Source: Spirochaetaceae bacterium (lineage in GTDB: Bacteria; Spirochaetota; Spirochaetia; Treponematales; Breznakiellaceae). Taken from it: a stretch of 64,000 bases of DNA. Made by a program: the position numbers and the translations under genes. The first letter of the stretch is position 1. Each line of letters begins with the position of its first letter. Positions 1 through 64,000 of the stretch are shown here, piece after piece. The stretch is taken from positions 1 through 64,000 of the forward strand of contig JAISLT010000101.1 of NCBI GenBank assembly GCA_031277165.1, read 5' to 3'. Under the pieces are notes generated by a model. That model was not told the DNA's origin. It saw only the letters and a program-made list of their open reading frames with translations, and made no database searches.

Positions 1-125
1 TGCTCATGGCCGCGGGTGTGTACGGGTACGCCATACTGGTCAACGCCGGGGGCTCCCTTGTCATGGGCATATTTACGGTCTGGTTTCAAAAATGGTATCC
101 GGCGTATTACGCGGGAAAAAAATAG
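1..125 (+). CDS. C-terminal end of a membrane protein (partial)
   Basis: An open frame runs in from the left edge and stops at TAG 123-125. The visible 40 residues begin LMAAGVYGYAILVNAGG and end WYPAYYAGKK. They form one hydrophobic segment followed by an aromatic, basic tail, as in the last transmembrane helix of an integral membrane protein. Too little is present to assign a family. It points toward the convergent murE gene. Confidence 0.5.
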   Translation, partial: LMAAGVYGYAILVNAGGSLVMGIFTVWFQKWYPAYYAGKK

Positions 126-139
126 GGGGATATGGGGAG

Positions 140-254
140 CGTAAGCCTGCGGTTTTCATTCGCAGTGGGGTCTGACACCCAAGGACCCGCCTTTCTTCCC
201 CCGCGACAGCGGGTTCTTGGGGAGGTTTGCGGCGGGGAGCTCCATTGGAAGACA
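140..254. repeat. Dispersed repeat R2, copy a
   Basis: About 115 bp starting with TCATTCGCAGTGGGGT and containing a CCCGC / GCGGG inverted pair with the motif GGGTTCTTGGGG. The same core recurs near 12.5, 29.7, 37.0, 44.3, 47.3, 53.0 and 53.7 kb in both orientations. Its translation gives typical spurious peptides, so it is treated as a non-coding palindromic repeat between convergent genes. Confidence 0.75.
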
Positions 255-287
255 GGGTCCATACCTCCGGGCTTGCCCTGCGAAGGA

Positions 288-1943
288 TCATCCCGGCATA
301 GGATATCCGGTATCACCCGGCGGCCCGCCCTGTTCTTCCAGGGCCTTTTCCGCCTCGGTTATTTCGTCGTATTTTTCGGTATGATCCCCATAGATAATTG
401 AATTTTCATGGCCCTTGCCTAGCAGCAGGACCAGATCTCCCCTCCCGGCCAGGGCAAAGGCCCGGCGTATGGCCCTGGGTCTGGGGGGAATAAGAAAAAG
501 ATTTTCCCCCCGGCACAGGGCCTTGCCCCCGGCGGTTTTTTGGCCCTCACATCCTGCGGCAATTTCTTCCAGGATCGTCATGGGGTCTTCCCCCCGGGGA
601 TCCTCGTCGCTTAGGATGACAATGTCCGACCACCGGGCGGCGATTCGTCCCTGTTCGGGCCGTTTTTTTGTGTCCCGTTCCCCGGCGGAACCAAAGAGGG
701 TAATAATTCGGCCTCCGGTCTTGTCCAGCCGTTCCCTCAGGGGGGGGAGGATCGCTTCGAAGGACGAAGGAGTATGGGCGTAATCAACCAGCACTTCAAA
801 GGGCTGTCCCCGGTTTACCGGGGTCATCCGGCCCCGGACGGGCCTAAGGGATGGGACCAGGGGGATAAGCTCCTCCGGCTCGGTGTTCAACAGGCCCGAC
901 ACGGTAAGAAGGGCGGCCAGCACATTGGCCGCGTTAAACGCCCCGGGCAGGGAATCTTCAATTACCGCGGCGGCGCCGCTTTTGGCAATCTGCACCCGGT
1001 AACGGTTTCCTCCGGCGCCGCTTTCTATAGAAAGGATCCGCAGATCCGCCCCCTCCGGGGCGCCGGGAAGGGCGCTGAAGCTTCGGGTTTTTTGTTTTGT
1101 GGCCGCGGCAAAGTAGGGGGCGCTGGGATCGTCCCTATTGATCACCCCAAAGGGGGGAATTGCGCCTCCCCTGTCCGCCCTAAGATCCAGGGACCGGAAC
1201 AGGTTGGCCTTATCGCGGCGGTACTGCTCCCAGGTGCCGTGGAATTCCAGGTGTTCGTGGGTTACGTTGGTGATCACCGCGGCGTCGAAAAAAAGGTCCC
1301 CCAGCCGGTTGGTCCGGGGCGAAAGACCGTGGGAACTGGCCTCGATAACGGCGTATTCGGCGCCCCCGGCAAGCATTTCCGCCAGCCGCATATGTACCGT
1401 GGGGGCCTCCGGGGTGGTTTGATGTTCGCTGTTCCATTCCGCTTCTCCGCCCCTGGAGTATTGGACGGTGGAGACAAATCCCGCCTTTTTTCCCGCCAGC
1501 CGCAGAAGCTGCCAGATAAGGTAAACGGTGGTGCTTTTTCCTTCGGTACCGGTCACCCCCGCCAGGGTAAGTTTTTCGCCGGGAAAGCCGTAATAGGCCG
1601 CCGCCACCGGGGACATGGCAAACCGGGAGTCCGCCACCCGGATAAATACCGGGGGGCCGGGGACCCTGCCGGTCCCTGCCTTCGGGCCGGTAAGATTTTC
1701 CAGGCCGTCAATCTTCTCCAACAGCGTCTGGTGGATTACCGCCGCGGCTCCCTTTTCCAGGGCCCCGGCAATAAAACGGTGACCGTCCGCATGGAGCCCC
1801 GGCAGGGCAAAGTACAGATTCCCCGGTTTGATCCGCCGGGAATCGTATTCCAGGCCGGAGATAGAAGGATTCCCCTCCCCCTGTTTTTCGATAAATCCCG
1901 CTTTACCGGCGGTTCTGGAGTTAAAAAAGTCATTGAGCCTCAC
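288..1943 (-). CDS. murE: UDP-MurNAc-tripeptide synthetase, MurE type
   Basis: A 551-aa Mur ligase that adds the third stem-peptide residue in cytoplasmic peptidoglycan precursor synthesis. Visible motifs are the ATP loop TGTEGKSTT (about 131-139), the Lys in RRDKANLF (about 245) that is carbamylated in the family, VDYAHTPSSFEAIL (about 386-399) and the specificity motif DEDPRGEDP (about 446-454). DAP-adding enzymes usually have DNPR; Thermotoga MurE, which adds lysine, has DDPR as I recall it. L-ornithine or lysine is therefore a reasonable inferred substrate in a spirochaete. The start is GTG, with GGAG six bases upstream. It is divergent from queD. Confidence 0.93.
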   Translation of the reverse strand: MRLNDFFNSRTAGKAGFIEKQGEGNPSISGLEYDSRRIKPGNLYFALPGLHADGHRFIAGALEKGAAAVIHQTLLEKIDGLENLTGPKAGTGRVPGPPVFIRVADSRFAMSPVAAAYYGFPGEKLTLAGVTGTEGKSTTVYLIWQLLRLAGKKAGFVSTVQYSRGGEAEWNSEHQTTPEAPTVHMRLAEMLAGGAEYAVIEASSHGLSPRTNRLGDLFFDAAVITNVTHEHLEFHGTWEQYRRDKANLFRSLDLRADRGGAIPPFGVINRDDPSAPYFAAATKQKTRSFSALPGAPEGADLRILSIESGAGGNRYRVQIAKSGAAAVIEDSLPGAFNAANVLAALLTVSGLLNTEPEELIPLVPSLRPVRGRMTPVNRGQPFEVLVDYAHTPSSFEAILPPLRERLDKTGGRIITLFGSAGERDTKKRPEQGRIAARWSDIVILSDEDPRGEDPMTILEEIAAGCEGQKTAGGKALCRGENLFLIPPRPRAIRRAFALAGRGDLVLLLGKGHENSIIYGDHTEKYDEITEAEKALEEQGGPPGDTGYPMPG

Positions 1944-1959
1944 ATTTTACTCCGGATCG

Positions 1960-1987
1960 TTACATTTGGTGTATGATACGCTATACT
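1960..1987 (+). promoter_or_regulatory. Promoter of queD (leaderless type)
   Basis: TTACAT (1960-1965) and TATACT (1982-1987) are separated by 16 bp. The -10 box ends 7 nt before the queD ATG and no Shine-Dalgarno lies between, so the transcript probably starts at or next to the ATG. The CTATACTATAG sequence is near-palindromic and may also serve divergent murE. Confidence 0.6.
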
Positions 1988-1994
1988 ATAGTAC

Positions 1995-2363
1995 ATGTAC
2001 AGCGTCCGGGTTGAGGCGGATTTTGCCGCGGCCCATTTTTTAAGCCGGTACCAGGGAAAATGCGAAAAGCTCCACGGCCATAATTACCGGGTCCGGCTCT
2101 GGGCCCGGGGCGAAGACCTGGACGAAGGGGGCATGGTATTTGATTTTGCCCTGTTAAAATCCGCCCTTAGGAAGGTTTGTTCTTCCCTGGATCATACAAA
2201 CCTCAACGACAACCAGGTCTTTGCCGGTAATCCCAGTGCGGAACGTATAGCCCGCCATATTTTTGAAGAAGCGGGAAAGCTCCTGCCAAAAGAAGCGGCG
2301 GCGCTCCTTTCTGCGGTGGAGGTTTACGAAACCCCCGCAAGCATGGCCCGGTACGAGCCCTAG
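1995..2363 (+). CDS. queD: 6-carboxy-tetrahydropterin synthase (QueD/PTPS family)
   Basis: A 122-aa single-domain protein of the 6-pyruvoyl-tetrahydropterin synthase family. It makes 6-carboxy-5,6,7,8-tetrahydropterin from dihydroneopterin triphosphate in the pathway to queuosine and other 7-deazapurines. The zinc ligands are recognisable as His in AAAHF and the pair in LHGHNY. The family Cys lies in GKCEKLHGH, followed by SLDHTNLND and a C-terminal VEVYETP. Length is normal for bacterial QueD. The TAG stop (2361-2363) is the first TAG of repeat R1a. QueD is favoured over eukaryotic-type PTPS by length and organism. Confidence 0.92.
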   Translation: MYSVRVEADFAAAHFLSRYQGKCEKLHGHNYRVRLWARGEDLDEGGMVFDFALLKSALRKVCSSLDHTNLNDNQVFAGNPSAERIARHIFEEAGKLLPKEAAALLSAVEVYETPASMARYEP

Positions 2364-2504
2364 CAGTTTGTTGCGCTTCGCGCACAAATTGTATAAAAAT
2401 TCACGAAGGTGAATTTTTATACCTTGCAAACTGCCAAAGGAGCCCGATAATCGGGGTTTTTGCATGAATATGCAAAAAATCCACGAAGTGCGACAGGCTC
2501 CTAG
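2360..2504. repeat. Repeat R1, copy a: CTAG-bounded hairpin element
   Basis: A 145-bp element bounded by CTAG at 2360-2363 and 2501-2504. Its ends are imperfect inverted repeats (CAGTTTGTTGCGCTTCG against GAGCCTGTCGCACTTCG). Inside are three hairpins: TATAAAAATTCAC/GTGAATTTTTATA, CCCGA/TCGGG followed by a T run, and TTTTTGCAT/ATGCAAAAA. The first TAG is the queD stop codon. A near-identical reverse copy lies at 58212-58357. It probably acts as a bidirectional terminator and looks like a MITE. After the second CTAG another half-end (CAGCCTGTT) follows. Confidence 0.85.
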
Positions 2505-2627
2505 CAGCCTGTTCACGGCAGGTTCCCGCAGGGCCCCTGCCATGGACAAGCGGCGAATCCGGATTGACAGGGGGGCGGTATTTGCAGAATACTAAGGGGC
2601 CTGGCATTTCCGTTCAAGGAGTTTGTT

Positions 2628-4604
2628 ATGAAAAGACGGTTTTTTATCCTTATGCCGCTGGCGGCTCTGTTTTTTTCCTGCCAATCCCAGCAGCCCGCCG
2701 CCGGCGCCGGTTTTTCCCCAAAACTGCAGACATTAATTAAGGATGCGGTGTTTGAGGTGATCATAAAAAAGCCGGTGGAAAAAAACGTGGTGTACGATAA
2801 AGAACTGGACTGGTCGGTAATTCCCTATGCGATCCGCAGCGATGCCTACTATTCTATCGGTACGGCCTTTGCAATCTCCGCCGTCGAGGCGGTAACGGCC
2901 TTTCATGTGATCGATTTAATCGACGAAAGCGATGTCTTTACGGAATATTATATCCGGGATTCCGGCGGGAATGTCCACGAAGTGGACCGGGTTGTCAGGG
3001 CTTCCAACGAAAAGGATTTTCTGGTCTTCACCGTTAAGGACAAGACCTTCAGCTCCTGGTTTGAACTGGACCCGGGCTTTTCCGTAAGCTCCCAGGTGTA
3101 CAGCATCGGCAACGCCCTGGGAGAGGGCATTGTGGTGCGGAACGGCCTGGTTCTGGGGACGGTCCCCGAAGAAGAAGAGGGCCGCTGGAACCTGCTAAAA
3201 TCCTCCGCCGACGGCAACCCCGGTAATTCCGGGGGGCCCCTGGTAACCCCCGAAGGAAAAGTCCTGGGGGTGGTCATAGCCCTGCGGGACAATATTCTCT
3301 ATTCCCTGCCCGTGGGGGAACTGCTTTCCACCCCCGCCGGTACAACCCATTTTAGGCGGCGGCACACCTACAGCCATTTGCTTCTGGCTAACCGTGTAAC
3401 CAGGGTCTTCGAGGCCGATGCGGCCCTGCCTGCCCCGTATAAAGAGCTTCGGCGCACGCTCTTTGAAGCCTACAAGGCCCATTACCCCGGGGCCATGGAG
3501 CAGGTTTTTGAGGAGGCTCCGGCTTATTTGGAGGGGCCCAATAACCGGTATATTCTTAACCAAACGGTCAGTACGGATTTTCCTGAATTTTCCTTTGTGG
3601 ATAAGAACGACGACCAATGGAAAATTTCGGATCTTGATGTAAAGACCTTTACCCTGGACGACGACGGCATGATACTGGAGGCGCTGGTTTCGGAATTTTA
3701 TCTAATAAAGATCCGCCGGCCCAAGTCAGCTTCGCTGGAACAGCTTAATACAAACCCCAGAACGGTCATGGATACGATCCTCTCCGGGGTCAACATGGAA
3801 CGGGCCCTGGGGAATACGGGAAAATACCGGATCCTTTCCTTTGGGGACCCGGTGGAGGTCTCGGAATACCGGGATGCCCAGGGCAGAACATGGATCAAAA
3901 CCTGGTGGCTCCTTGATTTTGAAGATTCGATCATGTTGGCCTACATACTCCCCATGCCGAACGGGCCGGTGGTTTTTATGACCCGCCAGGATTCAAGCGA
4001 CAGGCATATCTATGAATGGGATATGGAGGTTACCTGCGACCGTATTGTGGCGGCCTACAAGGGAGACATGGAGGAATGGAACGAATTTTTGGCCATGAAG
4101 AAATGGCTCCCCTCTTCCCTGGAACAATTTTCCCTTAACTGGGACAGTTCCCAAAAAAGCGTGGGCATCCGCTTCCCCCAGCTGTCCTTTACGGCGGATA
4201 ACTCCGTTTTTGACTGGACCTCCCAATCCACCCTGTTCATGATCCCCGCCTACTACCAAAAAGACGACCGGGTAGAATACGGCTTCCGCTCCCTTATTGT
4301 TCAGCGGGATATTAAGGGTAACGATTATTTTATGATTCACCAGCACATTAAGCCCGACGACAGGCTGGGGGTTAAAAACATGGAATACTGGAACGATGTG
4401 GTGGCGGGCAAATACCCCTTTGACGGAATAAGCCGCCTTTCCGCCAAGGACAACACCGGTTCCACCGGGGGCCTTCTTTCCCCCATTAACGCATCCCCCG
4501 ATGTCCGGTATTCCTTATACCTGAATGTGGAAAACCCCGGGGACGAAGACTCCCTGGCCCGGCGTTACAAGACCCTGGAGGGGGGCATTTTAATTTCCAA
4601 ATAG
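2628..4604 (+). CDS. Trypsin-like serine protease lipoprotein with long C-terminal region
   Basis: 658 aa. The N-terminus MKRRFFILMP...LFFSC is a lipoprotein signal with the modified Cys at 18, so the protein is probably membrane-anchored on the periplasmic side. Residues about 40-225 form a trypsin/DegP-like peptidase domain with candidate triad His93 (TAFHVID), Asp130 (EKDFLVF) and Ser201 in GNPGNSGGP. No PDZ domain is evident. The remaining 430 residues are rich in Trp, Asp and beta-type sequence and match nothing I recognise. AAGGAG lies just before ATG. The substrate is unknown. Confidence 0.82.
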   Translation: MKRRFFILMPLAALFFSCQSQQPAAGAGFSPKLQTLIKDAVFEVIIKKPVEKNVVYDKELDWSVIPYAIRSDAYYSIGTAFAISAVEAVTAFHVIDLIDESDVFTEYYIRDSGGNVHEVDRVVRASNEKDFLVFTVKDKTFSSWFELDPGFSVSSQVYSIGNALGEGIVVRNGLVLGTVPEEEEGRWNLLKSSADGNPGNSGGPLVTPEGKVLGVVIALRDNILYSLPVGELLSTPAGTTHFRRRHTYSHLLLANRVTRVFEADAALPAPYKELRRTLFEAYKAHYPGAMEQVFEEAPAYLEGPNNRYILNQTVSTDFPEFSFVDKNDDQWKISDLDVKTFTLDDDGMILEALVSEFYLIKIRRPKSASLEQLNTNPRTVMDTILSGVNMERALGNTGKYRILSFGDPVEVSEYRDAQGRTWIKTWWLLDFEDSIMLAYILPMPNGPVVFMTRQDSSDRHIYEWDMEVTCDRIVAAYKGDMEEWNEFLAMKKWLPSSLEQFSLNWDSSQKSVGIRFPQLSFTADNSVFDWTSQSTLFMIPAYYQKDDRVEYGFRSLIVQRDIKGNDYFMIHQHIKPDDRLGVKNMEYWNDVVAGKYPFDGISRLSAKDNTGSTGGLLSPINASPDVRYSLYLNVENPGDEDSLARRYKTLEGGILISK

Positions 4605-4667
4605 GCGGGGCAGTTAAACAGGCGGAGCCGCTCCAGGCCCCCCCCTTGACAAGGGTGCGCCCCGTAC

Positions 4668-4696
4668 TTGCATTTCCTCCGGTTCATAAGTATACT
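4668..4696 (+). promoter_or_regulatory. Promoter of the lolA-like gene (leaderless type)
   Basis: TTGCAT (4668-4673) and TATACT (4691-4696) are separated by exactly 17 bp. The ATG of MKKGLLL is at 4703, 6 nt after the -10 box, with no ribosome binding site between. This is the clearest leaderless promoter in the window and sets the start at 4703 rather than at the in-frame codon 19 residues upstream. Confidence 0.7.
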
Positions 4697-4702
4697 AGGT
4701 AC

Positions 4703-5377
4703 ATGAAGAAAGGTCTCTTATTAACGGTTTTACTGGCCGCCACCGGCTTTTATGCCCTCCCGGGGCAGGAAATTCTTACCGCGGGCCGGTATCTTGAACA
4801 GGTTTCCGAGCGGTACGGCAACATTAGGACCTATATGGGCCGGTTGAGCATTCAAAGCGGCGGCACCCAGATGTACGGAGTCGTGTATGCCATGATGCCT
4901 AATTTTCTTCGCATCGATTTTAGCTCCCCGGCTGAGCAGGTGATCCTCTATAACGGGGAAAGCCTGATGATCTACCTTCCCGGAGAACGGGCCATATTGA
5001 ACCAGGGTGTAACACAGGGGGGAGGGGCAAACATTGCCACCGCCCGGGGGCTTAACCTGCTCCGGCGGAACTATGTACCGGCATTTGTTGTGGGTCCCGC
5101 GCCGGTTCCCCTGGAACCCGGTTCCAGCGAGATGGTAATAAAACTCAGGCTTGTCCGCCGTTCCAACGGCGAGGGGTTTACAGAAATTATTCTGGATATT
5201 TCACCGGACACCCAGCTTATTAGGCGCATCACCGGCAAGACCATCACCGATACCACGGTCCGTCTGGATTTTTCCGGGATAAGCCTTAACACCGGTATTC
5301 CCAACCGGCTCTTTGTTTTTGAATCTCCCCCGGCATCAAATATGTATAATAATTTCCTGCTTAGGGGCACGGATTAA
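4703..5377 (+). CDS. LolA-like outer-membrane lipoprotein carrier family protein
   Basis: 224 aa with a type I signal peptide (MKKGLLLTVLLAATGFYALPGQ). The body has the LolA/LolB-fold pattern: an initial helix (YLEQVSERYGNIRTYMGRL), then beta strands with FLRIDFSSPAEQVILYNGE and MIYLPGERAILNQ, where the family typically has a FRWE / dG..LWiYdP-like pattern. It is inferred to be periplasmic and to carry lipid or lipoprotein. It is the first gene of a tight operon with rodZ (15-bp gap), rimO and pcrA. Assignment to the superfamily is fairly sure; identity as true LolA is not. Confidence 0.72.
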   Translation: MKKGLLLTVLLAATGFYALPGQEILTAGRYLEQVSERYGNIRTYMGRLSIQSGGTQMYGVVYAMMPNFLRIDFSSPAEQVILYNGESLMIYLPGERAILNQGVTQGGGANIATARGLNLLRRNYVPAFVVGPAPVPLEPGSSEMVIKLRLVRRSNGEGFTEIILDISPDTQLIRRITGKTITDTTVRLDFSGISLNTGIPNRLFVFESPPASNMYNNFLLRGTD

Positions 5378-5392
5378 AAGCCCTTCAGGAGC

Positions 5393-6466
5393 ATGTCGGT
5401 GGAGTCCCTTGGAGACAAACTTAAATCGGCCCGGGAAGGAAAGGGGTATTCCTACGAACATGTAGGACGGGAAATAAACATCGCCCGCCGTTACCTGGAA
5501 GCGCTGGAAGAGGAGGATTTTTCTAAATTTCCCGGCGAACCCTACCTTTTGGGATTTTTGCGGAATTACGGCGAATATCTGGGCCTGGATGTGGACGAGC
5601 TCCTTTCCCTGTACCGGGCCATTAAGATACAAGAACAGCCCATTCCGGTGGAACAGCTTTTAAAATCTTCGCCGGCTTTCCCTAAGCCCCTGCTGGCCCT
5701 GTTCATAGGCCTGCCGGTTTTGATCATCATCGCGGTGGTGGCCTATTTAGGGTTTATCCGAACCCCCGCAGCGCCGGAACAAACCGGTATTGCCCCGGAG
5801 CCAAAAAATTATGTGCTGGACAATTCCTCTCTGGAACAGCGTTTTTACCAGGGGGATACGATCCTGATCCCCCTGGGGACCGAGCAGTTTAAGGCGGAAC
5901 TGCGGAGCATGGAGGATCCCCTTACCCTTATTGTCCCCGGGGGCAGGGCGGTTCTTAATCTGTCCGGGGATACGGATGTGGACCTTAACGGCGACGGCAT
6001 AGCCGATGTCCGGGTAAGCCTTTCGGACTACGATAAAAATTCCCCCTCATCCGGGGCTTTTATACGGTTTGACACCAATATGAACGCCGTCCCCGACACC
6101 GCCCTAAACCCCGTTACCGAGGATCCCGCGGCGGCCGCCGCCGGGACGGCGATCTTTACCTCTTCCAATACCTATCCCTTTACCATGGAAGCCCAGTTCC
6201 AGGGCTACTGCATGTTTCGTTGGGAGGTGGACCGCCAGGAAAGGACGGAACGGTACTTTACCAGGGGCGAACGGCTTAATATACCGGTGCAAAATACCAT
6301 ACGGCTCTGGGCTTCCAATGCCACCGCCGTGGCGGTGGAGCTTAACGGCGCGGGAAGAACCGTCACCCTAAACCTGGGGAACGCCGGCGAGGTGGTGGTA
6401 ATTGATCTGCGCTGGATTAGGGATGCCGGCGGCCGGTATAGGCTTACCCAATACAGCCTTGAATAG
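5393..6466 (+). CDS. rodZ: RodZ-like cytoskeletal membrane protein with N-terminal HTH
   Basis: 357 aa. Residues about 5-75 are the RodZ-type helix-turn-helix (LGDKLKSAREGKGYSYEHVG ... YLLGFLRNYGEYLGLD), which in the family binds MreB in the cytoplasm. A proline-rich stretch leads to one transmembrane helix (LLALFIGLPVLIIIAVVAYL, about 101-120). The rest is a periplasmic region ending in the DUF4115-like beta domain (GERLNIPVQNTIRLWASNATAV). The start has CAGGAG five bases upstream. It probably acts in rod/helix cell-shape maintenance. Confidence 0.85.
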   Translation: MSVESLGDKLKSAREGKGYSYEHVGREINIARRYLEALEEEDFSKFPGEPYLLGFLRNYGEYLGLDVDELLSLYRAIKIQEQPIPVEQLLKSSPAFPKPLLALFIGLPVLIIIAVVAYLGFIRTPAAPEQTGIAPEPKNYVLDNSSLEQRFYQGDTILIPLGTEQFKAELRSMEDPLTLIVPGGRAVLNLSGDTDVDLNGDGIADVRVSLSDYDKNSPSSGAFIRFDTNMNAVPDTALNPVTEDPAAAAAGTAIFTSSNTYPFTMEAQFQGYCMFRWEVDRQERTERYFTRGERLNIPVQNTIRLWASNATAVAVELNGAGRTVTLNLGNAGEVVVIDLRWIRDAGGRYRLTQYSLE

Positions 6467-6494
6467 GCCCCGGTCTTTACCGGCCCCATGAGCA

Positions 6495-7949
6495 ATGCGG
6501 TATTTTCTTGATCCCTTCGGTTGCGCAAAAAACCAGGTGGACGCCGAAACCATCATGGCCCTTCTTAACAATGCCGGCTGGACCCCCTGTACCGGCGCTG
6601 AACAATCGGATCTGATCATTGTTAATTCCTGCGGTTTTATTGAAGCGGCAAAACAGGAATCGATCAACGCGGTCCTTTCCTGGAAGAAACAGTACCCAGA
6701 AAAAAAGATACTTCTAACCGGCTGCCTGGCCCAGCGCTACCGGAACGAGCTTTCAGAAAACCTTCCCGAGGCGGATGGACTTTTAGGCTGCGAAGAATTG
6801 CCCGCCGCGGTCCAGGCTGCCCGGGCGCTGGTGGAAAACCGGCCCTTCGGCAAGTCCCCGGTCCACGCCGGGGAATCCGCCGGTTCCGGCATGGCCGTCC
6901 CCCCGGACGAAACCGCAGCGCCGGGCAAGGCCGTCCCCCCGGGGGACCGGCCGCTGCTGGGTTTCCCCGGTTCGGCCTATGTAAAAATTTCCGAGGGCTG
7001 TAATAACCGCTGTTCCTTTTGTGCGATCCCCCTTATCCGGGGGTCCCTTCGCTGCCGGTCAATACCGGATGTTCTGGAAGAATGCAGGCGTCTTCTTGAA
7101 AGGGGGGTGGTGGAGTTGTGCCTTGTGGGGCAGGACCTGGCTTCCTATGCGCCGGGGCTGGGAAAGCTCCTGGGGGCCCTGAGAAAACTTCCCGGCCGCT
7201 TTTGGGTGCGGCTCCTCTACCTGCACCCGGACAGGCTGGCGGTACAGCCGTTTTCCGTTATTTCGGATATACTCACCATAATGGAAAATGACGGCCGGTT
7301 CCTTCCGTACTTTGACATACCCTTCCAGCATGCTTCGCCCTCTATACTCGCGGCAATGAACCGGCACGGCGGCGACGGCAGCTACCTTGCCCTGCTTAGG
7401 ACAATCCGCCGCCGCCTCCCCGGGGCGGTGATCCGCTCGACCCTTCTTACGGGCTTTCCCGGCGAGACCGCCGCGGACTTTAACCTGCTCCTGGATTTCC
7501 AAGCCCAGGCCCGGTTTGACTGGCTGGGGGTCTTTACCTATTCCCGGGAAGAGGGGACCCGGGCTTATTCCATGAAGGGGCGGGTACCCAGGGGAATCGC
7601 CCTGGAGCGCAAAGCCCGCATAGAAGAACGGCAGGTTCCCATCACCGAAGGCCGGATGGATGCCTTTGTGGGCCGGACCATGGAGGTGCTGCTGGAGGAA
7701 TCCCTTGGTTTCCCCGGAGCGGACCGGAGCGGATCTGTGCCGGGGGCCCCCGGGGATCCGCCGCCCGCCGCCGGCCCCTCCGGGGAACTTTGGCTGGGCC
7801 GGCTCTACTGTCATGCGCCGGAGGTGGACGGCGCCGCCCTGGTCCGTCCCGGTCCGGGGACGGACAGGGCTCGGACTGTAAAGGCCGGCGGCCTCTTCCC
7901 CGGAAAGATTACCGGCCGGGCGGGGTTTGACCTGGAGGTCCGGATATGA
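6495..7949 (+). CDS. rimO: Ribosomal protein S12 methylthiotransferase RimO
   Basis: 484-aa radical-SAM methylthiotransferase that modifies the conserved Asp of ribosomal protein S12. The N-terminal domain shows the three cluster cysteines in LDPFGCAKNQ, VNSCGFIE and LTGCLAQRY. The radical-SAM motif is SEGCNNRCSFCAIPLIRG. A TRAM domain closes the protein. MiaB/MtaB are less likely because the N-terminus is the RimO form. Two low-complexity Gly/Pro/Ala insertions are odd: about 40 residues before the radical-SAM motif (about 130-165) and another inside the TRAM domain. No clear ribosome binding site is seen. The stop overlaps the pcrA start by 4 nt (ATGA). Confidence 0.92.
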   Translation: MRYFLDPFGCAKNQVDAETIMALLNNAGWTPCTGAEQSDLIIVNSCGFIEAAKQESINAVLSWKKQYPEKKILLTGCLAQRYRNELSENLPEADGLLGCEELPAAVQAARALVENRPFGKSPVHAGESAGSGMAVPPDETAAPGKAVPPGDRPLLGFPGSAYVKISEGCNNRCSFCAIPLIRGSLRCRSIPDVLEECRRLLERGVVELCLVGQDLASYAPGLGKLLGALRKLPGRFWVRLLYLHPDRLAVQPFSVISDILTIMENDGRFLPYFDIPFQHASPSILAAMNRHGGDGSYLALLRTIRRRLPGAVIRSTLLTGFPGETAADFNLLLDFQAQARFDWLGVFTYSREEGTRAYSMKGRVPRGIALERKARIEERQVPITEGRMDAFVGRTMEVLLEESLGFPGADRSGSVPGAPGDPPPAAGPSGELWLGRLYCHAPEVDGAALVRPGPGTDRARTVKAGGLFPGKITGRAGFDLEVRI

Positions 7950-10342
7950 AGGTTCCCCCCTACCTTGATATTCTTAACCCTGAACAGCAAGAGGCGGTAC
8001 TCCACGACGGCCTTTCCGGGGACCCGGATCGATTCGCCGGTTCCTGGCCGGCGGACATAGCCCGGCGGCCCCTGCTGATCCTGGCCGGCGCCGGATCGGG
8101 AAAAACCAGGGTGATTACCACCAAGATCGCCTACCTTATCCGGGACCGGGGGGTGGATCCCCGGTCTATCATGGCCGTCACCTTTACCAACAAGGCCGCC
8201 CGGGAAATGGCAGATCGGGCCCGGCTTATCGACAGCCGGGCCGCCGGCGCCATGATGCGGACCTTCCACTCCTTTGGGGCATGGTTTCTTCGCCGTCATG
8301 CGGATCTGGCGGGGCTGAATTCGGACTTTGTGATCTACGACGACGACGACATGACCGCCCTGCTGCGGACGATTATGGAAAATGCCTCCAAGGCGGAACT
8401 GCGGGATACGGCGGCACAGATTTCCCGGGCCAAGGATTATTTTCTTTCCCCGGAGGACCCGGAACTTCACCGGATCAATTACCAGGACAGGTTCCGAAAG
8501 AATTATGCCCGGTACGAAGAAAAGTTAAACAAGATCGGTAACGTCGATTTTGGGGATCTTATTAAAAAGCCCCTGGAGATTCTTCAGAACAACCCCGATT
8601 TGGCCCGGCGTTTCCACGAGCGGTTTAGGGTGATCATGGTCGATGAATACCAGGATTCCAATGTGGCCCAGTTTAAGCTGCTAAGCTGTATGACGGGACC
8701 GGGGACCTATCTTTGCGTGGTGGGGGACGACGATCAGTCCATTTACCGTTTTCGGGGGGCGGATGTAACAAACATACTCCGGTTTTCCGATCATTTTCCC
8801 GGCACGGACATTATCCGGCTTGAACGGAACTACCGGTCCTTTGCGCCGATCCTGGCCCTGGCATCCTCGGTGGTGGATCACAACCGGGGCAGGCTGGGTA
8901 AAACCCTGCGGGCAGAACGGGGGGATGGAAAAATTCCGGCCCTGGCCTTTCTTTCCAACCAGGATGAAGAGGCAGCCTTCTGCGCAGAACTGGTGGAACG
9001 TTCGGTAAAGGCCGGGGGATCGGAAAAAGCCCGAAGGGTTAAAAGGGCCGGAAAACTTGAAAAGGCGGAGGATACCGGGAAAGTGGAGGATACCGGAATA
9101 ACCGGGAAAACTGAAAAGGCCCGAAGGGCGCCGCAGTATTCGGACTGGGCCATATTATACAGAACCAACGCCCAGTCCTTGGGTTTCGAGACAGAACTGC
9201 TCCGCCGGGGTATTCCCTATAAGGTGGTGGGATCCCTTAAGTTTTACCAGCGGGAAGAGGTTAAAGACGCCCTGGCCCTGCTGGCCCTTTTGCTTAACCC
9301 CCGGGACGAGGTGGCCTTTCGCCGCATTATTAATAAGCCGCCCCGGGGTATTGGGGCCGCGGCGCTGGATAAAATATTCCAAAACGCCTATATGTCCGCC
9401 CTCTCCGATGGGGGGCTTTTGGACATGGCAAAAAAAATCCCCCTTTCCCCCAGGGCTGGGGCGGGGATAGAAGGTTTTGCCGCCCTTATGGACCGGGCTG
9501 CCGCGGTGCTGGATGGAGCGCCCCCTCCCGTCCGGCCCGATTCTCCGATCCGTTACGGCGAGGGACTTTCCCCCTGCGTGGCCTCCCTTATTATCGATTC
9601 GACCCTGGTGGAATACCACGGTTCCCATGACGAAATTAACGGCCTCCAGCGGATCGGCAACCTTCAGGAACTGGTGAATGCTTCGACCCTTTACGGGGGC
9701 ACCCGGGAAGGACTGGTGGAATTTATGGAACACATCGAGCTGGATCGCTCCGTGGAGGGGGATGAAAAAAATCTTAACTCGGTAACCCTTATTACCCTCC
9801 ACAACACCAAGGGCCTGGAATTTCCCCGGGTAATTATCACCGGACTTGAACAGGGAATTTTTCCCCGGGCCGATAAAGATGGGGATGAATTGGAGGAAGA
9901 GCGCAGGCTTTTTTATGTGGGGGCCACCAGGGCCATGGAAGAACTGTACCTGTGTTCCTGCGGGGCCCGGCGCATGTACGGTCACACAAGCCCCATGTCG
10001 CCTTCGCTGTTTCTGTACGAGGCGGATCAAACCGTGCTGCGGGTAATCGGCAAGATCCCCGCGGGCTTTGTCCGGTCCCGGTCAAGGCGCCCCGGGGCCT
10101 CAGGCGGTTCAGGCGGTTTCAACGGGGAACCGGCGGCGCCGGTAAAAACATCCTCCGATGGGCGGTGGAACCGGGGAGACCGGGTTTTTCACGACGACCA
10201 GGGCTATGGCACGGTGATTGACCTTGGGGAAGGGGAGGACGGTCCGGTAATTACCGTCCGTTTTGAAAATGGACAGGAACGGCGGTTTTTAAGTCTTCAC
10301 CAGAGCGGCAGCTATATCAAGATAGGCCGGGAAGATTTTTAA
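7946..10342 (+). CDS. pcrA: UvrD/PcrA-family superfamily 1 DNA helicase
   Basis: 798 aa, a 3'-5' ATP-dependent helicase of repair and replication restart. Motif I is GAGSGKTRVITTKI, motif II VDEYQDSN, motif III GDDDQSIYRFRGAD, motif V LITLHNTKGLEFPRV and motif VI RRLFYVGATRAMEEL. The C-terminus (NRGDRVFHDDQGYGTVIDL) is the Tudor-like domain of PcrA. About residue 350-390 there is a charged, internally repeated insertion built on GK-EKAEDTG, just before YSDWAILYRTNAQS. It is translationally coupled to rimO by a 4-nt overlap. A second UvrD-like gene ends the window. Confidence 0.92.
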   Translation: MKVPPYLDILNPEQQEAVLHDGLSGDPDRFAGSWPADIARRPLLILAGAGSGKTRVITTKIAYLIRDRGVDPRSIMAVTFTNKAAREMADRARLIDSRAAGAMMRTFHSFGAWFLRRHADLAGLNSDFVIYDDDDMTALLRTIMENASKAELRDTAAQISRAKDYFLSPEDPELHRINYQDRFRKNYARYEEKLNKIGNVDFGDLIKKPLEILQNNPDLARRFHERFRVIMVDEYQDSNVAQFKLLSCMTGPGTYLCVVGDDDQSIYRFRGADVTNILRFSDHFPGTDIIRLERNYRSFAPILALASSVVDHNRGRLGKTLRAERGDGKIPALAFLSNQDEEAAFCAELVERSVKAGGSEKARRVKRAGKLEKAEDTGKVEDTGITGKTEKARRAPQYSDWAILYRTNAQSLGFETELLRRGIPYKVVGSLKFYQREEVKDALALLALLLNPRDEVAFRRIINKPPRGIGAAALDKIFQNAYMSALSDGGLLDMAKKIPLSPRAGAGIEGFAALMDRAAAVLDGAPPPVRPDSPIRYGEGLSPCVASLIIDSTLVEYHGSHDEINGLQRIGNLQELVNASTLYGGTREGLVEFMEHIELDRSVEGDEKNLNSVTLITLHNTKGLEFPRVIITGLEQGIFPRADKDGDELEEERRLFYVGATRAMEELYLCSCGARRMYGHTSPMSPSLFLYEADQTVLRVIGKIPAGFVRSRSRRPGASGGSGGFNGEPAAPVKTSSDGRWNRGDRVFHDDQGYGTVIDLGEGEDGPVITVRFENGQERRFLSLHQSGSYIKIGREDF

Positions 10343-10397
10343 ACGTATCCGTGCGGCGGCAGTAGACCTTAACTGCCGGAACAGGGAGGTAACAAAG

Positions 10398-11273
10398 ATG
10401 GAGAGGGGGGGAATTAAAAGTGAGGATTGGGCTCTGTTTCCCCGGGTGCTTCGGGCCCGGGGCTGGCGGCTCTATACGGAGGGCGGAAAACGGCTGGTGG
10501 ATCTGTGGCAGTACGGCGGCCGGGCCCTGTTGGGCCATACCCCGCCGCAGCTGCTACGGGCCTTTAAAAACGTCGCGGAGCGGGGTCTTTTTGCCCCCCT
10601 GCCCAACCCCGCGGAGGGCCGGCTCTACAGGGCCCTTTCCCGCCTGCTGCCCCGCCGGGGTTTTCGCCTGTACCGGACCGAAGCGGCCCTGGAACAGGCG
10701 GTGGCCGCCGGGGGTTTTTCCCCTTCCACGGTTGATCCTGCCCTGGGCATGGACGGGGCCGTCCCGGAAAATTGCCCCCTGCTATGGCGGCCATGGCTTA
10801 GGGATCCGGCGGTTCTAAACCCCGGCCTTCCCGTGGTGGAGGGGGCTCCCCTCCTAATTCCGGTCCTGCCCCTGCCTTTTCCCGGAGCGCCGGCGATCCT
10901 GGCCCTGGACCCCGCCCTAGAGGACCGGTTTCCCCCGGTGCCTCCCCTTTCCCCGGCGGCGGCCGCCGCCGGGGAAAGGGCCGTCCTGGCCCTGCTTGCA
11001 GCGCCGGGGCGGTCCCTCACGGCCGCACTGGACCGGGTCCTTACCGCCGGTTCCTTCTGGAAGCGGCGGGGGATCTATCTGCACTACGATCCCGTGGATG
11101 CGGCGGCCTCCGCCGGTAATGGGCCCGCCCCGGAGTATAAAACGGTCTTTATGGATTTTCTTGCCGGAGGCTTTCTGCTGCCCCCCTCGCGGGAGGAACC
11201 GGCGATTATTCCCGGGGAACTTTCCGCCGGGGAAGGGGCTCAACTGGCAAAACTAGCCGGTGGCCAAGACTAA
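10398..11273 (+). CDS. Degenerate class III aminotransferase-like protein
   Basis: 291 aa. The N-terminus (RARGWRLYTEGGKRLVDLW...LLGHTPPQLLRAF) resembles the start of PLP-dependent class III aminotransferases. The C-terminus (VFMDFLAGGFLLPPSREEPAIIPGELS) resembles their end. The middle, which should hold the PLP lysine and cofactor Asp, is replaced by a shorter Pro/Ala/Leu-rich stretch. It is therefore probably not a functional transaminase. A good site (GGAGG) precedes ATG and codon use is like neighbouring genes, so it seems translated. The function is unknown. Confidence 0.6.
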   Translation: MERGGIKSEDWALFPRVLRARGWRLYTEGGKRLVDLWQYGGRALLGHTPPQLLRAFKNVAERGLFAPLPNPAEGRLYRALSRLLPRRGFRLYRTEAALEQAVAAGGFSPSTVDPALGMDGAVPENCPLLWRPWLRDPAVLNPGLPVVEGAPLLIPVLPLPFPGAPAILALDPALEDRFPPVPPLSPAAAAAGERAVLALLAAPGRSLTAALDRVLTAGSFWKRRGIYLHYDPVDAAASAGNGPAPEYKTVFMDFLAGGFLLPPSREEPAIIPGELSAGEGAQLAKLAGGQD

Positions 11274-11311
11274 AGGATCGGATATAAGCGGTCAAGTTTT
11301 ATCCGGAGTTC

Positions 11312-11348
11312 TTTTGCAGTTCATGTGCGAAGCACATCAAACTGCTAG
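11312..11348. repeat. Repeat R1, short copy e
   Basis: A 37-bp remnant read on the minus strand as TAGCAGTTTGATGTGC, ttc, then GCACAT and AACTGC. It folds as one long hairpin. Only one CTAG end (11345-11348) remains. Its TAG is the stop codon of the adjacent minus-strand gene, as in the full-length copies. Confidence 0.65.
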
Positions 11349-11971
11349 GGATTAAAATATACCACCTCTTTGAAATATTCAGAATTTGAGCACGCCTCCA
11401 GGGGTACAATTTTTCTGCCAAGCTCTTTTATAAAGACCGTTTCTAATTGTATTTCCGGCGCCGTATTTTTTAGTGCCGCATATAATAACTCGGTGCAATA
11501 TAACTTATCATCATTCTCTAAATCAAAGGACCAATCAAATGAACGCCCTTTATATTCTGCGGCGGATCGGGAAAGTAATTCTCCCCCATGGTTTTTTAGC
11601 CGGTATATGCCTATGGAACGGGCCGTGCTTAAAAAATCATCCAATGCTACTTCATTAACAAGGTCTTTTCCCTGTAAGGCTAAACCCTCTGCATTAATCA
11701 CGGTGATCGCACCGGGGGTAATGTGTACTATCCCCAGGTGGGAAAACCGCTTGTCCAGGGGAGAGGTCTCTTTAAAATACAGCGACCACAGCCTGTCGCC
11801 CAAGCGGCAGATTACATCACCATCTTGCAAATACCCCGCAATGGCGTCATACCGTGTTGTTTTTTTTACCCCCTGCGGCGGCGTCTTTGCCATAAACACG
11901 GCAATACATCCGGTCAATAGAACTCCGGCAAAAACGCCGGCGGCCAAAAAATTTTTTTTGACCGTCCTCAT
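11345..11971 (-). CDS. YiiX/YebB-like permuted NlpC/P60 cysteine hydrolase, lipoprotein
   Basis: 208 aa with a lipoprotein-type signal (MRTVKKNFLAAGVFAGVLLTGC, Cys 22). The domain matches the circularly permuted papain-like family: GDVICRLGD near the start, FSHLGIVHI carrying the candidate catalytic His, and KLYCTELLYAAL carrying the candidate Cys. Such proteins hydrolyse amide or ester bonds at the cell surface; the substrate is unknown. The start overlaps the upstream lipoprotein stop (ATGA), so they form an operon. The gene is AT-richer than its neighbours and ends in a TAG from repeat R1e. Confidence 0.72.
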   Translation of the reverse strand: MRTVKKNFLAAGVFAGVLLTGCIAVFMAKTPPQGVKKTTRYDAIAGYLQDGDVICRLGDRLWSLYFKETSPLDKRFSHLGIVHITPGAITVINAEGLALQGKDLVNEVALDDFLSTARSIGIYRLKNHGGELLSRSAAEYKGRSFDWSFDLENDDKLYCTELLYAALKNTAPEIQLETVFIKELGRKIVPLEACSNSEYFKEVVYFNP

Positions 11972-12315
11972 CCTTTATCGATGGCCACCTTCCACTTGCC
12001 GTCAATCTTTTTAAGGGTCAAATCTTCCGTCTCGCCATTTTCAAAGACCACCGAAACAACGGCGGTATCCCCATCGATCTGTTCGGTGGTGCTGGTTATT
12101 TTCCCATAGGCCTGCATCATGCCCTGTACCTTTTCGCCAAACATAGCCATGGTTTGAACGGTCTCGGGAGTTGCCACCTGCCCCAGCAGCTTGGTATCGT
12201 TCTTTTGCAGCGCCGTATAAAATTTTCGGGCCGCCGATGACGGGGTATCGGCAATGCCGCACCCTGCAAAAATAAGAAAACAAACCAATCCAAAACCCAT
12301 TATATTTCGTTTCAT
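11968..12315 (-). CDS. Small DUF4878-type lipoprotein
   Basis: 115 aa starting at ATG 12315, chosen because AAGGGG precedes it and MKRNIMGFGLVCFLIFAGC is a lipoprotein signal (Cys 19). The body (SSAARKFYTALQKNDTKLLGQVATP ... DLTLKKIDGKWKVAID) is the NTF2/DUF4878 pattern seen in many secreted bacterial lipoproteins of unknown role. It is translationally coupled to the following YiiX-like hydrolase through a 4-nt overlap, which suggests joint function at the envelope. Confidence 0.72.
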   Translation of the reverse strand: MKRNIMGFGLVCFLIFAGCGIADTPSSAARKFYTALQKNDTKLLGQVATPETVQTMAMFGEKVQGMMQAYGKITSTTEQIDGDTAVVSVVFENGETEDLTLKKIDGKWKVAIDKG

Positions 12316-12498
12316 AAATCCCCTTGCTTTTAAAGTCAGCATGACCACAGTTTCTAAAAACCAAGGCTCTCCAAACCTTTAATGTTTGTGAAAGCAGCTC
12401 AACTGTATCCAATTAGACAGGTCCATGTCAATAGTCCGGTTATGGTTCGTTTTTCACATGGCGCAACAGGGCCCGCCGGCCGGCATAAACAGTGCGTC

Positions 12499-12556
12499 TA
12501 CAGCGGCGGGTGCTGACACCCAAGGACCGGTCTTTCGGCGGGGGAACTTTAGGCGG
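12499..12556. repeat. Dispersed repeat R2, copy b (partial)
   Basis: GGTGCTGACACCCAAGGACC followed by CGGCGGGGGAACTTTAGGCGG matches the R2 core in a degenerate form. Together with R3a it fills most of the 488-bp gap between the minus-strand lipoprotein gene and the hexokinase gene. The rest of that gap, 12316-12498, shows no gene. Confidence 0.55.
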
Positions 12557-12561
12557 AAGAT

Positions 12562-12734
12562 TTATTCGAAAGTCTGGTTTAATACCCCGCAGCTCTGCTG
12601 CGGCTGAAATAACGCAATGCTTACAAAAATCTGGTATTAAACCAGACGGTATAGTAAACTTCCTATCGAACGAGCCTCCGTTCGAACAAAGGCAAAGCTT
12701 AAGATACCGCAGAGCTCTGCTCTGCGGAGGCTCA
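12562..12734. repeat. Repeat R3, copy a, with 15-bp inverted arms
   Basis: Begins TTATTCGAAAGTCTGG. A perfect 15-bp inverted repeat, GTCTGGTTTAATACC (12572-12586) and GGTATTAAACCAGAC (12633-12647), encloses CCGCAGCTCTGCTGCGG. A further palindrome around GCAGAGCTCTGC follows. A second copy is at 46970-47211. It ends exactly where the hexokinase -35 box begins. Confidence 0.8.
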
Positions 12735-12763
12735 TTGACACCTTGCCGCAGGACCTTTATAAT
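12735..12763 (+). promoter_or_regulatory. Consensus sigma-70 promoter of the hexokinase gene
   Basis: TTGACA (12735-12740), a 17-bp spacer and TATAAT (12758-12763): a full match to the vegetative consensus. The start point is expected near 12769-12771, inside the palindrome that follows. Confidence 0.85.
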
Positions 12764-12766
12764 TAA

Positions 12767-12782
12767 ATGAAACCGATTTCAT
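12767..12782. promoter_or_regulatory. LacI/CcpA-type operator at the hexokinase start point
   Basis: A 16-bp palindrome, ATGAAACCGATTTCAT, with 6-bp arms and a central CG. This form is typical of LacI/GalR-family operators and close to catabolite response elements. Its position over the predicted +1 of a consensus promoter suits repression by a sugar-responsive regulator. No such regulator is encoded in the window. Confidence 0.6.
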
Positions 12783-12803
12783 TATTTTAAACAGAAGGTA
12801 CAT

Positions 12804-14168
12804 ATGGTTCCATCGTTTGATCCTGCGCTGCTGGCGGATTTTGCCCGGTTTTACGGTTTTCACTATGATATTTGTGATCCCGCCGTGCTGGTTCGGGATG
12901 TACGGATTGACATGGAACGGGGACTGCAGGGCAAGTCCTCGCCCCTGCCGATGATACCTTCCTATCTGCGGCCCCTGGCCCAGGCATCTTCGGGAAAAAC
13001 AGTTATTGCCCTGGATGCGGGGGGAACCAACCTTAGGGCCGCCAGGGTTCGTTTTAGGGCGCCGGGCAGGCCCGAGGCGGAAGAAACCCGGAAAGCCCCC
13101 ATGCCGGGTACCGCCGGCAGGGTAAACGCCGAAGAATTTTTTGATCAGATCGCCGGATTAGCCGGGCCCCTTATGAGCGGAGCCCCCGGAGAATCCCTGG
13201 AAGGGATTGGCTTTTGCTTTTCGTACCCGATGAAAATGCAGGAGAACGGGGACGGCATACCCATGGCGTTCAGCAAGGAAGTGGATGCCCCGGAGGTGAT
13301 CGGCCGGTCCATTGCCCAGGAGCTTCGGGCCGCCCTAGAACGCCTGGGGCTTAGACCCCCAAAACGGATTGTCCTGCTTAACGATACGGTGGCCACCCTG
13401 CTTTCGGGCCTGGAAGAAATTCCCCCCGATGGAGGGAAAAACAAGGGCCCCGATACATTTGCCCTCCCCGGCGGACCGGTGGTGGGGTGCATCCTTGGCA
13501 CGGGGTTTAATACCGCATACCCGGAAAAGGACATTCCCAAGATCGGTTTCCATTCAAAGGACATGCCCCAGATAGTGGTCTGTGAAACGGGAAACGCCGC
13601 CCCCCGGTATCTGGGAGTGTTGGACCGGGAATTTGACGCCACCACTAAGCATCCCGGTTCTTATACCATGGAAAAAACCACCTCCGGGGCGTACCTGGGT
13701 CCTTTGACCTTCCATATCCTTAAACAGGCCATCGCCGACGGGGTGTTACAGTTTAAACGATCCGCCGAATTTGCCGCCCTGCCGGCCCTTCAAACCAAGG
13801 ACCTGAATGCGTTCATGCATGCCCCCCTGGCCATGGAAGGTCCCCTGGGGGAATTGTTTGACCGCGGCGAATTGGATGCGATCAGATCCGTGGCCTATCT
13901 TACGTCGATAATTACCAAGCGGGGGGCGATGTTTTCCGCCGCGGTGGTGGCCGCCGCGGTAGAACGGATGGAAGCGGGGTACGATCCCTTTACCCCGGTC
14001 CGAATCGCCGTGGAGGGAACCACCTACATGATCTACCGGGGCATGCGGGAAGCCCTGGAATCGTATCTCCATGTCATGCTGAACAGAGAAAAACCCCGGT
14101 CATACATTATTGCCCCGGTGGAACAGGCTTCGCTGTTCGGCGCCGCCGTGGCCGCCCTGTCCCATTGA
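12804..14168 (+). CDS. hxk: Hexokinase
   Basis: 454 aa, cytoplasmic ATP-dependent hexose kinase of the actin/hexokinase fold, of the eukaryote-like type found in treponemes. Phosphate-1 is IALDAGGTNLRAARV (about 69-83), the sugar-binding region contains GFCFSYPMK, the catalytic segment is VLLNDTVATLLSG and the adenosine region has VGCILGTGFNTAY. It makes glucose 6-phosphate for glycolysis. AGAAGG is five bases before ATG. It has its own strong promoter and a probable LacI-type operator, so expression is likely sugar-regulated. Confidence 0.92.
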   Translation: MVPSFDPALLADFARFYGFHYDICDPAVLVRDVRIDMERGLQGKSSPLPMIPSYLRPLAQASSGKTVIALDAGGTNLRAARVRFRAPGRPEAEETRKAPMPGTAGRVNAEEFFDQIAGLAGPLMSGAPGESLEGIGFCFSYPMKMQENGDGIPMAFSKEVDAPEVIGRSIAQELRAALERLGLRPPKRIVLLNDTVATLLSGLEEIPPDGGKNKGPDTFALPGGPVVGCILGTGFNTAYPEKDIPKIGFHSKDMPQIVVCETGNAAPRYLGVLDREFDATTKHPGSYTMEKTTSGAYLGPLTFHILKQAIADGVLQFKRSAEFAALPALQTKDLNAFMHAPLAMEGPLGELFDRGELDAIRSVAYLTSIITKRGAMFSAAVVAAAVERMEAGYDPFTPVRIAVEGTTYMIYRGMREALESYLHVMLNREKPRSYIIAPVEQASLFGAAVAALSH

Positions 14169-14251
14169 GGCCGCCGCCGGAATGTGTCAACACCAACGGT
14201 AAAATCAATATTTCCCAAAAACTGAATTTTGGAAAACCCCAAATGCTACGC

Positions 14252-14269
14252 CCACAGCGCGTACTGTGG
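14252..14269. terminator. Possible hairpin between convergent genes
   Basis: CCACAG / CTGTGG with a 6-nt loop lies between the 3' ends of hexokinase and the rqcH-like gene. There is no T run, so it is a weak terminator candidate. Confidence 0.3.
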
Positions 14270-14283
14270 CAGGAACCCCGGCC

Positions 14284-15777
14284 CTACAGGAGCGTTTTTT
14301 CAAGTTTTTTCAGCCGTTCCTGATCAAGGGTGATCCGTAAATTTTTTTCCTGGGTGGGAATAACCAGTCCCCTTGGTCCGTTCTTTGCCCGCCGCAGGTA
14401 TTTAACCGGGGTGTAGTACAGGTCGCCCCGGCCGTTATTCCTCCCCTTGGAGTAGAACAGGGCCAGGTTACCGGCGTCCAACAACACCTCCAGGGGTACG
14501 GTTTTACCGGGCCGCCGCTGGATAAATACATAGGCCCCGGACCAATCCCGGACATGAAGCCACAGATCGTTTCCCTTTACATGCCGTCGTAGCAGCTCGT
14601 CGTTTTCTTTGGCATCCCTGCCCACCATAATTAACCACTCTCCGTCGGCAAAGGATAGTCCCGGCCGTTTTTGCGCCGCCCCTTCCTTTTGTTCCGTCCC
14701 CGGCAGAGCCGGCCCCTGCCGACGGCGGAGCCTTGCCAGCAGCCCCTCCAGGCGCAGGGGGTTCTGCTCCTCCAGCAGCTGGGCCTCCGTAAGACGGATC
14801 TGTTCCAGTTCCTTTTCTCCCAGGGCAATTTCCCGTTGTATTTCCCCCAGGCCGGATTTTGCCCTGCGGTACCTTTCGTAATAGGCTCCGGCGTTTTCCG
14901 CCGGACTTTTCCGGGGATCCATCTCTATGCGGATTATCCGGTCCCCGGTAAAACTTTCCGCCTCCAGCCACCGGGACCCCTGGGGGCTCTTCCCCTCCGG
15001 ATCTTTTTTTAGACCCTGGGCAAGGATCAGATCCCCGTATGTTTTAAATTTCTCCGCGTTGGCATATTCCGCGGCCTTTTCCCGGAGCCGTTGCAGGGCC
15101 CCCTCCAATCGCTCCCTATTCCGCCCCGTAAGCCGCCGGACCTCTTCCCGCAGTTGTTCCAGGGAAAGCCTGCCCCCATGTTCCGCGTACCAGTTGTCTA
15201 CCCGGCTGTTAAAGGAACCTTCGCCGGGAAGGTCCCGCAGTTCGTACCGCTTTAATTCCCCCTGGGAGGGGTTCCGGAAAGATTCAAGCCCCGCTTCGGG
15301 CCGGTAAAAACCCCCGGAACATTCCCCCCGTTTGGGGAGCCGCCTCATGGCATCGAGGATCGTTCCATCTTCGCCGGTAAGAATGACATTGGCGGCGTTA
15401 GACCAGAGCCGGATATAGAGAAAGTACCGGACTTCGCCCCGCCGCAGGGTAAGCCGGATTATGCGGTCCTTCCCCAATTGAAGGGCCTCTTCAATGCGGC
15501 TGTTGATAATCCGGGATTTAAGAAATTCCGCAAACCGCAGGGGCTTCCTGCTTTTGGGAACCGCCCGGAATGTTTCGTGGAGTCTACAGGCCAGGGGGCT
15601 GATGGAGATAATAATAAGATGGGGCCGGTCCTTTACCGGCATCTGGGGGTATGCGGTTTTGCCGTAAAGTTGAAGGGCCAGAATATCATAGGCCCCTTGG
15701 TACACCCCCTGGACCCGCATGCCCGGAAGGGCAAGTTCCGCAAGAATACAGTCTATTTCCTTCCAGTTTAAGGACAT
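14284..15777 (-). CDS. rqcH: NFACT-family protein, RqcH-like ribosome quality-control factor
   Basis: 497 aa. The N-terminal NFACT-N region (MSLNWKEIDCILAELALPG...) is followed by HhH/coiled-coil segments rich in Arg/Glu/Leu. The C-terminal NFACT-R domain contains GRDAKENDELLRRHV, NDLWLHVRDWSGAYV and LYYTPVKYLRRAK. In this family RqcH/Rqc2 binds stalled 50S-peptidyl-tRNA complexes and adds alanine tails; older annotations call it fibronectin-binding. It is shorter than Bacillus RqcH (about 570 aa). AGGAGG lies just upstream of ATG. Confidence 0.85.
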   Translation of the reverse strand: MSLNWKEIDCILAELALPGMRVQGVYQGAYDILALQLYGKTAYPQMPVKDRPHLIIISISPLACRLHETFRAVPKSRKPLRFAEFLKSRIINSRIEEALQLGKDRIIRLTLRRGEVRYFLYIRLWSNAANVILTGEDGTILDAMRRLPKRGECSGGFYRPEAGLESFRNPSQGELKRYELRDLPGEGSFNSRVDNWYAEHGGRLSLEQLREEVRRLTGRNRERLEGALQRLREKAAEYANAEKFKTYGDLILAQGLKKDPEGKSPQGSRWLEAESFTGDRIIRIEMDPRKSPAENAGAYYERYRRAKSGLGEIQREIALGEKELEQIRLTEAQLLEEQNPLRLEGLLARLRRRQGPALPGTEQKEGAAQKRPGLSFADGEWLIMVGRDAKENDELLRRHVKGNDLWLHVRDWSGAYVFIQRRPGKTVPLEVLLDAGNLALFYSKGRNNGRGDLYYTPVKYLRRAKNGPRGLVIPTQEKNLRITLDQERLKKLEKTLL

Positions 15778-15828
15778 GGGCCCCCTCCTTAGCGTATCAT
15801 AAACCGGTTTTTTTTGGTACGATACCCC

Positions 15829-17019
15829 ATGGGCCGCCGCTTGTTTTTGTGGGTTCTGTTTTTCCTCTGCACCTGGGGGGCCCTTGCCGCTCCGGGAACG
15901 GAAGCGGCGTTTCGCCGCAGGGCCCTGGACTTGGCGGATGCCATGGACAGGTCCCTACTGGCGGCCCAGGTGATTCTTACCGCGGTGGAGGGACGGACCA
16001 GGGTCCCCGAAAGGACCAGGGCCCTTTTGGCAGAAGTCCCCGCCGGGGGGATCATGCTTTTTGGCTACAACCTGGAGGATCCGGAAAAGTCCCGGGTTTT
16101 TATAGCGGAACTTTCCCGCTGTATCGAAGCAAATTCTTTCCCCCCCTTTTTTGCCTCGGATCAGGAAGGAGGATCGGTGCAGCGCTTCCGGGGAAGGGCC
16201 GCCCTGCCCCCGCCCCTTTCGTATTGGGAGGATTTTCAGCAGGAAGCGGCCCGGCTTAACATGGATCAGGGGACAGGCGCCGGAAGAACCCGGACCAGAC
16301 CCAGGGAAGAAAAAGAGGCGCTGGACCTGGTCCGGGAAAGGGCCCTTCTGTTGGTGGAAACCGGCGCAGAGACCGCGGGGCGGGAGCTGCGCCGTCTTGG
16401 AGTAACCCTTAATCTGGCCCCGGTGGCGGAGGTCCTCACCGGAAAGAACGGACCCTTCCTAAAGGATCGTTCCTACGGTCCCGATAGCTCTTTTACTGCC
16501 GGCGCCGCGGCGGCCTTTGTCCGGGGCATGGAAAGGGCGGGGGTGGCCGCGGCGGTAAAACACTTTCCCGGCAATTCCAGCGCCGATCCCCACCGGCACA
16601 GGGCGGTTCTTGACCTTTCCCCGGAAGAACTGGATCGGCTGATCGAGCCCTTCCGGTACATCATAGCCCGGGAAAATCCTGCGGCGGTAATGGTTTCCCA
16701 TGTGATTATTCCGGCCTGGGACTCAAAACCCTCCAGCCTTTCGGAGGAGGCGATCCGCCGCCTGCGGGCCCTGGGGTTCCAGGGAATAGTTCTGGCGGAC
16801 GACTTTGCCATGGCTGCGGCGGGGGCGCCGGTGGAAAAATGTGCGGTGGACGCCTTAAATGCCGGGGTGGACATGATCATGGCCTGGCCGGCGGATCTGC
16901 GGAAGCTGCACCGGACCATTCTTACAGCACTGGACAGGGGGGAACTTTCGGAGGGGCGCCTTCGGGAGGCGGCGGGGCGGATCCTCTATCAAAAATTACG
17001 CTATGGACTTATACGCTAG
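15829..17019 (+). CDS. Glycoside hydrolase family 3 (NagZ-like beta-N-acetylhexosaminidase)
   Basis: 396 aa from ATG 15829. The upstream in-frame TTG gives an implausible extension, and MGRRLFLWVLFFLCTWGALA is a signal peptide, so the enzyme is exported. GH3 motifs: PFFASDQEGGSVQRFRG, LNLAPVAEV, KHFPGN followed by DPHRHR (NagZ has KHFPG...DSH) and LADDFAMAA, the candidate nucleophile Asp. It probably trims peptidoglycan or chitin-type amino sugars. A TACGAT box lies 5 nt before ATG with no Shine-Dalgarno. About 30 extra charged residues sit at 145-165. Confidence 0.85.
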   Translation: MGRRLFLWVLFFLCTWGALAAPGTEAAFRRRALDLADAMDRSLLAAQVILTAVEGRTRVPERTRALLAEVPAGGIMLFGYNLEDPEKSRVFIAELSRCIEANSFPPFFASDQEGGSVQRFRGRAALPPPLSYWEDFQQEAARLNMDQGTGAGRTRTRPREEKEALDLVRERALLLVETGAETAGRELRRLGVTLNLAPVAEVLTGKNGPFLKDRSYGPDSSFTAGAAAAFVRGMERAGVAAAVKHFPGNSSADPHRHRAVLDLSPEELDRLIEPFRYIIARENPAAVMVSHVIIPAWDSKPSSLSEEAIRRLRALGFQGIVLADDFAMAAAGAPVEKCAVDALNAGVDMIMAWPADLRKLHRTILTALDRGELSEGRLREAAGRILYQKLRYGLIR

Positions 17020-17042
17020 GCCTGTTATATATTATCAAGGTA

Positions 17043-17771
17043 ATGAAAAATTTGCGCCTGGAAGACCGCATCCTCCTTGTTAATAACGATGTGATTGTGG
17101 TGAACAAACTCGCCGGCGAGGCCATGGAAGGGGCAAAGCGGGGAATGGCGGATCTGGGGAAACTGCTGACGGAAGAGTTTGGCGCTGTCAAAAAAGGCCG
17201 GGGAAAAGAAATGGTCCCAACGGCGGTACACCGGCTTGATGTTCCCGTTACCGGCTGCGCCCTTTTTGCCAGAACCTCCAGGGCGGTGACATTCCTTAAT
17301 AAATCCTTCTCCCGGACCGCGTACCAGGGGGGCAGGGCAGAAAAATACTACTGGGCGGTGGTGGAACTTTCCCGGGCTTTTTCGGATCTTCCCGAAACGG
17401 GGGAACTGGTGCACTGGATCCAGGTCAATACAAAAAAGAACCAAAGTACCGCCTACGATAAACCCAATGCCATGCGCAAAGAGGCAATACTCCGCTACCG
17501 GGTCCGGGGAAGGGGTAAAAGTTACGGTTTCTTGGAGATAGATTTGGTTACGGGCCGGCACCATCAGATCCGTTCACAGCTTGCCGCGGTGGGCCTCCAT
17601 ATTAAGGGGGATCTAAAATACGGCGCCAAACGCAGTGAACAGGATGGGGGCATCCGCCTCCATGCCCGGTCCCTCTATCTGCCGGACCCGTCCATACCGG
17701 GGAATTTTATTCAAATAAGCGCCGATCCTCCCCGGATGGACAAACTCTGGAACGATTTTACCGCCCTGTAA
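17043..17771 (+). CDS. RluA-family pseudouridine synthase
   Basis: 242 aa starting at ATG 17043 (MKNLRLEDRILLVN), the first start giving a normal family N-terminus. The catalytic motif VHRLDVPVTGCALFA carries the essential Asp, and LVTGRHHQIRSQLAA and GGIRLHARSLYL are RluA-subfamily signatures. It isomerises uridines in rRNA or tRNA. It has no S4 domain and is short, so the exact target cannot be named. It follows the GH3 gene by 23 bp; a TATATT box and a weak AAGGT occur in the gap. Confidence 0.87.
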   Translation: MKNLRLEDRILLVNNDVIVVNKLAGEAMEGAKRGMADLGKLLTEEFGAVKKGRGKEMVPTAVHRLDVPVTGCALFARTSRAVTFLNKSFSRTAYQGGRAEKYYWAVVELSRAFSDLPETGELVHWIQVNTKKNQSTAYDKPNAMRKEAILRYRVRGRGKSYGFLEIDLVTGRHHQIRSQLAAVGLHIKGDLKYGAKRSEQDGGIRLHARSLYLPDPSIPGNFIQISADPPRMDKLWNDFTAL

Positions 17772-17848
17772 TTTTCCGGTCCGTTCAAAATCCCCGGGGC
17801 GGCAATTCCCATCCCGATGAACTTTTCCAAAACTTCAGTTTTTAGAAA

Positions 17849-17957
17849 AGCAGCTTTAGACGAAGGATGCTTCGCAAGTGCTGAATCCTTATGCAGAGGA
17901 CTTAAGCGGAGAAGCTCCAAAGCCACTCCTAAAACTAACGGAGGTTTGGGAGTGGCT
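17849..17957. repeat. Repeat R4, copy a: covarying structured element
   Basis: About 110 bp between convergent 3' ends. It contains AAGGAT/ATCCTT, GGAG/CTCC and a main stem of 9-13 bp (AGCCACTCCTAAA 17921-17933 with TTTGGGAGTGGCT 17945-17957) capped by a conserved loop with CTAAC-GAG. The second copy at 47216-47328 keeps this stem through compensatory changes. The element ends next to the stop of the minus-strand mutarotase-like gene. Confidence 0.72.
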
Positions 17958-17958
17958 C

Positions 17959-19227
17959 CTATACATGGTGGCTTTCAAGGGCCGCCAGGATGTGAAAGCC
18001 CGGATCCGCGGCAAAAAAGGCCGTTTCTTTTCCCGTACAGGCCAGGCGGTTTTCTTCCGCCTGGACGACAAGAATTCCCCCGTCCAGGGCCTCGCCCCCA
18101 TAGGGGCCAAAGAGGACCCCGCTGCGAAGGGTTTTATGTCCCCCGGCGGGGATCTTTACCGTGGCGGGGTTTCCCAGGACATGGCGCATTTCCCTGGCAA
18201 ATTCCAGTCCATAGGCAAAGGCCGAAACTGAATTTTCCAATCCTAGACAGTAGCTCAGATCCGGCCCCCCCTCATAGGGGGCCCAGGGGGTAAAGGGCCT
18301 GCCGCCGTACTGCATCCACAGGTTGTTAAAATACAGGGCAATGGTATCTTCCTCCTCCAGTGCGGGGCCCGTGGCAAAGCTTAGATAGACCATCTTTAGA
18401 TGGGGGTTCACCGCCCCCAGCCATGTCAATGGGGCGGAACGGGAAACGGCGCCGGTGGCAAAGTCGGTGTGCCCCAGGGGGGCGGGTACAATAGACAGGT
18501 CTGTCTTTCCGCCCCGCAGCAGCGGCGCCCGGGAAAGACTTGAAAATTCCGCTCCCAGGGCCAGGCGGGTGGTGGTGTCAAATTCACCCCCCGGAGGCGG
18601 GGTAATCCATTTTTCCGCCGCCCCGGAAATACGGCACCCTTCGTACAGAAAGGGGGACCCCACCACATTGTGCCAGCCGGCACAGATCTCCGTATCCGCA
18701 AGGCCCCGGTTCCGCACCCGAATGCTGGTATAGTGCACCGCCTGACCGGGGATTAGGGCGTCGATCTTACTGAACGAAAGGGGAAAGCCCTTATCGGGGC
18801 TTTCCATAACCGAAAGAAACCAAATGGCCCCGGATTGTTGATCCGTATCGTTGGTCACATAGCGCCATTTTTGATTGCTGGTCCATCCATGGGGGGGCAC
18901 GGGAACCCCCTCCACAATATGGCCGGGACCAAAGTTGGGAATACACGGAAAGTTTCCGGCGATGTGGTAGAGCAGATTGGACTTCCAAAAGGAACCGTGT
19001 TCCGTATCGGTGTAGGGCCTGCCGGTGTTGGACCGGAACCAGGGCATCCAGTGGGCGTTGATCCAGTGGACAGAGTCGCCTTCCTCTCCTCCGCGAAGGC
19101 CGGAAAGCTCCGGGACCATTCCCCCTATGTCGTCGATCATCACCCTAAGGTTTGTGCCTTCAAGCACCGTGGCTTCCCTGCCCCCCAGTTCCACCACCCG
19201 GCTTATCAAACTTTTACTGTCCGCCAT
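17959..19227 (-). CDS. Galactose-mutarotase-fold protein (aldose epimerase-like)
   Basis: 422 aa, cytoplasmic. The beta-rich sequence with an N-terminal DIGGMVPELSGL, then HWINAHWMPW and VPPHGWTSNQKW (the His-Gly typical of the aldose-1-epimerase active-site region), and later GAGW-type repeats suggests the galactose mutarotase-like superfamily. The exact sugar is unknown; it is larger than classic GalM (about 340 aa). GGGGA precedes ATG and a TTGCAC / TATGCT promoter lies upstream. It could also be an uncharacterised carbohydrate-binding protein. Confidence 0.55.
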   Translation of the reverse strand: MADSKSLISRVVELGGREATVLEGTNLRVMIDDIGGMVPELSGLRGGEEGDSVHWINAHWMPWFRSNTGRPYTDTEHGSFWKSNLLYHIAGNFPCIPNFGPGHIVEGVPVPPHGWTSNQKWRYVTNDTDQQSGAIWFLSVMESPDKGFPLSFSKIDALIPGQAVHYTSIRVRNRGLADTEICAGWHNVVGSPFLYEGCRISGAAEKWITPPPGGEFDTTTRLALGAEFSSLSRAPLLRGGKTDLSIVPAPLGHTDFATGAVSRSAPLTWLGAVNPHLKMVYLSFATGPALEEEDTIALYFNNLWMQYGGRPFTPWAPYEGGPDLSYCLGLENSVSAFAYGLEFAREMRHVLGNPATVKIPAGGHKTLRSGVLFGPYGGEALDGGILVVQAEENRLACTGKETAFFAADPGFHILAALESHHV

Positions 19228-19264
19228 ATCTTCGTCCCCGTTTGTCCCTTTTGATCTTTATTTT

Positions 19265-19294
19265 AGCATAATCCCTTTTGGTAAAAATGTGCAA
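19265..19294 (-). promoter_or_regulatory. Promoter of the mutarotase-like gene
   Basis: Read on the minus strand: TTGCAC (19294-19289), an 18-bp spacer and TATGCT (19270-19265), followed about 30 bases later by the GGGGAC site and ATG 19227. Confidence 0.55.
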
Positions 19295-19357
19295 TGCGGC
19301 TAAAGTTACATTTTAAAATGGGGCATTTCGTGCGGTTCTTTTAAAAAACACCGGGTT

Positions 19358-20254
19358 TTAATGCGCCGTTTTTTTTTGGGTAAGGCTAAGGTATGTAAGA
19401 AGGGGCTGCCGCCAGTCCTCCGATTCCGCTTCACAAAAAAACCGGTACAGGCCTATGATATGTTCCCGGAGCCACGCAATATCCTCCGGCGGCACCAGGT
19501 TTCCCCCATAGAAGGGGGCGTATTCCGGAGGGATGTCCCGGTTGTTCCCGGTTTGGAAAAGACCGTACACAAAGGTTTCCGCATCGGCGGTGGTAAAACA
19601 GGAAGGGTCCAGGCGGTTCATGGCGTACAGGGCCGCGGCAATACAGTTGATGCTGTGCTGTTTAACATACAGGACCGCATCGGTAATAACCTGGGCCCCC
19701 GTAAAAACCCGTTTCAAAAGGGGGCCCAGGGCCTCCGTTTCGCCCAGGGCCCTTGCATAGCCCCGGAGCTTCACATAGGACTGAAGGACGATCATCACAT
19801 GAAGGCTTGGCAGGCACATTAGGTGGGGATCAAAAAGATGGATAATAAAAAAACGGAATGTTTTTATATACCGGGGCCGCTTGGTGGTAGAAAGGTTTTT
19901 GCTGTAAATTTGGAAGGCAAAAAAATACAGGTTTGCTATGGAATCGATAAAATCTACCGCCATGGCGGCGCCGGTTTTTTTGTACCGCCGGCAGAGGAAC
20001 CCCACAATACGGATCCAAAAGGCGGTAAAATCAAGGTAGATCCGGATAAACCGGGGATTAAAGGGAATACACCCGTCCAGATCGTGTTTTATCCACGACA
20101 GGGGAACCCCGCCGGGGAACAGGGCGGATTTATATTGAAAAAGAAAGAATTTTCTTACGATTACGGCGGTACAGCGCAGTCCCCTGGCTAATACCCGGGG
20201 ATGGATGAGCAACTGTAGTACCGTACTTCCCATACCGGGAAAAGTCCCTTTCAT
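19358..20254 (-). CDS. Polytopic membrane protein with PAP2/Aur1-like motifs
   Basis: 298 aa with several hydrophobic segments. MCLPSLHVMIVLQSYV and, 60 residues later, VKQHSINCIAAALYAM resemble the second and third motifs of inositolphosphotransferase-type PAP2 proteins (PSLH ... KQH). The Asp normally 4 residues after the last His is missing, so catalysis is uncertain. The C-terminal third is soluble and unassigned. AAGGGG precedes ATG. A lipid-phosphate or lipid head-group role is inference only. Confidence 0.5.
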   Translation of the reverse strand: MKGTFPGMGSTVLQLLIHPRVLARGLRCTAVIVRKFFLFQYKSALFPGGVPLSWIKHDLDGCIPFNPRFIRIYLDFTAFWIRIVGFLCRRYKKTGAAMAVDFIDSIANLYFFAFQIYSKNLSTTKRPRYIKTFRFFIIHLFDPHLMCLPSLHVMIVLQSYVKLRGYARALGETEALGPLLKRVFTGAQVITDAVLYVKQHSINCIAAALYAMNRLDPSCFTTADAETFVYGLFQTGNNRDIPPEYAPFYGGNLVPPEDIAWLREHIIGLYRFFCEAESEDWRQPLLTYLSLTQKKTAH

Positions 20255-20299
20255 CCCCTTGCCTTTTACCTCGTTTTATTTCATAGTACGGCATTATAT

Positions 20300-20311
20300 C
20301 CCCCCGGGGGG
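20300..20311. promoter_or_regulatory. 12-bp GC palindrome in a divergent intergenic region
   Basis: CCCCCCGGGGGG stands between the divergent PAP2-like and DUF554 genes, just downstream of an AT-rich TTATAT stretch. It may be an operator or simply a palindrome; nothing else supports a function. Confidence 0.3.
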
Positions 20312-20334
20312 AATTCTGCAAGCGGGAGAAAAAA

Positions 20335-21066
20335 ATGCTGGGACCGGTGGTAAACGCGCTTACCGTGGTGGTGTGTTCGCTTTTAGGCTGTTTTTTGATC
20401 CGGGGAATTCCCGAACGGTTTGAAGACACCTTAAAAAAAGGCATTGGACTGGCGATCATCTACCTGGGCATCCGGGGCGCCCTGGATAATAAACGGGAGC
20501 TGCTTCTTATTATCAGCCTGGTCGCGGGGGCCCTCTTAGGAGAACTTATTGATATAGATAGATGGATGAACCGCCTGGGCCTTTGGGCAGAAAAAAAGCT
20601 TCATTTGGAAGGCTCCGGCAGGGGGGGATCCTTTGCCCAGGGATTTGTGACGGCCAGCATACTTTTCTGCACCGGTTCCATGGCCATTGTGGGATCCATG
20701 CAGTCCGGCCTTGCGGGGAACCACCAGATCCTCTACGCCAAGTCGATCCTGGACGGTTCAATCTCCCTGATCTTTGGAGCATCCATGGGCATTGGGGTGC
20801 TTTTTTCCGCGATCCCCGTCTTGGTGTACCAGGGGAGTATAGCCCTTCTTTCCATGGCGGTAAGGGATTTTCTTAGCCCGGAGATTATCACCGAAATGTC
20901 CGCGGTGGGCAACATTCTGGTGGCGGCCCTGGGGTTTAACTTTGTCTGTCTGGCAGGAAAAAACCCGGACCGGACCGGGGAGATACGGGTGGCAAACCTT
21001 ATTCCGGCGATCTTTATTCCCTGGATATACATGGGGATTGAAGGTCTTATTCACCGTGGAGTATAA
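20335..21066 (+). CDS. DUF554 family membrane protein
   Basis: 243 aa, about six to seven transmembrane segments, inner membrane. The DUF554/YdfK signature is clear: N-terminal MLGPVVNALTVVVCSLLG, then GIGLAIIYLGIRGAL, GELIDID and the segment with FVTASILFCTGSMAIVGSMQSG. It is proposed to be a transporter, but the family has no firm function. Length is normal. GGGAG precedes ATG. It is divergent from the PAP2-like gene and 90 bp upstream of mntP, with which it may be co-transcribed. Confidence 0.85.
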   Translation: MLGPVVNALTVVVCSLLGCFLIRGIPERFEDTLKKGIGLAIIYLGIRGALDNKRELLLIISLVAGALLGELIDIDRWMNRLGLWAEKKLHLEGSGRGGSFAQGFVTASILFCTGSMAIVGSMQSGLAGNHQILYAKSILDGSISLIFGASMGIGVLFSAIPVLVYQGSIALLSMAVRDFLSPEIITEMSAVGNILVAALGFNFVCLAGKNPDRTGEIRVANLIPAIFIPWIYMGIEGLIHRGV

Positions 21067-21156
21067 TTAAATTTACAGTTAAAACTAAGGTTACTGACTC
21101 TATCGGCCTGCTTAAAACCCATGTTACGCACCAGGCGGGGAGTAAGGGAACATATT

Positions 21157-21717
21157 GTGAGTTTATTAGAGGTTGTGTTAATTGCCTTTGGCTTGTCCAT
21201 GGATGCTTTTGCGGTGGCAATTACCCTGGGCGTACCGGTAAAAAACCCAACCCGGATGGAGATAATGCTTCCGGGAATATATTTTGGTTTTTTTCAGGCA
21301 TTCATGCCCGCCATGGGCTATGTGGGGGGCATGTATTCGGTTAATAAAATACAGGGATTTGATCATTGGATCGCATTTGCCCTGCTTGGTTTTATCGGCG
21401 GAAAAATGCTAAAGGACAGTTTGTCCAAGGCAGAAGAAAAACCCGCAGCCAAAAATACCCTTCAATTCATAAAGATGTTACTGTTGGCCATTGCCACAAG
21501 CATTGATGCATTGGCCGTAGGAATAACCTTTGCCATATTAAGGGTAAATATTTTAAGGGCCATACTGATCACCGGAACAACAACATTTTTTGTAACCATG
21601 GCCGGGGTAAAAATAGGGAATATGTTCGGAACAAAATTCAAATCCCAGGCGGAATTTGCAGGGGGATTGATCCTTATATTATTGGGGATAAAAATAGTCG
21701 TAGAACATATCTTCTAA
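21157..21717 (+). CDS. mntP: Manganese efflux pump MntP
   Basis: 186 aa from GTG 21157 (VSLLEVVLIAFGLSMDAFAV), chosen because TAAGGGAA precedes it and the N-terminus then matches the family. MntP exports Mn2+ across the inner membrane. The two repeated acidic motifs are present: GLSMDAFAVAITLG and ATSIDALAVGITFA, each with its conserved Asp in a membrane helix. Six transmembrane segments are expected. No yybP-ykoY riboswitch can be recognised in the 90 bp upstream. Confidence 0.92.
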   Translation: MSLLEVVLIAFGLSMDAFAVAITLGVPVKNPTRMEIMLPGIYFGFFQAFMPAMGYVGGMYSVNKIQGFDHWIAFALLGFIGGKMLKDSLSKAEEKPAAKNTLQFIKMLLLAIATSIDALAVGITFAILRVNILRAILITGTTTFFVTMAGVKIGNMFGTKFKSQAEFAGGLILILLGIKIVVEHIF

Positions 21718-21736
21718 AATCCAAGGCTGCTGTTCC

Positions 21737-21751
21737 AAAACCGGTGGTTTT
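21737..21751. terminator. Bidirectional hairpin between mntP and the SDR gene
   Basis: AAAACC-GGT-GGTTTT forms a 6-bp stem flanked by A and T runs on both sides, between convergent stop codons. It resembles a weak bidirectional intrinsic terminator and overlaps the SDR stop. Confidence 0.4.
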
Positions 21752-23030
21752 AATGCAGCATAACCTGGCCGCCGGTAACAGGCACCGCCTGCCCTGTTTC
21801 GTACTTTTGCTCCACCACGTAGTAAATTGCCCGCATCACATCGGGGCCCTCGCATCCCCGCTTCATGGGAACCCGGTCTTCGTAATAGGCCTTTACGTCC
21901 GCCACGGTGCGGGCCCCGCTAACCTTGCCGGCCCTAAGGTACTGGACAAACAGTCCCTTTTCCGGGTCTGCCCACAGGGGGCCGTCGAAGAAGTTCCCCG
22001 GACAGATGGAGTTGACCTTGATGTTATACTCCACCAGTTCCAGCGCGAAACTCGCGGTAAGACCCAGGCCGCCGAATTTACTCCCCGCATAGGCGCCGTT
22101 CTTATTGGATCCTTCCAGCCCCGATTTAGAATTGATCTGGATAATATCGGTCTTCCATTGCAGCGCGGTAAGATGTTGGAGCCTTAAAATGCGGCTGGCA
22201 TATTTGGCCGTAATAAAATAACCCACATAGTTAACCTCGGTGGTAAACTTAAAAGATTCCAGTTTCTGTTCCATCACGCTTCCGGCTTGAAGCACCCCCG
22301 CGTTGCAAATGCAAAGATCAAGGCCCCCGGCCTGTTCCGCCACAAAGGCAAAGAGGGCTTCCATCGAAGTCTCGCTGGTTATATCCGCCTGTACCGGAAT
22401 TGCCGCGGTCCTTCCCAGGGAATCATTGATCTTCCCCGCCAGTGCCTCTGCCCCTTTAAGGTTCAGATCCGCGATAAAAACCAGGGCCCCCGATGCGGCC
22501 AAACCCAGGCTTATCTGTTCGCCAAAACCCTGGGCGCCGCCGGTTACCACCGCCACCCGGTTTTTAACCACACAGGAACGGTTTGCCGCGGAAAGGTCCG
22601 GGGAAAAGAATTCCCCCCCGGGTTTCCGGCCGGATCGTTCCTCAAGCAAGGCGTCGTCCCCGTTTTTTTGGCGGTTCCGCGCCGCATCGATATCCCGGTC
22701 AATCCAGAAGATCCCCAGGGTTTTTGCCCCCCGTTTAAGGACTATAGAAGAGGGCTGTTTGTTTACCGTTTCGGCACATTCCGCTTCGGAACGCTCTGCC
22801 CCGGAAGGGGTTATCTCAAATTCCCAGGCCGCATAGGCTTCGTTTAAAATTTTGGCGGCCTCTTCTTCGTGGAAGATCTCGGCGCCGCTGTTATCTTTTT
22901 TAAAGGCCGAATCTAAATCCACGGTCAGGGCGTTCTGCGGCTCCGGCCCCTGACCTGTGATGACGATCCGGGGAGCCTTGGCCGCGTGAATACAAATGCC
23001 TCTTACCAGGGGCGCTAGAATAGAAATCAT
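21750..23030 (-). CDS. Short-chain dehydrogenase with extra N-terminal domain
   Basis: 426 aa. From about residue 157 it is a complete SDR: VAVVTGGAQGFGEQ (163-170 cofactor loop), DLCICNAGV, the catalytic Ser in INSKSG and YAGSK. The fold and the ending AVPVTGGQVMLH recall sorbitol-6-phosphate dehydrogenase-like enzymes. Residues 1-155 are an unassigned domain with IVITGQGPEPQNALTVDLD, somewhat like the linker region of aldolase-dehydrogenase fusions of the RhaD type. Its start overlaps the stop of the upstream PHP gene (ATGA), so both act in one operon, perhaps in sugar catabolism. Confidence 0.75.
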   Translation of the reverse strand: MISILAPLVRGICIHAAKAPRIVITGQGPEPQNALTVDLDSAFKKDNSGAEIFHEEEAAKILNEAYAAWEFEITPSGAERSEAECAETVNKQPSSIVLKRGAKTLGIFWIDRDIDAARNRQKNGDDALLEERSGRKPGGEFFSPDLSAANRSCVVKNRVAVVTGGAQGFGEQISLGLAASGALVFIADLNLKGAEALAGKINDSLGRTAAIPVQADITSETSMEALFAFVAEQAGGLDLCICNAGVLQAGSVMEQKLESFKFTTEVNYVGYFITAKYASRILRLQHLTALQWKTDIIQINSKSGLEGSNKNGAYAGSKFGGLGLTASFALELVEYNIKVNSICPGNFFDGPLWADPEKGLFVQYLRAGKVSGARTVADVKAYYEDRVPMKRGCEGPDVMRAIYYVVEQKYETGQAVPVTGGQVMLH

Positions 23031-24400
23031 GGCAACCTTCCTTTAAGGAGTTCTTCGATCAGGCGGGGGACGGATTCTTCCGGATGGTACAGATCCAGCG
23101 ATCTTCCGGCCCTTGCATATAATATAATTCTTTCCTGTAAAGAAAGCGAATAAAATGGATTGGCGGAAGAAAAAAGCGCCCAGGAACTGTCCACGGAAGC
23201 TAAGCGTTCGTGGGCAATAAGGGCCCAGGTGGTGTCCACCAGGTGCCTGCACCGGGGGCTTAGCACCTCCGGACAGTTAAAGGACTGACGGCTGGAGTTA
23301 ATGTCTACCCCGGAAATTTCCATTAAACCCCCGCGGGCGCAAAGTGCCTGTATACCCTCAATCTGGGCCGGACTGTTTCTGGGGGGCATATAGGTTACCG
23401 CCCTATAGCCCAGCCGGTGCAGTTCTTCGAACAATTCGGAAAGAAAATCATCTTCAAATTTTTCCGCCTTTTTATCCCCCGTCGGCGAGTTCCCCACATC
23501 CCCCAGGTACGCATAGGCGGGAATGGCGCCGATGGAAAGGGCAAAATCCACCGCATCCTTTGCGGGGATACATTCATTTTCATCGGGCTGAATAAAAAAC
23601 AGCGGAAGAAAACCGGTTTTAAGTACCCCCAGAAGATCATAGAGGTAGTGGGGGTTGGCGGGATCTGCCAGGAATTTTTCCTGGGATGGTTCTACCGGGA
23701 TAGTCAGGTCCCTCCTAAGCCCCTGGACAAGTTCGATTCCCCGGCCATACCGGGTTATTATTTTTTCCGCCGCCGCGGCCAGTAAATGCCGCTCGGTAAT
23801 TTCCCCGCCCCGCAGGTACTGGGATTTTTGTATCAGATCCCTTTCATAATCAATGGCCTCCAGGGCCGCTTCCGCCAAAATGACATTGGCGGCTTCGGTC
23901 ATTTGCCTGGTCCGTTTAAGCCTAAACTCCCGGATAGGCTTAAGAAAGGCTGCGGTACTTTCCTGGGCAGTGGAAGGTATTCCCTGGATAGTCATATAGA
24001 CCAGTCCCGCTGAATCGGGGTTGTTTATTTTTCGATCCGCCATGGGTCCGGGTTTACCCCCCGGGCCGGTCTTAAAACTTACCCGGATTTCAAAGCCGGA
24101 GCAGCCGCCCATGCCCAGGGCGGCGCAGGCGGCGATCATCTCCGGGGCGGCGGCCCAGGAGTCATGGTCCACCGAACCGGCGGCTTCGAGGCCCGCCTCC
24201 CGGGCCTTTAGGGCTGCCATGGACGGCGTATAGGGACTAAAGCTGTATATGGTATGGATATGGTTGTTTACTTCGCCGTTTCCGTTTTTTTCCATACCAC
24301 TGCTTATGCCGGGGACCCCCTGCCTTAGGGCCGCAAGCCGTTCTTCCGGATCCAGCCGCGGATCGTTTATTGCCGCCGGTGTTTTACTGGAGCTGTCCAT
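23027..24400 (-). CDS. PHP-domain metal-dependent hydrolase
   Basis: 457 aa. The N-terminal NNHIHTIYSFSPYTPSM followed by GLEAAGSVDHDSW is the PHP phosphoesterase signature (HxH ... DHD), which binds two or three metals. Later His/Asp residues (AYAYLGD, SGVDINSS) could complete the site. The substrate is unknown. Its coupling to the sugar-type SDR suggests a phosphorylated sugar or sugar-acid pathway. There is no clear Shine-Dalgarno; TACACT sits 7 nt before ATG, so the mRNA may be leaderless. It begins 13 bp after the chemoreceptor gene. Confidence 0.72.
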   Translation of the reverse strand: MDSSSKTPAAINDPRLDPEERLAALRQGVPGISSGMEKNGNGEVNNHIHTIYSFSPYTPSMAALKAREAGLEAAGSVDHDSWAAAPEMIAACAALGMGGCSGFEIRVSFKTGPGGKPGPMADRKINNPDSAGLVYMTIQGIPSTAQESTAAFLKPIREFRLKRTRQMTEAANVILAEAALEAIDYERDLIQKSQYLRGGEITERHLLAAAAEKIITRYGRGIELVQGLRRDLTIPVEPSQEKFLADPANPHYLYDLLGVLKTGFLPLFFIQPDENECIPAKDAVDFALSIGAIPAYAYLGDVGNSPTGDKKAEKFEDDFLSELFEELHRLGYRAVTYMPPRNSPAQIEGIQALCARGGLMEISGVDINSSRQSFNCPEVLSPRCRHLVDTTWALIAHERLASVDSSWALFSSANPFYSLSLQERIILYARAGRSLDLYHPEESVPRLIEELLKGRLP

Positions 24401-24413
24401 AACAGCCAGTGTA

Positions 24414-26606
24414 TCATTCTACTTTAAATTTGGAAACCTCCTGTACCAGAATGTTGATGTTTGCTTTGTTTTTGCCGCTGATCTCCTTTACCTGGGTTAT
24501 GGCAGAGATAATTTCATCGGCCCCGGAAGCTATGTCGTTCATGCCGGCGGTTATTTCCAGGGTTGCCATTTCCAGGTTTTTTCCTTCCATAATTACCTCT
24601 TTGCTGCCCTCCAGCATCTCGTCGGATCCGTCCTTGACCTGGGTGGTTATGTTGTTTAACTGTCCGATTACCTCCAAAATTTGCTGGCTCCCTACGCTTT
24701 GTTCTTCCATGGCGGTCCTGATATTTTCCGCCTGTTCCGCCACGGTCTTTACGCTTTCGTCAATGGCTTCAAATTTATTCAGCACCTCGTCGGTGGATCT
24801 GGTTATCCTGTCAATGGAGCCCTTAATCTTTTTAAGGACCGCGGCAATCGTTCTTGACTGCTCCTCGGAAGATTCCGCCAATTTACGAATCTCGTCGGCC
24901 ACCACCGCAAATCCCTTTCCCGATTCTCCGGCATGGGCCGCTTCAATGGCGGCGTTCATCGAAAGCAGATTGGTCTGGCTGGCTATATTTTCCATTACCG
25001 CATTAATTTCCAAAAGTCCCTCGGACTCCCGGGAAATCCCCTGTATATCCGCCGATACTTCCTGCAGCCCGTTCCGGCCCACTTCGCTGGCTTCGGTTAG
25101 TTCCTTAATATTCCCGGCGTTCTTTGCCAGGGTACTGGTAACCGATTGAATATTGGCGATCATCTCTTCTATGGCACTGGAAGATTTGGATACGCTGACA
25201 CTCTGGTTTTCCACATTGCCGTTAAGCTTATCAATGTTCACGGTTATCTGTTCCATGGTTGCGTTGGTTTCGGTTACAGAGGCACTTTGGTTCACCACCC
25301 TGCCCTTAATACTCTGGATGTTGGCGGTAATTTGGTTTATGGCCGCGGAGGTTTCGGTCATGTTGGCGGCCAACTCATTGCCGATGACAGAAAGATCCTT
25401 GGTCAGGGTTTTTATGGTGGTTATCAAAGACCGGATCTTTTCCAGGGTGGAGTTAAAATACCGGGCCAGGTCGCTGATTTCGTCCTTGGAATTAACGCTG
25501 ATGCTCTTGGTTAAATCCCCCTCTCCTTCGGCAATATCCTGCAGGGTATGGATTACCTTCTCCAGGGGCATGGTAATTCTTGAAACCACGGCAAAAATTA
25601 TCAGGGCCGTAACAAGTATCGAAATTACCACCACAATAACAGAAAAAAAGATCATGGCGTTAATTATCTCGAAGATCACCGCTTCTGCGCAGCCCACCAT
25701 AACCGTCCAGGGAGTTTTGCTTTCTCCGATAAGCAGGGGAATAAAGGTCATAAACTGGTTTGTTTTTAACCCGGGGGAATAGGACCGCATGGTAAAATAC
25801 TCCCCCTGCTGAATGCCGGCCAGGATCGATTCGGCCTTTCCTTTAAAAACATCCTCATCCGCCTCCAGCAAATTCTTTCCCACCTTGTCATCTTCCGTAT
25901 GGGCCACGATAACCCCATTGTTGGCGATTACCTCTATGGTGTTCACTATAAGAAATTTTTCGTTGCCCGTTATGTAGTCTGTAATATAATCCTCCGTGGC
26001 GGACAGATCGATCTCTATTCCCACCAGGCCCAGTATGCTGCCGCCGCTTTTTATGGGAACCATTATGGTATAGGCCAGCGTATCCCCCTCCGGCAGCGAT
26101 ACGGACACGGGGTTTGTTACAACCTGGGCGTCCGTCAGTTCCGAAAGGGCGGTCTTGTATTCGGCAAACCTGGTAAGTTCCGGGGCCCCGCTGGTCTTGA
26201 GCACCATGGGAATGAACTGACCCGTTTCCCCGGCGGTCTCTGTCCCTGCATAGGACAGGTCATCATCCTCCAGCACATTGGGAAACCAGCACGAATAGAT
26301 GCTGATAATGCTTTCCTGGGTTTCGACGATGGACATCATATTATCAATAATGTTTTTACGGCGGCTGGAAGGAGCCATGCCGCGGAAATTTCCCAGAACG
26401 GCAGCGGTATCAATCCCCACCTGGAGGTATGTTTCGTATTGTTCCTTAAGTTCGGTGGCTATGGCGCTTCCCAAAAGATTAATGTTTTCAGTGGCGCTGT
26501 TGACCTGCATGGTCCGGGCCTTGCCCACAAGAAGTACGGAAACAATGGAAACCACCGAAAGTAAAATGCAAATGACAATAATAATTAATTTGAATTTTAT
26601 CTTCAT
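24414..26606 (-). CDS. Methyl-accepting chemotaxis protein with dCache sensor
   Basis: 730 aa inner-membrane chemoreceptor. Transmembrane helix 1 is at about 7-27 and a periplasmic double-Cache-like sensor runs from about 35 to 300 (PEGDTLAYTIMVPIKSGGSILG and VIANNGVIVAHTEDDKVG). Transmembrane helix 2 is at about 310-335, then HAMP, then the long coiled coil with the hairpin tip (NLLSMNAAIEAAHAGESGKG) that binds CheA/CheW. AGGAG precedes ATG. The ligand is unknown. It is divergent from the dehydrogenase/phosphonate genes. Confidence 0.92.
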   Translation of the reverse strand: MKIKFKLIIIVICILLSVVSIVSVLLVGKARTMQVNSATENINLLGSAIATELKEQYETYLQVGIDTAAVLGNFRGMAPSSRRKNIIDNMMSIVETQESIISIYSCWFPNVLEDDDLSYAGTETAGETGQFIPMVLKTSGAPELTRFAEYKTALSELTDAQVVTNPVSVSLPEGDTLAYTIMVPIKSGGSILGLVGIEIDLSATEDYITDYITGNEKFLIVNTIEVIANNGVIVAHTEDDKVGKNLLEADEDVFKGKAESILAGIQQGEYFTMRSYSPGLKTNQFMTFIPLLIGESKTPWTVMVGCAEAVIFEIINAMIFFSVIVVVISILVTALIIFAVVSRITMPLEKVIHTLQDIAEGEGDLTKSISVNSKDEISDLARYFNSTLEKIRSLITTIKTLTKDLSVIGNELAANMTETSAAINQITANIQSIKGRVVNQSASVTETNATMEQITVNIDKLNGNVENQSVSVSKSSSAIEEMIANIQSVTSTLAKNAGNIKELTEASEVGRNGLQEVSADIQGISRESEGLLEINAVMENIASQTNLLSMNAAIEAAHAGESGKGFAVVADEIRKLAESSEEQSRTIAAVLKKIKGSIDRITRSTDEVLNKFEAIDESVKTVAEQAENIRTAMEEQSVGSQQILEVIGQLNNITTQVKDGSDEMLEGSKEVIMEGKNLEMATLEITAGMNDIASGADEIISAITQVKEISGKNKANINILVQEVSKFKVE

Positions 26607-26834
26607 TTTTAACTCCTGTTTTCTTTAAAGTATTAGAAATCCCCCGGGAAAGATCAAAAATTTTTGGGAGTATACTAAAAATTTTTGTAGTATCTTTTGA
26701 AATAAGCGCTAGAAACGGACGCTCCGGTATGGTATACTGAGCCGTTTGTTAGAAACAAACGCCCTATTGCTTCAAGCAGGTCCTAAAGCATACGTTTTAG
26801 AACAGCCCTATTTTTTATTTTTATGGAGTTTATC
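26607..26834. promoter_or_regulatory. Divergent regulatory region, chemoreceptor / mmsA-like
   Basis: 228 bp without a gene. It holds two AAAAATTTTT blocks 13 bp apart (about 26656-26685), a TATACT box (26733-26738) reading toward mmsA, a 7-bp hairpin CGTTTGT-tagaa-ACAAACG (26743-26761) at the expected start point, and a second stem CTAAA/TTTAG (about 26781-26798) ahead of a T-rich run. No good -35 is seen for the TATACT box. The second stem plus T run could attenuate transcription. Confidence 0.45.
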
Positions 26835-28343
26835 ATGGCAACCGAAAGACTTAGGTCCTTTATAAACGGACAATTCACGGAAAGCTCAAGCGGCAAGTAC
26901 ATGGATATTTATGACCCCTCCACCGGGGAACTTATCGCCCAAACCCCCTGTTGTACCAAGGCGGAAGTGGAGGGGGCCATTGCCGCGGCAAAGGCCGCCT
27001 TCCCCGGCTGGCGCGACACCCCCTGCCCAAAGCGTGTCGAGGTGCTTTACAAATTCCGGGACCTCCTTACCGCCCATATGGACGAACTTACCCGCATGCT
27101 TGCCAGGGAAAACGGTAAAAACTGGGAAGAAGCCAGGGGCGATTTATTAAAAGTAAAGGAGCCGGTGGAAGCGGCCTGCGGCGCCCCGTCCCTTATGATG
27201 GGAGAATCCCTGATGAATGTTACCTCCGGCTACGATTCCACCCTGTACCGGGAACCCCTGGGGGTCTTTGCCGGCATTGCCCCGTTTAACTTCCCGGCGA
27301 TGATCCCCATGGGCTGGATGATGCCCATGTGTATCGCCTCCGGCAATACCCTGGTCCTTAAGGCCGCTTCCATGACTCCCATGACCAGCCTTAGGCTTGC
27401 GGCCCTCCTCAAGGAAGCGGGCCTTCCCGGCGGTGTGGTCAATATCGTTACCTGTTCCCGGAACGAGGCGGAACTGTTTCTTACCCACCCGGACGTAAAG
27501 GGGGTTACCTTTGTGGGCTCCACCTCCATAGGCCGTCACGTATACGCCACGGCGGCGGCCAACGGCAAGAGGGTTCAGTGCCTTTGCGAGGCAAAGAACC
27601 ACGCCCTGGTGCTGGCGGACGCCCCCATTGCCCGAACCGCCGCGGGGATCCTCAACTCCGCGTTCGGCTGCGCCGGTGAACGCTGCATGGCCCTGCCCGC
27701 CATCGCCGTGGAAGAGTCCATCGCCGATAAGCTCGTGGAAGAGCTTATCAAACAGGCCAAAACCAAAAAGATAGGCCCCGCCTACGACAAATCCACCGAT
27801 CTGGGCCCCGTGGTAAGCGCCGCCCATAAAAAGGGAGTTCTTGACTGGATCGAAAAGGGCCTTCAGGAAGGAGCAAAGCTGGTACTGGACGGCCGGGATG
27901 TAACAGTCCCCGGCTATGAAAAGGGCTTTTACATCGGCCATACGATCTTCGACCACGTAAGGCCCGAAATGAGCGTGGGCCAGCAGGAAATTTTTGGTCC
28001 CGTACTCTGTGTCAAACGGATAAAAAACTTTGAGGACGGCATTACCCAGATGAACGCCAACGAGTTTGCCAACGGCTCGGTGATCTTTACCCAGAACGGG
28101 TACTTTGCCCGGGAGTTTGCCCGGCGGACCCACGGCGGCATGGTGGGGGTCAACGTGGGCATCCCCGTTCCCGCGGGGATGTTTCCCTTCGCGGGACACA
28201 AGCACTCGTTCTTCGGCGACCTTCACTGCCTGGGCAAAGACGGCCTGCGGTTCTACACCGAAAGCAAGGTGGTTACGGCCCACTGGTTTACCGAGGACGA
28301 AAAGAGCGCCACCAGGGTTTCCACCTGGGACGGAGCCCTGTAA
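26835..28343 (+). CDS. mmsA: Methylmalonate-semialdehyde dehydrogenase-like, CoA-acylating type
   Basis: 502-aa aldehyde dehydrogenase. The MmsA/IolA subfamily is shown by IAPFNFPAMIPMGWMMP and GERCMALPA, with catalytic Cys284. The family oxidises (methyl)malonate semialdehyde with NAD+ and CoA to acetyl- or propionyl-CoA plus CO2. GGAG (26826-26829) favours ATG 26835 over an upstream in-frame ATG. It lies 84 bp upstream of PEP mutase and phosphonopyruvate decarboxylase. Phosphonoacetaldehyde is the phosphonate isostere of malonate semialdehyde, so it is an attractive alternative substrate (inference). Confidence 0.85.
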   Translation: MATERLRSFINGQFTESSSGKYMDIYDPSTGELIAQTPCCTKAEVEGAIAAAKAAFPGWRDTPCPKRVEVLYKFRDLLTAHMDELTRMLARENGKNWEEARGDLLKVKEPVEAACGAPSLMMGESLMNVTSGYDSTLYREPLGVFAGIAPFNFPAMIPMGWMMPMCIASGNTLVLKAASMTPMTSLRLAALLKEAGLPGGVVNIVTCSRNEAELFLTHPDVKGVTFVGSTSIGRHVYATAAANGKRVQCLCEAKNHALVLADAPIARTAAGILNSAFGCAGERCMALPAIAVEESIADKLVEELIKQAKTKKIGPAYDKSTDLGPVVSAAHKKGVLDWIEKGLQEGAKLVLDGRDVTVPGYEKGFYIGHTIFDHVRPEMSVGQQEIFGPVLCVKRIKNFEDGITQMNANEFANGSVIFTQNGYFAREFARRTHGGMVGVNVGIPVPAGMFPFAGHKHSFFGDLHCLGKDGLRFYTESKVVTAHWFTEDEKSATRVSTWDGAL

Positions 28344-28391
28344 AACTCCAAGGGACTTGTTTCAAAGCCCCCGGGCTTATCGAACGGTCCA

Positions 28392-28421
28392 TTGTACTCG
28401 TTCCGCCGTCTGTGTTACCAT
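28392..28421 (+). promoter_or_regulatory. Possible promoter of pepM (leaderless type)
   Basis: TTGTAC (28392-28397) and TACCAT (28416-28421) are spaced 18 bp. The box ends 6 nt before ATG 28428 and no Shine-Dalgarno is present. This argues that pepM can be transcribed separately from the upstream dehydrogenase. Confidence 0.5.
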
Positions 28422-28427
28422 GGGACC

Positions 28428-29726
28428 ATGAAAACCGTATATGTCGGGATCACCGGCGATGTTATACATCCCGGCATCGTTAACATTATCCACCAGGCTT
28501 CCCTTCATGGGGAGGTTCTGGTGGGTCTTTTAACCGATACCGCCATTGTCCGGTACAAGCGGCTTCCCTACCTTAACTACGAACAGCGCCGCCAGGTACT
28601 AGAAAGCCTTCGGGACGTAAGCCGGGTGGTTCCCCAGGAAGAATGGAGCTATATCCCCAATCTGCGCAAATACAAACCCGATTTTATTATCCACGGCGAT
28701 GACTGGAAAACAGGCATATTAGCCAAGGAACGGGAAGACGTACACAAGGTTATGGAAGACCAGGGCGGATCGGTGATCGAAATTCCCTATACCCAGGGAA
28801 TTGATTCCACCGCCTTTACCGGCAGCCTTACCTCCATTGGAACCACGCCGGACATACGGCTTAAAACACTGCGCAGGCTTATCGACGCCAAACCGGTGGT
28901 ACGGATCATGGAAGCCCATTCGGGCCTTTCCGGGCTGATCATCGAAAATCTGGAAATACGCAAAGAAGACGGCATTCACCGCTTTGACGGCATGTGGTCC
29001 TCGAGCCTAACCGATTCGGCCAGCAAGGGCAAGCCCGATATAGAGGCGGTGGATATTACCACCCGGCTTCAGGACCTTACCCAGATTCTGGAATGTACCA
29101 CCAAGCCGGTTATTTACGACGGAGACACCGGGGGCATTACGGAACATTTTATGTTTACCCTGCGGACCCTGGAACGGAACGGCATTTCCGCGGTGATTAT
29201 CGAAGATAAAACAGGACTTAAAAAAAATTCCCTCCTGGGTACCGATGTGGAACAGCACCTTGCCCCCATGGAAGAATTCTGCGAAAAGATCCAACGGGGA
29301 AAGAAAGCCCAGGTAACCAGGGATTTTATGATCATCGCCCGGCTGGAGAGTCTTATCGCCGGCAAAAGCGTGGACAGCGCCATGGAACGGGCCCTGGCCT
29401 ATGTCGAAGCCGGCGCCGATGGAATCATGATCCACAGCAAGGAAAAATCCGGCGCCGATATAGCGGAATTTTGCCGGCGGTTCCGGCGGCAGTACAGGAA
29501 GATCCCCCTGGTGCTGGTACCCACCACCTATAACCATTTTACCGAACCGGAACTGGTCCAGTGGGGGGCAAATATTATTATCTACGCCAACCATATGCTC
29601 CGTTCATCCTACCCGGCGATGATAAAAACCGCCCGGACCATTCTGGAACATGAACGTTCCCTCGAGGCGGATGAACTGTGCATGCCCATCAAAGAGATCC
29701 TGGATCTAATACCGGGAACCCGGTAG
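28428..29726 (+). CDS. pepM: Phosphoenolpyruvate mutase with N-terminal nucleotidyltransferase-like domain
   Basis: 432 aa. PEP mutase forms the C-P bond, converting phosphoenolpyruvate to phosphonopyruvate, the first step of nearly all phosphonate biosynthesis. The mutase domain (about 145-432) has DGDTGG (231-236) and the diagnostic EDKTGLKKNS (259-268). Residues 1-135 are a cytidylyltransferase-like domain as in other fused PepM proteins (GDDWKTG, TQGIDST), but its HxGH motif reads HPGI (14-17), so it has lost the second His and may be inactive. The start at 28428 is chosen because MKTVYVGITGD is the normal N-terminus. Confidence 0.93.
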   Translation: MKTVYVGITGDVIHPGIVNIIHQASLHGEVLVGLLTDTAIVRYKRLPYLNYEQRRQVLESLRDVSRVVPQEEWSYIPNLRKYKPDFIIHGDDWKTGILAKEREDVHKVMEDQGGSVIEIPYTQGIDSTAFTGSLTSIGTTPDIRLKTLRRLIDAKPVVRIMEAHSGLSGLIIENLEIRKEDGIHRFDGMWSSSLTDSASKGKPDIEAVDITTRLQDLTQILECTTKPVIYDGDTGGITEHFMFTLRTLERNGISAVIIEDKTGLKKNSLLGTDVEQHLAPMEEFCEKIQRGKKAQVTRDFMIIARLESLIAGKSVDSAMERALAYVEAGADGIMIHSKEKSGADIAEFCRRFRRQYRKIPLVLVPTTYNHFTEPELVQWGANIIIYANHMLRSSYPAMIKTARTILEHERSLEADELCMPIKEILDLIPGTR

Positions 29727-29744
29727 GGCCTTGATTCGCTGCCA

Positions 29745-29806
29745 GGGTACATACCCAAGGGTCCGCCCTTCCGCAGGGGAGGCTTCAGGGCAGGGAACCT
29801 TATTGA
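29745..29806. repeat. Dispersed repeat R2, copy c
   Basis: GATTCGCTGCCAGGGTACAT, then ACCCAAGGGTCCGCCCTTCC and GGGGAGGCTTCAGGG match the R2 core. It fills the 92-bp gap between pepM and ppd without closing the operon. Confidence 0.6.
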
Positions 29807-29818
29807 ACAGGGGGAGCC

Positions 29819-30994
29819 ATGCTTGACACGGTCCGGTTTGGAGAACTACTGCAGCGGCGGGGATATAATTTTTACAGCGGCGTTCCCTGTTCGTTTTTGA
29901 AGGATCTGATCAACTATTCTATCAACGAATGTGATTACGTGATGGCCGCCAACGAAGGGGACGCCGCGGCGATCTGCGCCGGGGCCTATTTGGGAAACCG
30001 GAAGCCGGTCCTTCTTATGCAGAACTCCGGCCTGGGCAATGCGGTCTCGCCCCTTACGTCCCTCCATGGGGTGTTCCGTATTCCCCTGCTGGGCTTTGTT
30101 TCCCTCCGGGGGGGGCCGGCGGATGAACCCCAGCACGAACTCATGGGCCCCATCACCGCGCCGATGCTGGAAACCATGGGCATAGCCCACGAGACCCTGG
30201 GGGGAACCATCGAAGAGGCGGAAACCCAGCTTGCCCGGGCGGATCAAGCCTTTAGCCGGGGCCAAAGCTTTTTCTTTATTGTAACCAAGGGAACCTTTTC
30301 TCCGGTGGCTCTGCGGAAAAGCCCCGGCCCTCCGGCGGGGACGGCCCCCCGCGGGGACATCCCGGTACTGCCCCAGGAACGCACCGGGGAGGAGCCCTTT
30401 ACCGGGGAGACTCTTTTTACCAGAAGGGAGATGCTGGCAAGCCTTAGGGCCGCCGCCGCTCCGGGGTCGGCGATCCTGGCCACCACCGGATTTACCGGCA
30501 GGGAACTGTATGAACTGGGGGACGGGCCGGAAAATCTGTACATGGCCGGATCCCTGGGCTGCGTTTCTTCCCTGGGCCTGGGTCTGGCCCTGGCCCGGCC
30601 CGACCGGAGGGTCATCGTGCTTGACGGGGACGGTTCCCTGCTTATGCGGACCGGCGCCCTGGCGGTCAACGGCTGGTACAACCCCGGCAGGATGCTCCAC
30701 ATCCTTTTTGACAACCGGGCCCACGAATCAACCGGGGGCCAATTTACCGTATCCGCCGGGGTGGACTGGCCCGCCGCCGTCCGGGCCCTGGGCTATCCCT
30801 GGGTAAGAAGGGCCGCTTCCCCCGGCGCCCTGGAACAGGAAACGGCATCATGGAATAAAGCCGGCGGCCTGCGGTTTATCCACGTTCCTATTGCCCTGGG
30901 AACTCCGGAAAACCTGGGCCGGCCCAAAATAAACCCCCGGGATGGGGCGATCCGGTTTAAAGAATATTTATCAAAACCGCCGATTATTGCATAA
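29819..30994 (+). CDS. ppd: Phosphonopyruvate decarboxylase
   Basis: 391 aa, single-chain thiamine-diphosphate enzyme that decarboxylates phosphonopyruvate to phosphonoacetaldehyde and so pulls the unfavourable PEP mutase reaction forward. The N-terminal PYR domain has GVPCSFLKDLINY and AANEGDAAAICAG with the conserved Glu. The C-terminal PP domain has LDGDGSLLMR and, later, FDNRAHESTGGQ. It is separated from pepM only by a repeat. GGGGGAG precedes ATG. No 2-aminoethylphosphonate transaminase or reductase follows in the window. Confidence 0.93.
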   Translation: MLDTVRFGELLQRRGYNFYSGVPCSFLKDLINYSINECDYVMAANEGDAAAICAGAYLGNRKPVLLMQNSGLGNAVSPLTSLHGVFRIPLLGFVSLRGGPADEPQHELMGPITAPMLETMGIAHETLGGTIEEAETQLARADQAFSRGQSFFFIVTKGTFSPVALRKSPGPPAGTAPRGDIPVLPQERTGEEPFTGETLFTRREMLASLRAAAAPGSAILATTGFTGRELYELGDGPENLYMAGSLGCVSSLGLGLALARPDRRVIVLDGDGSLLMRTGALAVNGWYNPGRMLHILFDNRAHESTGGQFTVSAGVDWPAAVRALGYPWVRRAASPGALEQETASWNKAGGLRFIHVPIALGTPENLGRPKINPRDGAIRFKEYLSKPPIIA

Positions 30995-31041
30995 ATATTC
31001 ATATTAATTCGGATTTTTCCCATAAAAATGCATAAAAATAC

Positions 31042-31070
31042 TTGACTTTTTTTTTATTTTCCTGGATAGT
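31042..31070 (+). promoter_or_regulatory. Promoter of the liv-type operon
   Basis: TTGACT (31042-31047), a 17-bp T-rich spacer and GATAGT (31065-31070). The start point is expected near 31077, where a palindrome begins. Confidence 0.65.
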
Positions 31071-31076
31071 GGAGGC

Positions 31077-31099
31077 GGTTCCCACTGTACAGTGGAACC
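31077..31099. promoter_or_regulatory. Palindrome at the liv operon start point
   Basis: GGTTCC / GGAACC flank a perfect 14-bp palindrome CCACTGTACAGTGG (31082-31095). It sits at +1 of the predicted promoter, so it could be a repressor site or a 5' hairpin of the mRNA. The regulator is not known. Confidence 0.55.
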
Positions 31100-31129
31100 T
31101 GTGCTAAATTACTTGTTTTGGAGGAAGAG

Positions 31130-32302
31130 ATGAAAAAGGAGTTGATTTTTCCTGTGGCTTTTGTACTCTGTGCATTGGCGCTTATTACCGGTCTTACCGG
31201 CTGCGGCCCCAAGGAACAGGTCATAAAGATCGGATTCAGCATCCCCCTAACCGGGGACAACCCCATGGTCGGGGAAGGTTCAAAAAATACCGGCGAAATT
31301 ATCAAAGAGCAGATTAACGCCGCCGGCGGCCTCGACGTGAATGGGACCAAGTATAAGCTGGAATTTATTTACCTTGATAACGAGCTCAAGGCGGAAAGCG
31401 CCGTTTTAACCGTTACCCAGCTTATTGATCAAAACAGGGTTTTGGCCGTCATCGGACCCCAAGGTTCGGGCCGGGCCATCCCCGCCGGTGAAGTCTGCAA
31501 CGACAGCAAAACCCCCATGGTTTCCGCCTGGTCCACCAATCCGGATACTACAAAAAACAGGCCCTACGTATTCCGGGCCTGCTTTATCGATCCCTTCCAG
31601 GCCCCCGTGGCGGCCCGGTTTACCAAGGAAAAATTCGGCGTTAGTAAAGTAGCCATACTGTACAATGTGGAAGACGATTATTCCAAAACCCTGGCGGAAC
31701 TGTACCGGGATTCCTGGGAAGCGAGCTACGGAGAGGTAGTTGCCTGGGAAAGTTTTGGACAGAAAGATCAGGATTTTAACGCCCAGCTTACCAACGTAAT
31801 GGCCTCCGGTGCCGAAATCCTCTATGTACCGGTGTATTATAACTTCCTTGGCAACATCGTTCCCCAGGCCAAATCCCTGGGCTGGGATAAGCCTATTATG
31901 GGCGCCGATGCCTGGGGTTCCGCGGATCTGTGGAAGGTAAGCAACGGTTCGGTGGCGGGGTATTACTTTACCACCCATTATGCCGCCGCCGGTGCGGTGG
32001 GCAAAACCAAGGAATTTATTGACACCTACAATGCCAAGTACGGGTACATTCCCGACGATGTGGCGGCCCTTACCTACGATGCGGTTAACATTGTACTGCA
32101 GTCCATCCAGAATGCGGGAATTTCCGGAGACCTCGAGCAGGACAGGGATAATCTTAAAGACGCCATCGCAGCACTTAAAAACTTTGACGGCATCACCGGA
32201 AAAATGAGTTTTACCCCGGACGGCGACCCCCAGAAGGAAGCCGTGGTGGTTAGGATCAGCGAGTCCGGCGAATTTGTCTTTGAAGCCAGCCTGGCGCCCT
32301 AG
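31130..32302 (+). CDS. livK: Branched-chain amino-acid-type ABC transporter substrate-binding lipoprotein
   Basis: 390 aa, start ATG 31130 with GGAGG upstream. Lipoprotein signal MKKELIFPVAFVLCALALIT with LTGC (Cys 25). The rest is a type I periplasmic binding protein of the leucine/isoleucine/valine family (IGFSIPLTGDN, INAAGGLDVNGTKYKLEF, VIGPQGSGRAIP). It delivers an amino acid or related small ligand to LivHMGF. It is the first gene of a six-gene operon; a paralogue follows directly. The ligand could be another amide or amino acid, given the neighbouring phosphonate genes. Confidence 0.9.
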   Translation: MKKELIFPVAFVLCALALITGLTGCGPKEQVIKIGFSIPLTGDNPMVGEGSKNTGEIIKEQINAAGGLDVNGTKYKLEFIYLDNELKAESAVLTVTQLIDQNRVLAVIGPQGSGRAIPAGEVCNDSKTPMVSAWSTNPDTTKNRPYVFRACFIDPFQAPVAARFTKEKFGVSKVAILYNVEDDYSKTLAELYRDSWEASYGEVVAWESFGQKDQDFNAQLTNVMASGAEILYVPVYYNFLGNIVPQAKSLGWDKPIMGADAWGSADLWKVSNGSVAGYYFTTHYAAAGAVGKTKEFIDTYNAKYGYIPDDVAALTYDAVNIVLQSIQNAGISGDLEQDRDNLKDAIAALKNFDGITGKMSFTPDGDPQKEAVVVRISESGEFVFEASLAP

Positions 32303-32388
32303 GTTTTAAAACCCTTAACCCGGGATGGACACTGCGCGGCATAGGTAGTAACCGCCGCGGGTGCCCCATTTCCGGGGATGTTAACCCC

Positions 32389-33555
32389 ATGAAACGTGTT
32401 TTTCTTAGTATTTCTACAATTCTTTTGTTTTTCTCCCTTGCCGGGGGATACTTGGAAGAGATCGTAATAGGCTTTAATCTGCCCCTAACGGAAAGCGAAA
32501 GCCTTGGATCCATTGGAGAAGAGGCCAAAAACGCCGCGGAAATGATCCGCGGGCAGATCGACGCCGCCGGGGGCCTTGAAGTAAAGGGCCTGCGTTACCC
32601 CCTTAGATTTATATATGCCAATAACGAAGCGGAGGCCGGCGGCGCCGTTCGCGCCGCCCTCCGCCTGGTGGAAGAAGAACAGGTTCTAGCCGTGGTGGGC
32701 CCCCTGGGTTCAGGCCGGGCCATCCCCGCCGGAGAAGTCTGTAACCACAGTGAAACTCCGATGATCTCTCCATGGTCTACCAACCCGGAAACCACAAGGA
32801 ACAGACCCTTTGTGTTCCGGACCTGTTTTCTTGATCCCTTCCAGGCCCCCGGGGCAGCCCGGTTTACCAAGGAAAAATTCGCCGTCAGCAAAGCAGCCAT
32901 ACTGTACAATGGGGACGACGATTATTCCAAAACCTTGGCGGAACTGTACCGGGATTCCTGGAATACAAACTACGGAGAGGTAGTTGCCTGGGAAAGTTTT
33001 GAGCAGAAAGATCAGGATTTTAACGCCCAGCTTACCAACATAATGGCCTCCGGCGCCGAAATTCTCTATCTGCCGGTGTATTATAATTTTCTTGGCCCCA
33101 TTGTTCCCCAGGCCAAGTCCCTGGGCTGGGACAAGCCTATTATGGGCGCCGATGCCTGGGGTTCCGCGGATCTGTGGAACATAAGCGGCGGTTCGGTGGC
33201 GGGATATTATTTTACCACCCATTTTGTTTCCAGCGGATTGCCCGGCCGGGGCTCGGAATTTATTAAGGAATATGAAAGACTCTATGGAGAAACCCCCTCC
33301 GATGTGGGGGCCCTAACCTATGACTCGGTCATGCTGTACCTTGGGGCCCTTCAGCGGGCGGGAATTTCCGGGGTTTTGAAAGCGGATAGAAGGGCCCTGC
33401 AAAGGGCCCTGGCAGAGACGGTTGATTTTAACGGGGTTGCGGGAAAAATAGCCCGGTTTGATAGAATGGGGGATCCGGTAAAAGAAATAATTGTAGCCAA
33501 AATAAATTCTCAAGGACGGTTTGTGTATGAGGCGGCCATACCACCCGGGAGGTAA
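32389..33555 (+). CDS. Second LivK-like substrate-binding protein (tandem paralogue)
   Basis: 388 aa, same fold as the preceding protein. The middle (about 150-285) is nearly identical to it, also at third codon positions, while both ends have diverged; this suggests gene conversion. Its signal MKRVFLSISTILLFFSLAGG has no lipobox Cys, so it is probably free in the periplasm rather than lipid-anchored. The ligand pocket may differ, broadening transport by the same permease. There is no strong Shine-Dalgarno upstream. Confidence 0.87.
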   Translation: MKRVFLSISTILLFFSLAGGYLEEIVIGFNLPLTESESLGSIGEEAKNAAEMIRGQIDAAGGLEVKGLRYPLRFIYANNEAEAGGAVRAALRLVEEEQVLAVVGPLGSGRAIPAGEVCNHSETPMISPWSTNPETTRNRPFVFRTCFLDPFQAPGAARFTKEKFAVSKAAILYNGDDDYSKTLAELYRDSWNTNYGEVVAWESFEQKDQDFNAQLTNIMASGAEILYLPVYYNFLGPIVPQAKSLGWDKPIMGADAWGSADLWNISGGSVAGYYFTTHFVSSGLPGRGSEFIKEYERLYGETPSDVGALTYDSVMLYLGALQRAGISGVLKADRRALQRALAETVDFNGVAGKIARFDRMGDPVKEIIVAKINSQGRFVYEAAIPPGR

Positions 33556-33558
33556 AAT

Positions 33559-34470
33559 GTGTTAACCCTATTTTTACAGAATATTTTTAATGCCCTGCAA
33601 TGGGGCAGTTTTTATTCGATGATCGCCCTAGGGTATTGTCTTGTCTACGGAGTTTTGCGGCTTATTAACTTTGCCCACGGGGACATTTTTATGACCGCCT
33701 GCTATATCGCCTTCTTTATTGCGGAAGCCCTGCTCGTGTCCCTGGGCGGCGGCGGACCGGTGGTTTTTATCCTTACCATGGCCGTGACCATGGTACTAAC
33801 CGCTATTCTGGGAGTTACCATAGAACGGGTGGCGTACCGGCCCCTGCGGAATAAGGGGGTTAACCGGCTGTATGTGGTTATTACCGCCCTTATGGTGGGG
33901 TACATCCTGGAAAACGGGAACCTTGCCATCCTTGGGGCGAACGCCCGGCGTTTTCCCACGCTTATTGCTGAACAGGTAATCAGAATCGGCCCGGTGGTTC
34001 TTACCAACCTTAAAGTGCTGGTTATTGCGGCGGCCTTTGTGGTGTTTGGGATCCTTCAATTTATTGTACAGAAAACAACCTTTGGCATGGCCATGCGGGC
34101 CATCAGTTACGATAAATTCGCCATACCCCTCATGGGCATTCCGGTAAACCGGATCATCACCTTTACCTTTGTCCTGGGATCGGGCCTTGCCGCCGTGGCG
34201 GGGATCCTCTTCGGCATGTCGTACCCGGTGATGGATCCGTACATGGGAGCCATCATCGGATGGAAGGCCTTTATTGCCGCAGTCGTCGGAGGAATCGGCG
34301 ACATCAAGGGGGCGTTCCTGGGCGGTTTTATTCTGGGCTTTATCGAGATCTTTATTACAGCGATTCTTCCCTCCAGCTTTAAGGATCTTTTTTCTTTTGT
34401 AATTCTGCTTGTGATCCTGGTACTTAAGCCCACCGGATTCTTTGGCATGGCCCGAAGCACAAAAATTTAG
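33559..34470 (+). CDS. livH: LivH-type ABC transporter permease
   Basis: 303 aa inner-membrane permease with about eight hydrophobic helices. Family features are MIALGYCLVYGVLRLINFAH near the N-terminus and the EAA-like segment FIAAVVGGIGDIKGAFLGGF. The start is GTG 33559 with GGGAGG upstream; an out-of-frame ATG overlaps it by one base. It begins 3 bp after the second binding-protein gene, consistent with coupling. It pairs with LivM to form the channel. Confidence 0.9.
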   Translation: MLTLFLQNIFNALQWGSFYSMIALGYCLVYGVLRLINFAHGDIFMTACYIAFFIAEALLVSLGGGGPVVFILTMAVTMVLTAILGVTIERVAYRPLRNKGVNRLYVVITALMVGYILENGNLAILGANARRFPTLIAEQVIRIGPVVLTNLKVLVIAAAFVVFGILQFIVQKTTFGMAMRAISYDKFAIPLMGIPVNRIITFTFVLGSGLAAVAGILFGMSYPVMDPYMGAIIGWKAFIAAVVGGIGDIKGAFLGGFILGFIEIFITAILPSSFKDLFSFVILLVILVLKPTGFFGMARSTKI

Positions 34471-34478
34471 GAGTGATT

Positions 34479-35528
34479 ATGAACACCGGTAAAAAGTACA
34501 GTGTCCTTATTTTTGTGATCGCCGCCGCCTGTATTGTCCTTGTTACGGCCCTGGCTTCGGCGGGAATACTCAACCAGTATATACAGACGGTAATCATGTC
34601 CATAGGGATCAATATAATCTTTGCGTCAAGCCTTAACATTGTGAACGGCTACATGGGGGAATTTTCCTGCGGACATGCGGGTTTTATGGCGGTGGGGGCC
34701 TATGTTTCCTCGATACTGTCGATAGTCCTTTTTACAGAAAATAAATTCTTCGAAGCACCGCTCCTTCCCCCGGAATTGTCGATTGTTCTTTTTCCCCTGA
34801 TCATATTTATAGGAGGAATCGCCGCCGCCGTGGCGGGGCTTCTTGTGGCCATTCCCTCGTTTAAAACCAGGGACGATTACCTTGCGATTATTACCATCGC
34901 GTCTAACTATATTATTATGACGGCCATCAACAACCTTGAAGTGGTCGGTGCAAGCCGGGGTTTAATGGGCATGAAGAACACCATCCGGGCCATGTCCTCG
35001 GTTATTCCTATCACATGGATGATCCTTTGGGTAATGCTTTTTATGGGCATCAGTGTTTTGGCTATCAGCCGCCTTATGAATTCCGTACTGGGCAAGGGGA
35101 TCTCCACGATCCGCTACGATGAAGTATCCGCCGAGATCATGAGCGTTAATACCAACAGGATGAAGCTTCTGGCCTTCTGCTTTTCCTCGGGCCTTGCCGG
35201 AGTGGCGGGGGGACTCTTTGCCCACATGCTGGGCTTTATCAACCCCGCATCGTTTAACATCATGAAATCCACCGAAGGCATGGTGATGGTCTACCTGGGG
35301 GGGATGGGCAGCCTTTCCGGTTCGGTGCTTTCGGCGATTTTCTTTACCTTTCTGCTGCAGATACTTCAGCCCCTGCAGATCCTTAAATGGGTATTTATCC
35401 CCCTGCTCCTTATTCTTCTTATGCAGTTCCGCCCCGAGGGGATCATGGGCAATAAGGAGCTGCCCTACTTCTGGGCCCACATTAAGGCCAGGCTTTCCGG
35501 TGCAAAGAACGGTGGAGGGAAAAAATGA
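34479..35528 (+). CDS. livM: LivM-type ABC transporter permease
   Basis: 349 aa, second inner-membrane permease subunit, about nine helices. It shows the LivM signature GEFSCGHAGFMAVGAYVSS near residue 62 and GLAGVAGGLFAHMLGFINP. ATG 34479 is chosen because AGGAG lies five bases upstream; an in-frame GTG six bases earlier overlaps that site. The stop overlaps livG by 4 nt (ATGA). Confidence 0.9.
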   Translation: MNTGKKYSVLIFVIAAACIVLVTALASAGILNQYIQTVIMSIGINIIFASSLNIVNGYMGEFSCGHAGFMAVGAYVSSILSIVLFTENKFFEAPLLPPELSIVLFPLIIFIGGIAAAVAGLLVAIPSFKTRDDYLAIITIASNYIIMTAINNLEVVGASRGLMGMKNTIRAMSSVIPITWMILWVMLFMGISVLAISRLMNSVLGKGISTIRYDEVSAEIMSVNTNRMKLLAFCFSSGLAGVAGGLFAHMLGFINPASFNIMKSTEGMVMVYLGGMGSLSGSVLSAIFFTFLLQILQPLQILKWVFIPLLLILLMQFRPEGIMGNKELPYFWAHIKARLSGAKNGGGKK

Positions 35529-36295
35529 ACGAGTACCTTACAATCAAGGCCCTAAGCCACCGGTTTGGGGGATTGCAGGCATTAACGGACATTAACCTTA
35601 CCCTGGAAAGGGGGGAAATCCAGGGCCTTATCGGACCAAACGGCGCCGGTAAAACCACCGTGTTTAATCTGGTGTCGGGATTTTACATTCCCTCCGAGGG
35701 GGAAATTCTTGTCAACGGAAGGCGCATCAACGGCCTAAAACCCCACGAAATTGCCGCCATGAAGATTGGCCGCACCTTCCAGAATATCCGGCTGTGGAAC
35801 GAAATGACCGTGATTGACAATATCCGCATTTCCCAGCATTACCAACTGGGGTATAACGCAGCGGACGTGTTTTTTCACACAGGGCGCTACAAAGAACGGG
35901 AGGCGAAGATCACCGCCCGGGCGGAAGAACTACTGGAAACATTCAAGCTTTCCAGCATGGCCTACGAGTACCCCAAGAACCTTTCGTATGGTATTCAACG
36001 CCGGGTAGAAATTGTCCGGGCCCTGGCCCTTGAGCCGGAACTGCTTATGCTCGACGAACCCGCGGCGGGGCTTTCCACCTCCGACGTGGGGGATCTGATC
36101 GAATACATCCGATGGATCCATGAAAAATTCCACCTTACGGTCTGGATGATCGAACACCAGATGGAGGTGATCATGACCCTCTGCCATAACATTAAAGTCA
36201 TTGACTTTGGCAGAGAAATAGCCCAGGGCAATCCCGAGGAGATCCGGAACAACCCGGAGGTTATAAAAGCCTATCTTGGCGACGGGACCATCTAA
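35525..36295 (+). CDS. livG: LivG-type ABC transporter ATP-binding protein
   Basis: 256 aa cytoplasmic ATPase. Walker A is GPNGAGKTT (about 37-45) and Walker B LLMLDEPAAGLS. The signature loop is LSYGIQRRVEI, a little different from the canonical LSGGQ. The D-loop and H-loop Ile-Glu-His (MIEHQME) follow. It energises LivHM together with LivF. It starts inside the livM stop codon, so translation is coupled. Confidence 0.92.
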   Translation: MNEYLTIKALSHRFGGLQALTDINLTLERGEIQGLIGPNGAGKTTVFNLVSGFYIPSEGEILVNGRRINGLKPHEIAAMKIGRTFQNIRLWNEMTVIDNIRISQHYQLGYNAADVFFHTGRYKEREAKITARAEELLETFKLSSMAYEYPKNLSYGIQRRVEIVRALALEPELLMLDEPAAGLSTSDVGDLIEYIRWIHEKFHLTVWMIEHQMEVIMTLCHNIKVIDFGREIAQGNPEEIRNNPEVIKAYLGDGTI

Positions 36296-36305
36296 GGAGG
36301 CCTTT

Positions 36306-37046
36306 ATGCTGCTTGAAGTCCAAAATCTTACGGTTTCCTACGGAAACATAGAGGCCCTGCACGGCATTTCCTTTAATATAGAAAGGGGCGAAATAGTTAC
36401 CCTAATCGGCGCAAATGGGGCGGGAAAAACCAGCACCCTTTTAAGCCTGGCCCGGCTTACCCGGCCCGAGGCGCCGATGGTACAGGCCGGAGATATCCTT
36501 TATGAGGGGAAAAGCATCCTTAAAACCGATGCCCATATGCTGATCCAAAATCATCTAATGGCTCTGGTTCCCGAGGGGCGGCACATCTTTGGAAACCTAA
36601 CGGTGCAGGAAAACCTGCAGCTTGCCGCTTTCTCGTACCGCCGGAACCCCCGCAGGGCCGCAATTTTTTCAGAAGCCCAGGAACTGGTTTTCGATCTGTT
36701 TCCCCGGCTTAAGGAAAGGCGCAAACAACGGGGGGAACTTTTAAGCGGCGGTGAACAGCAGATGCTGGCGGTGGGCAGAACCCTTATGACCGGCTCTGAT
36801 TTTATTATGCTGGACGAACCATCCATGGGCCTTGCCCCAAAGCTGATGTACGAAATGTTCCGGGCCCTTCGCCGGCTTAACCAAGAAAAAAACATTACTA
36901 TCCTGGTGGTAGAACAGAACGCCAAAGTTGCCCTGGAATTTGCCCTGCGGGGCTATGTCCTAAAGACCGGGGAAATTATTACCAGCGGCACTTCGGAAGA
37001 ACTGGCCGCCAACCCCGAGGTAAAAAAAGCCTACCTGGGGGGGTAA
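36306..37046 (+). CDS. livF: LivF-type ABC transporter ATP-binding protein
   Basis: 246 aa from ATG 36306 with AAGGAGG upstream. Walker A GANGAGKTS, the signature LLSGGEQQML, Walker B DFIMLDEPSMGLAP and VVEQNAK are clear. It is the last gene of the operon. TAA (37044-37046) is followed in frame by TGA, the first codon of repeat R2d. Confidence 0.92.
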   Translation: MLLEVQNLTVSYGNIEALHGISFNIERGEIVTLIGANGAGKTSTLLSLARLTRPEAPMVQAGDILYEGKSILKTDAHMLIQNHLMALVPEGRHIFGNLTVQENLQLAAFSYRRNPRRAAIFSEAQELVFDLFPRLKERRKQRGELLSGGEQQMLAVGRTLMTGSDFIMLDEPSMGLAPKLMYEMFRALRRLNQEKNITILVVEQNAKVALEFALRGYVLKTGEIITSGTSEELAANPEVKKAYLGG

Positions 37047-37103
37047 TGAACCTCTGCCCGCCGCAAGGCGGGTTCTTGGGTACCAAACCCCACCGCGAAT
37101 GAA
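37047..37103. repeat. Dispersed repeat R2, copy d
   Basis: TGAACCTCTGCCCGCCGCAA, GGCGGGTTCTTGGGTACC, then CCCCACCGCGAATGA. This is a short, complete example of the family: a hairpin CCGCC/GGCGG then GGTTCTTGGGT, ending in GCGAATGA. It starts immediately after the livF stop. Confidence 0.8.
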
Positions 37104-37111
37104 AAAAACAA

Positions 37112-37185
37112 TGGGCGATGGGGGACTTGAACCCACGACCCCTAGCATGTCAAGCTAGTGCTCTCACCAACTGAGCTAACCGCCC
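37112..37185 (-). tRNA. tRNA-Val (anticodon GAC)
   Basis: Read on the minus strand it starts GGGCGGTTAGCTCAGTTGGT. The acceptor stem GGGCGGT pairs with ATCGCCC, the D arm is GCTC/GAGC, the anticodon arm is CTAGC-TTGACAT-GCTAG with GAC, and the T loop is TTCAAGT. One mismatch is seen in the T stem. CCA is not encoded. Confidence 0.95.
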
Positions 37186-37193
37186 CAACTCAA

Positions 37194-37603
37194 GCGCCGC
37201 GAAGCGGCGTTATTTCACATAGTTCCGCAGGGCCAGGAACCGGCACAGGCCGCCGCACCCCGCAACTGCGGACGGGGTTTATCCCGTCCAGCGTTCCGCC
37301 TCCGGGAACGCTTTAGGTTTTCCCGGCGGGAAAACTCAAGAAAGCGCCGCGAAGCGGCGTTATTTCACATAATTCCGCAGGGCCAGGAACCGGCACAAGC
37401 CGCCGCACCCCGCAACTGCGGACGGGGTTGATCCCGTCCAGCGTTCCGCCTCCGGGAACGCTTTAGGTTTTCCCGGCGGGAAAACTCAAGAAATCGCCGC
37501 GAAGCGGCGTTATTTCACATAGTTCCGCAGGGCCAGGAACCGGCACAAGCCGCCGCACCCCGCAACTGCGGACGGGGTTGATCCCGTCCAGCGTTCCGCC
37601 TCC
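37194..37603. repeat. R5: 150-bp tandem array, 2.7 copies, hairpin-rich
   Basis: Copies begin at 37194, 37344 and 37494 (period exactly 150 bp). The third is cut at about 37603, where R1b begins. Copies differ at only a few bases. Each contains at least five stems: CGCCGC/GCGGCG followed by TTATTT, TCCGCAG/CTGCGGA, GACGGG/CCCGTC, GCGTTCC/GGGAACGC and TTTTCCCG/CGGGAAAA. The array lies directly upstream of tRNA-Val in its transcription direction. No protein family is recognised. Confidence 0.9.
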
Positions 37604-37604
37604 T

Positions 37605-37788
37605 CTAGGAGCTTGTTGCGCTTTGCACATAACACCCTTAAAAATCGCCTGACCGGCGATTTTTACCTTGCAAACTCCATCGGACAAAGGTCTGCAGCAG
37701 CCCGGTAATCGTGGTTTTTATGGCTTTTTCCAACGAAAAAGACATAAAAACCTACCAGTGCAACAGGCTGCTAGGAGCCTGCTGCTAG
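37605..37788. repeat. Repeat R1, copy b: CTAG-bounded hairpin element
   Basis: CTAG at 37605-37608 and 37771-37774, with a further CTAG at 37785-37788. The ends are GAGCTTGTTGCGC and, inverted, CAGCCTGTTGCAC. The terminator stem here is AAAAATCGCC/GGCGATTTTT, different in sequence from copy a but still paired. On the minus strand the outermost TAG (37787-37785) is the cheX stop codon. Confidence 0.82.
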
Positions 37789-38252
37789 GCCCTTTCCCGA
37801 ATGGCGACGTTTATCTCAATTTTGCCGTTGGTTCCCAATTCCATAGGTACTATCAAGGCTTCCACTTCCTGGTTAGAGATTTCCATATTTTCGCCGGAAA
37901 ATAAGGCCGGCGGGGTAAGATCGAATTTAAAACCCAGATCGTGGAGCTTGGTTACCGCCTGGGCGGTAATCATATTGGCCAGTTCGGTAATGGTAGCCTT
38001 GGCAAGATCGTCAAGCTGGGTAAATGTGTCGTTATTCATTGCTCCGGCTATATTAAGGGCCGTCTCCTTAGTCATGTCAAAGAGAACCCGGCCCTCTACA
38101 TCACCGGCAAGGCCCACCAATGCGGCGACCCCCATGATGGACATGGTCGTAGATTTAAGATACAGATCACCCCGTTTAACTTCGGTGTTTATAACTTCTT
38201 TTAAAACATTAAATGCTGCTTCAACAAAGGGATTGATATACTCAACGCGCAT
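37785..38252 (-). CDS. cheX: CheX-type CheY-P phosphatase
   Basis: 155 aa, cytoplasmic. It dephosphorylates CheY-P, as known for spirochaete chemotaxis. The CheC/CheX-type helix with Glu-x-x-Asn is ITELANMITAQAVTKL, and VPMELGTNGKIEINVAI is the typical C-terminal strand. AGGAG precedes ATG. It is the third gene after cheA and the cheW-cheR fusion on the minus strand. The TAG stop belongs to repeat R1b. Confidence 0.92.
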   Translation of the reverse strand: MRVEYINPFVEAAFNVLKEVINTEVKRGDLYLKSTTMSIMGVAALVGLAGDVEGRVLFDMTKETALNIAGAMNNDTFTQLDDLAKATITELANMITAQAVTKLHDLGFKFDLTPPALFSGENMEISNQEVEALIVPMELGTNGKIEINVAIRERA

Positions 38253-38264
38253 GGTATTCTCCTT

Positions 38265-39590
38265 TTAGTCTCTTTGCATAAAGGCGGACACCGGCTGTTT
38301 TGCCACGGACCGCCATTCTGTTTCGCCTAGCTCTTCGTTTGTCCCTAGAATTACAAGGCCCCGGTTTTTAAGCCGCTCGGTAAATTCCGCGGCTAATTTT
38401 TCCTGTTCCGGCACCGGAAAGAACGACAAAATATCCCGGGCCAGGATTATGTCTAAATCCGGCAGGGAATTGTCGTTCAGGACATCATGGTATTCAAACA
38501 AAATAGCATCCTTGATCTCCTGGTTAAAGGTGTATCCGTTGGGGCCCCTTACCATGTGGATTCTGCAATACTCCGGCACTTCGTCCAGGTCAAAAAGCAT
38601 ATTGGGCGCCTGGGAAATCGCCATAATATCGTTGTCATTTGCCCAGATTTTAAAGCGGCTGTCAGGATACCGTGATTTAAGTATACAGGCAAATGAAAAA
38701 GTTTCATACCCCTTTCCGCAGCCCATATTCCAAATTTGTATGGTATTTGAAGCCTGGTCCGGCAAAACGGCCTTTACCGCCGCCGCATACTCGTCGTTCC
38801 AGAATGTTCCCGTGGAGGGGGAATAGAAACGGGCAAGGAAAGCGTCCGCATCTTCCACCCCCCTAAGCTGAAGATCCGGTCCCTGCCGGCCCACGCTCCA
38901 GTCGGCAAAGCGGCTGCGCAGCCAGGTTTCGTTGAGCGGACTGGGATAAAACCGCCTTATGGCCGGCAGGCTCTGCCGTATAAAATCCAGGGCCGATTCA
39001 GCCTGGGAGGTATCCGGTACCGGGGTTTCCTGCACCGGGGGGGGCATATAGTACGTATCGCCGGATTCAGGAAGCCTGGGCTTGGTTTTATCATCCTCGC
39101 TGACAGAAAAGATCCGTACCACATCCAGGATAATATACAGGTCCCCCTGTTTTTCTACGACTCCGCTGATAAATTTAATGTTGATGTCCCCAAATATGGG
39201 ATGAGGGGGCTGTATGGACTCGGAATTAATTCCGACTACCTTGTCTATCATATCCACGATGGTTCCGTAGACCCGGTCTTCGATGCTAAGGATGAGCATA
39301 TTCTCTATGCCCCCGTCCTTTTGTTCCACCGGCAAATGAAAGAAGGACCGAAGATCTATGACGGGAATAATGTCCCCCCGAAGATTATAGACCCCCCGGA
39401 CATAGGACGCCGCATTGGGGACATAGGTAAATTTATCGGCCTTGGCTATTTCTTTAACGTTCATAATATCCACGCCATAGTCCTTCCCAGCCAGGGAAAA
39501 GGTGATCATTTTAAAATCAACATTTTCCACCCGTTCCTTTTGTTCTTGAAGTTCGGCGTTTACTGTTTCCAAGTCCCGTACTGTGGCCAT
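38265..39590 (-). CDS. CheW-CheR-like fusion chemotaxis protein
   Basis: 441 aa. Residues about 25-165 are a CheW domain (MITFSLAGKDYGVDIMNVKEI, YNLRGDIIPVIDLR). After a Pro-rich linker, residues 210-440 resemble a CheR methyltransferase catalytic domain. The SAM loop reads WNMGCGKGYETFSFA where CheR usually has GCSTGEEPYS, and ARDILSFF stands for CRNVLIYF. The methyltransferase part may thus be altered or a binding module. Other treponemes carry a similar fusion between cheA and cheX. GGAAGC is a weak ribosome binding site. Confidence 0.85.
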   Translation of the reverse strand: MATVRDLETVNAELQEQKERVENVDFKMITFSLAGKDYGVDIMNVKEIAKADKFTYVPNAASYVRGVYNLRGDIIPVIDLRSFFHLPVEQKDGGIENMLILSIEDRVYGTIVDMIDKVVGINSESIQPPHPIFGDINIKFISGVVEKQGDLYIILDVVRIFSVSEDDKTKPRLPESGDTYYMPPPVQETPVPDTSQAESALDFIRQSLPAIRRFYPSPLNETWLRSRFADWSVGRQGPDLQLRGVEDADAFLARFYSPSTGTFWNDEYAAAVKAVLPDQASNTIQIWNMGCGKGYETFSFACILKSRYPDSRFKIWANDNDIMAISQAPNMLFDLDEVPEYCRIHMVRGPNGYTFNQEIKDAILFEYHDVLNDNSLPDLDIILARDILSFFPVPEQEKLAAEFTERLKNRGLVILGTNEELGETEWRSVAKQPVSAFMQRD

Positions 39591-39599
39591 ATGCTTCCT

Positions 39600-42065
39600 C
39601 TACCGTATTCCTTCGCGGATCTGGCGCTGTTCTTTTTCCTTGCGCTGTCCCAGCTCCAGCAGCTGGCTTACATCAATAATAAGCGATACCGACCCGTCCC
39701 CCAGGATCGACGCGCCGGCAATCCCCGGGGAGTTGGTAAACTGATCCCGCAGGGGCTTAATAACCACGTCTTCCTCTCCAATAAGGCTGTCTACCATAAA
39801 ACCCATCTTTTTTTCGGAGGTACCCACAATGACAATAAAATGAAAATCCGTCCGTTCTTCGGTTTTTATGCCAAAAAGCCTGTTAAGCCGCAGCAGGGAG
39901 ATAACATCGTTCCGGACGTTAACTACCTCGTAGTTATCGATAAATTTAATTTCATCGGGTTTAATCCGCAGGCTTTCGATAACGCTGGTGATGGGGATGG
40001 AATAGATTTCCTCGCCTACCCGGACAAGGAGTCCCTGAATAATTGCCAGCGTAAGGGGAAGCTTAATAATGAACCGGCTGCCCCTGCCCTTTTCGGAACT
40101 TACGGTAACGGTACCGTTAAGCTTTTCGATGGACCGGCGGACCACATCCAGGCCCACCCCCCGGCCGGAAATACTGGTAACCTGCTTGGCGGTGGAAAAT
40201 CCCGGCTCGAAGATAAGGTTATAGGCTTCCACATCGGAAAGCACCTTGTTGGGGTTGATAACCCCCCGGTCAATGGCCTTGGCCTTAACCGCCTCCACAT
40301 CAATGCCCTTGCCGTCGTCCCCAATCTCGATAATGATCATATTCCCTTCGTTGGAAGCCTTAAGAAGCACCCGGCCTTCTTCGCTTTTGCCTGCGGCTTT
40401 TCGTTCTTCGGCAGATTCTATGCCGTGATCCACCGAATTGCGGACCGAGTGCATGATCGGATCCAACAGGTCCTCGATAACCGATTTATCCAGCTCGGTT
40501 TCTTCCCCTTCAATAACCAGGTTGATTTTTTTATTCAGAGACTTGGAAAGATCCCTCACAAGCCGGGGAAAACGGCTGAAGATCTGGCTAATGGGCACCA
40601 TCCGGATCCGCATGACCCCCTCTTGAAGTTCCCCGGTAATGCGGCCCAGGTTCTGGCTGGTAGAACGGAATTTACTAAGGGTCCCCTTAAGGTTTGTTTC
40701 AAACCCGTCAAAGATCGAAAAAATATCCCCATACTGCTCGCTGATCTCCTTTCGTATATCTTTAACGGACCGGCCCTCCTGGATGCTTTCCAGGTATACG
40801 GGAAGATTGTCGAAAAGGCTTTTAATTTTTTCCCGGTATCCGGCCTCTATGGTATGAAGTTCATTAAGCAGATCGGCAAACTGCAGGTTTATCTGGTTAA
40901 AAGTTGCCTTGGTAATTACCGTTTCGGACACCAGGTTAAGCAGGTCGTCTATACGCTTGGAATCCACCCGCAGTATGGAACCCGCTTCTTTTCCCGCCTT
41001 TTTGGCATCCTCTGTGGACGCCCCGGTTTTTGCCGCCGGCCCAGTCCCCCCTTCTGACGCCGCCGCCGGGGCGGAGACCGGCTGGGAAGCCGCCGCCGCG
41101 GGGGAGGCAGCTGCCGGGGCCGGCGGGGGCGCCGGGGGGGAAGCCGCTGCCGGGGCGGAGGCCGCCGGCCGGGATGCCACAGAAACCGCCGGGACCCCCT
41201 GGGGAGGGGCCGCCGAAGAACCGCCCGGCGCCAGGGACCGGATGTCTACTATGACCGCCGAGAGGGAAACATCGGGGATAACGACAAAGCGCTGCAGATC
41301 CTCGGGTTTTTTGTCCGAAGCAATATAGTAATGTACGGTCTGAAAAAAGGTGTCTTCGTAGAGTTGTTCAAATTCCGGCTGGGTCCGCAGTATGGTTCCC
41401 TGGCTCTTTAGAGCCGCATAGCATTGGATCCCCCCCACGGTATTCATGGGACTGCTTTCGTCAAATTCCACCGAAACCTGGTAAATGGGCCGGCCGTCAT
41501 GGACCGAACCTTTAAGCTCCTGAAGTTCCGCTTCGGTAAGGACCGGCCCGGCGGCGGATGCGGCGGGCGCCGGAGCTGCGGGTACGGCGGCTGCCGGTGC
41601 GGGAACCGGAGGGGGGGCCGCCGCCGCCGGTTTTGGGGCCTTGACCGATCCCTTTTTTCCTTTGGAGGATTCAGGGATCATCCCCTCAAGCCGGGCCTCC
41701 ATTTGGGAGGTATCTTCCTGGTATACCGAGCCGTTCATCCGCTGTTCCAGCATGGCCTTGATAATGTCTATGGCCGCCAGCAGGGTGTCTACCACATCCT
41801 CGTTAATCGCCAGCTGATCGGAACGGATCGCATCCAGCACATCCTCGACCATGTGGGTAAAATGGGACAGTTCCATCATTTCTACCGTGGCGGAACCGCC
41901 CTTAAGGGTATGGGCCGCCCGGAATATCTCGTCTACGGCGTCTTTGTTACCCCCTTCGTTCTCAAGTACCAGTATATTTTGTTCCAGGGTGTCAACCTGC
42001 ATTTGGGCTTCACTAAAAAAATCTTTTAATAATTCTTCGTTATTCGGATCAAGATAATCACTCAT
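39600..42065 (-). CDS. cheA: Chemotaxis sensor histidine kinase CheA
   Basis: 821 aa from ATG 42065. The longer frame upstream is non-coding and the N-terminus MSDYLDPNNEELLKDFFSEA is typical. The Hpt domain carries His52 (AAHTLKGGSAT). Two long Ala/Pro linkers (about 135-175 and 290-355) flank a P2-like domain. Then come the dimerisation helices, the ATPase (SVRNSVDHGIE, EIGDDGKGID, GRGVGLDVV) and the CheW-like C-terminus. It phosphorylates CheY. There is no Shine-Dalgarno; TAAAAT ends 7 nt before ATG, so it is probably leaderless. Confidence 0.95.
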   Translation of the reverse strand: MSDYLDPNNEELLKDFFSEAQMQVDTLEQNILVLENEGGNKDAVDEIFRAAHTLKGGSATVEMMELSHFTHMVEDVLDAIRSDQLAINEDVVDTLLAAIDIIKAMLEQRMNGSVYQEDTSQMEARLEGMIPESSKGKKGSVKAPKPAAAAPPPVPAPAAAVPAAPAPAASAAGPVLTEAELQELKGSVHDGRPIYQVSVEFDESSPMNTVGGIQCYAALKSQGTILRTQPEFEQLYEDTFFQTVHYYIASDKKPEDLQRFVVIPDVSLSAVIVDIRSLAPGGSSAAPPQGVPAVSVASRPAASAPAAASPPAPPPAPAAASPAAAASQPVSAPAAASEGGTGPAAKTGASTEDAKKAGKEAGSILRVDSKRIDDLLNLVSETVITKATFNQINLQFADLLNELHTIEAGYREKIKSLFDNLPVYLESIQEGRSVKDIRKEISEQYGDIFSIFDGFETNLKGTLSKFRSTSQNLGRITGELQEGVMRIRMVPISQIFSRFPRLVRDLSKSLNKKINLVIEGEETELDKSVIEDLLDPIMHSVRNSVDHGIESAEERKAAGKSEEGRVLLKASNEGNMIIIEIGDDGKGIDVEAVKAKAIDRGVINPNKVLSDVEAYNLIFEPGFSTAKQVTSISGRGVGLDVVRRSIEKLNGTVTVSSEKGRGSRFIIKLPLTLAIIQGLLVRVGEEIYSIPITSVIESLRIKPDEIKFIDNYEVVNVRNDVISLLRLNRLFGIKTEERTDFHFIVIVGTSEKKMGFMVDSLIGEEDVVIKPLRDQFTNSPGIAGASILGDGSVSLIIDVSQLLELGQRKEKEQRQIREGIR

Positions 42066-42072
42066 GGTTTTA

Positions 42073-42100
42073 ATTTTATATACAATTGCTTTTACGTCAA
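42073..42100 (-). promoter_or_regulatory. Promoter of cheA (leaderless type)
   Basis: On the minus strand TTGACG (42100-42095), a 16-bp spacer and TAAAAT (42078-42073), then 7 nt to ATG. No Shine-Dalgarno is present. Confidence 0.6.
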
Positions 42101-42141
42101 GCCTATTGAGGGAAATACTCCAATCTACCGATAGTATGTAT

Positions 42142-43389
42142 ATGAAGAGATCATTCTTTATCGCCGTTTTTGCCGGCGGTGCCCTTGTTTTGGGACTTTT
42201 TGGGGCGGAAATTACCGTTCCCCACCTGGAATTGGCAAGCCGGGGGTCTGTGGAAGACGGGGACTTTGGCATCCGGACCTCCGCAGAGGCCGATATAAGC
42301 CTTCAGGGGGGGTACAAATACGGAATAATCCTTGGGCTGGGGGCCGAAATCCCCAATCTGCAAAAGGCCCTTTCCTATGGCCGCATTGAGCTGCCCTATG
42401 GGAGTACTCCCGGTCCCACCGGGGATGAATACAATGCCTTGGTAGAAGAGGTAAACGAGCGCTTTAACAACCAGGCCACCCTTTCTATCCGATCCGTGGA
42501 GGCTTCGGTCCGGGACTTGTTCGGAGGTCCCCTGGAGGCGGGTTTTTTTATCGGCCACTACGACAAGCTCGGTTCCGGGGAAGATTTCCAGGACCTTTTT
42601 GGTTCCCTGCCGGTAACAACCGGACTCCGGGGTTTTTTGTATTATCCCGAAGGTCTGGGGGGGGATCCTTCCCTGCGGTTTAACGGGTCTGTACACAGCA
42701 TCATGGGAACCGGCATAGCCCTGCGGGGGATGTTCCGGGAAAAACTGGTACCTTCGCTGTACATATACCATGATTTATCCTTCCTGGACGAAACCACCGG
42801 CGCCTATCTTCCCGGCCATTATTCGGGGGATTTCCGGCTCTTGGCAAACAGTGCCGCCGTTAAATTCGAGTTCTTTACCGGGCTTACCTATGTTAACCAC
42901 GATAATCCGGTGATCCGGGGGGGGGTCCTGGCCTTTTTTGACGCCGGAACCCTGGCCCTGCTTATGCAGGCGGGGGTTCCCTACTGGGAGGCGACGGAAG
43001 ACTTTGACATAAACAACTGGTACTTTCTTTTGGAGCCCCGGATTCGGGCCGGGCAAATCGGATCGACCCTGACTTTTTTTTACCATCCGGTTTATTATAT
43101 GAACCGGATTATCCGGGATAAAAACGGAGATCCCGAACAGGGGCGGGCGGACCTTAACTTTAAGATCTTTTATGGGGATATAAACCATTCCGCCTTTGAG
43201 GGGGGCTTGGAAGCTACCCTGGGGTTAAAAATGTACAACGGGGAAGATATAAACCTATGGGTTTCTCCCTTTGTACAGATAGCCGGAGCGGGGCTGCTCT
43301 GGAATTTTAAGCTGCGGTTCAATGCCCTGTACTTTAACGAGGGCGGCGATTTTGCCGAAGGGTTTATTGGTATACGGACGGCCTACTAG
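42142..43389 (+). CDS. Outer-membrane beta-barrel protein
   Basis: 415 aa from ATG 42142 (MKRSFFIAVFAGGALVLGL, signal peptide). The body alternates short amphipathic strands rich in Gly, Tyr and Phe and ends with GFIGIRTAY, an aromatic C-terminal strand as in exported barrels. It is probably a treponemal outer-membrane porin-like protein; the exact family is not recognised. TAGTAT lies 4 nt before ATG without a Shine-Dalgarno. It is divergent from cheA and followed with no gap by a second barrel-like gene. Confidence 0.68.
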   Translation: MKRSFFIAVFAGGALVLGLFGAEITVPHLELASRGSVEDGDFGIRTSAEADISLQGGYKYGIILGLGAEIPNLQKALSYGRIELPYGSTPGPTGDEYNALVEEVNERFNNQATLSIRSVEASVRDLFGGPLEAGFFIGHYDKLGSGEDFQDLFGSLPVTTGLRGFLYYPEGLGGDPSLRFNGSVHSIMGTGIALRGMFREKLVPSLYIYHDLSFLDETTGAYLPGHYSGDFRLLANSAAVKFEFFTGLTYVNHDNPVIRGGVLAFFDAGTLALLMQAGVPYWEATEDFDINNWYFLLEPRIRAGQIGSTLTFFYHPVYYMNRIIRDKNGDPEQGRADLNFKIFYGDINHSAFEGGLEATLGLKMYNGEDINLWVSPFVQIAGAGLLWNFKLRFNALYFNEGGDFAEGFIGIRTAY

Positions 43390-43390
43390 A

Positions 43391-44275
43391 ATGAATCTAC
43401 CTTGGATAAAACGGCCCCGGATAAAAAAGATCCTTCTGGCGGCGGCGGGATTTTTTTTAAGCGGAGCCCTCTTTGCCCTGGATTTTTCCGCCGCCGCCGG
43501 GGGGGGGAATTTATCCTTCGGCAAAAATTCCACCACCTCCATAGGAGAAGGGGAATTTTCCGGGCAGCCCTATCCCCTGGGACAGATAGGCGTAAGCGGG
43601 GCCCTTTCGGACCTGGTCAGCTTCTCTGCCTTCTTTCGCCGGGATCCTATCCTGGGAAATATCCTGGACGGCAATCTGTGTATTGATACGGGGTACCTTA
43701 GTTTTTCCGTGGGGCCCCTCTTTGGCATTGCCAATACCCCGGAGACCCCCTTTAGCCCCGGTATTGCCGCGGGCATTAGGGCCGATATTCCCGGGATCAT
43801 TTTTATGGAAGTTACCGGCGGAGGAAACTTTAGTGCGCTCCGCGAAGAGGGGAGTTATACCATAGAAAGTACCAGGGCCGTCCTGGGATTTTGGTCCTTC
43901 AATCTAATAAACACCCTGGGTGTTTCTTTTAAAAAATTCAGCGCCCGCCGGGGGGGGGATCTTTTTACCGAAGACAAATTGCTGCGGTTCTGCTACCGGG
44001 CCGAGGTATATGAAAAAAATGTGCCCTATACCGTTTCCATCGACGCGGGGTACCAGACCCTAAGCCGGTCTTACGACAGGCCGGGACTTAAAGAAGAGGA
44101 TTCGATCCGCTCGGTCTTTTTGGGTTTTGAAACCACCATAACCGTACGGCCCCTTTTAAAAATTATCTTTGGAGCGGAAATTCCCCTTTATGTCTGGGGA
44201 AAGGAACCCCTTACCAGGTCCGATTCGGGGTGGTTTGTCCAGGGCTTTGGAGGGTTCATCTGGAGTTTTGAATGA
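43391..44275 (+). CDS. Second outer-membrane beta-barrel-like protein
   Basis: 294 aa from ATG 43391, one base after the preceding stop, so co-translated. The signal (KKILLAAAGFFLSGALFAL) is followed by glycine- and aromatic-rich strands (GGGNLSFGKNSTTSIGEGEF, FVQGFGGFIWSFE at the end). It probably accompanies the first barrel in the outer membrane. No family is recognised. The TGA stop (44273-44275) is the first codon of repeat R2e. Confidence 0.62.
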   Translation: MNLPWIKRPRIKKILLAAAGFFLSGALFALDFSAAAGGGNLSFGKNSTTSIGEGEFSGQPYPLGQIGVSGALSDLVSFSAFFRRDPILGNILDGNLCIDTGYLSFSVGPLFGIANTPETPFSPGIAAGIRADIPGIIFMEVTGGGNFSALREEGSYTIESTRAVLGFWSFNLINTLGVSFKKFSARRGGDLFTEDKLLRFCYRAEVYEKNVPYTVSIDAGYQTLSRSYDRPGLKEEDSIRSVFLGFETTITVRPLLKIIFGAEIPLYVWGKEPLTRSDSGWFVQGFGGFIWSFE

Positions 44276-44366
44276 ACCTTCCCGCCGCAGAGCCTCCCCC
44301 GCGCAAGCGGGTTCTTGGGTATTAGACTCCACTGGGAATGAGCCTCCCCGGAGCAGAGCTCCGGGG
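44273..44366. repeat. Dispersed repeat R2, copy e, with adjacent palindrome
   Basis: TGAACCTTCCCGCCGCAGAG, GCGGGTTCTTGGGTATTAGA, then CTCCACTGGGAATGA. A palindrome CCCGGAGCAGAGCTCCGGG (about 44346-44364), like the one in R3, follows. The leading TGA terminates the second barrel gene. Confidence 0.78.
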
Positions 44367-44398
44367 TATGGGACCCGGCCTTCCAATGAAAATAATCC

Positions 44399-44567
44399 CA
44401 GCATCCTGTTGCGCTTGTAGGGTTGACAGCTCTTTTCGTTGAAAAAGCCATCAAAACCACGATTAGCGGGCTGCTGCGGACCTTTGGTCCGATGGGGTTT
44501 GCAAAGTAAAAAATCGCCTGCCCGGCGATTTTAAGGGTTTTATGCGCGAAGCGGCAAACTCCTGGCA
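44399..44567. repeat. Repeat R1, copy c (reverse orientation)
   Basis: Reverse-orientation copy of the R1b subtype: CATCCTGTTGCGC at one end, GCGAAGCGGCAAACTCC at the other. The terminator stem ATCGCC/GGCGAT is flanked by A and T runs. The CTAG ends have decayed and it does not supply a stop codon. Confidence 0.75.
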
Positions 44568-44585
44568 CGGATCCTTCCTTAGGTC

Positions 44586-45194
44586 TTACCTTTCCTTAAA
44601 AGAAAGGGACAATTCGTCCAGCGCCGCATCCTTTCGCCGGGTAAAAAGAGCCCGGTTGTGTTCAAAGAGGTTGTTTCCCCCTGTGTCAATGGACACAATC
44701 AGGGGGCCAAAATCCTGAACCGCCATGATCCACATGGCTTCGGGCATGCCCAGATCGAGCCACTCCACCCCCTCCACCGCAGTTACCCTGTCTGCGGCTA
44801 AAACGGCGCAGCCCCCGGGGAACACCGTGTGGACCGCTCCCAGGGTTCGACAGGCTTCGGCGGTTTTAGGCCCCATCCCCCCCTTGCCCACAATAAGCCG
44901 GACTCCGGTGGCTTCAAGGAATTCCGCCTCGCACTGTTCCATCCGCATACTAGTGGTGGGGCCTATGGAGACAACCTCGTAGGCCCCCGAAGGGTGTTGT
45001 TTTACGATTGGTCCGGCATGGAAAATAGCCCTGCCGGTCAAGTCCACCGGCGGGGGCAGATGCCGGCGGACCACCCGGTGGTGTACCTCGTCCCGGCCCG
45101 TCACAAGGATTCCGCTTATATAAACCAAATCCCCGGCGTTCAATTCCGCCAGGTCCGTCCCCCGGAAGGGAGCGGAAAGGCGCCGTATATTCAC
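44586..45194 (-). CDS. Fumarase/tartrate dehydratase class I, beta subunit
   Basis: 202 aa. The C-terminal (beta) domain of Fe-S class I hydro-lyases, interconverting fumarate and malate or acting on tartrate. Signatures are AGDLVYISGILVTGRDEVHH, GPTTSMRMEQCEAEFL and VGKGGMGPKTAEA. It works only with the alpha subunit encoded just upstream; the reading frames overlap by 4 nt. Fumarase is the simpler choice in an anaerobic spirochaete, but TtdB cannot be excluded. Confidence 0.87.
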   Translation of the reverse strand: MNIRRLSAPFRGTDLAELNAGDLVYISGILVTGRDEVHHRVVRRHLPPPVDLTGRAIFHAGPIVKQHPSGAYEVVSIGPTTSMRMEQCEAEFLEATGVRLIVGKGGMGPKTAEACRTLGAVHTVFPGGCAVLAADRVTAVEGVEWLDLGMPEAMWIMAVQDFGPLIVSIDTGGNNLFEHNRALFTRRKDAALDELSLSFKER

Positions 45195-46117
45195 AGCACA
45201 GCCCCTTTATGGGAAAGGACTTCGCAGCTTAGATCTTTCCGTATTTCGATAAGCCCCCGGCGGTGGGCCCAGCAGCCGGTGGAAAGGCCCATGGCAAGGG
45301 CGGCGGGATGCCGGCCCGCCTGTTCAATATGGACCGCCATCACCGAATGGTTCCCCGAAAATCCGCCGGGACCTATGCCGATGGTATTCAGGGCCCGTTC
45401 CAGTCTTTCCTCCAGTTCCGCCCCCTGGGGGTGGGTGTTCCGGGTACCGATAAAACGCAGCAGGGCTTTTTTGGAAAGTTTCGCCGCCGCATCCGCCGAA
45501 TTGCCCAGGCCCAGGCCCACCAGCAGGGGCGGACAGGCGTTGATCCCATAGGCAACAATCTGGTCAAAGACCGCCTTAAAGATCCCCCCGTACCCATCCA
45601 GGGGCATAAAAACCCTGGCAAAGCCCGGCAGGCTGCACCCGCCCCCGGCCATGTAGGCAAAGACCTGTATGGTGTCCCCCCCGGAGACAAGCTCCCAGTC
45701 AATCCAGGGGATCCGGGTTCCCGTATTATTGCCGGTGTTTTTTTCTTCAAAAAATTCCACCACATTGGGCCGCAGGGGAACGGAGCCGGTGGCCCGGATC
45801 ACCCCCTCTTTAAGGCAGGCCTCCAGTTTCCCCAGCAGGGGAAAGGCCGTACCGGCCCGGACAAAAAACTGTATCACCCCCGTATCCTGGCAGCAGGGCC
45901 GGTTTAGGGCCTCTGCCATTTGCAGGTTGGCGAACATGGCGGTATAGATTTCCCGGCCCAGGGGGGAATCTTCCTGGGACCGAAGAAGTTCCAGCCGTGC
46001 CGCCACATCGTCGGGCAGGCGCTTTCCCAGAAGGGCTAAAAACCCTTCGATGATGGCGGCAAGCTGTTCCGCCGCCGCCTTATCCTTAAAACGCTGCCCG
46101 GTCCGATCCTGTTCCAT
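45191..46117 (-). CDS. Fumarase/tartrate dehydratase class I, alpha subunit
   Basis: 308 aa from ATG 46117. A longer frame exists, but a TATACT box lies 6 nt before this ATG. It binds the catalytic 4Fe-4S cluster; the cysteines in NRPCCQDTG, AGGGCSLPG and STGCWAHR are candidates. RPNVVEFFEEKNTGNNTG is the family motif. It forms the heteromer with the next gene and provides the malate-fumarate step. Confidence 0.87.
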   Translation of the reverse strand: MEQDRTGQRFKDKAAAEQLAAIIEGFLALLGKRLPDDVAARLELLRSQEDSPLGREIYTAMFANLQMAEALNRPCCQDTGVIQFFVRAGTAFPLLGKLEACLKEGVIRATGSVPLRPNVVEFFEEKNTGNNTGTRIPWIDWELVSGGDTIQVFAYMAGGGCSLPGFARVFMPLDGYGGIFKAVFDQIVAYGINACPPLLVGLGLGNSADAAAKLSKKALLRFIGTRNTHPQGAELEERLERALNTIGIGPGGFSGNHSVMAVHIEQAGRHPAALAMGLSTGCWAHRRGLIEIRKDLSCEVLSHKGAVL

Positions 46118-46123
46118 GGCGGG

Positions 46124-46129
46124 AGTATA
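46124..46129 (-). promoter_or_regulatory. -10 box of the fumarase operon (leaderless type)
   Basis: TATACT on the minus strand, 6 nt from ATG 46117, with no Shine-Dalgarno in between. The -35 is weak. The divergent sir2 gene has its own TAGTAT at 46151-46156. Confidence 0.5.
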
Positions 46130-46165
46130 CAGGAAATACGCCATTACCGGTAGTATGAAATCCCT

Positions 46166-46990
46166 ATGAAAGAACTTTTTAATCTGATCCGCTCCGCCCG
46201 GTACTGTACGGTTCTTACCGGGGCCGGCGTAAGTACCCTGTCGGGAATTCCCGATTTTCGCGGGGGTCTGCCGGCGGAACTAACCGGAAAATTTGACCCC
46301 GGCGTATTGGAATTGTACCTTGCCGGTCTGGAGGATCTGCCGCCGGAGGAGCCGGGTTCTTCCTTGGTTTTTCCCGAAAGGGTCTTTGACAGCCGGCGCT
46401 TCGAGGAAGATCCGGCCTTCTTTTACCGGGCCGCCTACCCCCTGGTTTATTCCCTGGATACAAAGGAACCTTCGGTGGTGCACAGGGTTCTGGCGGAAGC
46501 GGAAAGACAGGGGATAATAAAATCGGTGATAACCCAAAATATTGACATGCTGCATCAAAAGGCGGGGACCCAAAGGGTGATTGAACTCCACGGTTCGCCG
46601 CGGATCCACTACTGCCTGCGCTGTCCGGGGATCCGGACCCCCTATGCCGGGGCGGTGGCTGTACTAAGGGCCGGGGACATGCCCCGGTGCCCCCGGTGCG
46701 GCGGGGTTCTTAAGCCGGGGATCACCTTTTACGGCGATCCCCTGCCCCTGGAAGCCCGCCGGGAGGCGGAAACCGAAGCCCAGGCGGCGGACCTGATGTT
46801 GATAGTGGGGACCAGCCTTACCGTATTTCCCGCGGCGGATCTGCCCCGGACCACCCTGCGCCGGGGCGGCCGGATTGTAATTATAAACCGGCAGGATACA
46901 GCCCTGGACGACAGCGCCCTTATCCGCCTGCGGGATCTGGGGCAGGCTTTTACCGGCCTGGAAAAGCATTTATTCGAAAGTCTGGTTTAA
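46166..46990 (+). CDS. Sir2-family NAD-dependent protein deacylase
   Basis: 274 aa. The NAD-binding motif is LTGAGVSTLSGIPDFRGG (about 18-35), then TQNIDMLHQKAG and ELHGSPR with the catalytic His. The zinc pairs CLRCPG and CPRCGG and VGTSLTVFPAADLP follow. It removes acyl groups from lysines using NAD+. The last six residues (LFESLV) and the TAA stop are encoded by the left end of repeat R3b, so the original C-terminus was replaced. Confidence 0.92.
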   Translation: MKELFNLIRSARYCTVLTGAGVSTLSGIPDFRGGLPAELTGKFDPGVLELYLAGLEDLPPEEPGSSLVFPERVFDSRRFEEDPAFFYRAAYPLVYSLDTKEPSVVHRVLAEAERQGIIKSVITQNIDMLHQKAGTQRVIELHGSPRIHYCLRCPGIRTPYAGAVAVLRAGDMPRCPRCGGVLKPGITFYGDPLPLEARREAETEAQAADLMLIVGTSLTVFPAADLPRTTLRRGGRIVIINRQDTALDDSALIRLRDLGQAFTGLEKHLFESLV

Positions 46991-47211
46991 TACCCCGCAG
47001 CTCTGCTGCGGCTCAAACAACGCAACGCTTACAAAATTTGGTACAATTCCACGCCGCTGTATAGCGGCGCATAAATCTTTCTTCTAATTGCCAGCCCAAC
47101 GGGCTGATTAAACCAGACGGTACTATAAATTTCCTATCGAACGAGCTTCCCCGCAAATATGGCAACGCTTAGGGATACCCCGGAGCTCTGCTCCGGGGAG
47201 GCTTATTCGAA
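46970..47211. repeat. Repeat R3, copy b, with a nested 64-bp insertion
   Basis: TTATTCGAA occurs at both ends (46970-46978, 47203-47211). The left arm GTCTGGTTTAATACC is intact (46980-46994). The right arm is split into GGTA (47040-47043) and TTAAACCAGAC (47108-47118) by a 64-bp insert. That insert has its own hairpins, GCCGCTgtatAGCGGC and CAGCCCaacGGGCTG. The left end encodes the sir2 C-terminus. Confidence 0.82.
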
Positions 47212-47215
47212 AAAT

Positions 47216-47328
47216 GATCAGGACTTTAGACACAGGATGTTTTGTAAGCTCCATATCCTTATGTAGTAAGGGTTTAGGCAGAGAAACTCCAAGGTCAATC
47301 CCGAAACTAACAGAGTTTTGAGATTGAC
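47216..47328. repeat. Repeat R4, copy b: covarying structured element
   Basis: Related to R4a at roughly two thirds identity. The main stem is GTCAATC, one mismatch, CGAAAC (47294-47307) with GTTTTG and GATTGAC (47315-47328). Two base pairs have changed on both sides compared with R4a, and the loop core CTAAC-GAG is the same. It lies again between convergent genes. Confidence 0.7.
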
Positions 47329-47337
47329 TTAACTCTG

Positions 47338-47415
47338 TTGATTCCGTTCGTGGGGTACATACCCAAGAGCCCGCTTGCGCGGCGAAGGCTCTGCGGCGGG
47401 GAGGTTCATTGCACC
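47338..47415. repeat. Dispersed repeat R2, copy f
   Basis: CGTTCGTGGGGTACATACCC, AAGAGCCCGCTTGCGCGGCG, then CTGCGGCGGGGAGGTTCATT. It completes an R3-R4-R2 island in the 536-bp gene-free stretch 46991-47526. Confidence 0.72.
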
Positions 47416-47466
47416 GTCTACGAAATGTGGTATGTATCCCCCATACAATCACATTCCGCTCGGAAC

Positions 47467-47503
47467 GAAGAACCCCGCTGCTTGCGCGCGGGGTTCTTCA
47501 TTT
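47467..47503. terminator. Strong intrinsic-terminator-like hairpin
   Basis: GAAGAACCCCGC (47467-47478) pairs with GCGGGGTTCTTC (47488-47499), a 12-bp perfect stem with a 9-nt loop, followed on the plus strand by ATTT. It lies 28 bp beyond the stop of the small secreted protein gene. Its sequence echoes the R2 core. Confidence 0.6.
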
Positions 47504-47526
47504 AAAGAGTTCCGGCCGGAGGGGCT

Positions 47527-47883
47527 TTACTCTTCCTCCGGCGCCGCCCCTAAATCATCCATGGTAAAGGAAATCCGCGCATTATTGGTTACGCTTACAC
47601 TCCATTTATAGTATTCATCGCCGTCTTCATCCTGCAGACAAAAATCGTAGAGCTTAACTTCGTTAAGGGGACGGGAAAGCTGAACGTTAAAGGTTTCTCC
47701 CGGCGCCAGGATCATCTCGCCTAACAGATCGTCCCCCCAGGTATCATCCTCGGAGGGGCTGACATATACACAATACACGGTGTATCCCGTATTGTTTTCC
47801 AGCGTAATAGAAGGCAAACTTTGGGCAGAAACCGCCAAACTTCCCCACAGAATAAATACCGCAGACCATAAAACTTTTCTCAT
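47527..47883 (-). CDS. Small secreted protein of unknown function
   Basis: 118 aa. The signal peptide MRKVLWSAVFILWGSLAVSA is followed by a compact beta-rich domain with ENNTGYTVYCVYVSPSEDD, TWGDDLLGEMILAPGE and DEDGDEYYKWSV. The YVSPS...WGDDLLG pattern feels familiar from small exported bacterial proteins, but I cannot name a family with confidence. AAGGAG precedes ATG. The acidic C-terminus (AAPEEE) suggests a soluble periplasmic or surface protein. It stands alone between repeats. Confidence 0.65.
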   Translation of the reverse strand: MRKVLWSAVFILWGSLAVSAQSLPSITLENNTGYTVYCVYVSPSEDDTWGDDLLGEMILAPGETFNVQLSRPLNEVKLYDFCLQDEDGDEYYKWSVSVTNNARISFTMDDLGAAPEEE

Positions 47884-48178
47884 GTTTTCTCCTTATGATT
47901 CGCAGCGCCTTGGATCCTAAGAATTCACCCCTTTGCGGGGAAATTTTAGGACAAAAAGAGCCGCTTCAATCATAGACTTCCGGTGAAGAAAATACAATAC
48001 CGGGCAAAAGATACATCCCTGCGGGGCAAACCGGAATTACACAACCCTAAGCCGGGCCCGGTTTTTCCTGGGTCTTTGCATTTTTATCGAACGAAAAATG
48101 CTGTTTTTACCTGACTGTGGCGGATTTTTATGCTAAAACTGCCGGAAATTGTAAATTTCGTTCCTAAATTCCCAACCC
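47884..48178. other. Gene-free region upstream of carA
   Basis: Nothing coding is seen. It contains several small hairpins: CCCC-tttgc-GGGG near 47927, CCGGGCCCGG followed by TTTTT near 48055, and GCATTTTT/AAAAATGC followed by TGTTTTT (48077-48110). The last could terminate or attenuate plus-strand transcription before the carA promoter. Confidence 0.4.
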
Positions 48179-48233
48179 TTGATGTACATTTGAACTTTTC
48201 GGTATACTGTGGAGGGCGGTAGACCGCCGGAGG
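48179..48233 (+). promoter_or_regulatory. carA promoter, 5' hairpin and ribosome binding site
   Basis: TTGATG (48179-48184), an 18-bp spacer and TATACT (48203-48208). The predicted start is about 48215, where GGCGG-taga-CCGCC (48216-48227 core) begins. The stem runs straight into GGAGG (48229-48233), five bases before ATG. The hairpin may stabilise the mRNA or modulate access to the Shine-Dalgarno. Confidence 0.6.
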
Positions 48234-48237
48234 TTCC

Positions 48238-49467
48238 ATGGCAGAAAAACATGCGGGGCAGGCACGGTCCGGCAAACAGGTACGGTCCACCGGGCAGACT
48301 GTCCCCCCCGGGGACGCCGTCCCGCCGGCAAAACCCCGGCAGGCAAAACTTCTCCGGCAGGCCAAGCTTGTGCTGGAGGATGGCTCCGAATATGCGGGAT
48401 GGTCCTTTGGGCAGCCCCGGTCCCAAGCGGGGGAGGTGGTTTTTACCACGGGCATGACCGGATATCCCCAATCTCTAACGGACCCCAGTTTTCGGGGACA
48501 GATCCTCGTCTCGACCTATCCCCTGGCGGGGAACTACGGGGTACCCCTTACCAAAAAAGGGGAGCCCTGCCTGGATCGGGCGGGGATCCCCGTCCACTTT
48601 GAATCCCCCCGGATACAGGTGTCGGGTTTTGTGGTGGCAGAGGCCTGCGAAAAACCGAGCCATTTTGCCGCCGCCGTTTCCCTTTCCCTGTGGCTGGAAA
48701 AGAACAATGTCCCCGGCATCTGGGGCATCGATACCCGGTCTTTAACCATCCGGCTCCGGGAACGGGGGGTTATGATGGGGAAGATCCTGGTGGAGGGAGC
48801 CCGGGATGTAACCATGGATTCGGGAATTATCCCTCATCCGGTGGCGGATGTTTCCCCCGGGGCGCCTTCGGTTATTTTACCGCCGGGGCTTGATCAGGAC
48901 CGGCAGAACAGGGCGCCCACGGTGGCGCTGGTGGACTGCGGGGCCAAGGCCAACATTATCCGCTGTCTTTTAGCCCGGGGGGTTAAAATTATCCGGCTGC
49001 CCTGGAACCACGATCTTTCCGGCATAGATTTTGACGGAATTTTCCTTTCCAACGGCCCCGGGGACCCCAAGGACTGTGGTAAAACCATCGCCATGGTCCG
49101 CCGGGCCTTTGCCCTGGGAAAGCCCGTATTTGGCATATGCCTGGGAAACCAGATCATGGCCCTGGCGGCGGGGGCCGATACCTACAAGCTTCCCTATGGA
49201 CACCGGGGGCAGAATCAGCCCTGTCTGGAACTGGGCGGCAGGGGCCGCTGTTACATCACCAGCCAAAACCACGGCTATGCGGTACGAAGCGAGACCCTTC
49301 CCTCCGGGTGGGTCCCCTGGTTTATCAATGGGAACGATGGAACCATCGAAGGGATCCGGTCCGTCACGGGGCCCTTCTCTGCGGTCCAATTCCACCCCGA
49401 AGGCTGTCCGGGACCCAGGGATACGGAATTTTTAATCGACCAATTTGTCGATGGTTTACGCCGTTGA
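48238..49467 (+). CDS. carA: Carbamoyl-phosphate synthase small (glutaminase) subunit
   Basis: 409 aa. It hydrolyses glutamine and passes ammonia to CarB for arginine and pyrimidine synthesis. The N-terminal CarA domain starts only at about residue 40 (AKLVLEDGSEYAGWSFG). The class I glutaminase domain has FLSNGPGDP, the nucleophile Cys in VFGICLGNQIMALA and the catalytic His-x-Glu in QFHPEG. The first 40 residues are a basic Gln/Pro-rich extension with a duplicated RQAKL. The strong GGAGG makes this start credible. It is followed by repeats and carB. Confidence 0.93.
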   Translation: MAEKHAGQARSGKQVRSTGQTVPPGDAVPPAKPRQAKLLRQAKLVLEDGSEYAGWSFGQPRSQAGEVVFTTGMTGYPQSLTDPSFRGQILVSTYPLAGNYGVPLTKKGEPCLDRAGIPVHFESPRIQVSGFVVAEACEKPSHFAAAVSLSLWLEKNNVPGIWGIDTRSLTIRLRERGVMMGKILVEGARDVTMDSGIIPHPVADVSPGAPSVILPPGLDQDRQNRAPTVALVDCGAKANIIRCLLARGVKIIRLPWNHDLSGIDFDGIFLSNGPGDPKDCGKTIAMVRRAFALGKPVFGICLGNQIMALAAGADTYKLPYGHRGQNQPCLELGGRGRCYITSQNHGYAVRSETLPSGWVPWFINGNDGTIEGIRSVTGPFSAVQFHPEGCPGPRDTEFLIDQFVDGLRR

Positions 49468-49503
49468 AGGGTTAAGTTCAGCGGGGATTTACGATTGCCA
49501 AGA

Positions 49504-49576
49504 TTTAAGGTTGCCGGGAGTGTACGATTGCGAAAGTTTAAGGTTACCGGGAGTGTACGGCTGCGCAGGTTTAAGG
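49504..49576. repeat. 33-bp tandem repeats between carA and carB
   Basis: TTTAAGG recurs at 49504, 49537 and 49570 (period 33 bp) with intervening GGGAGTGTACG-TTGCG-A. A degenerate piece precedes the first copy. Because 33 is a multiple of three, one frame (from about 49451) encodes repeats of LRLPGVYDC, but no ribosome binding site supports translation. Confidence 0.75.
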
Positions 49577-49586
49577 GGCGGTCAGG

Positions 49587-52500
49587 ATGATAAAAGACTC
49601 CATACAGAAGGTTTTGGTCCTTGGTTCCGGGGGCCTCAAGATAGGCCAGGCGGGGGAATTTGACTACTCCGGTTCCCAGGCCCTCAAGGCCCTGCGGGAA
49701 GAGGGGATCAGGACGATCCTGATTAATCCCAACATCGCCACGATTCAAACCAGCGAGGGCATGGCGGACGCCACCTACTTTTTGCCGGTAACCCCGGAAT
49801 TTATCCGGGAGGTGATCGAAAAGGAACGGCCCGGCGGGCTCTTCCTTGCCTTTGGGGGACAGACGGCCCTGAACGCCGGGGTTGCCCTGGACCGGGACGG
49901 AACCCTTTACAAGTACGGAGTAAAGGTGCTGGGAACCCCCGTGCCGGCCATCGAAGACACCGAGGACCGGCGCCGCTTTGTCCAGCGGCTGGACGAAATC
50001 GGCGTAAAAACCCCCCGGAGCATCGCCGTCAGCGCCAATGAGGGGGGAGTTGACGGAGCGGTGGAGGCGGCAAAACAAATTGGCTATCCGGTGATGATCC
50101 GCATTGCCTATGCCCTGGGCGGCATGGGTTCGGGGATATGCCGTACCGAGGGGGAACTCCGCCGCCGCTGCGACCGGGCCTTTGCCAAGATGACCGGAGA
50201 AACCGCCCAGGTTTTGGTGGAAGAATGGCTTGGGGGCTGGAAAGAAATTGAGTACGAGGTTGTCCGGGATTCAAAGGACAACTGTGTCACGGTATGTAAC
50301 ATGGAAAACTTCGATCCCCTGGGGATACATACCGGCGAAAGCATCGTGGTGGCCCCCTCCCAGACCCTTACCGATTCGGAATACCACAAGCTTCGCCGTA
50401 TTGCCATCGAGGTGATACGCCACCTGGGAATAGTGGGGGAATGTAATATCCAATACGCCCTGGATCCGCAAAGCGAAGATTACCGGGTTATCGAGGTAAA
50501 CGCCCGGCTTTCCCGGTCCTCTGCCCTGGCTTCCAAGGCCACCGGCTATCCCCTGGCCTTTGTGGCCGCGAAACTTGCCCTGGGCTATTCGCTGCCGGAA
50601 ATTGAAAACCGCATCACCAGGGCAACCAAATCATGTTTTGAACCCGCCCTGGATTATATTGTCGTAAAAATTCCCCGGTGGGATCTGGCAAAATTTAAGA
50701 ACGTGGACCTTCGCATTGGCAGCGAGATGAAAAGCGTGGGCGAGGTCATGTCCATTGGCCGGAGTTTTGAAGAGGCGGTCCAAAAGGCCCTGCGCATGAC
50801 CGGCATAGGAGCGCCGGGACTGGCCGGGGACGACGGACTTTGCGGCGAGGCCTTTATGCCCCCGGCGATTTCCGCCGCTGGGAACCCTGCCGCGGAAAAA
50901 TCCTCCGCCGCGGGCCTTCGGGGGGCCATCAGGGACACCCTGACCAAACCCACGGACCGGCGTATATTTGTCATCTACCGGGCTTTGATGGAGGGCTGGA
51001 CCGTAGAAAAGATCCACCGGCTTACCGGCATTGATAAATGGTATCTGTATAAAATTGCCAACGTGGTGGAGACAGAAAAAGAACTTCGTACCCTGGGGAC
51101 CGGCGAGGGGCCGGATCGGGACCTGCTGGCCCGGGCAAAACGGCTGGGTTTTTCCGATGGCCGCATTGGAGAATTTCTGGGGCTGGGGGAAATGGACATC
51201 CGGCGGCTTCGGGAGGGGTACCGCGTTGTCCCCAGGGTTAAGCAGATAGACACCCTGGCGGCGGAATATCCCGCCAAGACCAATTACCTTTACATGAGCT
51301 ACGGCTCCGGTCCTTCGGGGTCCCTCTCGGAGGACGATGCGGCCCCCGCCGGCCGGGGGGTAATGGTCCTGGGTTCGGGGGCTTACCGTATCGGAAGCAG
51401 CGTGGAATTTGACTGGTGCTGCGTTAATGCGGCGGAAACCGCCCGGACCCTGGGGCGGTATTCGATCATGGTGAACTGTAACCCCGAAACGGTCTCTACC
51501 GACTATGACATGTGCGACAGGCTTTACTTCGAGGAACTTACCCTGGAACGGATCCTGGACATTTACGAACGGGAACGGCCCGAAGGACTGATACTTTCCA
51601 TGGGGGGGCAGATCCCCAATAACCTGGCCACTAAACTCTACGATGCCGGGGCACTGATATACGGTACCACCCCCCAATCCATAGACATGGCCGAAGACCG
51701 GAATAAATTTTCCGCCCTGCTGGACCGCCTGGGCATTGAGCAGCCCCAGTGGAGGGAATTGACCGATCTTGCCTCGGCCCGGGCCTTTGCTGCCGAAGCG
51801 GGCTATCCGGTGCTGATACGGCCCAGCTATGTCCTTTCCGGGGCGGCGATGAATGTGGCCTGGAACGACAGAACCCTGGAGAAATTTTTAGGCCTGGCGG
51901 CGGATGTTTCGGCGGAACATCCCGTGGTCATTTCCAAATTTATTGAAAATTCCAAGGAAATTGAAATTGACGCCGTGGCAAAGCGGGGCGAAATGCTTTT
52001 CCATGCCATTACGGAGCATATTGAAAACGCCGGGATCCATTCCGGAGACGCCACCGTGGCCCTTCCCGCCCAGCGGCTCTATATCGAAACTATACGAAAA
52101 ATACGCCGCATCGCCGAAAAAATCGCCGGGGCCCTGATGATCACCGGGCCCTTTAACATCCAGTTTTTGGCCCAGGATAACCGGGTGCGGGTTATCGAGT
52201 GCAACCTTAGGGCAAGCCGGAGCTTTCCCTTCTGCTCCAAGGTAAGCCGGGTAAATATGATAGAACTTGCCGTTAAGGCCATGCTGGACGAGCCCGTGGA
52301 GAAGGTTCCTGTTTCTGCCCTGGACCTGGACTGGGTGGGGGTCAAGGCCGCCCAATTCAGCTTTTCCCGGCTCCACGGGGCGGATCCGGTGAGCGGCGTA
52401 GAAATGGCCAGTACCGGCGAAGTGGCCTGCATAGGGCCGAATCTTAACGATGCGTTCCTTAAGGCCCTGCTTTCCGTGGGTTACCGGATCCCCCCGGACT

Positions 52501-52922
52501 TTAGCCGCCGGAAGCGGGTGCTCCTTTCCACCGGACCCATGGAAGACAAACTGGATTTTTTAAATTCCGCAAAAAAACTTGTTGCCCTGGGCTACGAGAT
52601 CTTTGCGTCCCGGGGTTCGGCAAAATTTTTGGCCTGCAACGGAATTCCCGCGGCGGCCCTTAACTGGCCGCTGGAATCGAAGGAGCCCAACATTGCATCC
52701 TTCATAAAAAACCGGGAAGTGGACATTATTATCAACATTCCAAAGAACAACCGGGAAACGGAATTAAAGAACGATTACCTGATCCGCCGCCTGGCGGTTG
52801 ATTTTGACATTCCCCTCTTTACCAACATTAAGGTGGCCCGGCAGTTTATCGATGCCCTGGAATCCCGGCATAAAAAAGAAAAAAAGACCCTGGAAATAAA
52901 GGCCTGGGAAGAGTACGTTTAA
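49587..52922 (+). CDS. carB: Carbamoyl-phosphate synthase large subunit, CAD-like type
   Basis: 1111 aa with two ATP-grasp halves and a C-terminal MGS-like regulatory domain. It makes carbamoyl phosphate from bicarbonate, ammonia and two ATP. The first half has KVLVLGSGGLKIGQAGEFDY and VNARLSRSSALASKATGYP; the second has GSGAYRIGSSVEFDWC, MGGQIPNNLA, RPSYVLSG and NLRASRSFPFCSK. These match the eukaryotic CAD and Bacteroidetes type rather than the E. coli type (NPRAART). The Shine-Dalgarno is weak (TCAGG touching ATG), so translation may depend on carA. Confidence 0.95.
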   Translation: MIKDSIQKVLVLGSGGLKIGQAGEFDYSGSQALKALREEGIRTILINPNIATIQTSEGMADATYFLPVTPEFIREVIEKERPGGLFLAFGGQTALNAGVALDRDGTLYKYGVKVLGTPVPAIEDTEDRRRFVQRLDEIGVKTPRSIAVSANEGGVDGAVEAAKQIGYPVMIRIAYALGGMGSGICRTEGELRRRCDRAFAKMTGETAQVLVEEWLGGWKEIEYEVVRDSKDNCVTVCNMENFDPLGIHTGESIVVAPSQTLTDSEYHKLRRIAIEVIRHLGIVGECNIQYALDPQSEDYRVIEVNARLSRSSALASKATGYPLAFVAAKLALGYSLPEIENRITRATKSCFEPALDYIVVKIPRWDLAKFKNVDLRIGSEMKSVGEVMSIGRSFEEAVQKALRMTGIGAPGLAGDDGLCGEAFMPPAISAAGNPAAEKSSAAGLRGAIRDTLTKPTDRRIFVIYRALMEGWTVEKIHRLTGIDKWYLYKIANVVETEKELRTLGTGEGPDRDLLARAKRLGFSDGRIGEFLGLGEMDIRRLREGYRVVPRVKQIDTLAAEYPAKTNYLYMSYGSGPSGSLSEDDAAPAGRGVMVLGSGAYRIGSSVEFDWCCVNAAETARTLGRYSIMVNCNPETVSTDYDMCDRLYFEELTLERILDIYERERPEGLILSMGGQIPNNLATKLYDAGALIYGTTPQSIDMAEDRNKFSALLDRLGIEQPQWRELTDLASARAFAAEAGYPVLIRPSYVLSGAAMNVAWNDRTLEKFLGLAADVSAEHPVVISKFIENSKEIEIDAVAKRGEMLFHAITEHIENAGIHSGDATVALPAQRLYIETIRKIRRIAEKIAGALMITGPFNIQFLAQDNRVRVIECNLRASRSFPFCSKVSRVNMIELAVKAMLDEPVEKVPVSALDLDWVGVKAAQFSFSRLHGADPVSGVEMASTGEVACIGPNLNDAFLKALLSVGYRIPPDFSRRKRVLLSTGPMEDKLDFLNSAKKLVALGYEIFASRGSAKFLACNGIPAAALNWPLESKEPNIASFIKNREVDIIINIPKNNRETELKNDYLIRRLAVDFDIPLFTNIKVARQFIDALESRHKKEKKTLEIKAWEEYV

Positions 52923-52984
52923 CGTTCCACAGGGCGCAGTTGCAAAAAAGTGTTACAGGCCCCAGGGCCGATCAAGTGCGTCTT

Positions 52985-53062
52985 TTCATTCGCGGTGGGG
53001 GCTCTTACCCAAAAACCCGCCTTTCTTCCCCCGCGATAGCGGGTTCTTGGGGAGCTTCAGGG
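52985..53062. repeat. Dispersed repeat R2, copy g
   Basis: TTCATTCGCGGTGGGGGCTC, ACCCGCCTTTCTTCCCCCGC, GGGTTCTTGGGGAGCTTCA: closest to copy a. Read on the minus strand it begins TGAAGCTCCCC, and that TGA (53059-53057) is the stop of the adjacent minus-strand gene. Confidence 0.78.
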
Positions 53063-53602
53063 CCGAGGGGTTTGTTTATATTTAGTATAATATTCATGTA
53101 TCAGTTTTTCCATTGTACTCAAATCGATCTTTAGTTCATCATTTGTTATACCAATTCCATTTTTTATTATTCTTTCTCGTACTTCCCCCCGCATCATTTT
53201 ATCAACATATTTTTCCGGATCCTTTAATTTCAAGAATATAAATTCAGACCTGTATATTTTTTCTTTGGTCAATAGTTCTACGTCCTGCCATTTGATAAGA
53301 CCGGCTTTTCTTCCTGCCATTGTTCCTTTAAAAAGTATCCCATCCCTGTTTAGTATTAAACCGGCCCTGTCTCTATTCAAAATATGTGCCAAATTTTTTA
53401 AAAATATAACCACACTTATACCGGTCAGCATTATCGAAAATAACAAATACCAAATTTTAATGGTCTTCGCGTTTAGTATTATGTATGTAAACAAAACAGC
53501 CGCCATGATAAACAACAAATAAAACAATCCGATTCTTAACTGTTTCTTTTTACTAAACTCAATAACTATTTCTTCGGTATTTTCATGCATTTTATACACC
53601 AT
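53057..53602 (-). CDS. Small two-helix membrane protein, STM3941-like
   Basis: 181 aa (177 if the second Met is used). Two adjacent transmembrane helices (IGLFYLLFIMAAVLFTYIIL and WYLLFSIMLTGISVVIFL) are followed by a soluble domain, DRAGLILNRDGILFKGTMAG ... GLIKWQDVELLTKEKIY, as in STM3941/PH-like proteins of unknown role. The gene is strikingly AT-rich beside its GC-rich neighbours and is flanked by two R2 copies, which suggests recent acquisition. TGA is provided by repeat R2g. Confidence 0.6.
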   Translation of the reverse strand: MVYKMHENTEEIVIEFSKKKQLRIGLFYLLFIMAAVLFTYIILNAKTIKIWYLLFSIMLTGISVVIFLKNLAHILNRDRAGLILNRDGILFKGTMAGRKAGLIKWQDVELLTKEKIYRSEFIFLKLKDPEKYVDKMMRGEVRERIIKNGIGITNDELKIDLSTMEKLIHEYYTKYKQTPRP

Positions 53603-53643
53603 ACCCCATGTATATACAGTAAAGATGGATTATCAAATTTTTT

Positions 53644-53709
53644 GCTATTTGTCAATGAACCTCCCCGCCGAAGGGCGGGTTCTTGGGTGTCAAACTCCAC
53701 TGCAAATGA
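53644..53709. repeat. Dispersed repeat R2, copy h
   Basis: TGTCAATGAACCTCCCCGCC, GGGCGGGTTCTTGGGTGTCA, then CTCCACTGCAAATGA. It is a complete short copy in the same orientation as copies d and e. Confidence 0.8.
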
Positions 53710-53749
53710 TTTTTCTAAACTTTTTTGGCCCCCGCAATGGCGGCGGGGC

Positions 53750-54760
53750 TTACGGGGCGGCGTTTTCCGGGATAGTTCTGCAGTGTCCGCGGATGATCCG
53801 GCCCATGCCTTCCAGGGTTTCCTCCCGGTTAATTTTATTGCGTAAGTACTCCGCCCAGATAAAATTATCGCAGTAATACCGGAAAAACCGCCGGGCCCGG
53901 CTTAGGTGAAATTCCGGGGGCTGATACCGGGCCAGCAGGTCCAGGAAATGCAGGGCCGTTTTTTCCAGCAGGTCCCGGTCGGGCAGGGAGGGGGAATTCC
54001 GCCGGGTAAATATCCATGGTTCTTTTACCGCCAGCCGGCCAATCATTACCGGACCTTCCCGGGCCCGGCTTTCCATGCTTTCCCATCCGGCTATGTCCCC
54101 GTTTCCCGCCACCGGTATGGAAAGCTCCCCGCGCAGGGCCTCCACATAGTCCCACCGGGCCCGGCCTTTAAATTTCTCGCCGGCCAGCCGGGGATGCAGA
54201 ATAATAAGATCAAGCCCCTGGCTTTCAAGGCGGCGGCAAAATTCCAGCAGGTACTCAAACCCGGCGCTGGGGCTTTTTTCGGCGGCTTCCCCGGCAGGAC
54301 CGGGCCTTGGGAGGCGGAATCCCCTGGGGCCCAGCCTTAATTTGGCGCTTAGCCGTTTTTTTGTTACCCGGCGCAGGGCGGCGATAATACGGCCCGCCTT
54401 ATCCATATCTTCCATGAGCCTAACTCCGGCCCCTGTTTTGGTAATAACCGGGGCGGCACAGCCCATGTTAACATCGATCCCCAGGCAGTCCCGGCGGTCC
54501 AACAGGGCCGCGGCGGCGGCTAAGGGACCCTCATCGGCCCCTAAAAGCTGATACACAAGCCTTTCTGGGCAAGGCCCCCCGTCCAGGTACCATTCCTCAA
54601 AGGGCCCCCCCGCTAGAAGGGCCGGGACGCTGATCATCTCGGTGTAGTATTCGGGCCGGACCGGCGCCGGGGGCCCGTTAAACCCTTCTATAAGTTCCCG
54701 CAGGGCCCGGTGGCTTAATTCGGCCATGGGAGCCAGCATGTAGGGGCCGGGGCTGTTCAT
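53750..54760 (-). CDS. dus: tRNA-dihydrouridine synthase
   Basis: 336 aa FMN-dependent Dus enzyme, reducing uridines in tRNA D-loops. The start YMLAPMAELSHRALRELI is the FMN-binding family N-terminus. DVNMGCAAPVITKTGAGVRLM holds the catalytic Cys, and SAKLRLG, LILHPRLAGEKFKG and VAGNGDIAG follow the barrel order. Subfamily (A, B or C) is not certain; it resembles the shorter DusC-like group. The neighbouring genes are unrelated in function. Confidence 0.9.
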   Translation of the reverse strand: MNSPGPYMLAPMAELSHRALRELIEGFNGPPAPVRPEYYTEMISVPALLAGGPFEEWYLDGGPCPERLVYQLLGADEGPLAAAAALLDRRDCLGIDVNMGCAAPVITKTGAGVRLMEDMDKAGRIIAALRRVTKKRLSAKLRLGPRGFRLPRPGPAGEAAEKSPSAGFEYLLEFCRRLESQGLDLIILHPRLAGEKFKGRARWDYVEALRGELSIPVAGNGDIAGWESMESRAREGPVMIGRLAVKEPWIFTRRNSPSLPDRDLLEKTALHFLDLLARYQPPEFHLSRARRFFRYYCDNFIWAEYLRNKINREETLEGMGRIIRGHCRTIPENAAP

Positions 54761-54817
54761 GGCCTTATTGTTGCCGGTTTATAAAAAAAAGTGAATTGGG
54801 GATTTTGCTTCCAGGTA

Positions 54818-54872
54818 CTTGACTTGTTCTTAGGCACTTGACTTGTTTTATCGATATGAAATACGCTATAGT
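54818..54872 (+). promoter_or_regulatory. cheY upstream region with 19-bp-spaced direct repeats
   Basis: CTTGACTTGTT occurs at 54818-54828 and 54837-54847, two TTGACT hexamers 19 bp apart. TATAGT (54867-54872) is the best -10 box and GAGGAG (54878-54883) the ribosome binding site. The spacing from either hexamer to the box is not standard, so the repeats may instead be an activator site. Confidence 0.45.
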
Positions 54873-54891
54873 AGAAAGAGGAGCGTACCGC

Positions 54892-55329
54892 ATGATTGCA
54901 AAGAGTGATATGCCCAGTATTAACGAGAAGCCCCCGGAGGGCCAAAAGCCGGAAGGCGGCGCATACCGGGTGCTGGTGGTGGATGATTCTATGTTTATTG
55001 CCAAGCAGCTCGGTCAAATCTTTACTTCGGAGGGGTTTGAGGTTGCGGGCACCGCCGGGGATGGCGCCCAGGGCGTGGAAAAATACAAGGAATTGTACCC
55101 CAATGTAGATTTGGTAACCATGGACATAACTATGCCCGTGATGGATGGGGTTTCCGCCCTGGAAAAAATACTGGAATTTGATAAAGAAGCCAACGTTATT
55201 ATGGTAAGCGCCTTGGGAAAGGAAGATGTGGTAAAAAAATCCCTTTTAATGGGAGCAAAAAGTTACATTGTTAAGCCCTTGGACCGTAAAAAGGTTCTGG
55301 AAAGGGTCGTTTCCGTTCTCAAGCGGTAA
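54892..55329 (+). CDS. cheY: CheY-type response regulator
   Basis: 145 aa from ATG 54892, supported by GAGGAG. It is a single receiver domain with acidic pair Asp31-Asp32 (VLVVDDSMF), phospho-acceptor Asp78 (VTMDITMPVMDG), and Lys128 (IVKPL). The 22-residue N-terminal tail is polar and Pro/Gly-rich. Phosphorylated by CheA, it would act on the flagellar motor, with CheX (at 37.8 kb) removing the phosphate. It is not next to cheA/cheX here, unlike the T. pallidum arrangement I recall. Another single-domain receiver role cannot be excluded. Confidence 0.85.
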   Translation: MIAKSDMPSINEKPPEGQKPEGGAYRVLVVDDSMFIAKQLGQIFTSEGFEVAGTAGDGAQGVEKYKELYPNVDLVTMDITMPVMDGVSALEKILEFDKEANVIMVSALGKEDVVKKSLLMGAKSYIVKPLDRKKVLERVVSVLKR

Positions 55330-55344
55330 AAGGATCTTACAAAT

Positions 55345-55350
55345 TATACT
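55345..55350 (+). promoter_or_regulatory. -10 box of the flavodiiron gene (leaderless type)
   Basis: TATACT ends 5 nt before ATG 55356 and no Shine-Dalgarno exists in the 26-bp gap after cheY. The -35 is not clear. Read-through from cheY is also possible. Confidence 0.5.
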
Positions 55351-55355
55351 CCCCT

Positions 55356-56564
55356 ATGAAAGCGCATAAGATAGCCGGTTCAGTTGTTTGTGTCTATGCT
55401 AATGTTGAATCCACCGATTTATTTGAGGGAATTTGGCCCATCCCCAGGGGGGTTTCGCTGAATTGTTACCTGGTGCAGGGTAAAAAAACCGCCCTTATTG
55501 ACCTTATCCGGGATTGGTCCGAAGCTCCCAAACAGGTGGAAAGCGCCCTGGCATCCATCGGGAGCGGTTTTGACAAGATTGACTACCTTGTCTTGAACCA
55601 CCTGGAGCCGGATCATACCGGCTGGCTCCGGGAATTCCGCAAAATCAACCCCCATGCAGAGATTCTTGCCACAGCCAAGGGCATCAACCTGGTAAAAACC
55701 TTCTATAAAGAAGAACAGGGGCTTCGGGCGGTTAAGGATGGGGAAAAGCTCGACCTGGGGGGGCCGGAGCTGGTCTTTTTTGAAACCCCGAATATTCATT
55801 GGCCCGAAACCATGATGACCTGGGAACCCCAATCGGGGACCCTCTTTTCCTGCGATGGGTTTGGCTCCTTCGGATCCCTGGGGTCCAGGGTGTTCGATGA
55901 CGAGTTCAACCCCGAAGAACATGCCTTTTACGAGGCCGAGGGCCTTCGGTATTACGCCAGTATTATTTCGTCCTTTTCTTCCTTTGTCAGCCGGGGCATT
56001 GATAAAATTGCTTCCCTGGATATTAAATGCGTGGCCCCCAGCCACGGGATAGTTTGGCGGGAAAAACCCCAAACCATCATAGACCGGTACCGCAGATATG
56101 CGGGGTATTCCACCGGCCCCGCCGAAAAAGAAATTACCGTTATCTGGGGGTCCATGTATGGCAACACCTGGCAGGGGGTGGATGCCGTTATCCGGGGTAT
56201 AAAGGCCGAAGGGGTACCCTGCCATGTGCACCGGATCCCCGATGAAGACCCATCCTATTCTTTGGCGGACGCCTTTAGATCCTCCGCCCTGGTGCTGGCC
56301 ATGCCCACCTACGAATACGCCATGTTTCCCCCCATGGCGTATGTGCTGGATATTTTCCGGCGCAAACATATCTTTGGAAAAACGGTGTTCCGCATTGGGT
56401 CCTGGGGCTGGGCCGGCGGAGCCAAGAGGGAATACGAGGCCGCCATCGAAACCCTTAAGTGGGAGAGCGTTCCCTCCATGGAATGGGCCGGAGCGCCCAC
56501 CGGGCAGGAACTGGCCGTACTGGAAGAACGGGGCCGTGAGCTTGCCCGGATAGTGAAGGCCTAA
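55356..56564 (+). CDS. fprA: Flavodiiron protein (FprA type A, O2/NO reductase)
   Basis: 402 aa, cytoplasmic. The metallo-beta-lactamase half carries diiron ligands His82, Glu84, Asp86, His87 (NHLEPDHTG), His148 (NIHWPET), Asp167 and His230 (APSHG). The flavodoxin half begins near 258 (EITVIWGSMYGNT). Such proteins reduce oxygen to water or NO to N2O and protect anaerobes. There is no rubredoxin domain fused. It follows cheY by 26 bp. Confidence 0.93.
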   Translation: MKAHKIAGSVVCVYANVESTDLFEGIWPIPRGVSLNCYLVQGKKTALIDLIRDWSEAPKQVESALASIGSGFDKIDYLVLNHLEPDHTGWLREFRKINPHAEILATAKGINLVKTFYKEEQGLRAVKDGEKLDLGGPELVFFETPNIHWPETMMTWEPQSGTLFSCDGFGSFGSLGSRVFDDEFNPEEHAFYEAEGLRYYASIISSFSSFVSRGIDKIASLDIKCVAPSHGIVWREKPQTIIDRYRRYAGYSTGPAEKEITVIWGSMYGNTWQGVDAVIRGIKAEGVPCHVHRIPDEDPSYSLADAFRSSALVLAMPTYEYAMFPPMAYVLDIFRRKHIFGKTVFRIGSWGWAGGAKREYEAAIETLKWESVPSMEWAGAPTGQELAVLEERGRELARIVKA

Positions 56565-56648
56565 GCCGGGCCCCACGCCGTGTTACAGGAGCCGATCCAC
56601 AGGCTTGCGCCTGCGGGTCCTGGGCGGGGCCGGTGTAGAAGATCGCCA

Positions 56649-56676
56649 TTGACCAGATTGTGTTTTTTAGGATAAT
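56649..56676 (+). promoter_or_regulatory. Promoter of the DUF5312-like gene (leaderless type)
   Basis: TTGACC (56649-56654), a 16-bp spacer and GATAAT (56671-56676), then 6 nt to ATG 56683. No Shine-Dalgarno is present. Confidence 0.65.
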
Positions 56677-56682
56677 AAAAGT

Positions 56683-58215
56683 ATGGGGTTCCTGGATAGT
56701 ATAATCGGCATATTTTCCGGGGGAAATGATCCGGAGACCGCCAAAAAAAAACGGCTCCGGCAAATTGTCAAAGATCTATCCCAGAATAAATACGGTAAAT
56801 TTTACAAAGCCAAAAGTGAAGAATTATGTCCGGCCTGTGCAAAGTTTTTCTACGATGTGTATAAAATCATTTCTTCGGCCCAAGTTTTTCTGCAAAATGC
56901 CGCCAAATCGGAACAGCTTAAGCAGATTGTGGTGGACTTCTTTTTGGACAAGGAGCTTAAGGAATTACGGGAGCGCCTAAACGCCCAGACGATTGAAGAA
57001 CAGGCCAAGACCACGCCGGTAAAGGATCTGTCCATGGCGGTTAAACGGGATCTTTCCGCCTTTGTGGCGGGGTTTGACAGCGCCAGGGTCAACGGCATCG
57101 ATAATTGCTACAGTACGATCATAGCCTTTGTTAATTTTACCGGCTTTGATTTTTTCTTTCTTTTAAAAAAGTTCGATTCCAATGTGAACGAACGGAATTT
57201 TACCTATCAACCCCGGTTCCAGCCGGTACGGGCGGCGGATCTGGGCGAAGAGCTTAAGGATTTTATGGAATATTCCGCATCGGTGGAAGCCGACCAGGAT
57301 TGGAAAACCGCCCTGGGGGTGCTGAAGCTTTACAAGGACGGCATGGACGTGGTCAACACCGACCACTGGGCCAAGGTGCTTCGGGTCTTAAAAGATGTAA
57401 GCCGCAGCCGGATCTTTGAACTTATTATCCAGCATACCCTGCAGGATCCCCTGTGGCAGTCCATTCCCCGGTCTTCCGGTGAACGGATCGCCGATACGGT
57501 GCTGGATGCCAAGAAGGCGGAAATAGAAGGGGTCCTTAGCCGGATACAAAACGACAAACGGGCCGCCCAAATTGAGCAGCTTGCCAAGGGCATCTTCGGT
57601 TCCGCCGATGTGGAAAGGCTTGCCAATTATACCAACAAGGGTAATGAAATATTTCTTAAAAAGAATTTTGACGGATTTACCAAGATAGCCGGGGTAAATT
57701 ACCTAAAGGCCTTTCTGCTGGATTTTTTTAAAAAAGAAATTCGGGAACTGTGCGATCTGCTTTTAATCCGGGGGCAGTGGACCACCAAGGTGCTGTCCCA
57801 GCCCGTATCCGATGCCTTCCACGAACTTATGGGACTTTCGGAACAGCTTATGGCCTTTGACGATTCTCTGGCGGACAAGGGGGAGCACGGCTCCAGGCTT
57901 AAGCAGGCTCTGCTTAAGGTGGACAGGGACAAAGGCCAGGGAAAGTACATTAGAATTATCCTTAAAACGGTAAATAACACCGCCCAAAGGATGATCAATA
58001 CCGCCTCGGCGGATCTGGTCGCCATAGGCCGAAGCTTTAAGACCCTGCTGGAGGATATACAAAAAAAACCTTCGGAACTTATTACAAATTGGCGGGAACT
58101 GGAATCGGCCTCGGAGGAACCCCTGGGCAAGCGCATCACCGGGGATTACAAGCGGATATACTACTTTGTTCAGCTTCTGCAGTTCTTTACCGGACCCGTG
58201 GAAGAGGAAACCTAG
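56683..58215 (+). CDS. Spirochaete-type conserved protein, resembling DUF5312
   Basis: 510 aa, largely alpha-helical, no signal peptide or transmembrane helix, cytoplasmic. It starts MGFLDSIIGIFSGGNDPETAKK and contains FLQNAAKSEQLKQIVVDFFL and NFDGFTKIAGVNYLKAFLLDFF. I associate this pattern with a spirochaete-restricted family (DUF5312) of unknown function, from memory and with moderate confidence. The TAG stop (58213-58215) is the first TAG of repeat R1d. It appears to be a single-gene transcript. Confidence 0.65.
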   Translation: MGFLDSIIGIFSGGNDPETAKKKRLRQIVKDLSQNKYGKFYKAKSEELCPACAKFFYDVYKIISSAQVFLQNAAKSEQLKQIVVDFFLDKELKELRERLNAQTIEEQAKTTPVKDLSMAVKRDLSAFVAGFDSARVNGIDNCYSTIIAFVNFTGFDFFFLLKKFDSNVNERNFTYQPRFQPVRAADLGEELKDFMEYSASVEADQDWKTALGVLKLYKDGMDVVNTDHWAKVLRVLKDVSRSRIFELIIQHTLQDPLWQSIPRSSGERIADTVLDAKKAEIEGVLSRIQNDKRAAQIEQLAKGIFGSADVERLANYTNKGNEIFLKKNFDGFTKIAGVNYLKAFLLDFFKKEIRELCDLLLIRGQWTTKVLSQPVSDAFHELMGLSEQLMAFDDSLADKGEHGSRLKQALLKVDRDKGQGKYIRIILKTVNNTAQRMINTASADLVAIGRSFKTLLEDIQKKPSELITNWRELESASEEPLGKRITGDYKRIYYFVQLLQFFTGPVEEET

Positions 58216-58357
58216 GAGCCTGTCGCACTTCGTGGATTTTTTGCATATTAATGCAAAAAATTCCGATTATCGGGTTCCTTTGGCAGTTTGCAAGGTATAA
58301 AAATTCACTTTCGTGAATTTTTATACAATTTACGCGCGAAGCGCAACAAACTGCTAG
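58212..58357. repeat. Repeat R1, copy d: CTAG-bounded hairpin element
   Basis: 146 bp, the reverse-orientation twin of copy a, bounded by CTAG at 58212-58215 and 58354-58357. It has the same three stems, including TATAAAAATTCAC/GTGAATTTTTATA with a different loop (tttc instead of gaag). The first TAG is the stop codon of the preceding gene. A further half-end (GAGTTTGTTGCTTCG) follows. Confidence 0.85.
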
Positions 58358-58383
58358 GAGTTTGTTGCTTCGCTCCTAAAGTA

Positions 58384-58440
58384 GATCCGTATACACCTAT
58401 TCCTTCCCCGGCAGACTCAAATCCATGGTGTATACGGATC
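58384..58440. promoter_or_regulatory. 14-bp perfect inverted repeat upstream of nifJ
   Basis: GATCCGTATACACC (58384-58397) and GGTGTATACGGATC (58427-58440) flank a 29-nt spacer and end 7 bp before the nifJ -35 box. Each arm contains the palindrome GTATAC. It may be a paired operator or a stem-loop. Confidence 0.55.
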
Positions 58441-58447
58441 CCATCCA

Positions 58448-58476
58448 TTGCGCAAAGACCGGTAAAACGCTATACT
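58448..58476 (+). promoter_or_regulatory. Promoter of nifJ
   Basis: TTGCGC (58448-58453), a 17-bp spacer and TATACT (58471-58476). A GAGGA ribosome binding site follows near 58493, ahead of ATG 58506, so this gene has a normal leader. Confidence 0.65.
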
Positions 58477-58505
58477 GTAATAATCCTAGCAAACAGAGGA
58501 ATACA

Positions 58506-61500
58506 ATGGCAGACAAGAAAATGGTTATGATTGACGGAAATACCGCCGCAGCGTATGTGGCCCATGCCCTTAGCGAGGTAATCGCCATATATCCGATCAC
58601 CCCGTCCAGCCCCATGGGGGAAGTTTCGGATGAATTTTCCGCCCAGGGAAGAAAAAACCTTTGGGGAACCGTTCCCGAGGTGGTGGAAATGCAGTCCGAG
58701 GCGGGGGCCGCCGGCGCTGTCCATGGCGCTTTAACTACCGGGGCCCTGTCCACGACATTTACCGCCTCCCAGGGACTTCTGCTCATGATTCCTAATATGT
58801 ACAAAATTGCCGGGGAGCTTACTTCCACGGTATTCCATATTGCCGCCCGGGCCCTGGCAACCAGTTCCCTTTCGATCTTTGGAGACCACCAGGATGTAAT
58901 GGCCTGCCGCCAAACCGGCTGGGCCATGCTGGCCAGCAACAGCGTTCAAGAGGTTATGGATCTGGCCATTATTTCCCACGCCTCTACCCTCCGTTCCCGC
59001 ATACCCTTTCTGCATTTTTTTGACGGCTTTAGGACCAGCCACGAGCTGCAAAAGATCGAGGAGGTTTCCTACGAGCTTATGAAGCAGATGATCGACGACG
59101 GCTTGGTCCGGGAACACCGCGAACGGGGGCTTAGCCCGGAAACCCCCCTGATTAGGGGTACCGCCCAGAATCCCGATACTTATTTTCAGGGCAGGGAAGG
59201 GGTGAACAAGTACTATGACGCCGTTCCCGGCCTGGTTCAGGCAGAAATGGACAAATTTGCCAAACTTACCGGCCGGCAGTACAAGCTCTTTGATTATTTT
59301 GGCGCGAAGGATGCGGAACGGGTAATTATTATTATGGGGTCCGGGGCGGAGACCTGTGAAGAAACCGTGGAGTACCTGGAAAAAACCGGCGAGAAGGTGG
59401 GGGTCCTTAAGGTCCGGCTTTTCCGGCCCTTTGACGCATCGGCCTTTGTAAAAGCCCTGCCGCCGGCGGTTAAGGCCATCGCGGTCCTGGACCGGACCAA
59501 GGATCCCGGCGCTTTGGGCGAACCCCTGTACGAAGATGTCCGTACCGCCCTAGGCGAAACCATGGCCGCCGGCGCCGCTCCCTTTAAGGATTATCCTCTG
59601 GTCCTGGGGGGACGCTACGGCCTGGGCTCAAAGGAATTTACCCCCGCCATGGTTAAAGCGGTCTTTGAGAACCTCGCGGGAAAGAAGATCCACAGCTTTA
59701 TGGTGGGTGTTAAGGATGATATTCAGGGTAAAAGCCTGGACTACGACGAATACTTTGTTATTGCAGAAGAGGGTATGAACGAGGCCATGTTCTACGGTCT
59801 GGGCTCGGACGGTACCGTGGGGGCCAATAAAAACTCCATCAAGATCATCGGGGATGCCAAGCCGGAACTTAACGCCCAGGCGTATTTTTCCTACGATTCC
59901 AAAAAATCCGGAGGATTTACCGTTTCCCACCTGCGCTTTGGCAGCAAGGCAATCCGCCGGCCCTACCTTATTACTAAGGCGGATTTTCTGGCCTGCCATA
60001 AATTTTCGTACATGGAAACCTTTGATATGCTGGCCAATATTAAAGAGGGGGGAACCTTCCTTCTTAATAGTCCCTTTAAAGCTTCGGAGGTATGGAAGGA
60101 AATACCCCAGGAAGCCCAGCGGCGGATCATCGACAAAAAGGTGCGGTTCTTTGTGATTAACGCCGCAGAAATAGCCCGGAGCAGCGGCATGGGCAGCCGG
60201 ATCAACACGGTTATGCAGGCCGCATATTTTAAAATTTCCGGGGTCCTTCCCCAGGATGAAGCGGTTAAGTATATGAAAAAATTCATCGAAAAGTCCTATG
60301 GCAAAAAAGGGGCCGATGTGGTGGAAAAAAACTTTAAAACCGTGGACGGTGCATTAAACGCCGTGGAAGAGGTACAGTACCCTTCCTCCCCCGAGGGAAA
60401 TCTGCATATGAAAAAACCCTTCAGCGCCGCCAAGGACGATTGGATCCGGGAAGTGCTGGGGACCATGTCTATTCAGGAGGGGGACAAGCTTCCGGTGTCA
60501 AAGATCCCCGCGGACGGGACCTTTCCCACCGCCACCACCCAGTACGAAAAGCGGGCTGTGGCGGAACGGGTGCCCAGCTGGGATCCGGCGGTGTGTATCC
60601 AGTGCGGCCGCTGTTCTGCCGTGTGTTCCCATGCCTGTATTAGGATGAAGTACCTTAGCGCCGGTGAAGCGGCCGGGGCGCCCAGGGGCTTTAAGACCGC
60701 GGAAATTAAACCCAAACCGGTGGAGAACAAAAAGGTGGCCCTTATTATTGCCGCCGAGGACTGTATGGACTGCGGGCTCTGTATTGCCAACTGTCCCGTG
60801 TCTAAGGACCCCGCCAAGCCCTGCGCCCTTTCCCTGGTGTCCTATGCGGATGATCCCGTATACCATGCGGAGCAGGCGGAAGCTTGGGATTATTTCCAAA
60901 GCCTGCCCGAGGTTCCCGCAGCGGAACTGAACCTGGCCACCGTTAAGGGGCTGGCCTTTAAGCGGCCCCTGTTTGAATTCTCCGGGGCCTGCGGCGGCTG
61001 CGGCGAAACCCCCTATATCAAGCTTATTTCCCAGCTCTTCGGCGACCGGATCGTCATAGCCAATGCCACCGGCTGCTCTTCTATTTACGGGGGCAACCTG
61101 CCTACCACCCCCTACGCCCAGCGGGCCGACGGCAGGGGCCCGGTGTGGTCCAACAGCCTCTTCGAGGATGCCGCCGAATTTGGCCTTGGCATGAGGCTGA
61201 CCAGCGATAAGCTGGCGGTCCATGTCCGGGAAGTGGCAGCCCAGGCAAAAAGCGAAGGCATAGCGGCGTCGCTTATTGATACGCTTTTATCCAATACCCA
61301 GGCCGACGATGCGGCCATAGAAGAACAGCGAAAAAATGTGGACGCCCTTAAGGGGATTTTAAAGAACGATAAAAAGCCCACGGCGCAAATGCTTCTTTCG
61401 TTGACGGATCATTTTATTAAGCGTTCAGTGTGGATCCTTGGCGGTGACGGCTGGGGCTACGACATTGGCTACGGCGGGCTTGACCATGTGATTGCATCGG

Positions 61501-62069
61501 GAAGAAACGTCAACATCCTTTGTATGGACACCGAGGTGTATTCCAATACCGGCGGTCAAATGAGCAAGGCTACCCCCATAGGAGCCATTGCCAAGTTTGC
61601 CGCCGCGGGCAAGGAGATTACCAAGAAGGATCTGGGCGCCATGGGCATCAGCTACGGCTATGTGTATGTGGCCAAGATAGCCATGGGGGCCGACATTAAC
61701 CAAACCCTCAAGGCCATACGGGAAGCGGAGGCCTATGACGGACCTTCCCTTATTATCGCCTACAGCCACTGCATTAACCACGGTATTAATATGGCGCTGG
61801 GCATGGAGCAGCAAAAAACCATCGTAAGCTGCGGACTGTGGCCCCTTTACCGTTACGATCCCCGGCTTAAGGAACAGGGAAAAAATCCCTTCCAGCTTGA
61901 CTCCCGGGAACCCAGCACAAGCCTAGAGGACTTTATGTACAAGGAAGTTCGCTTTAAGAGCCTTAAGGCCGCCAGCCCCGACAGGGCCGACGCCCTCCTG
62001 GCCAAGGCCAAGGCTCAAGCTGAACGGACATACAGGGAGCACAAGTACTTGGCCGAACGGCCCTTCTAG
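58506..62069 (+). CDS. nifJ: Pyruvate:ferredoxin (flavodoxin) oxidoreductase
   Basis: 1187-aa single-chain PFOR, converting pyruvate and CoA to acetyl-CoA and CO2 with reduction of ferredoxin or flavodoxin. It is central to anaerobic fermentation. Order of domains: pyrimidine/TPP half (YPITPSSPMGEVSDEF), the gamma-like domain, the 2x4Fe-4S segment (CIQCGRCSAVCSHACIR and CMDCGLCIANCP), and the TPP-binding C-terminal half (GGDGWGYDIGYGGLDHV, VYSNTGGQMSKATP) with the proximal cluster Cys residues in FSGACGGCGETPY. ATG 58506 is supported by GAGGA; the frame upstream has no family similarity. Length is normal. Confidence 0.96.
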   Translation: MADKKMVMIDGNTAAAYVAHALSEVIAIYPITPSSPMGEVSDEFSAQGRKNLWGTVPEVVEMQSEAGAAGAVHGALTTGALSTTFTASQGLLLMIPNMYKIAGELTSTVFHIAARALATSSLSIFGDHQDVMACRQTGWAMLASNSVQEVMDLAIISHASTLRSRIPFLHFFDGFRTSHELQKIEEVSYELMKQMIDDGLVREHRERGLSPETPLIRGTAQNPDTYFQGREGVNKYYDAVPGLVQAEMDKFAKLTGRQYKLFDYFGAKDAERVIIIMGSGAETCEETVEYLEKTGEKVGVLKVRLFRPFDASAFVKALPPAVKAIAVLDRTKDPGALGEPLYEDVRTALGETMAAGAAPFKDYPLVLGGRYGLGSKEFTPAMVKAVFENLAGKKIHSFMVGVKDDIQGKSLDYDEYFVIAEEGMNEAMFYGLGSDGTVGANKNSIKIIGDAKPELNAQAYFSYDSKKSGGFTVSHLRFGSKAIRRPYLITKADFLACHKFSYMETFDMLANIKEGGTFLLNSPFKASEVWKEIPQEAQRRIIDKKVRFFVINAAEIARSSGMGSRINTVMQAAYFKISGVLPQDEAVKYMKKFIEKSYGKKGADVVEKNFKTVDGALNAVEEVQYPSSPEGNLHMKKPFSAAKDDWIREVLGTMSIQEGDKLPVSKIPADGTFPTATTQYEKRAVAERVPSWDPAVCIQCGRCSAVCSHACIRMKYLSAGEAAGAPRGFKTAEIKPKPVENKKVALIIAAEDCMDCGLCIANCPVSKDPAKPCALSLVSYADDPVYHAEQAEAWDYFQSLPEVPAAELNLATVKGLAFKRPLFEFSGACGGCGETPYIKLISQLFGDRIVIANATGCSSIYGGNLPTTPYAQRADGRGPVWSNSLFEDAAEFGLGMRLTSDKLAVHVREVAAQAKSEGIAASLIDTLLSNTQADDAAIEEQRKNVDALKGILKNDKKPTAQMLLSLTDHFIKRSVWILGGDGWGYDIGYGGLDHVIASGRNVNILCMDTEVYSNTGGQMSKATPIGAIAKFAAAGKEITKKDLGAMGISYGYVYVAKIAMGADINQTLKAIREAEAYDGPSLIIAYSHCINHGINMALGMEQQKTIVSCGLWPLYRYDPRLKEQGKNPFQLDSREPSTSLEDFMYKEVRFKSLKAASPDRADALLAKAKAQAERTYREHKYLAERPF

Positions 62070-62097
62070 TCCGGCGGTAAGGCGCTATACCGCTGCC

Positions 62098-63528
62098 ATG
62101 GCTCAAAACCTCCGCGCCAGGCTTACCCGCATCCGGGAACAGCGCCGGGACGGCGCCGCCTCCATCGGAACTGCGGGTCCGGCTAAGCCGGCGGGCCCTG
62201 CCGGAGCTGCGGTGTACGCCGGGGCCGGTCCGGAGGCAATGCAAAGGACCGGGTGGATCCCGGCGGGAGATCTAGTTCTGCGCCGGACCCTTACCCTGCC
62301 GCTGTCTATGCCGGGGGTATTACCGGACACCCTGCCTTTGCTGCTTCCGGATCTGATCGGGGGTACTACGCCGGACAGGGCCGGTTCCGGTACGTTCCGT
62401 GTTCCCAGGGTGGAGCAGTTTCTGTTTTTTGATCTGGAAACCACGGGACTTTCCGGCGGCGCGGGGACGGTGGCGTTCCTTGCCGCCTTTGGCCGTTTTG
62501 TTCCCGGCCCCTCCGAGGAATTTTCCGGCCTGGAAATTACCCAGATACTGCTGCTGGACTATCCCGGTGAGGAGGATTTTCTTGAAGCGGTCCTGGGGCT
62601 TCTTAAGTTTCAGGATCCCTTTTTTTTAACCACCTACAACGGCAAGGCCTTTGATTCCCAGATCCTTAAAACCCGGTGCCTTATGAACGGCCTGGCGCTC
62701 CCCCCCCTGCTTCAGGCGGATCTGCTCTACCCCGCCCGGCGGCTCTGGAAGCGGATCCTGCCCAATTGTTCCCAGGCCACGGTTGAAACAATGGTCTTGG
62801 GACTGGACCGTTCCGGCGATCCGCCGGGTTCTATGGCGCCGGGCATTTGGTTTGATTTTTTGCGGGCCGGCGCCGGTCTTTCCGGGGGGCCGGAGGCGGC
62901 GGCCCTTCAGGGCATTTGCGATCACAATGTCCGGGATATTTTTGGGTTGGCATCGTTATTCCGCACTTTTACGGACATTGCCGCCGCGCCGCTGGATGCG
63001 ATCCGCCGCTTTTACTGTGACGGGGAAAACCTTGCCCTGCGCTGGCGGCGGGCCCTTCGGCATGATCCCCGGAGCGGGGAGGGCCTGGATCCCGCCGCCC
63101 GAAAAGAACTGGAAGAGACTGCCTTCGCTCTGCTTAGGGAAGCGGCGGAAATATATCCCCGGTGCTGCCTGCGCTTAGCCTTTGACCTGCGCGCCGGGGG
63201 CCGTTATAAAGAGGGCCGGGAGCGGCTGCTGTTCCTGCGGAACCGGCGGACCACGGAACCCGCCGGCGAAAAACCTTTGGGCCGGGAATGTACCGTTTCG
63301 ATCAAAGCCCTGGCCCTGCGGACCCTGGCCATTGATGCGGAACGGCAGCTGGGACGGGGGGATCTGGCCCTGGCATACGTGGAAGAAGCGCTGGCCCTGG
63401 AACCGGCGGGAACCGCGGGCGAAACCGCCGCAGCAAACCCCGCCTTACCCCGGAGCCTGCGGGAGGATCTGGAACGGCGGCGGGAGCGGCTTATTCACAA
63501 GCCCGGTTTTTGGAACAAGCTCATTTAA
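62098..63528 (+). CDS. YprB-like RNase H-fold exonuclease domain protein
   Basis: 476 aa. A DEDD 3'-5' exonuclease-like domain runs from about 105 to 300: FFDLETTGLSGGAG (Asp112, Glu114), NGKAFDSQIL and CDHNVRDIFGLASL. This is the RNase_H_2/YprB family, whose targets are poorly known. The N-terminal 100 residues are Pro/Gly/Ala-rich. The C-terminal 170 residues are Arg/Leu/Ala-rich and could form helical (TPR-like) repeats. TATACC ends 6 nt before ATG without a Shine-Dalgarno. Its 3' end overlaps the convergent helicase gene by 8 nt. Confidence 0.8.
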   Translation: MAQNLRARLTRIREQRRDGAASIGTAGPAKPAGPAGAAVYAGAGPEAMQRTGWIPAGDLVLRRTLTLPLSMPGVLPDTLPLLLPDLIGGTTPDRAGSGTFRVPRVEQFLFFDLETTGLSGGAGTVAFLAAFGRFVPGPSEEFSGLEITQILLLDYPGEEDFLEAVLGLLKFQDPFFLTTYNGKAFDSQILKTRCLMNGLALPPLLQADLLYPARRLWKRILPNCSQATVETMVLGLDRSGDPPGSMAPGIWFDFLRAGAGLSGGPEAAALQGICDHNVRDIFGLASLFRTFTDIAAAPLDAIRRFYCDGENLALRWRRALRHDPRSGEGLDPAARKELEETAFALLREAAEIYPRCCLRLAFDLRAGGRYKEGRERLLFLRNRRTTEPAGEKPLGRECTVSIKALALRTLAIDAERQLGRGDLALAYVEEALALEPAGTAGETAAANPALPRSLREDLERRRERLIHKPGFWNKLI

Positions 63529-64000
63529 ACGTATTTTTTATTTTGGCAAAGAACGCCTCCACATCCTCCGGCGCATCCATGGGTTCATCCCCTTCCCGGG
63601 TTTCTATTAAATGGGGGGGGATCTCCCCAAGAAAAGGGGAGGGGCTGCAGTCGATTACATCCTGGAGGCGGCGGCGTTTTCTGCAGCTTGTGATATACAG
63701 CTTGTTTCTGGCCCTGGTAATGGCCACATAAAAGAGGCGGCGCTCCTCTTCCAGGGGACTCCGGTCATCCTCGGATCCTTCCTCAAGGCTCCGGGTGTGG
63801 GGGAGGATCCCCTCTTCCGCTCCGGCGATAAACACCACGGGAAATTCCAGACCCTTGGCGGAATGGATCGTCATTAGGTTAACCTTTCCCTGGTTTTCCG
63901 GGGAATCCTCCTGGCCATCGCTGCTGGTGATAAGGCTCACCCGGTTTAACCATGCATAAAGACCCCTGTCAATCGTGTCGGGGTTCTTTTCCCAGGTTTC
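63521..64000 (-). CDS. UvrD/Rep-family helicase, C-terminal part (cut by window edge)
   Basis: The last 159 residues of a superfamily 1 helicase enter from the right edge. Motif V is VNLMTIHSAKGLEFPVVFIA and motif VI RRLFYVAITRARNKLYIT. No Tudor-like tail follows, unlike the PcrA at 7.9 kb, so this is a different paralogue, perhaps Rep- or UvrD-like. It ends with VEAFFAKIKNTFK. The N-terminal motifs are outside the window. Confidence 0.9.
   Translation of the reverse strand, partial: ETWEKNPDTIDRGLYAWLNRVSLITSSDGQEDSPENQGKVNLMTIHSAKGLEFPVVFIAGAEEGILPHTRSLEEGSEDDRSPLEEERRLFYVAITRARNKLYITSCRKRRRLQDVIDCSPSPFLGEIPPHLIETREGDEPMDAPEDVEAFFAKIKNTFK

Follow-up and report, generated by a model that had tools for sequence, protein, structure and literature searches.

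The array upstream of tRNA-Val(GAC)

The window, the whole 64,000-nucleotide stretch analysed here, is part of an assembly of 2.48 Mb that is 82% complete, in which it corresponds to contig C106. Its minus strand carries a cheX-like gene, a tandem array of hairpin-rich units and a tRNA-Val(GAC) gene into which the array leads, with the dispersed repeat R1b lying between cheX and the array (Table 1). The order of cheX, element and tRNA-Val is kept in several genera. TRF described the array (37192-37603) as 2.7 copies of a 150-bp period with 98% matches and a score of 796, and a repeat search placed the copies at 37192, 37342 and 37492, spaced 150/150, with identities of 98% and 79%, the third copy being partial. 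The units, which lie on the strand of the tRNA, are 97-98% identical. The initial annotation, in which two full and one partial near-identical units begin 9 bp from the tRNA and are cut off by R1b, is confirmed on each of these points: the tRNA 5' end at 37185 lies 9 nt from the first hairpin and 6 nt from the repeat register, and R1b truncates the array at about 37604. R1b itself is roughly 170 bp long and occurs in tens of copies in the assembly at 74-92% identity, with a second copy in the window at 44396-44563. Elsewhere in the window (31118-33555), two adjacent and closely similar substrate-binding protein genes belong to an apparent branched-chain amino acid ABC transporter operon.

Table 1. 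Positions of the array, its structural parts and the neighbouring features in the window.
Feature	Position	Strand	Evidence or note
tRNA-Val(GAC), array leads into gene	37112..37185	-	ARAGORN; Rfam RF00005, 65.8 bits
X' partner GGGC, tRNA-Val bases 1-4	37182..37185	-	
Unit 3, full, tRNA-proximal	37192..37341 (model core 37193-37304)	-	TRF, repeat search; model R1 115 bits, E 2e-22
P3, terminal hairpin of unit 3, CGCCGC-TTC-GCGGCG	37195..37209	-	Covarying stem
X' of unit 3 (GCCC), guide-like, complementary to tRNA-Val 5' end	37230..37233	-	Covariation (P4)
P0, enclosing P1: GGAAC 37293-37297 and GTTCC 37236-37240	37236..37297	-	
P1 hairpin of unit 3, GGACGGGATAAACCCCGTCC	37270..37289	-	Family loop consensus CTAAAG
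Extra hairpin between units, GTTTTCCCGCCGGGAAAAC	37317..37335	-	
Unit 2, full	37342..37491 (model core 37343-37454)	-	TRF, repeat search; model R1 112.8 bits
Unit 1, partial, without extra left hairpin, truncated by R1b	37492..37603	-	TRF, repeat search; model R1 108.7 bits
R1b dispersed repeat, between array and cheX	37604..37784	.	Tens of genome copies
cheX-like gene, upstream of array	37785..38252	-	

Copies of the terminal hairpin P3 recur in the other two units at 37345-37359 and 37495-37509. The extra hairpin between units is typical of a 150-bp class found at Val, Thr, Phe and Trp genes and is missing from a class of about 118 bp. The minus strand of the array (435 nt) folds with a z score of -5.8, beating all 100 of 100 dinucleotide shuffles, and single units give z scores of -2.5 to -3.7. 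A promoter search of the window stretch at the array found none, and tRNA-Val may here be read from the che operon.

A minus-strand frame with a protein-like ending, GLCRFLALRNYVK followed by a stop and then a GC hairpin, had led the initial annotation to propose a duplicated gene 3' end with its terminator. The frame exists but is not kept: non-triplet indels and in-frame stop codons disrupt it in relatives, the supposedly coding part is spanned by covarying stems, and the upstream cheX gene is intact and separate. We regard this origin as scarcely credible.

Distribution of the unit

A DNA search of the genome found the 150-bp unit at the window array only. A related array (L199; period 117, 2.4 copies) precedes tRNA-Leu(CAA), with a promoter-like TTGTGC..TACAGT directly upstream of it, and one unit lies at the end of contig C121. 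Most of the other tRNA genes read in this genome are without a unit and have a sigma-70-like promoter a short way upstream. By blastn the element was found in 11 other genomes of the family, mostly just before tRNA-Val(GAC) and usually between cheX and the tRNA. The tRNA-Val locus holds three copies in the window, two in G093, G100 and G172, one in G103, G050, G070 and G071, and zero in both congeners (G001 and G002) as well as in G069, G143, G150, G156, G177 and others; in G195 the P3 part is missing and X', the guide-like segment of the unit, abuts the tRNA. Units are 93-98% identical inside one array (76% in L041) compared to 57-88% across species, from which it follows that arrays expand or are homogenised within lineages.

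Several loci show further rearrangements. The L041 region of G172 holds tRNA-Val(GAC) twice inside 1.8 kb with the element before both, and the units of L040 and L094 are broken by other short sequences, such as the insert of about 110 bp in each of the two units at tRNA-Val in G175, as if other small repeats insert there. Two genomes of one genus differ between cheX and tRNA-Val: in G073 (L227) the interval holds a unit whose hairpins are duplicated, and no promoter is visible, and in G069 (L228) it has a promoter and no unit.

A covariance model (R1) built on the 114-nt unit core matched 74 of 200 genomes of the family, which comprises termite-gut Treponema and relatives, with up to 18 units per genome. 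In an order-wide sample 57 of 394 genomes were positive, all 57 of them in this spirochaete family. Among named genomes, the exact hairpin pattern occurs mainly in termite-gut Treponema, Spirochaetaceae and Spirochaetia; single matches to the P3 pattern in Nitrosomonadales, Massilia, Peptococcaceae and Niabella scored 19-22 bits and were taken as chance. Distant blastn gave no match to the unit in plasmids and phages, and none of the viral contigs had the P3 hairpin. When the array loci were compared with Rfam, the tRNA alone exceeded its gathering score and no family matched the units, and a literature search limited to open-access papers yielded no account of such repeats. The initial annotation had found no match to a class it knew, and the unit did not turn out to belong to any known IS or to a gene family. 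Judged from the sequence searches, the units appear to form a previously unnamed hairpin-rich family restricted to this spirochaete family. An Rfam match of another kind, a Flavo-1 RNA (RF01705; 49.5 bits, above the gathering score), lies at L088:7212-7294 in G092, a genome of the same family, 6 kb from an array.

Placement at tRNA genes and promoters

A survey of about 100 fetched regions gave 116 arrays of 1-9 head-to-tail units. Using a criterion of 12 nt, 54 of these stop just short of a tRNA or tmRNA gene of the same orientation, at a distance of 1-9 nt, and the genes behind them are those for Leu (24), Thr (9), Phe (8), Ser (5), Val (3), Trp (2), Lys (1), Arg (1) and tmRNA (1); the first set of tRNA-Val loci is additional to these 54. 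The other 62 arrays have no tRNA behind them, and some are species-specific dispersed copies (G092). A sigma-70-like promoter (at least 9/12, no more than 110 nt upstream) precedes 26 of 53 tRNA-linked arrays (2.9±1.6 in shuffled sequence), and the same criterion finds one at 7 of the 62 non-tRNA arrays (3.0±1.6 in shuffles). The tRNA-linked arrays are therefore flanked by the promoter on one side and the tRNA on the other, and transcription through them is expected; they probably represent a transcribed tRNA leader. An impression by eye that non-tRNA arrays are placed before promoters was dropped as the enrichment was weak (5/59 vs 2.0±1.4), and the idea of a general -10 box within the unit, suggested by L199, received no support from column frequencies.

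Conserved fold and pairing with the flank

Mutual information calculated without a preset structure, from 118 non-redundant units and their flanks, recovered four helices, P1, P3, P0 and P4, the last formed by X' (just after P0) with bases beyond P3. In 50 tRNA-linked units the nested arrangement P0(P1) P4(P3) scores 0.498 for covariation, compared to 0.175±0.011 in shuffled data and no more than 0.115 with slid partners, and double-change cells number 217 against 70. P4 is lower in this nested-structure score because X' is one base apart in the two unit classes. Compensatory change is illustrated by P0, where GGAAC/GTTCC becomes GGCGC/GCGCC in relatives. Comparison thus supports a fold with three internal helices per unit and one more that reaches into the flank; the five or more stems per unit first counted are seen in a single fold. 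The loops CTAAAG (P1) and CTTRACG (P3) and an AAC foot (C 100%, A 91%, A 78%) are near-invariant in the family.

At least four exactly complementary bases link X' and flank in 53 of 56 tRNA-linked units. The mean complementarity of these units is 4.07 (3.17±0.10 with permuted flanks), that of non-tRNA arrays is 4.79 (3.43±0.16), and the X' of inner units matches the next unit with a mean of 3.96 (3.26±0.13). The flank/X' pairs differ between genes, being GGGC/GCCC at Val, AGCC/GGCT at Phe and Thr, AGGC/GCCT at Trp, GCGT/ACGC at Leu(CAA), GAGC/GCTC at Ser and ATGG/CCAT at tmRNA. The partner of X' mostly starts 7-9 nt past the model end regardless of where the tRNA begins, which is 1-9 nt past the same point; it stands at a fixed distance of about 8 nt beyond P3. 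Direct repeats of P3 plus this target flank the units.

One explanation of these features is a riboregulator in the pre-tRNA leader, in which X' would pair with the 5' strand of the acceptor stem and delay maturation while the unit's own copy competes for X', and tandem units would grade the control of tRNA supply. It would account for the fixed same-strand position before tRNA genes and even tmRNA, the promoter upstream of the array, the complementarity of X' to the tRNA 5' region and the conservation of the tRNA-Val element across genera. We nevertheless consider it rather doubtful, since many non-tRNA units obey the same X'/flank rule, the distance of P4 is fixed to P3 and not to the tRNA start, and most tRNA genes of its own genome lack the element, as does the tRNA-Val locus in both congeners. 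The base pairs of the helices provide a further argument.

Selection at the DNA or RNA level

RNA helices tolerate G-U pairs. In P0, P1 and P3, 93% of 2001 stem cells are Watson-Crick, and G-T (32) is no commoner than A-C (30), which suggests selection or correction at the DNA level. The acceptor stems of 98 distinct tRNAs at the same loci gave 74 G-T and no A-C (Fisher p = 4e-13), an A-C count somewhat lowered by ARAGORN's preference for canonical pairs and by the 5-of-7 filter that was applied, and the share of G-T is 11% in these stems compared to 1.6% in the unit stems. As a candidate structured RNA leader, the unit shows strong covariation but lacks the G-U tolerance expected of its covarying helices. 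This unlikeness to tRNA stems at the same loci counts against a leader riboregulator, and also against the tandem small RNA of the initial annotation, although the tRNA-linked arrays, about half of which have a promoter upstream, are probably transcribed and might give such an RNA. The pattern points to unit stems that are selected or corrected as DNA rather than as an RNA fold.

The same G-T pattern could, at least for P1 and P3, result from template-switch repair of palindromes without any function. The unit might accordingly be a passive structured repeat that derives from an old hairpin of the leader, multiplied through slippage or through unequal crossing-over between direct repeats, with neither mobility nor function and with its palindromes maintained by template-switch mutation. 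Such a repeat would be consistent with identity within arrays far above that between species and with the direct repeats of P3 and target around the units, and palindrome correction predicts equal numbers of G-T and A-C. It leaves the near-invariant loops and foot, the long-range pairing of X' with the flank and the occurrence of units at many unrelated tRNA genes and dispersed sites without explanation, and we judge it improbable.

Comparison with known systems

In IS200/IS605 elements such as IS608, and in REP sequences, guides 5' of a hairpin pair with the cleavage sites and can be reset, and REP hairpins have a conserved GTAG at their 5' foot (PMC8266576, PMC5934647). The unit resembles REP/BIME with TnpA_REP (RAYT) and the ends of IS200/IS605 elements (IS608, ISDra2) in being a dispersed palindromic DNA hairpin, in having a tetranucleotide guide 5' of the hairpin that pairs with 3' sequence at a fixed distance, and in its conserved 5'-foot motif. 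It differs in that the foot is AAC instead of GTAG, in its length (115-150 nt) and two more helices, in its head-to-tail tandem arrangement anchored at tRNA genes, and in a guide that changes from flank to flank and is separated from the foot by about 20 nt. A Y1 transposase is moreover missing from many carriers of the unit.

The STAXI motif (RF01728) is structured, occurs in 2-3 tandem copies and is suspected to be single-stranded DNA (PMC2864571). Our units share the tandem structured organisation and the suspected single-stranded form, but STAXI consists of pseudoknots near genes for single-strand DNA-binding proteins and integrases in Enterobacteriales, has no link to tRNA genes, and has no Rfam match here. 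The rtT repeats of the E. coli tyrT operon (RF00391) are tandem, lie 3' of the tRNA and include the tRNA 3' end. They are alike in arrangement, in length and in adjoining a tRNA gene, whereas our units lie upstream, at many tRNA genes, and have no Rfam match. Ty3 and Dictyostelium TRE5, which are eukaryotic retroelements, are placed just upstream of many different tRNA genes, as the units are, but the units are non-coding, bacterial and of other structure. Termite-leu RNA (RF01730) is known from the termite hindgut only (PMC2864571), a confinement like that of the units; its best match was 31.9 bits against a cut-off of 51, so that no genome passes, and its weak matches do not overlap the units in the same orientation. 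Two other resemblances were rejected: a T-box-like AGGGTG..CCGCGG is not conserved in relatives, and an origin from a tRNA pseudogene, suggested by a unit length close to that of tRNA plus leader, is at odds with conserved helices that form no cloverleaf.

Of the origins first proposed, an array of recombination sites comes closest in spirit, given the head-to-tail units, the copy number that varies between species and the guide/target tetranucleotide, although any such sites are not of the attC type suggested with it. Integron attC sites without cassettes would share with the units their arrangement in arrays and recognition as a folded single strand, the AAC at the P3 foot resembles the RYYYAAC end of attC, and tyrosine recombinases related to integron integrases occur in all 13 genomes tested. 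However, only the 5' side is core-like (RAYYAAC-like), the 3' GTTRRRY core being unconserved with G at the first position in 16%, and no gene cassettes lie between units. The enzymes argue the same way, and we hold attC sites to be very unlikely.

Candidate enzymes

All 13 of the genomes tested, each a unit carrier, encode an Xer/IntI-like tyrosine recombinase of about 400-480 aa with an N-terminal extension (L278-L281, L282-L289). No protein in these genomes reached the 265-bit cut-off of the integron integrase model TIGR02249; two tested whole scored 211 and 221 bits. No unit was found near the recombinase genes examined.

Y1 transposases (PF01797) were not found in the genome of the window (G000) or in the element-rich G103, G178, G175, G100, G153 and G150, which are MAGs of 66-92% completeness, and are present in G187, G172, G092, G070, G143 and G093. 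G092 has 12 RAYT-like Y1 genes, two of them no more than 1 kb away from a unit, and it also carries mosaics of other palindromic repeats (GGTGCCAGGCACC and others; L262 and L263, on contigs C112 and C40). RAYT was rejected as the mobiliser because Y1 genes are missing from many carriers and the Y1 loci of G092 bear other repeats.

Proposed origin of the arrays

By analogy with IS200/IS605 and REP, the unit may be a non-autonomous DNA repeat that folds as a single strand and carries a guide/target tetranucleotide, the reading that we prefer and for which we see an even chance. The unit would fold as single-stranded DNA, X' would serve as a guide and pair, in the manner of those elements, with a target tetranucleotide located at the 3' junction, and a putative single-strand recombinase would act on it in trans. 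Arrays would grow or shrink by reuse of one target or by recombination between identical stretches of P3 and target. Insertion between promoter and tRNA would be tolerated because transcription would run through the leader and tRNA processing would cut it away. In the window, an array of this kind would have been left with two full units and one partial unit after a later R1b insertion removed its upstream part.

Several observations count against a mobile DNA repeat. No Y1 transposase was detected in several element-rich carriers, and the rarity of G-T pairs could stem from template-switch correction of palindromes. Within one genome X' matches a different sequence at each locus, so simple guide-directed insertion would need a guide that is renewed with every insertion or later held to its match. 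The match would arise by renewal of the guide at insertion or by later selection for pairing, and the second of these would favour the leader riboregulator. Conservation of the tRNA-Val element in several genera suggests a kept function. A more specific form of the mobile repeat, in which a resettable or matched guide in the folded single-stranded unit targets the starts of tRNA and tmRNA genes, the arrays become their leader, and an enzyme other than Y1 (for example Xer/IntI-like) is responsible, is offered as a tentative possibility.

Where bacterial mobile elements exploit tRNA genes, they usually do so at the 3' end. If the repeat is mobile as proposed, it would represent a second way of colonising tRNA genes, precisely before the 5' ends of many of them, and its X' and flank sequences would provide natural pairs of guide and target for DNA insertion that is directed by base pairing and needs no RNA. 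If instead the units regulate the pre-tRNA leader, this spirochaete family would have a family-wide leader control of its tRNA and tmRNA supply.
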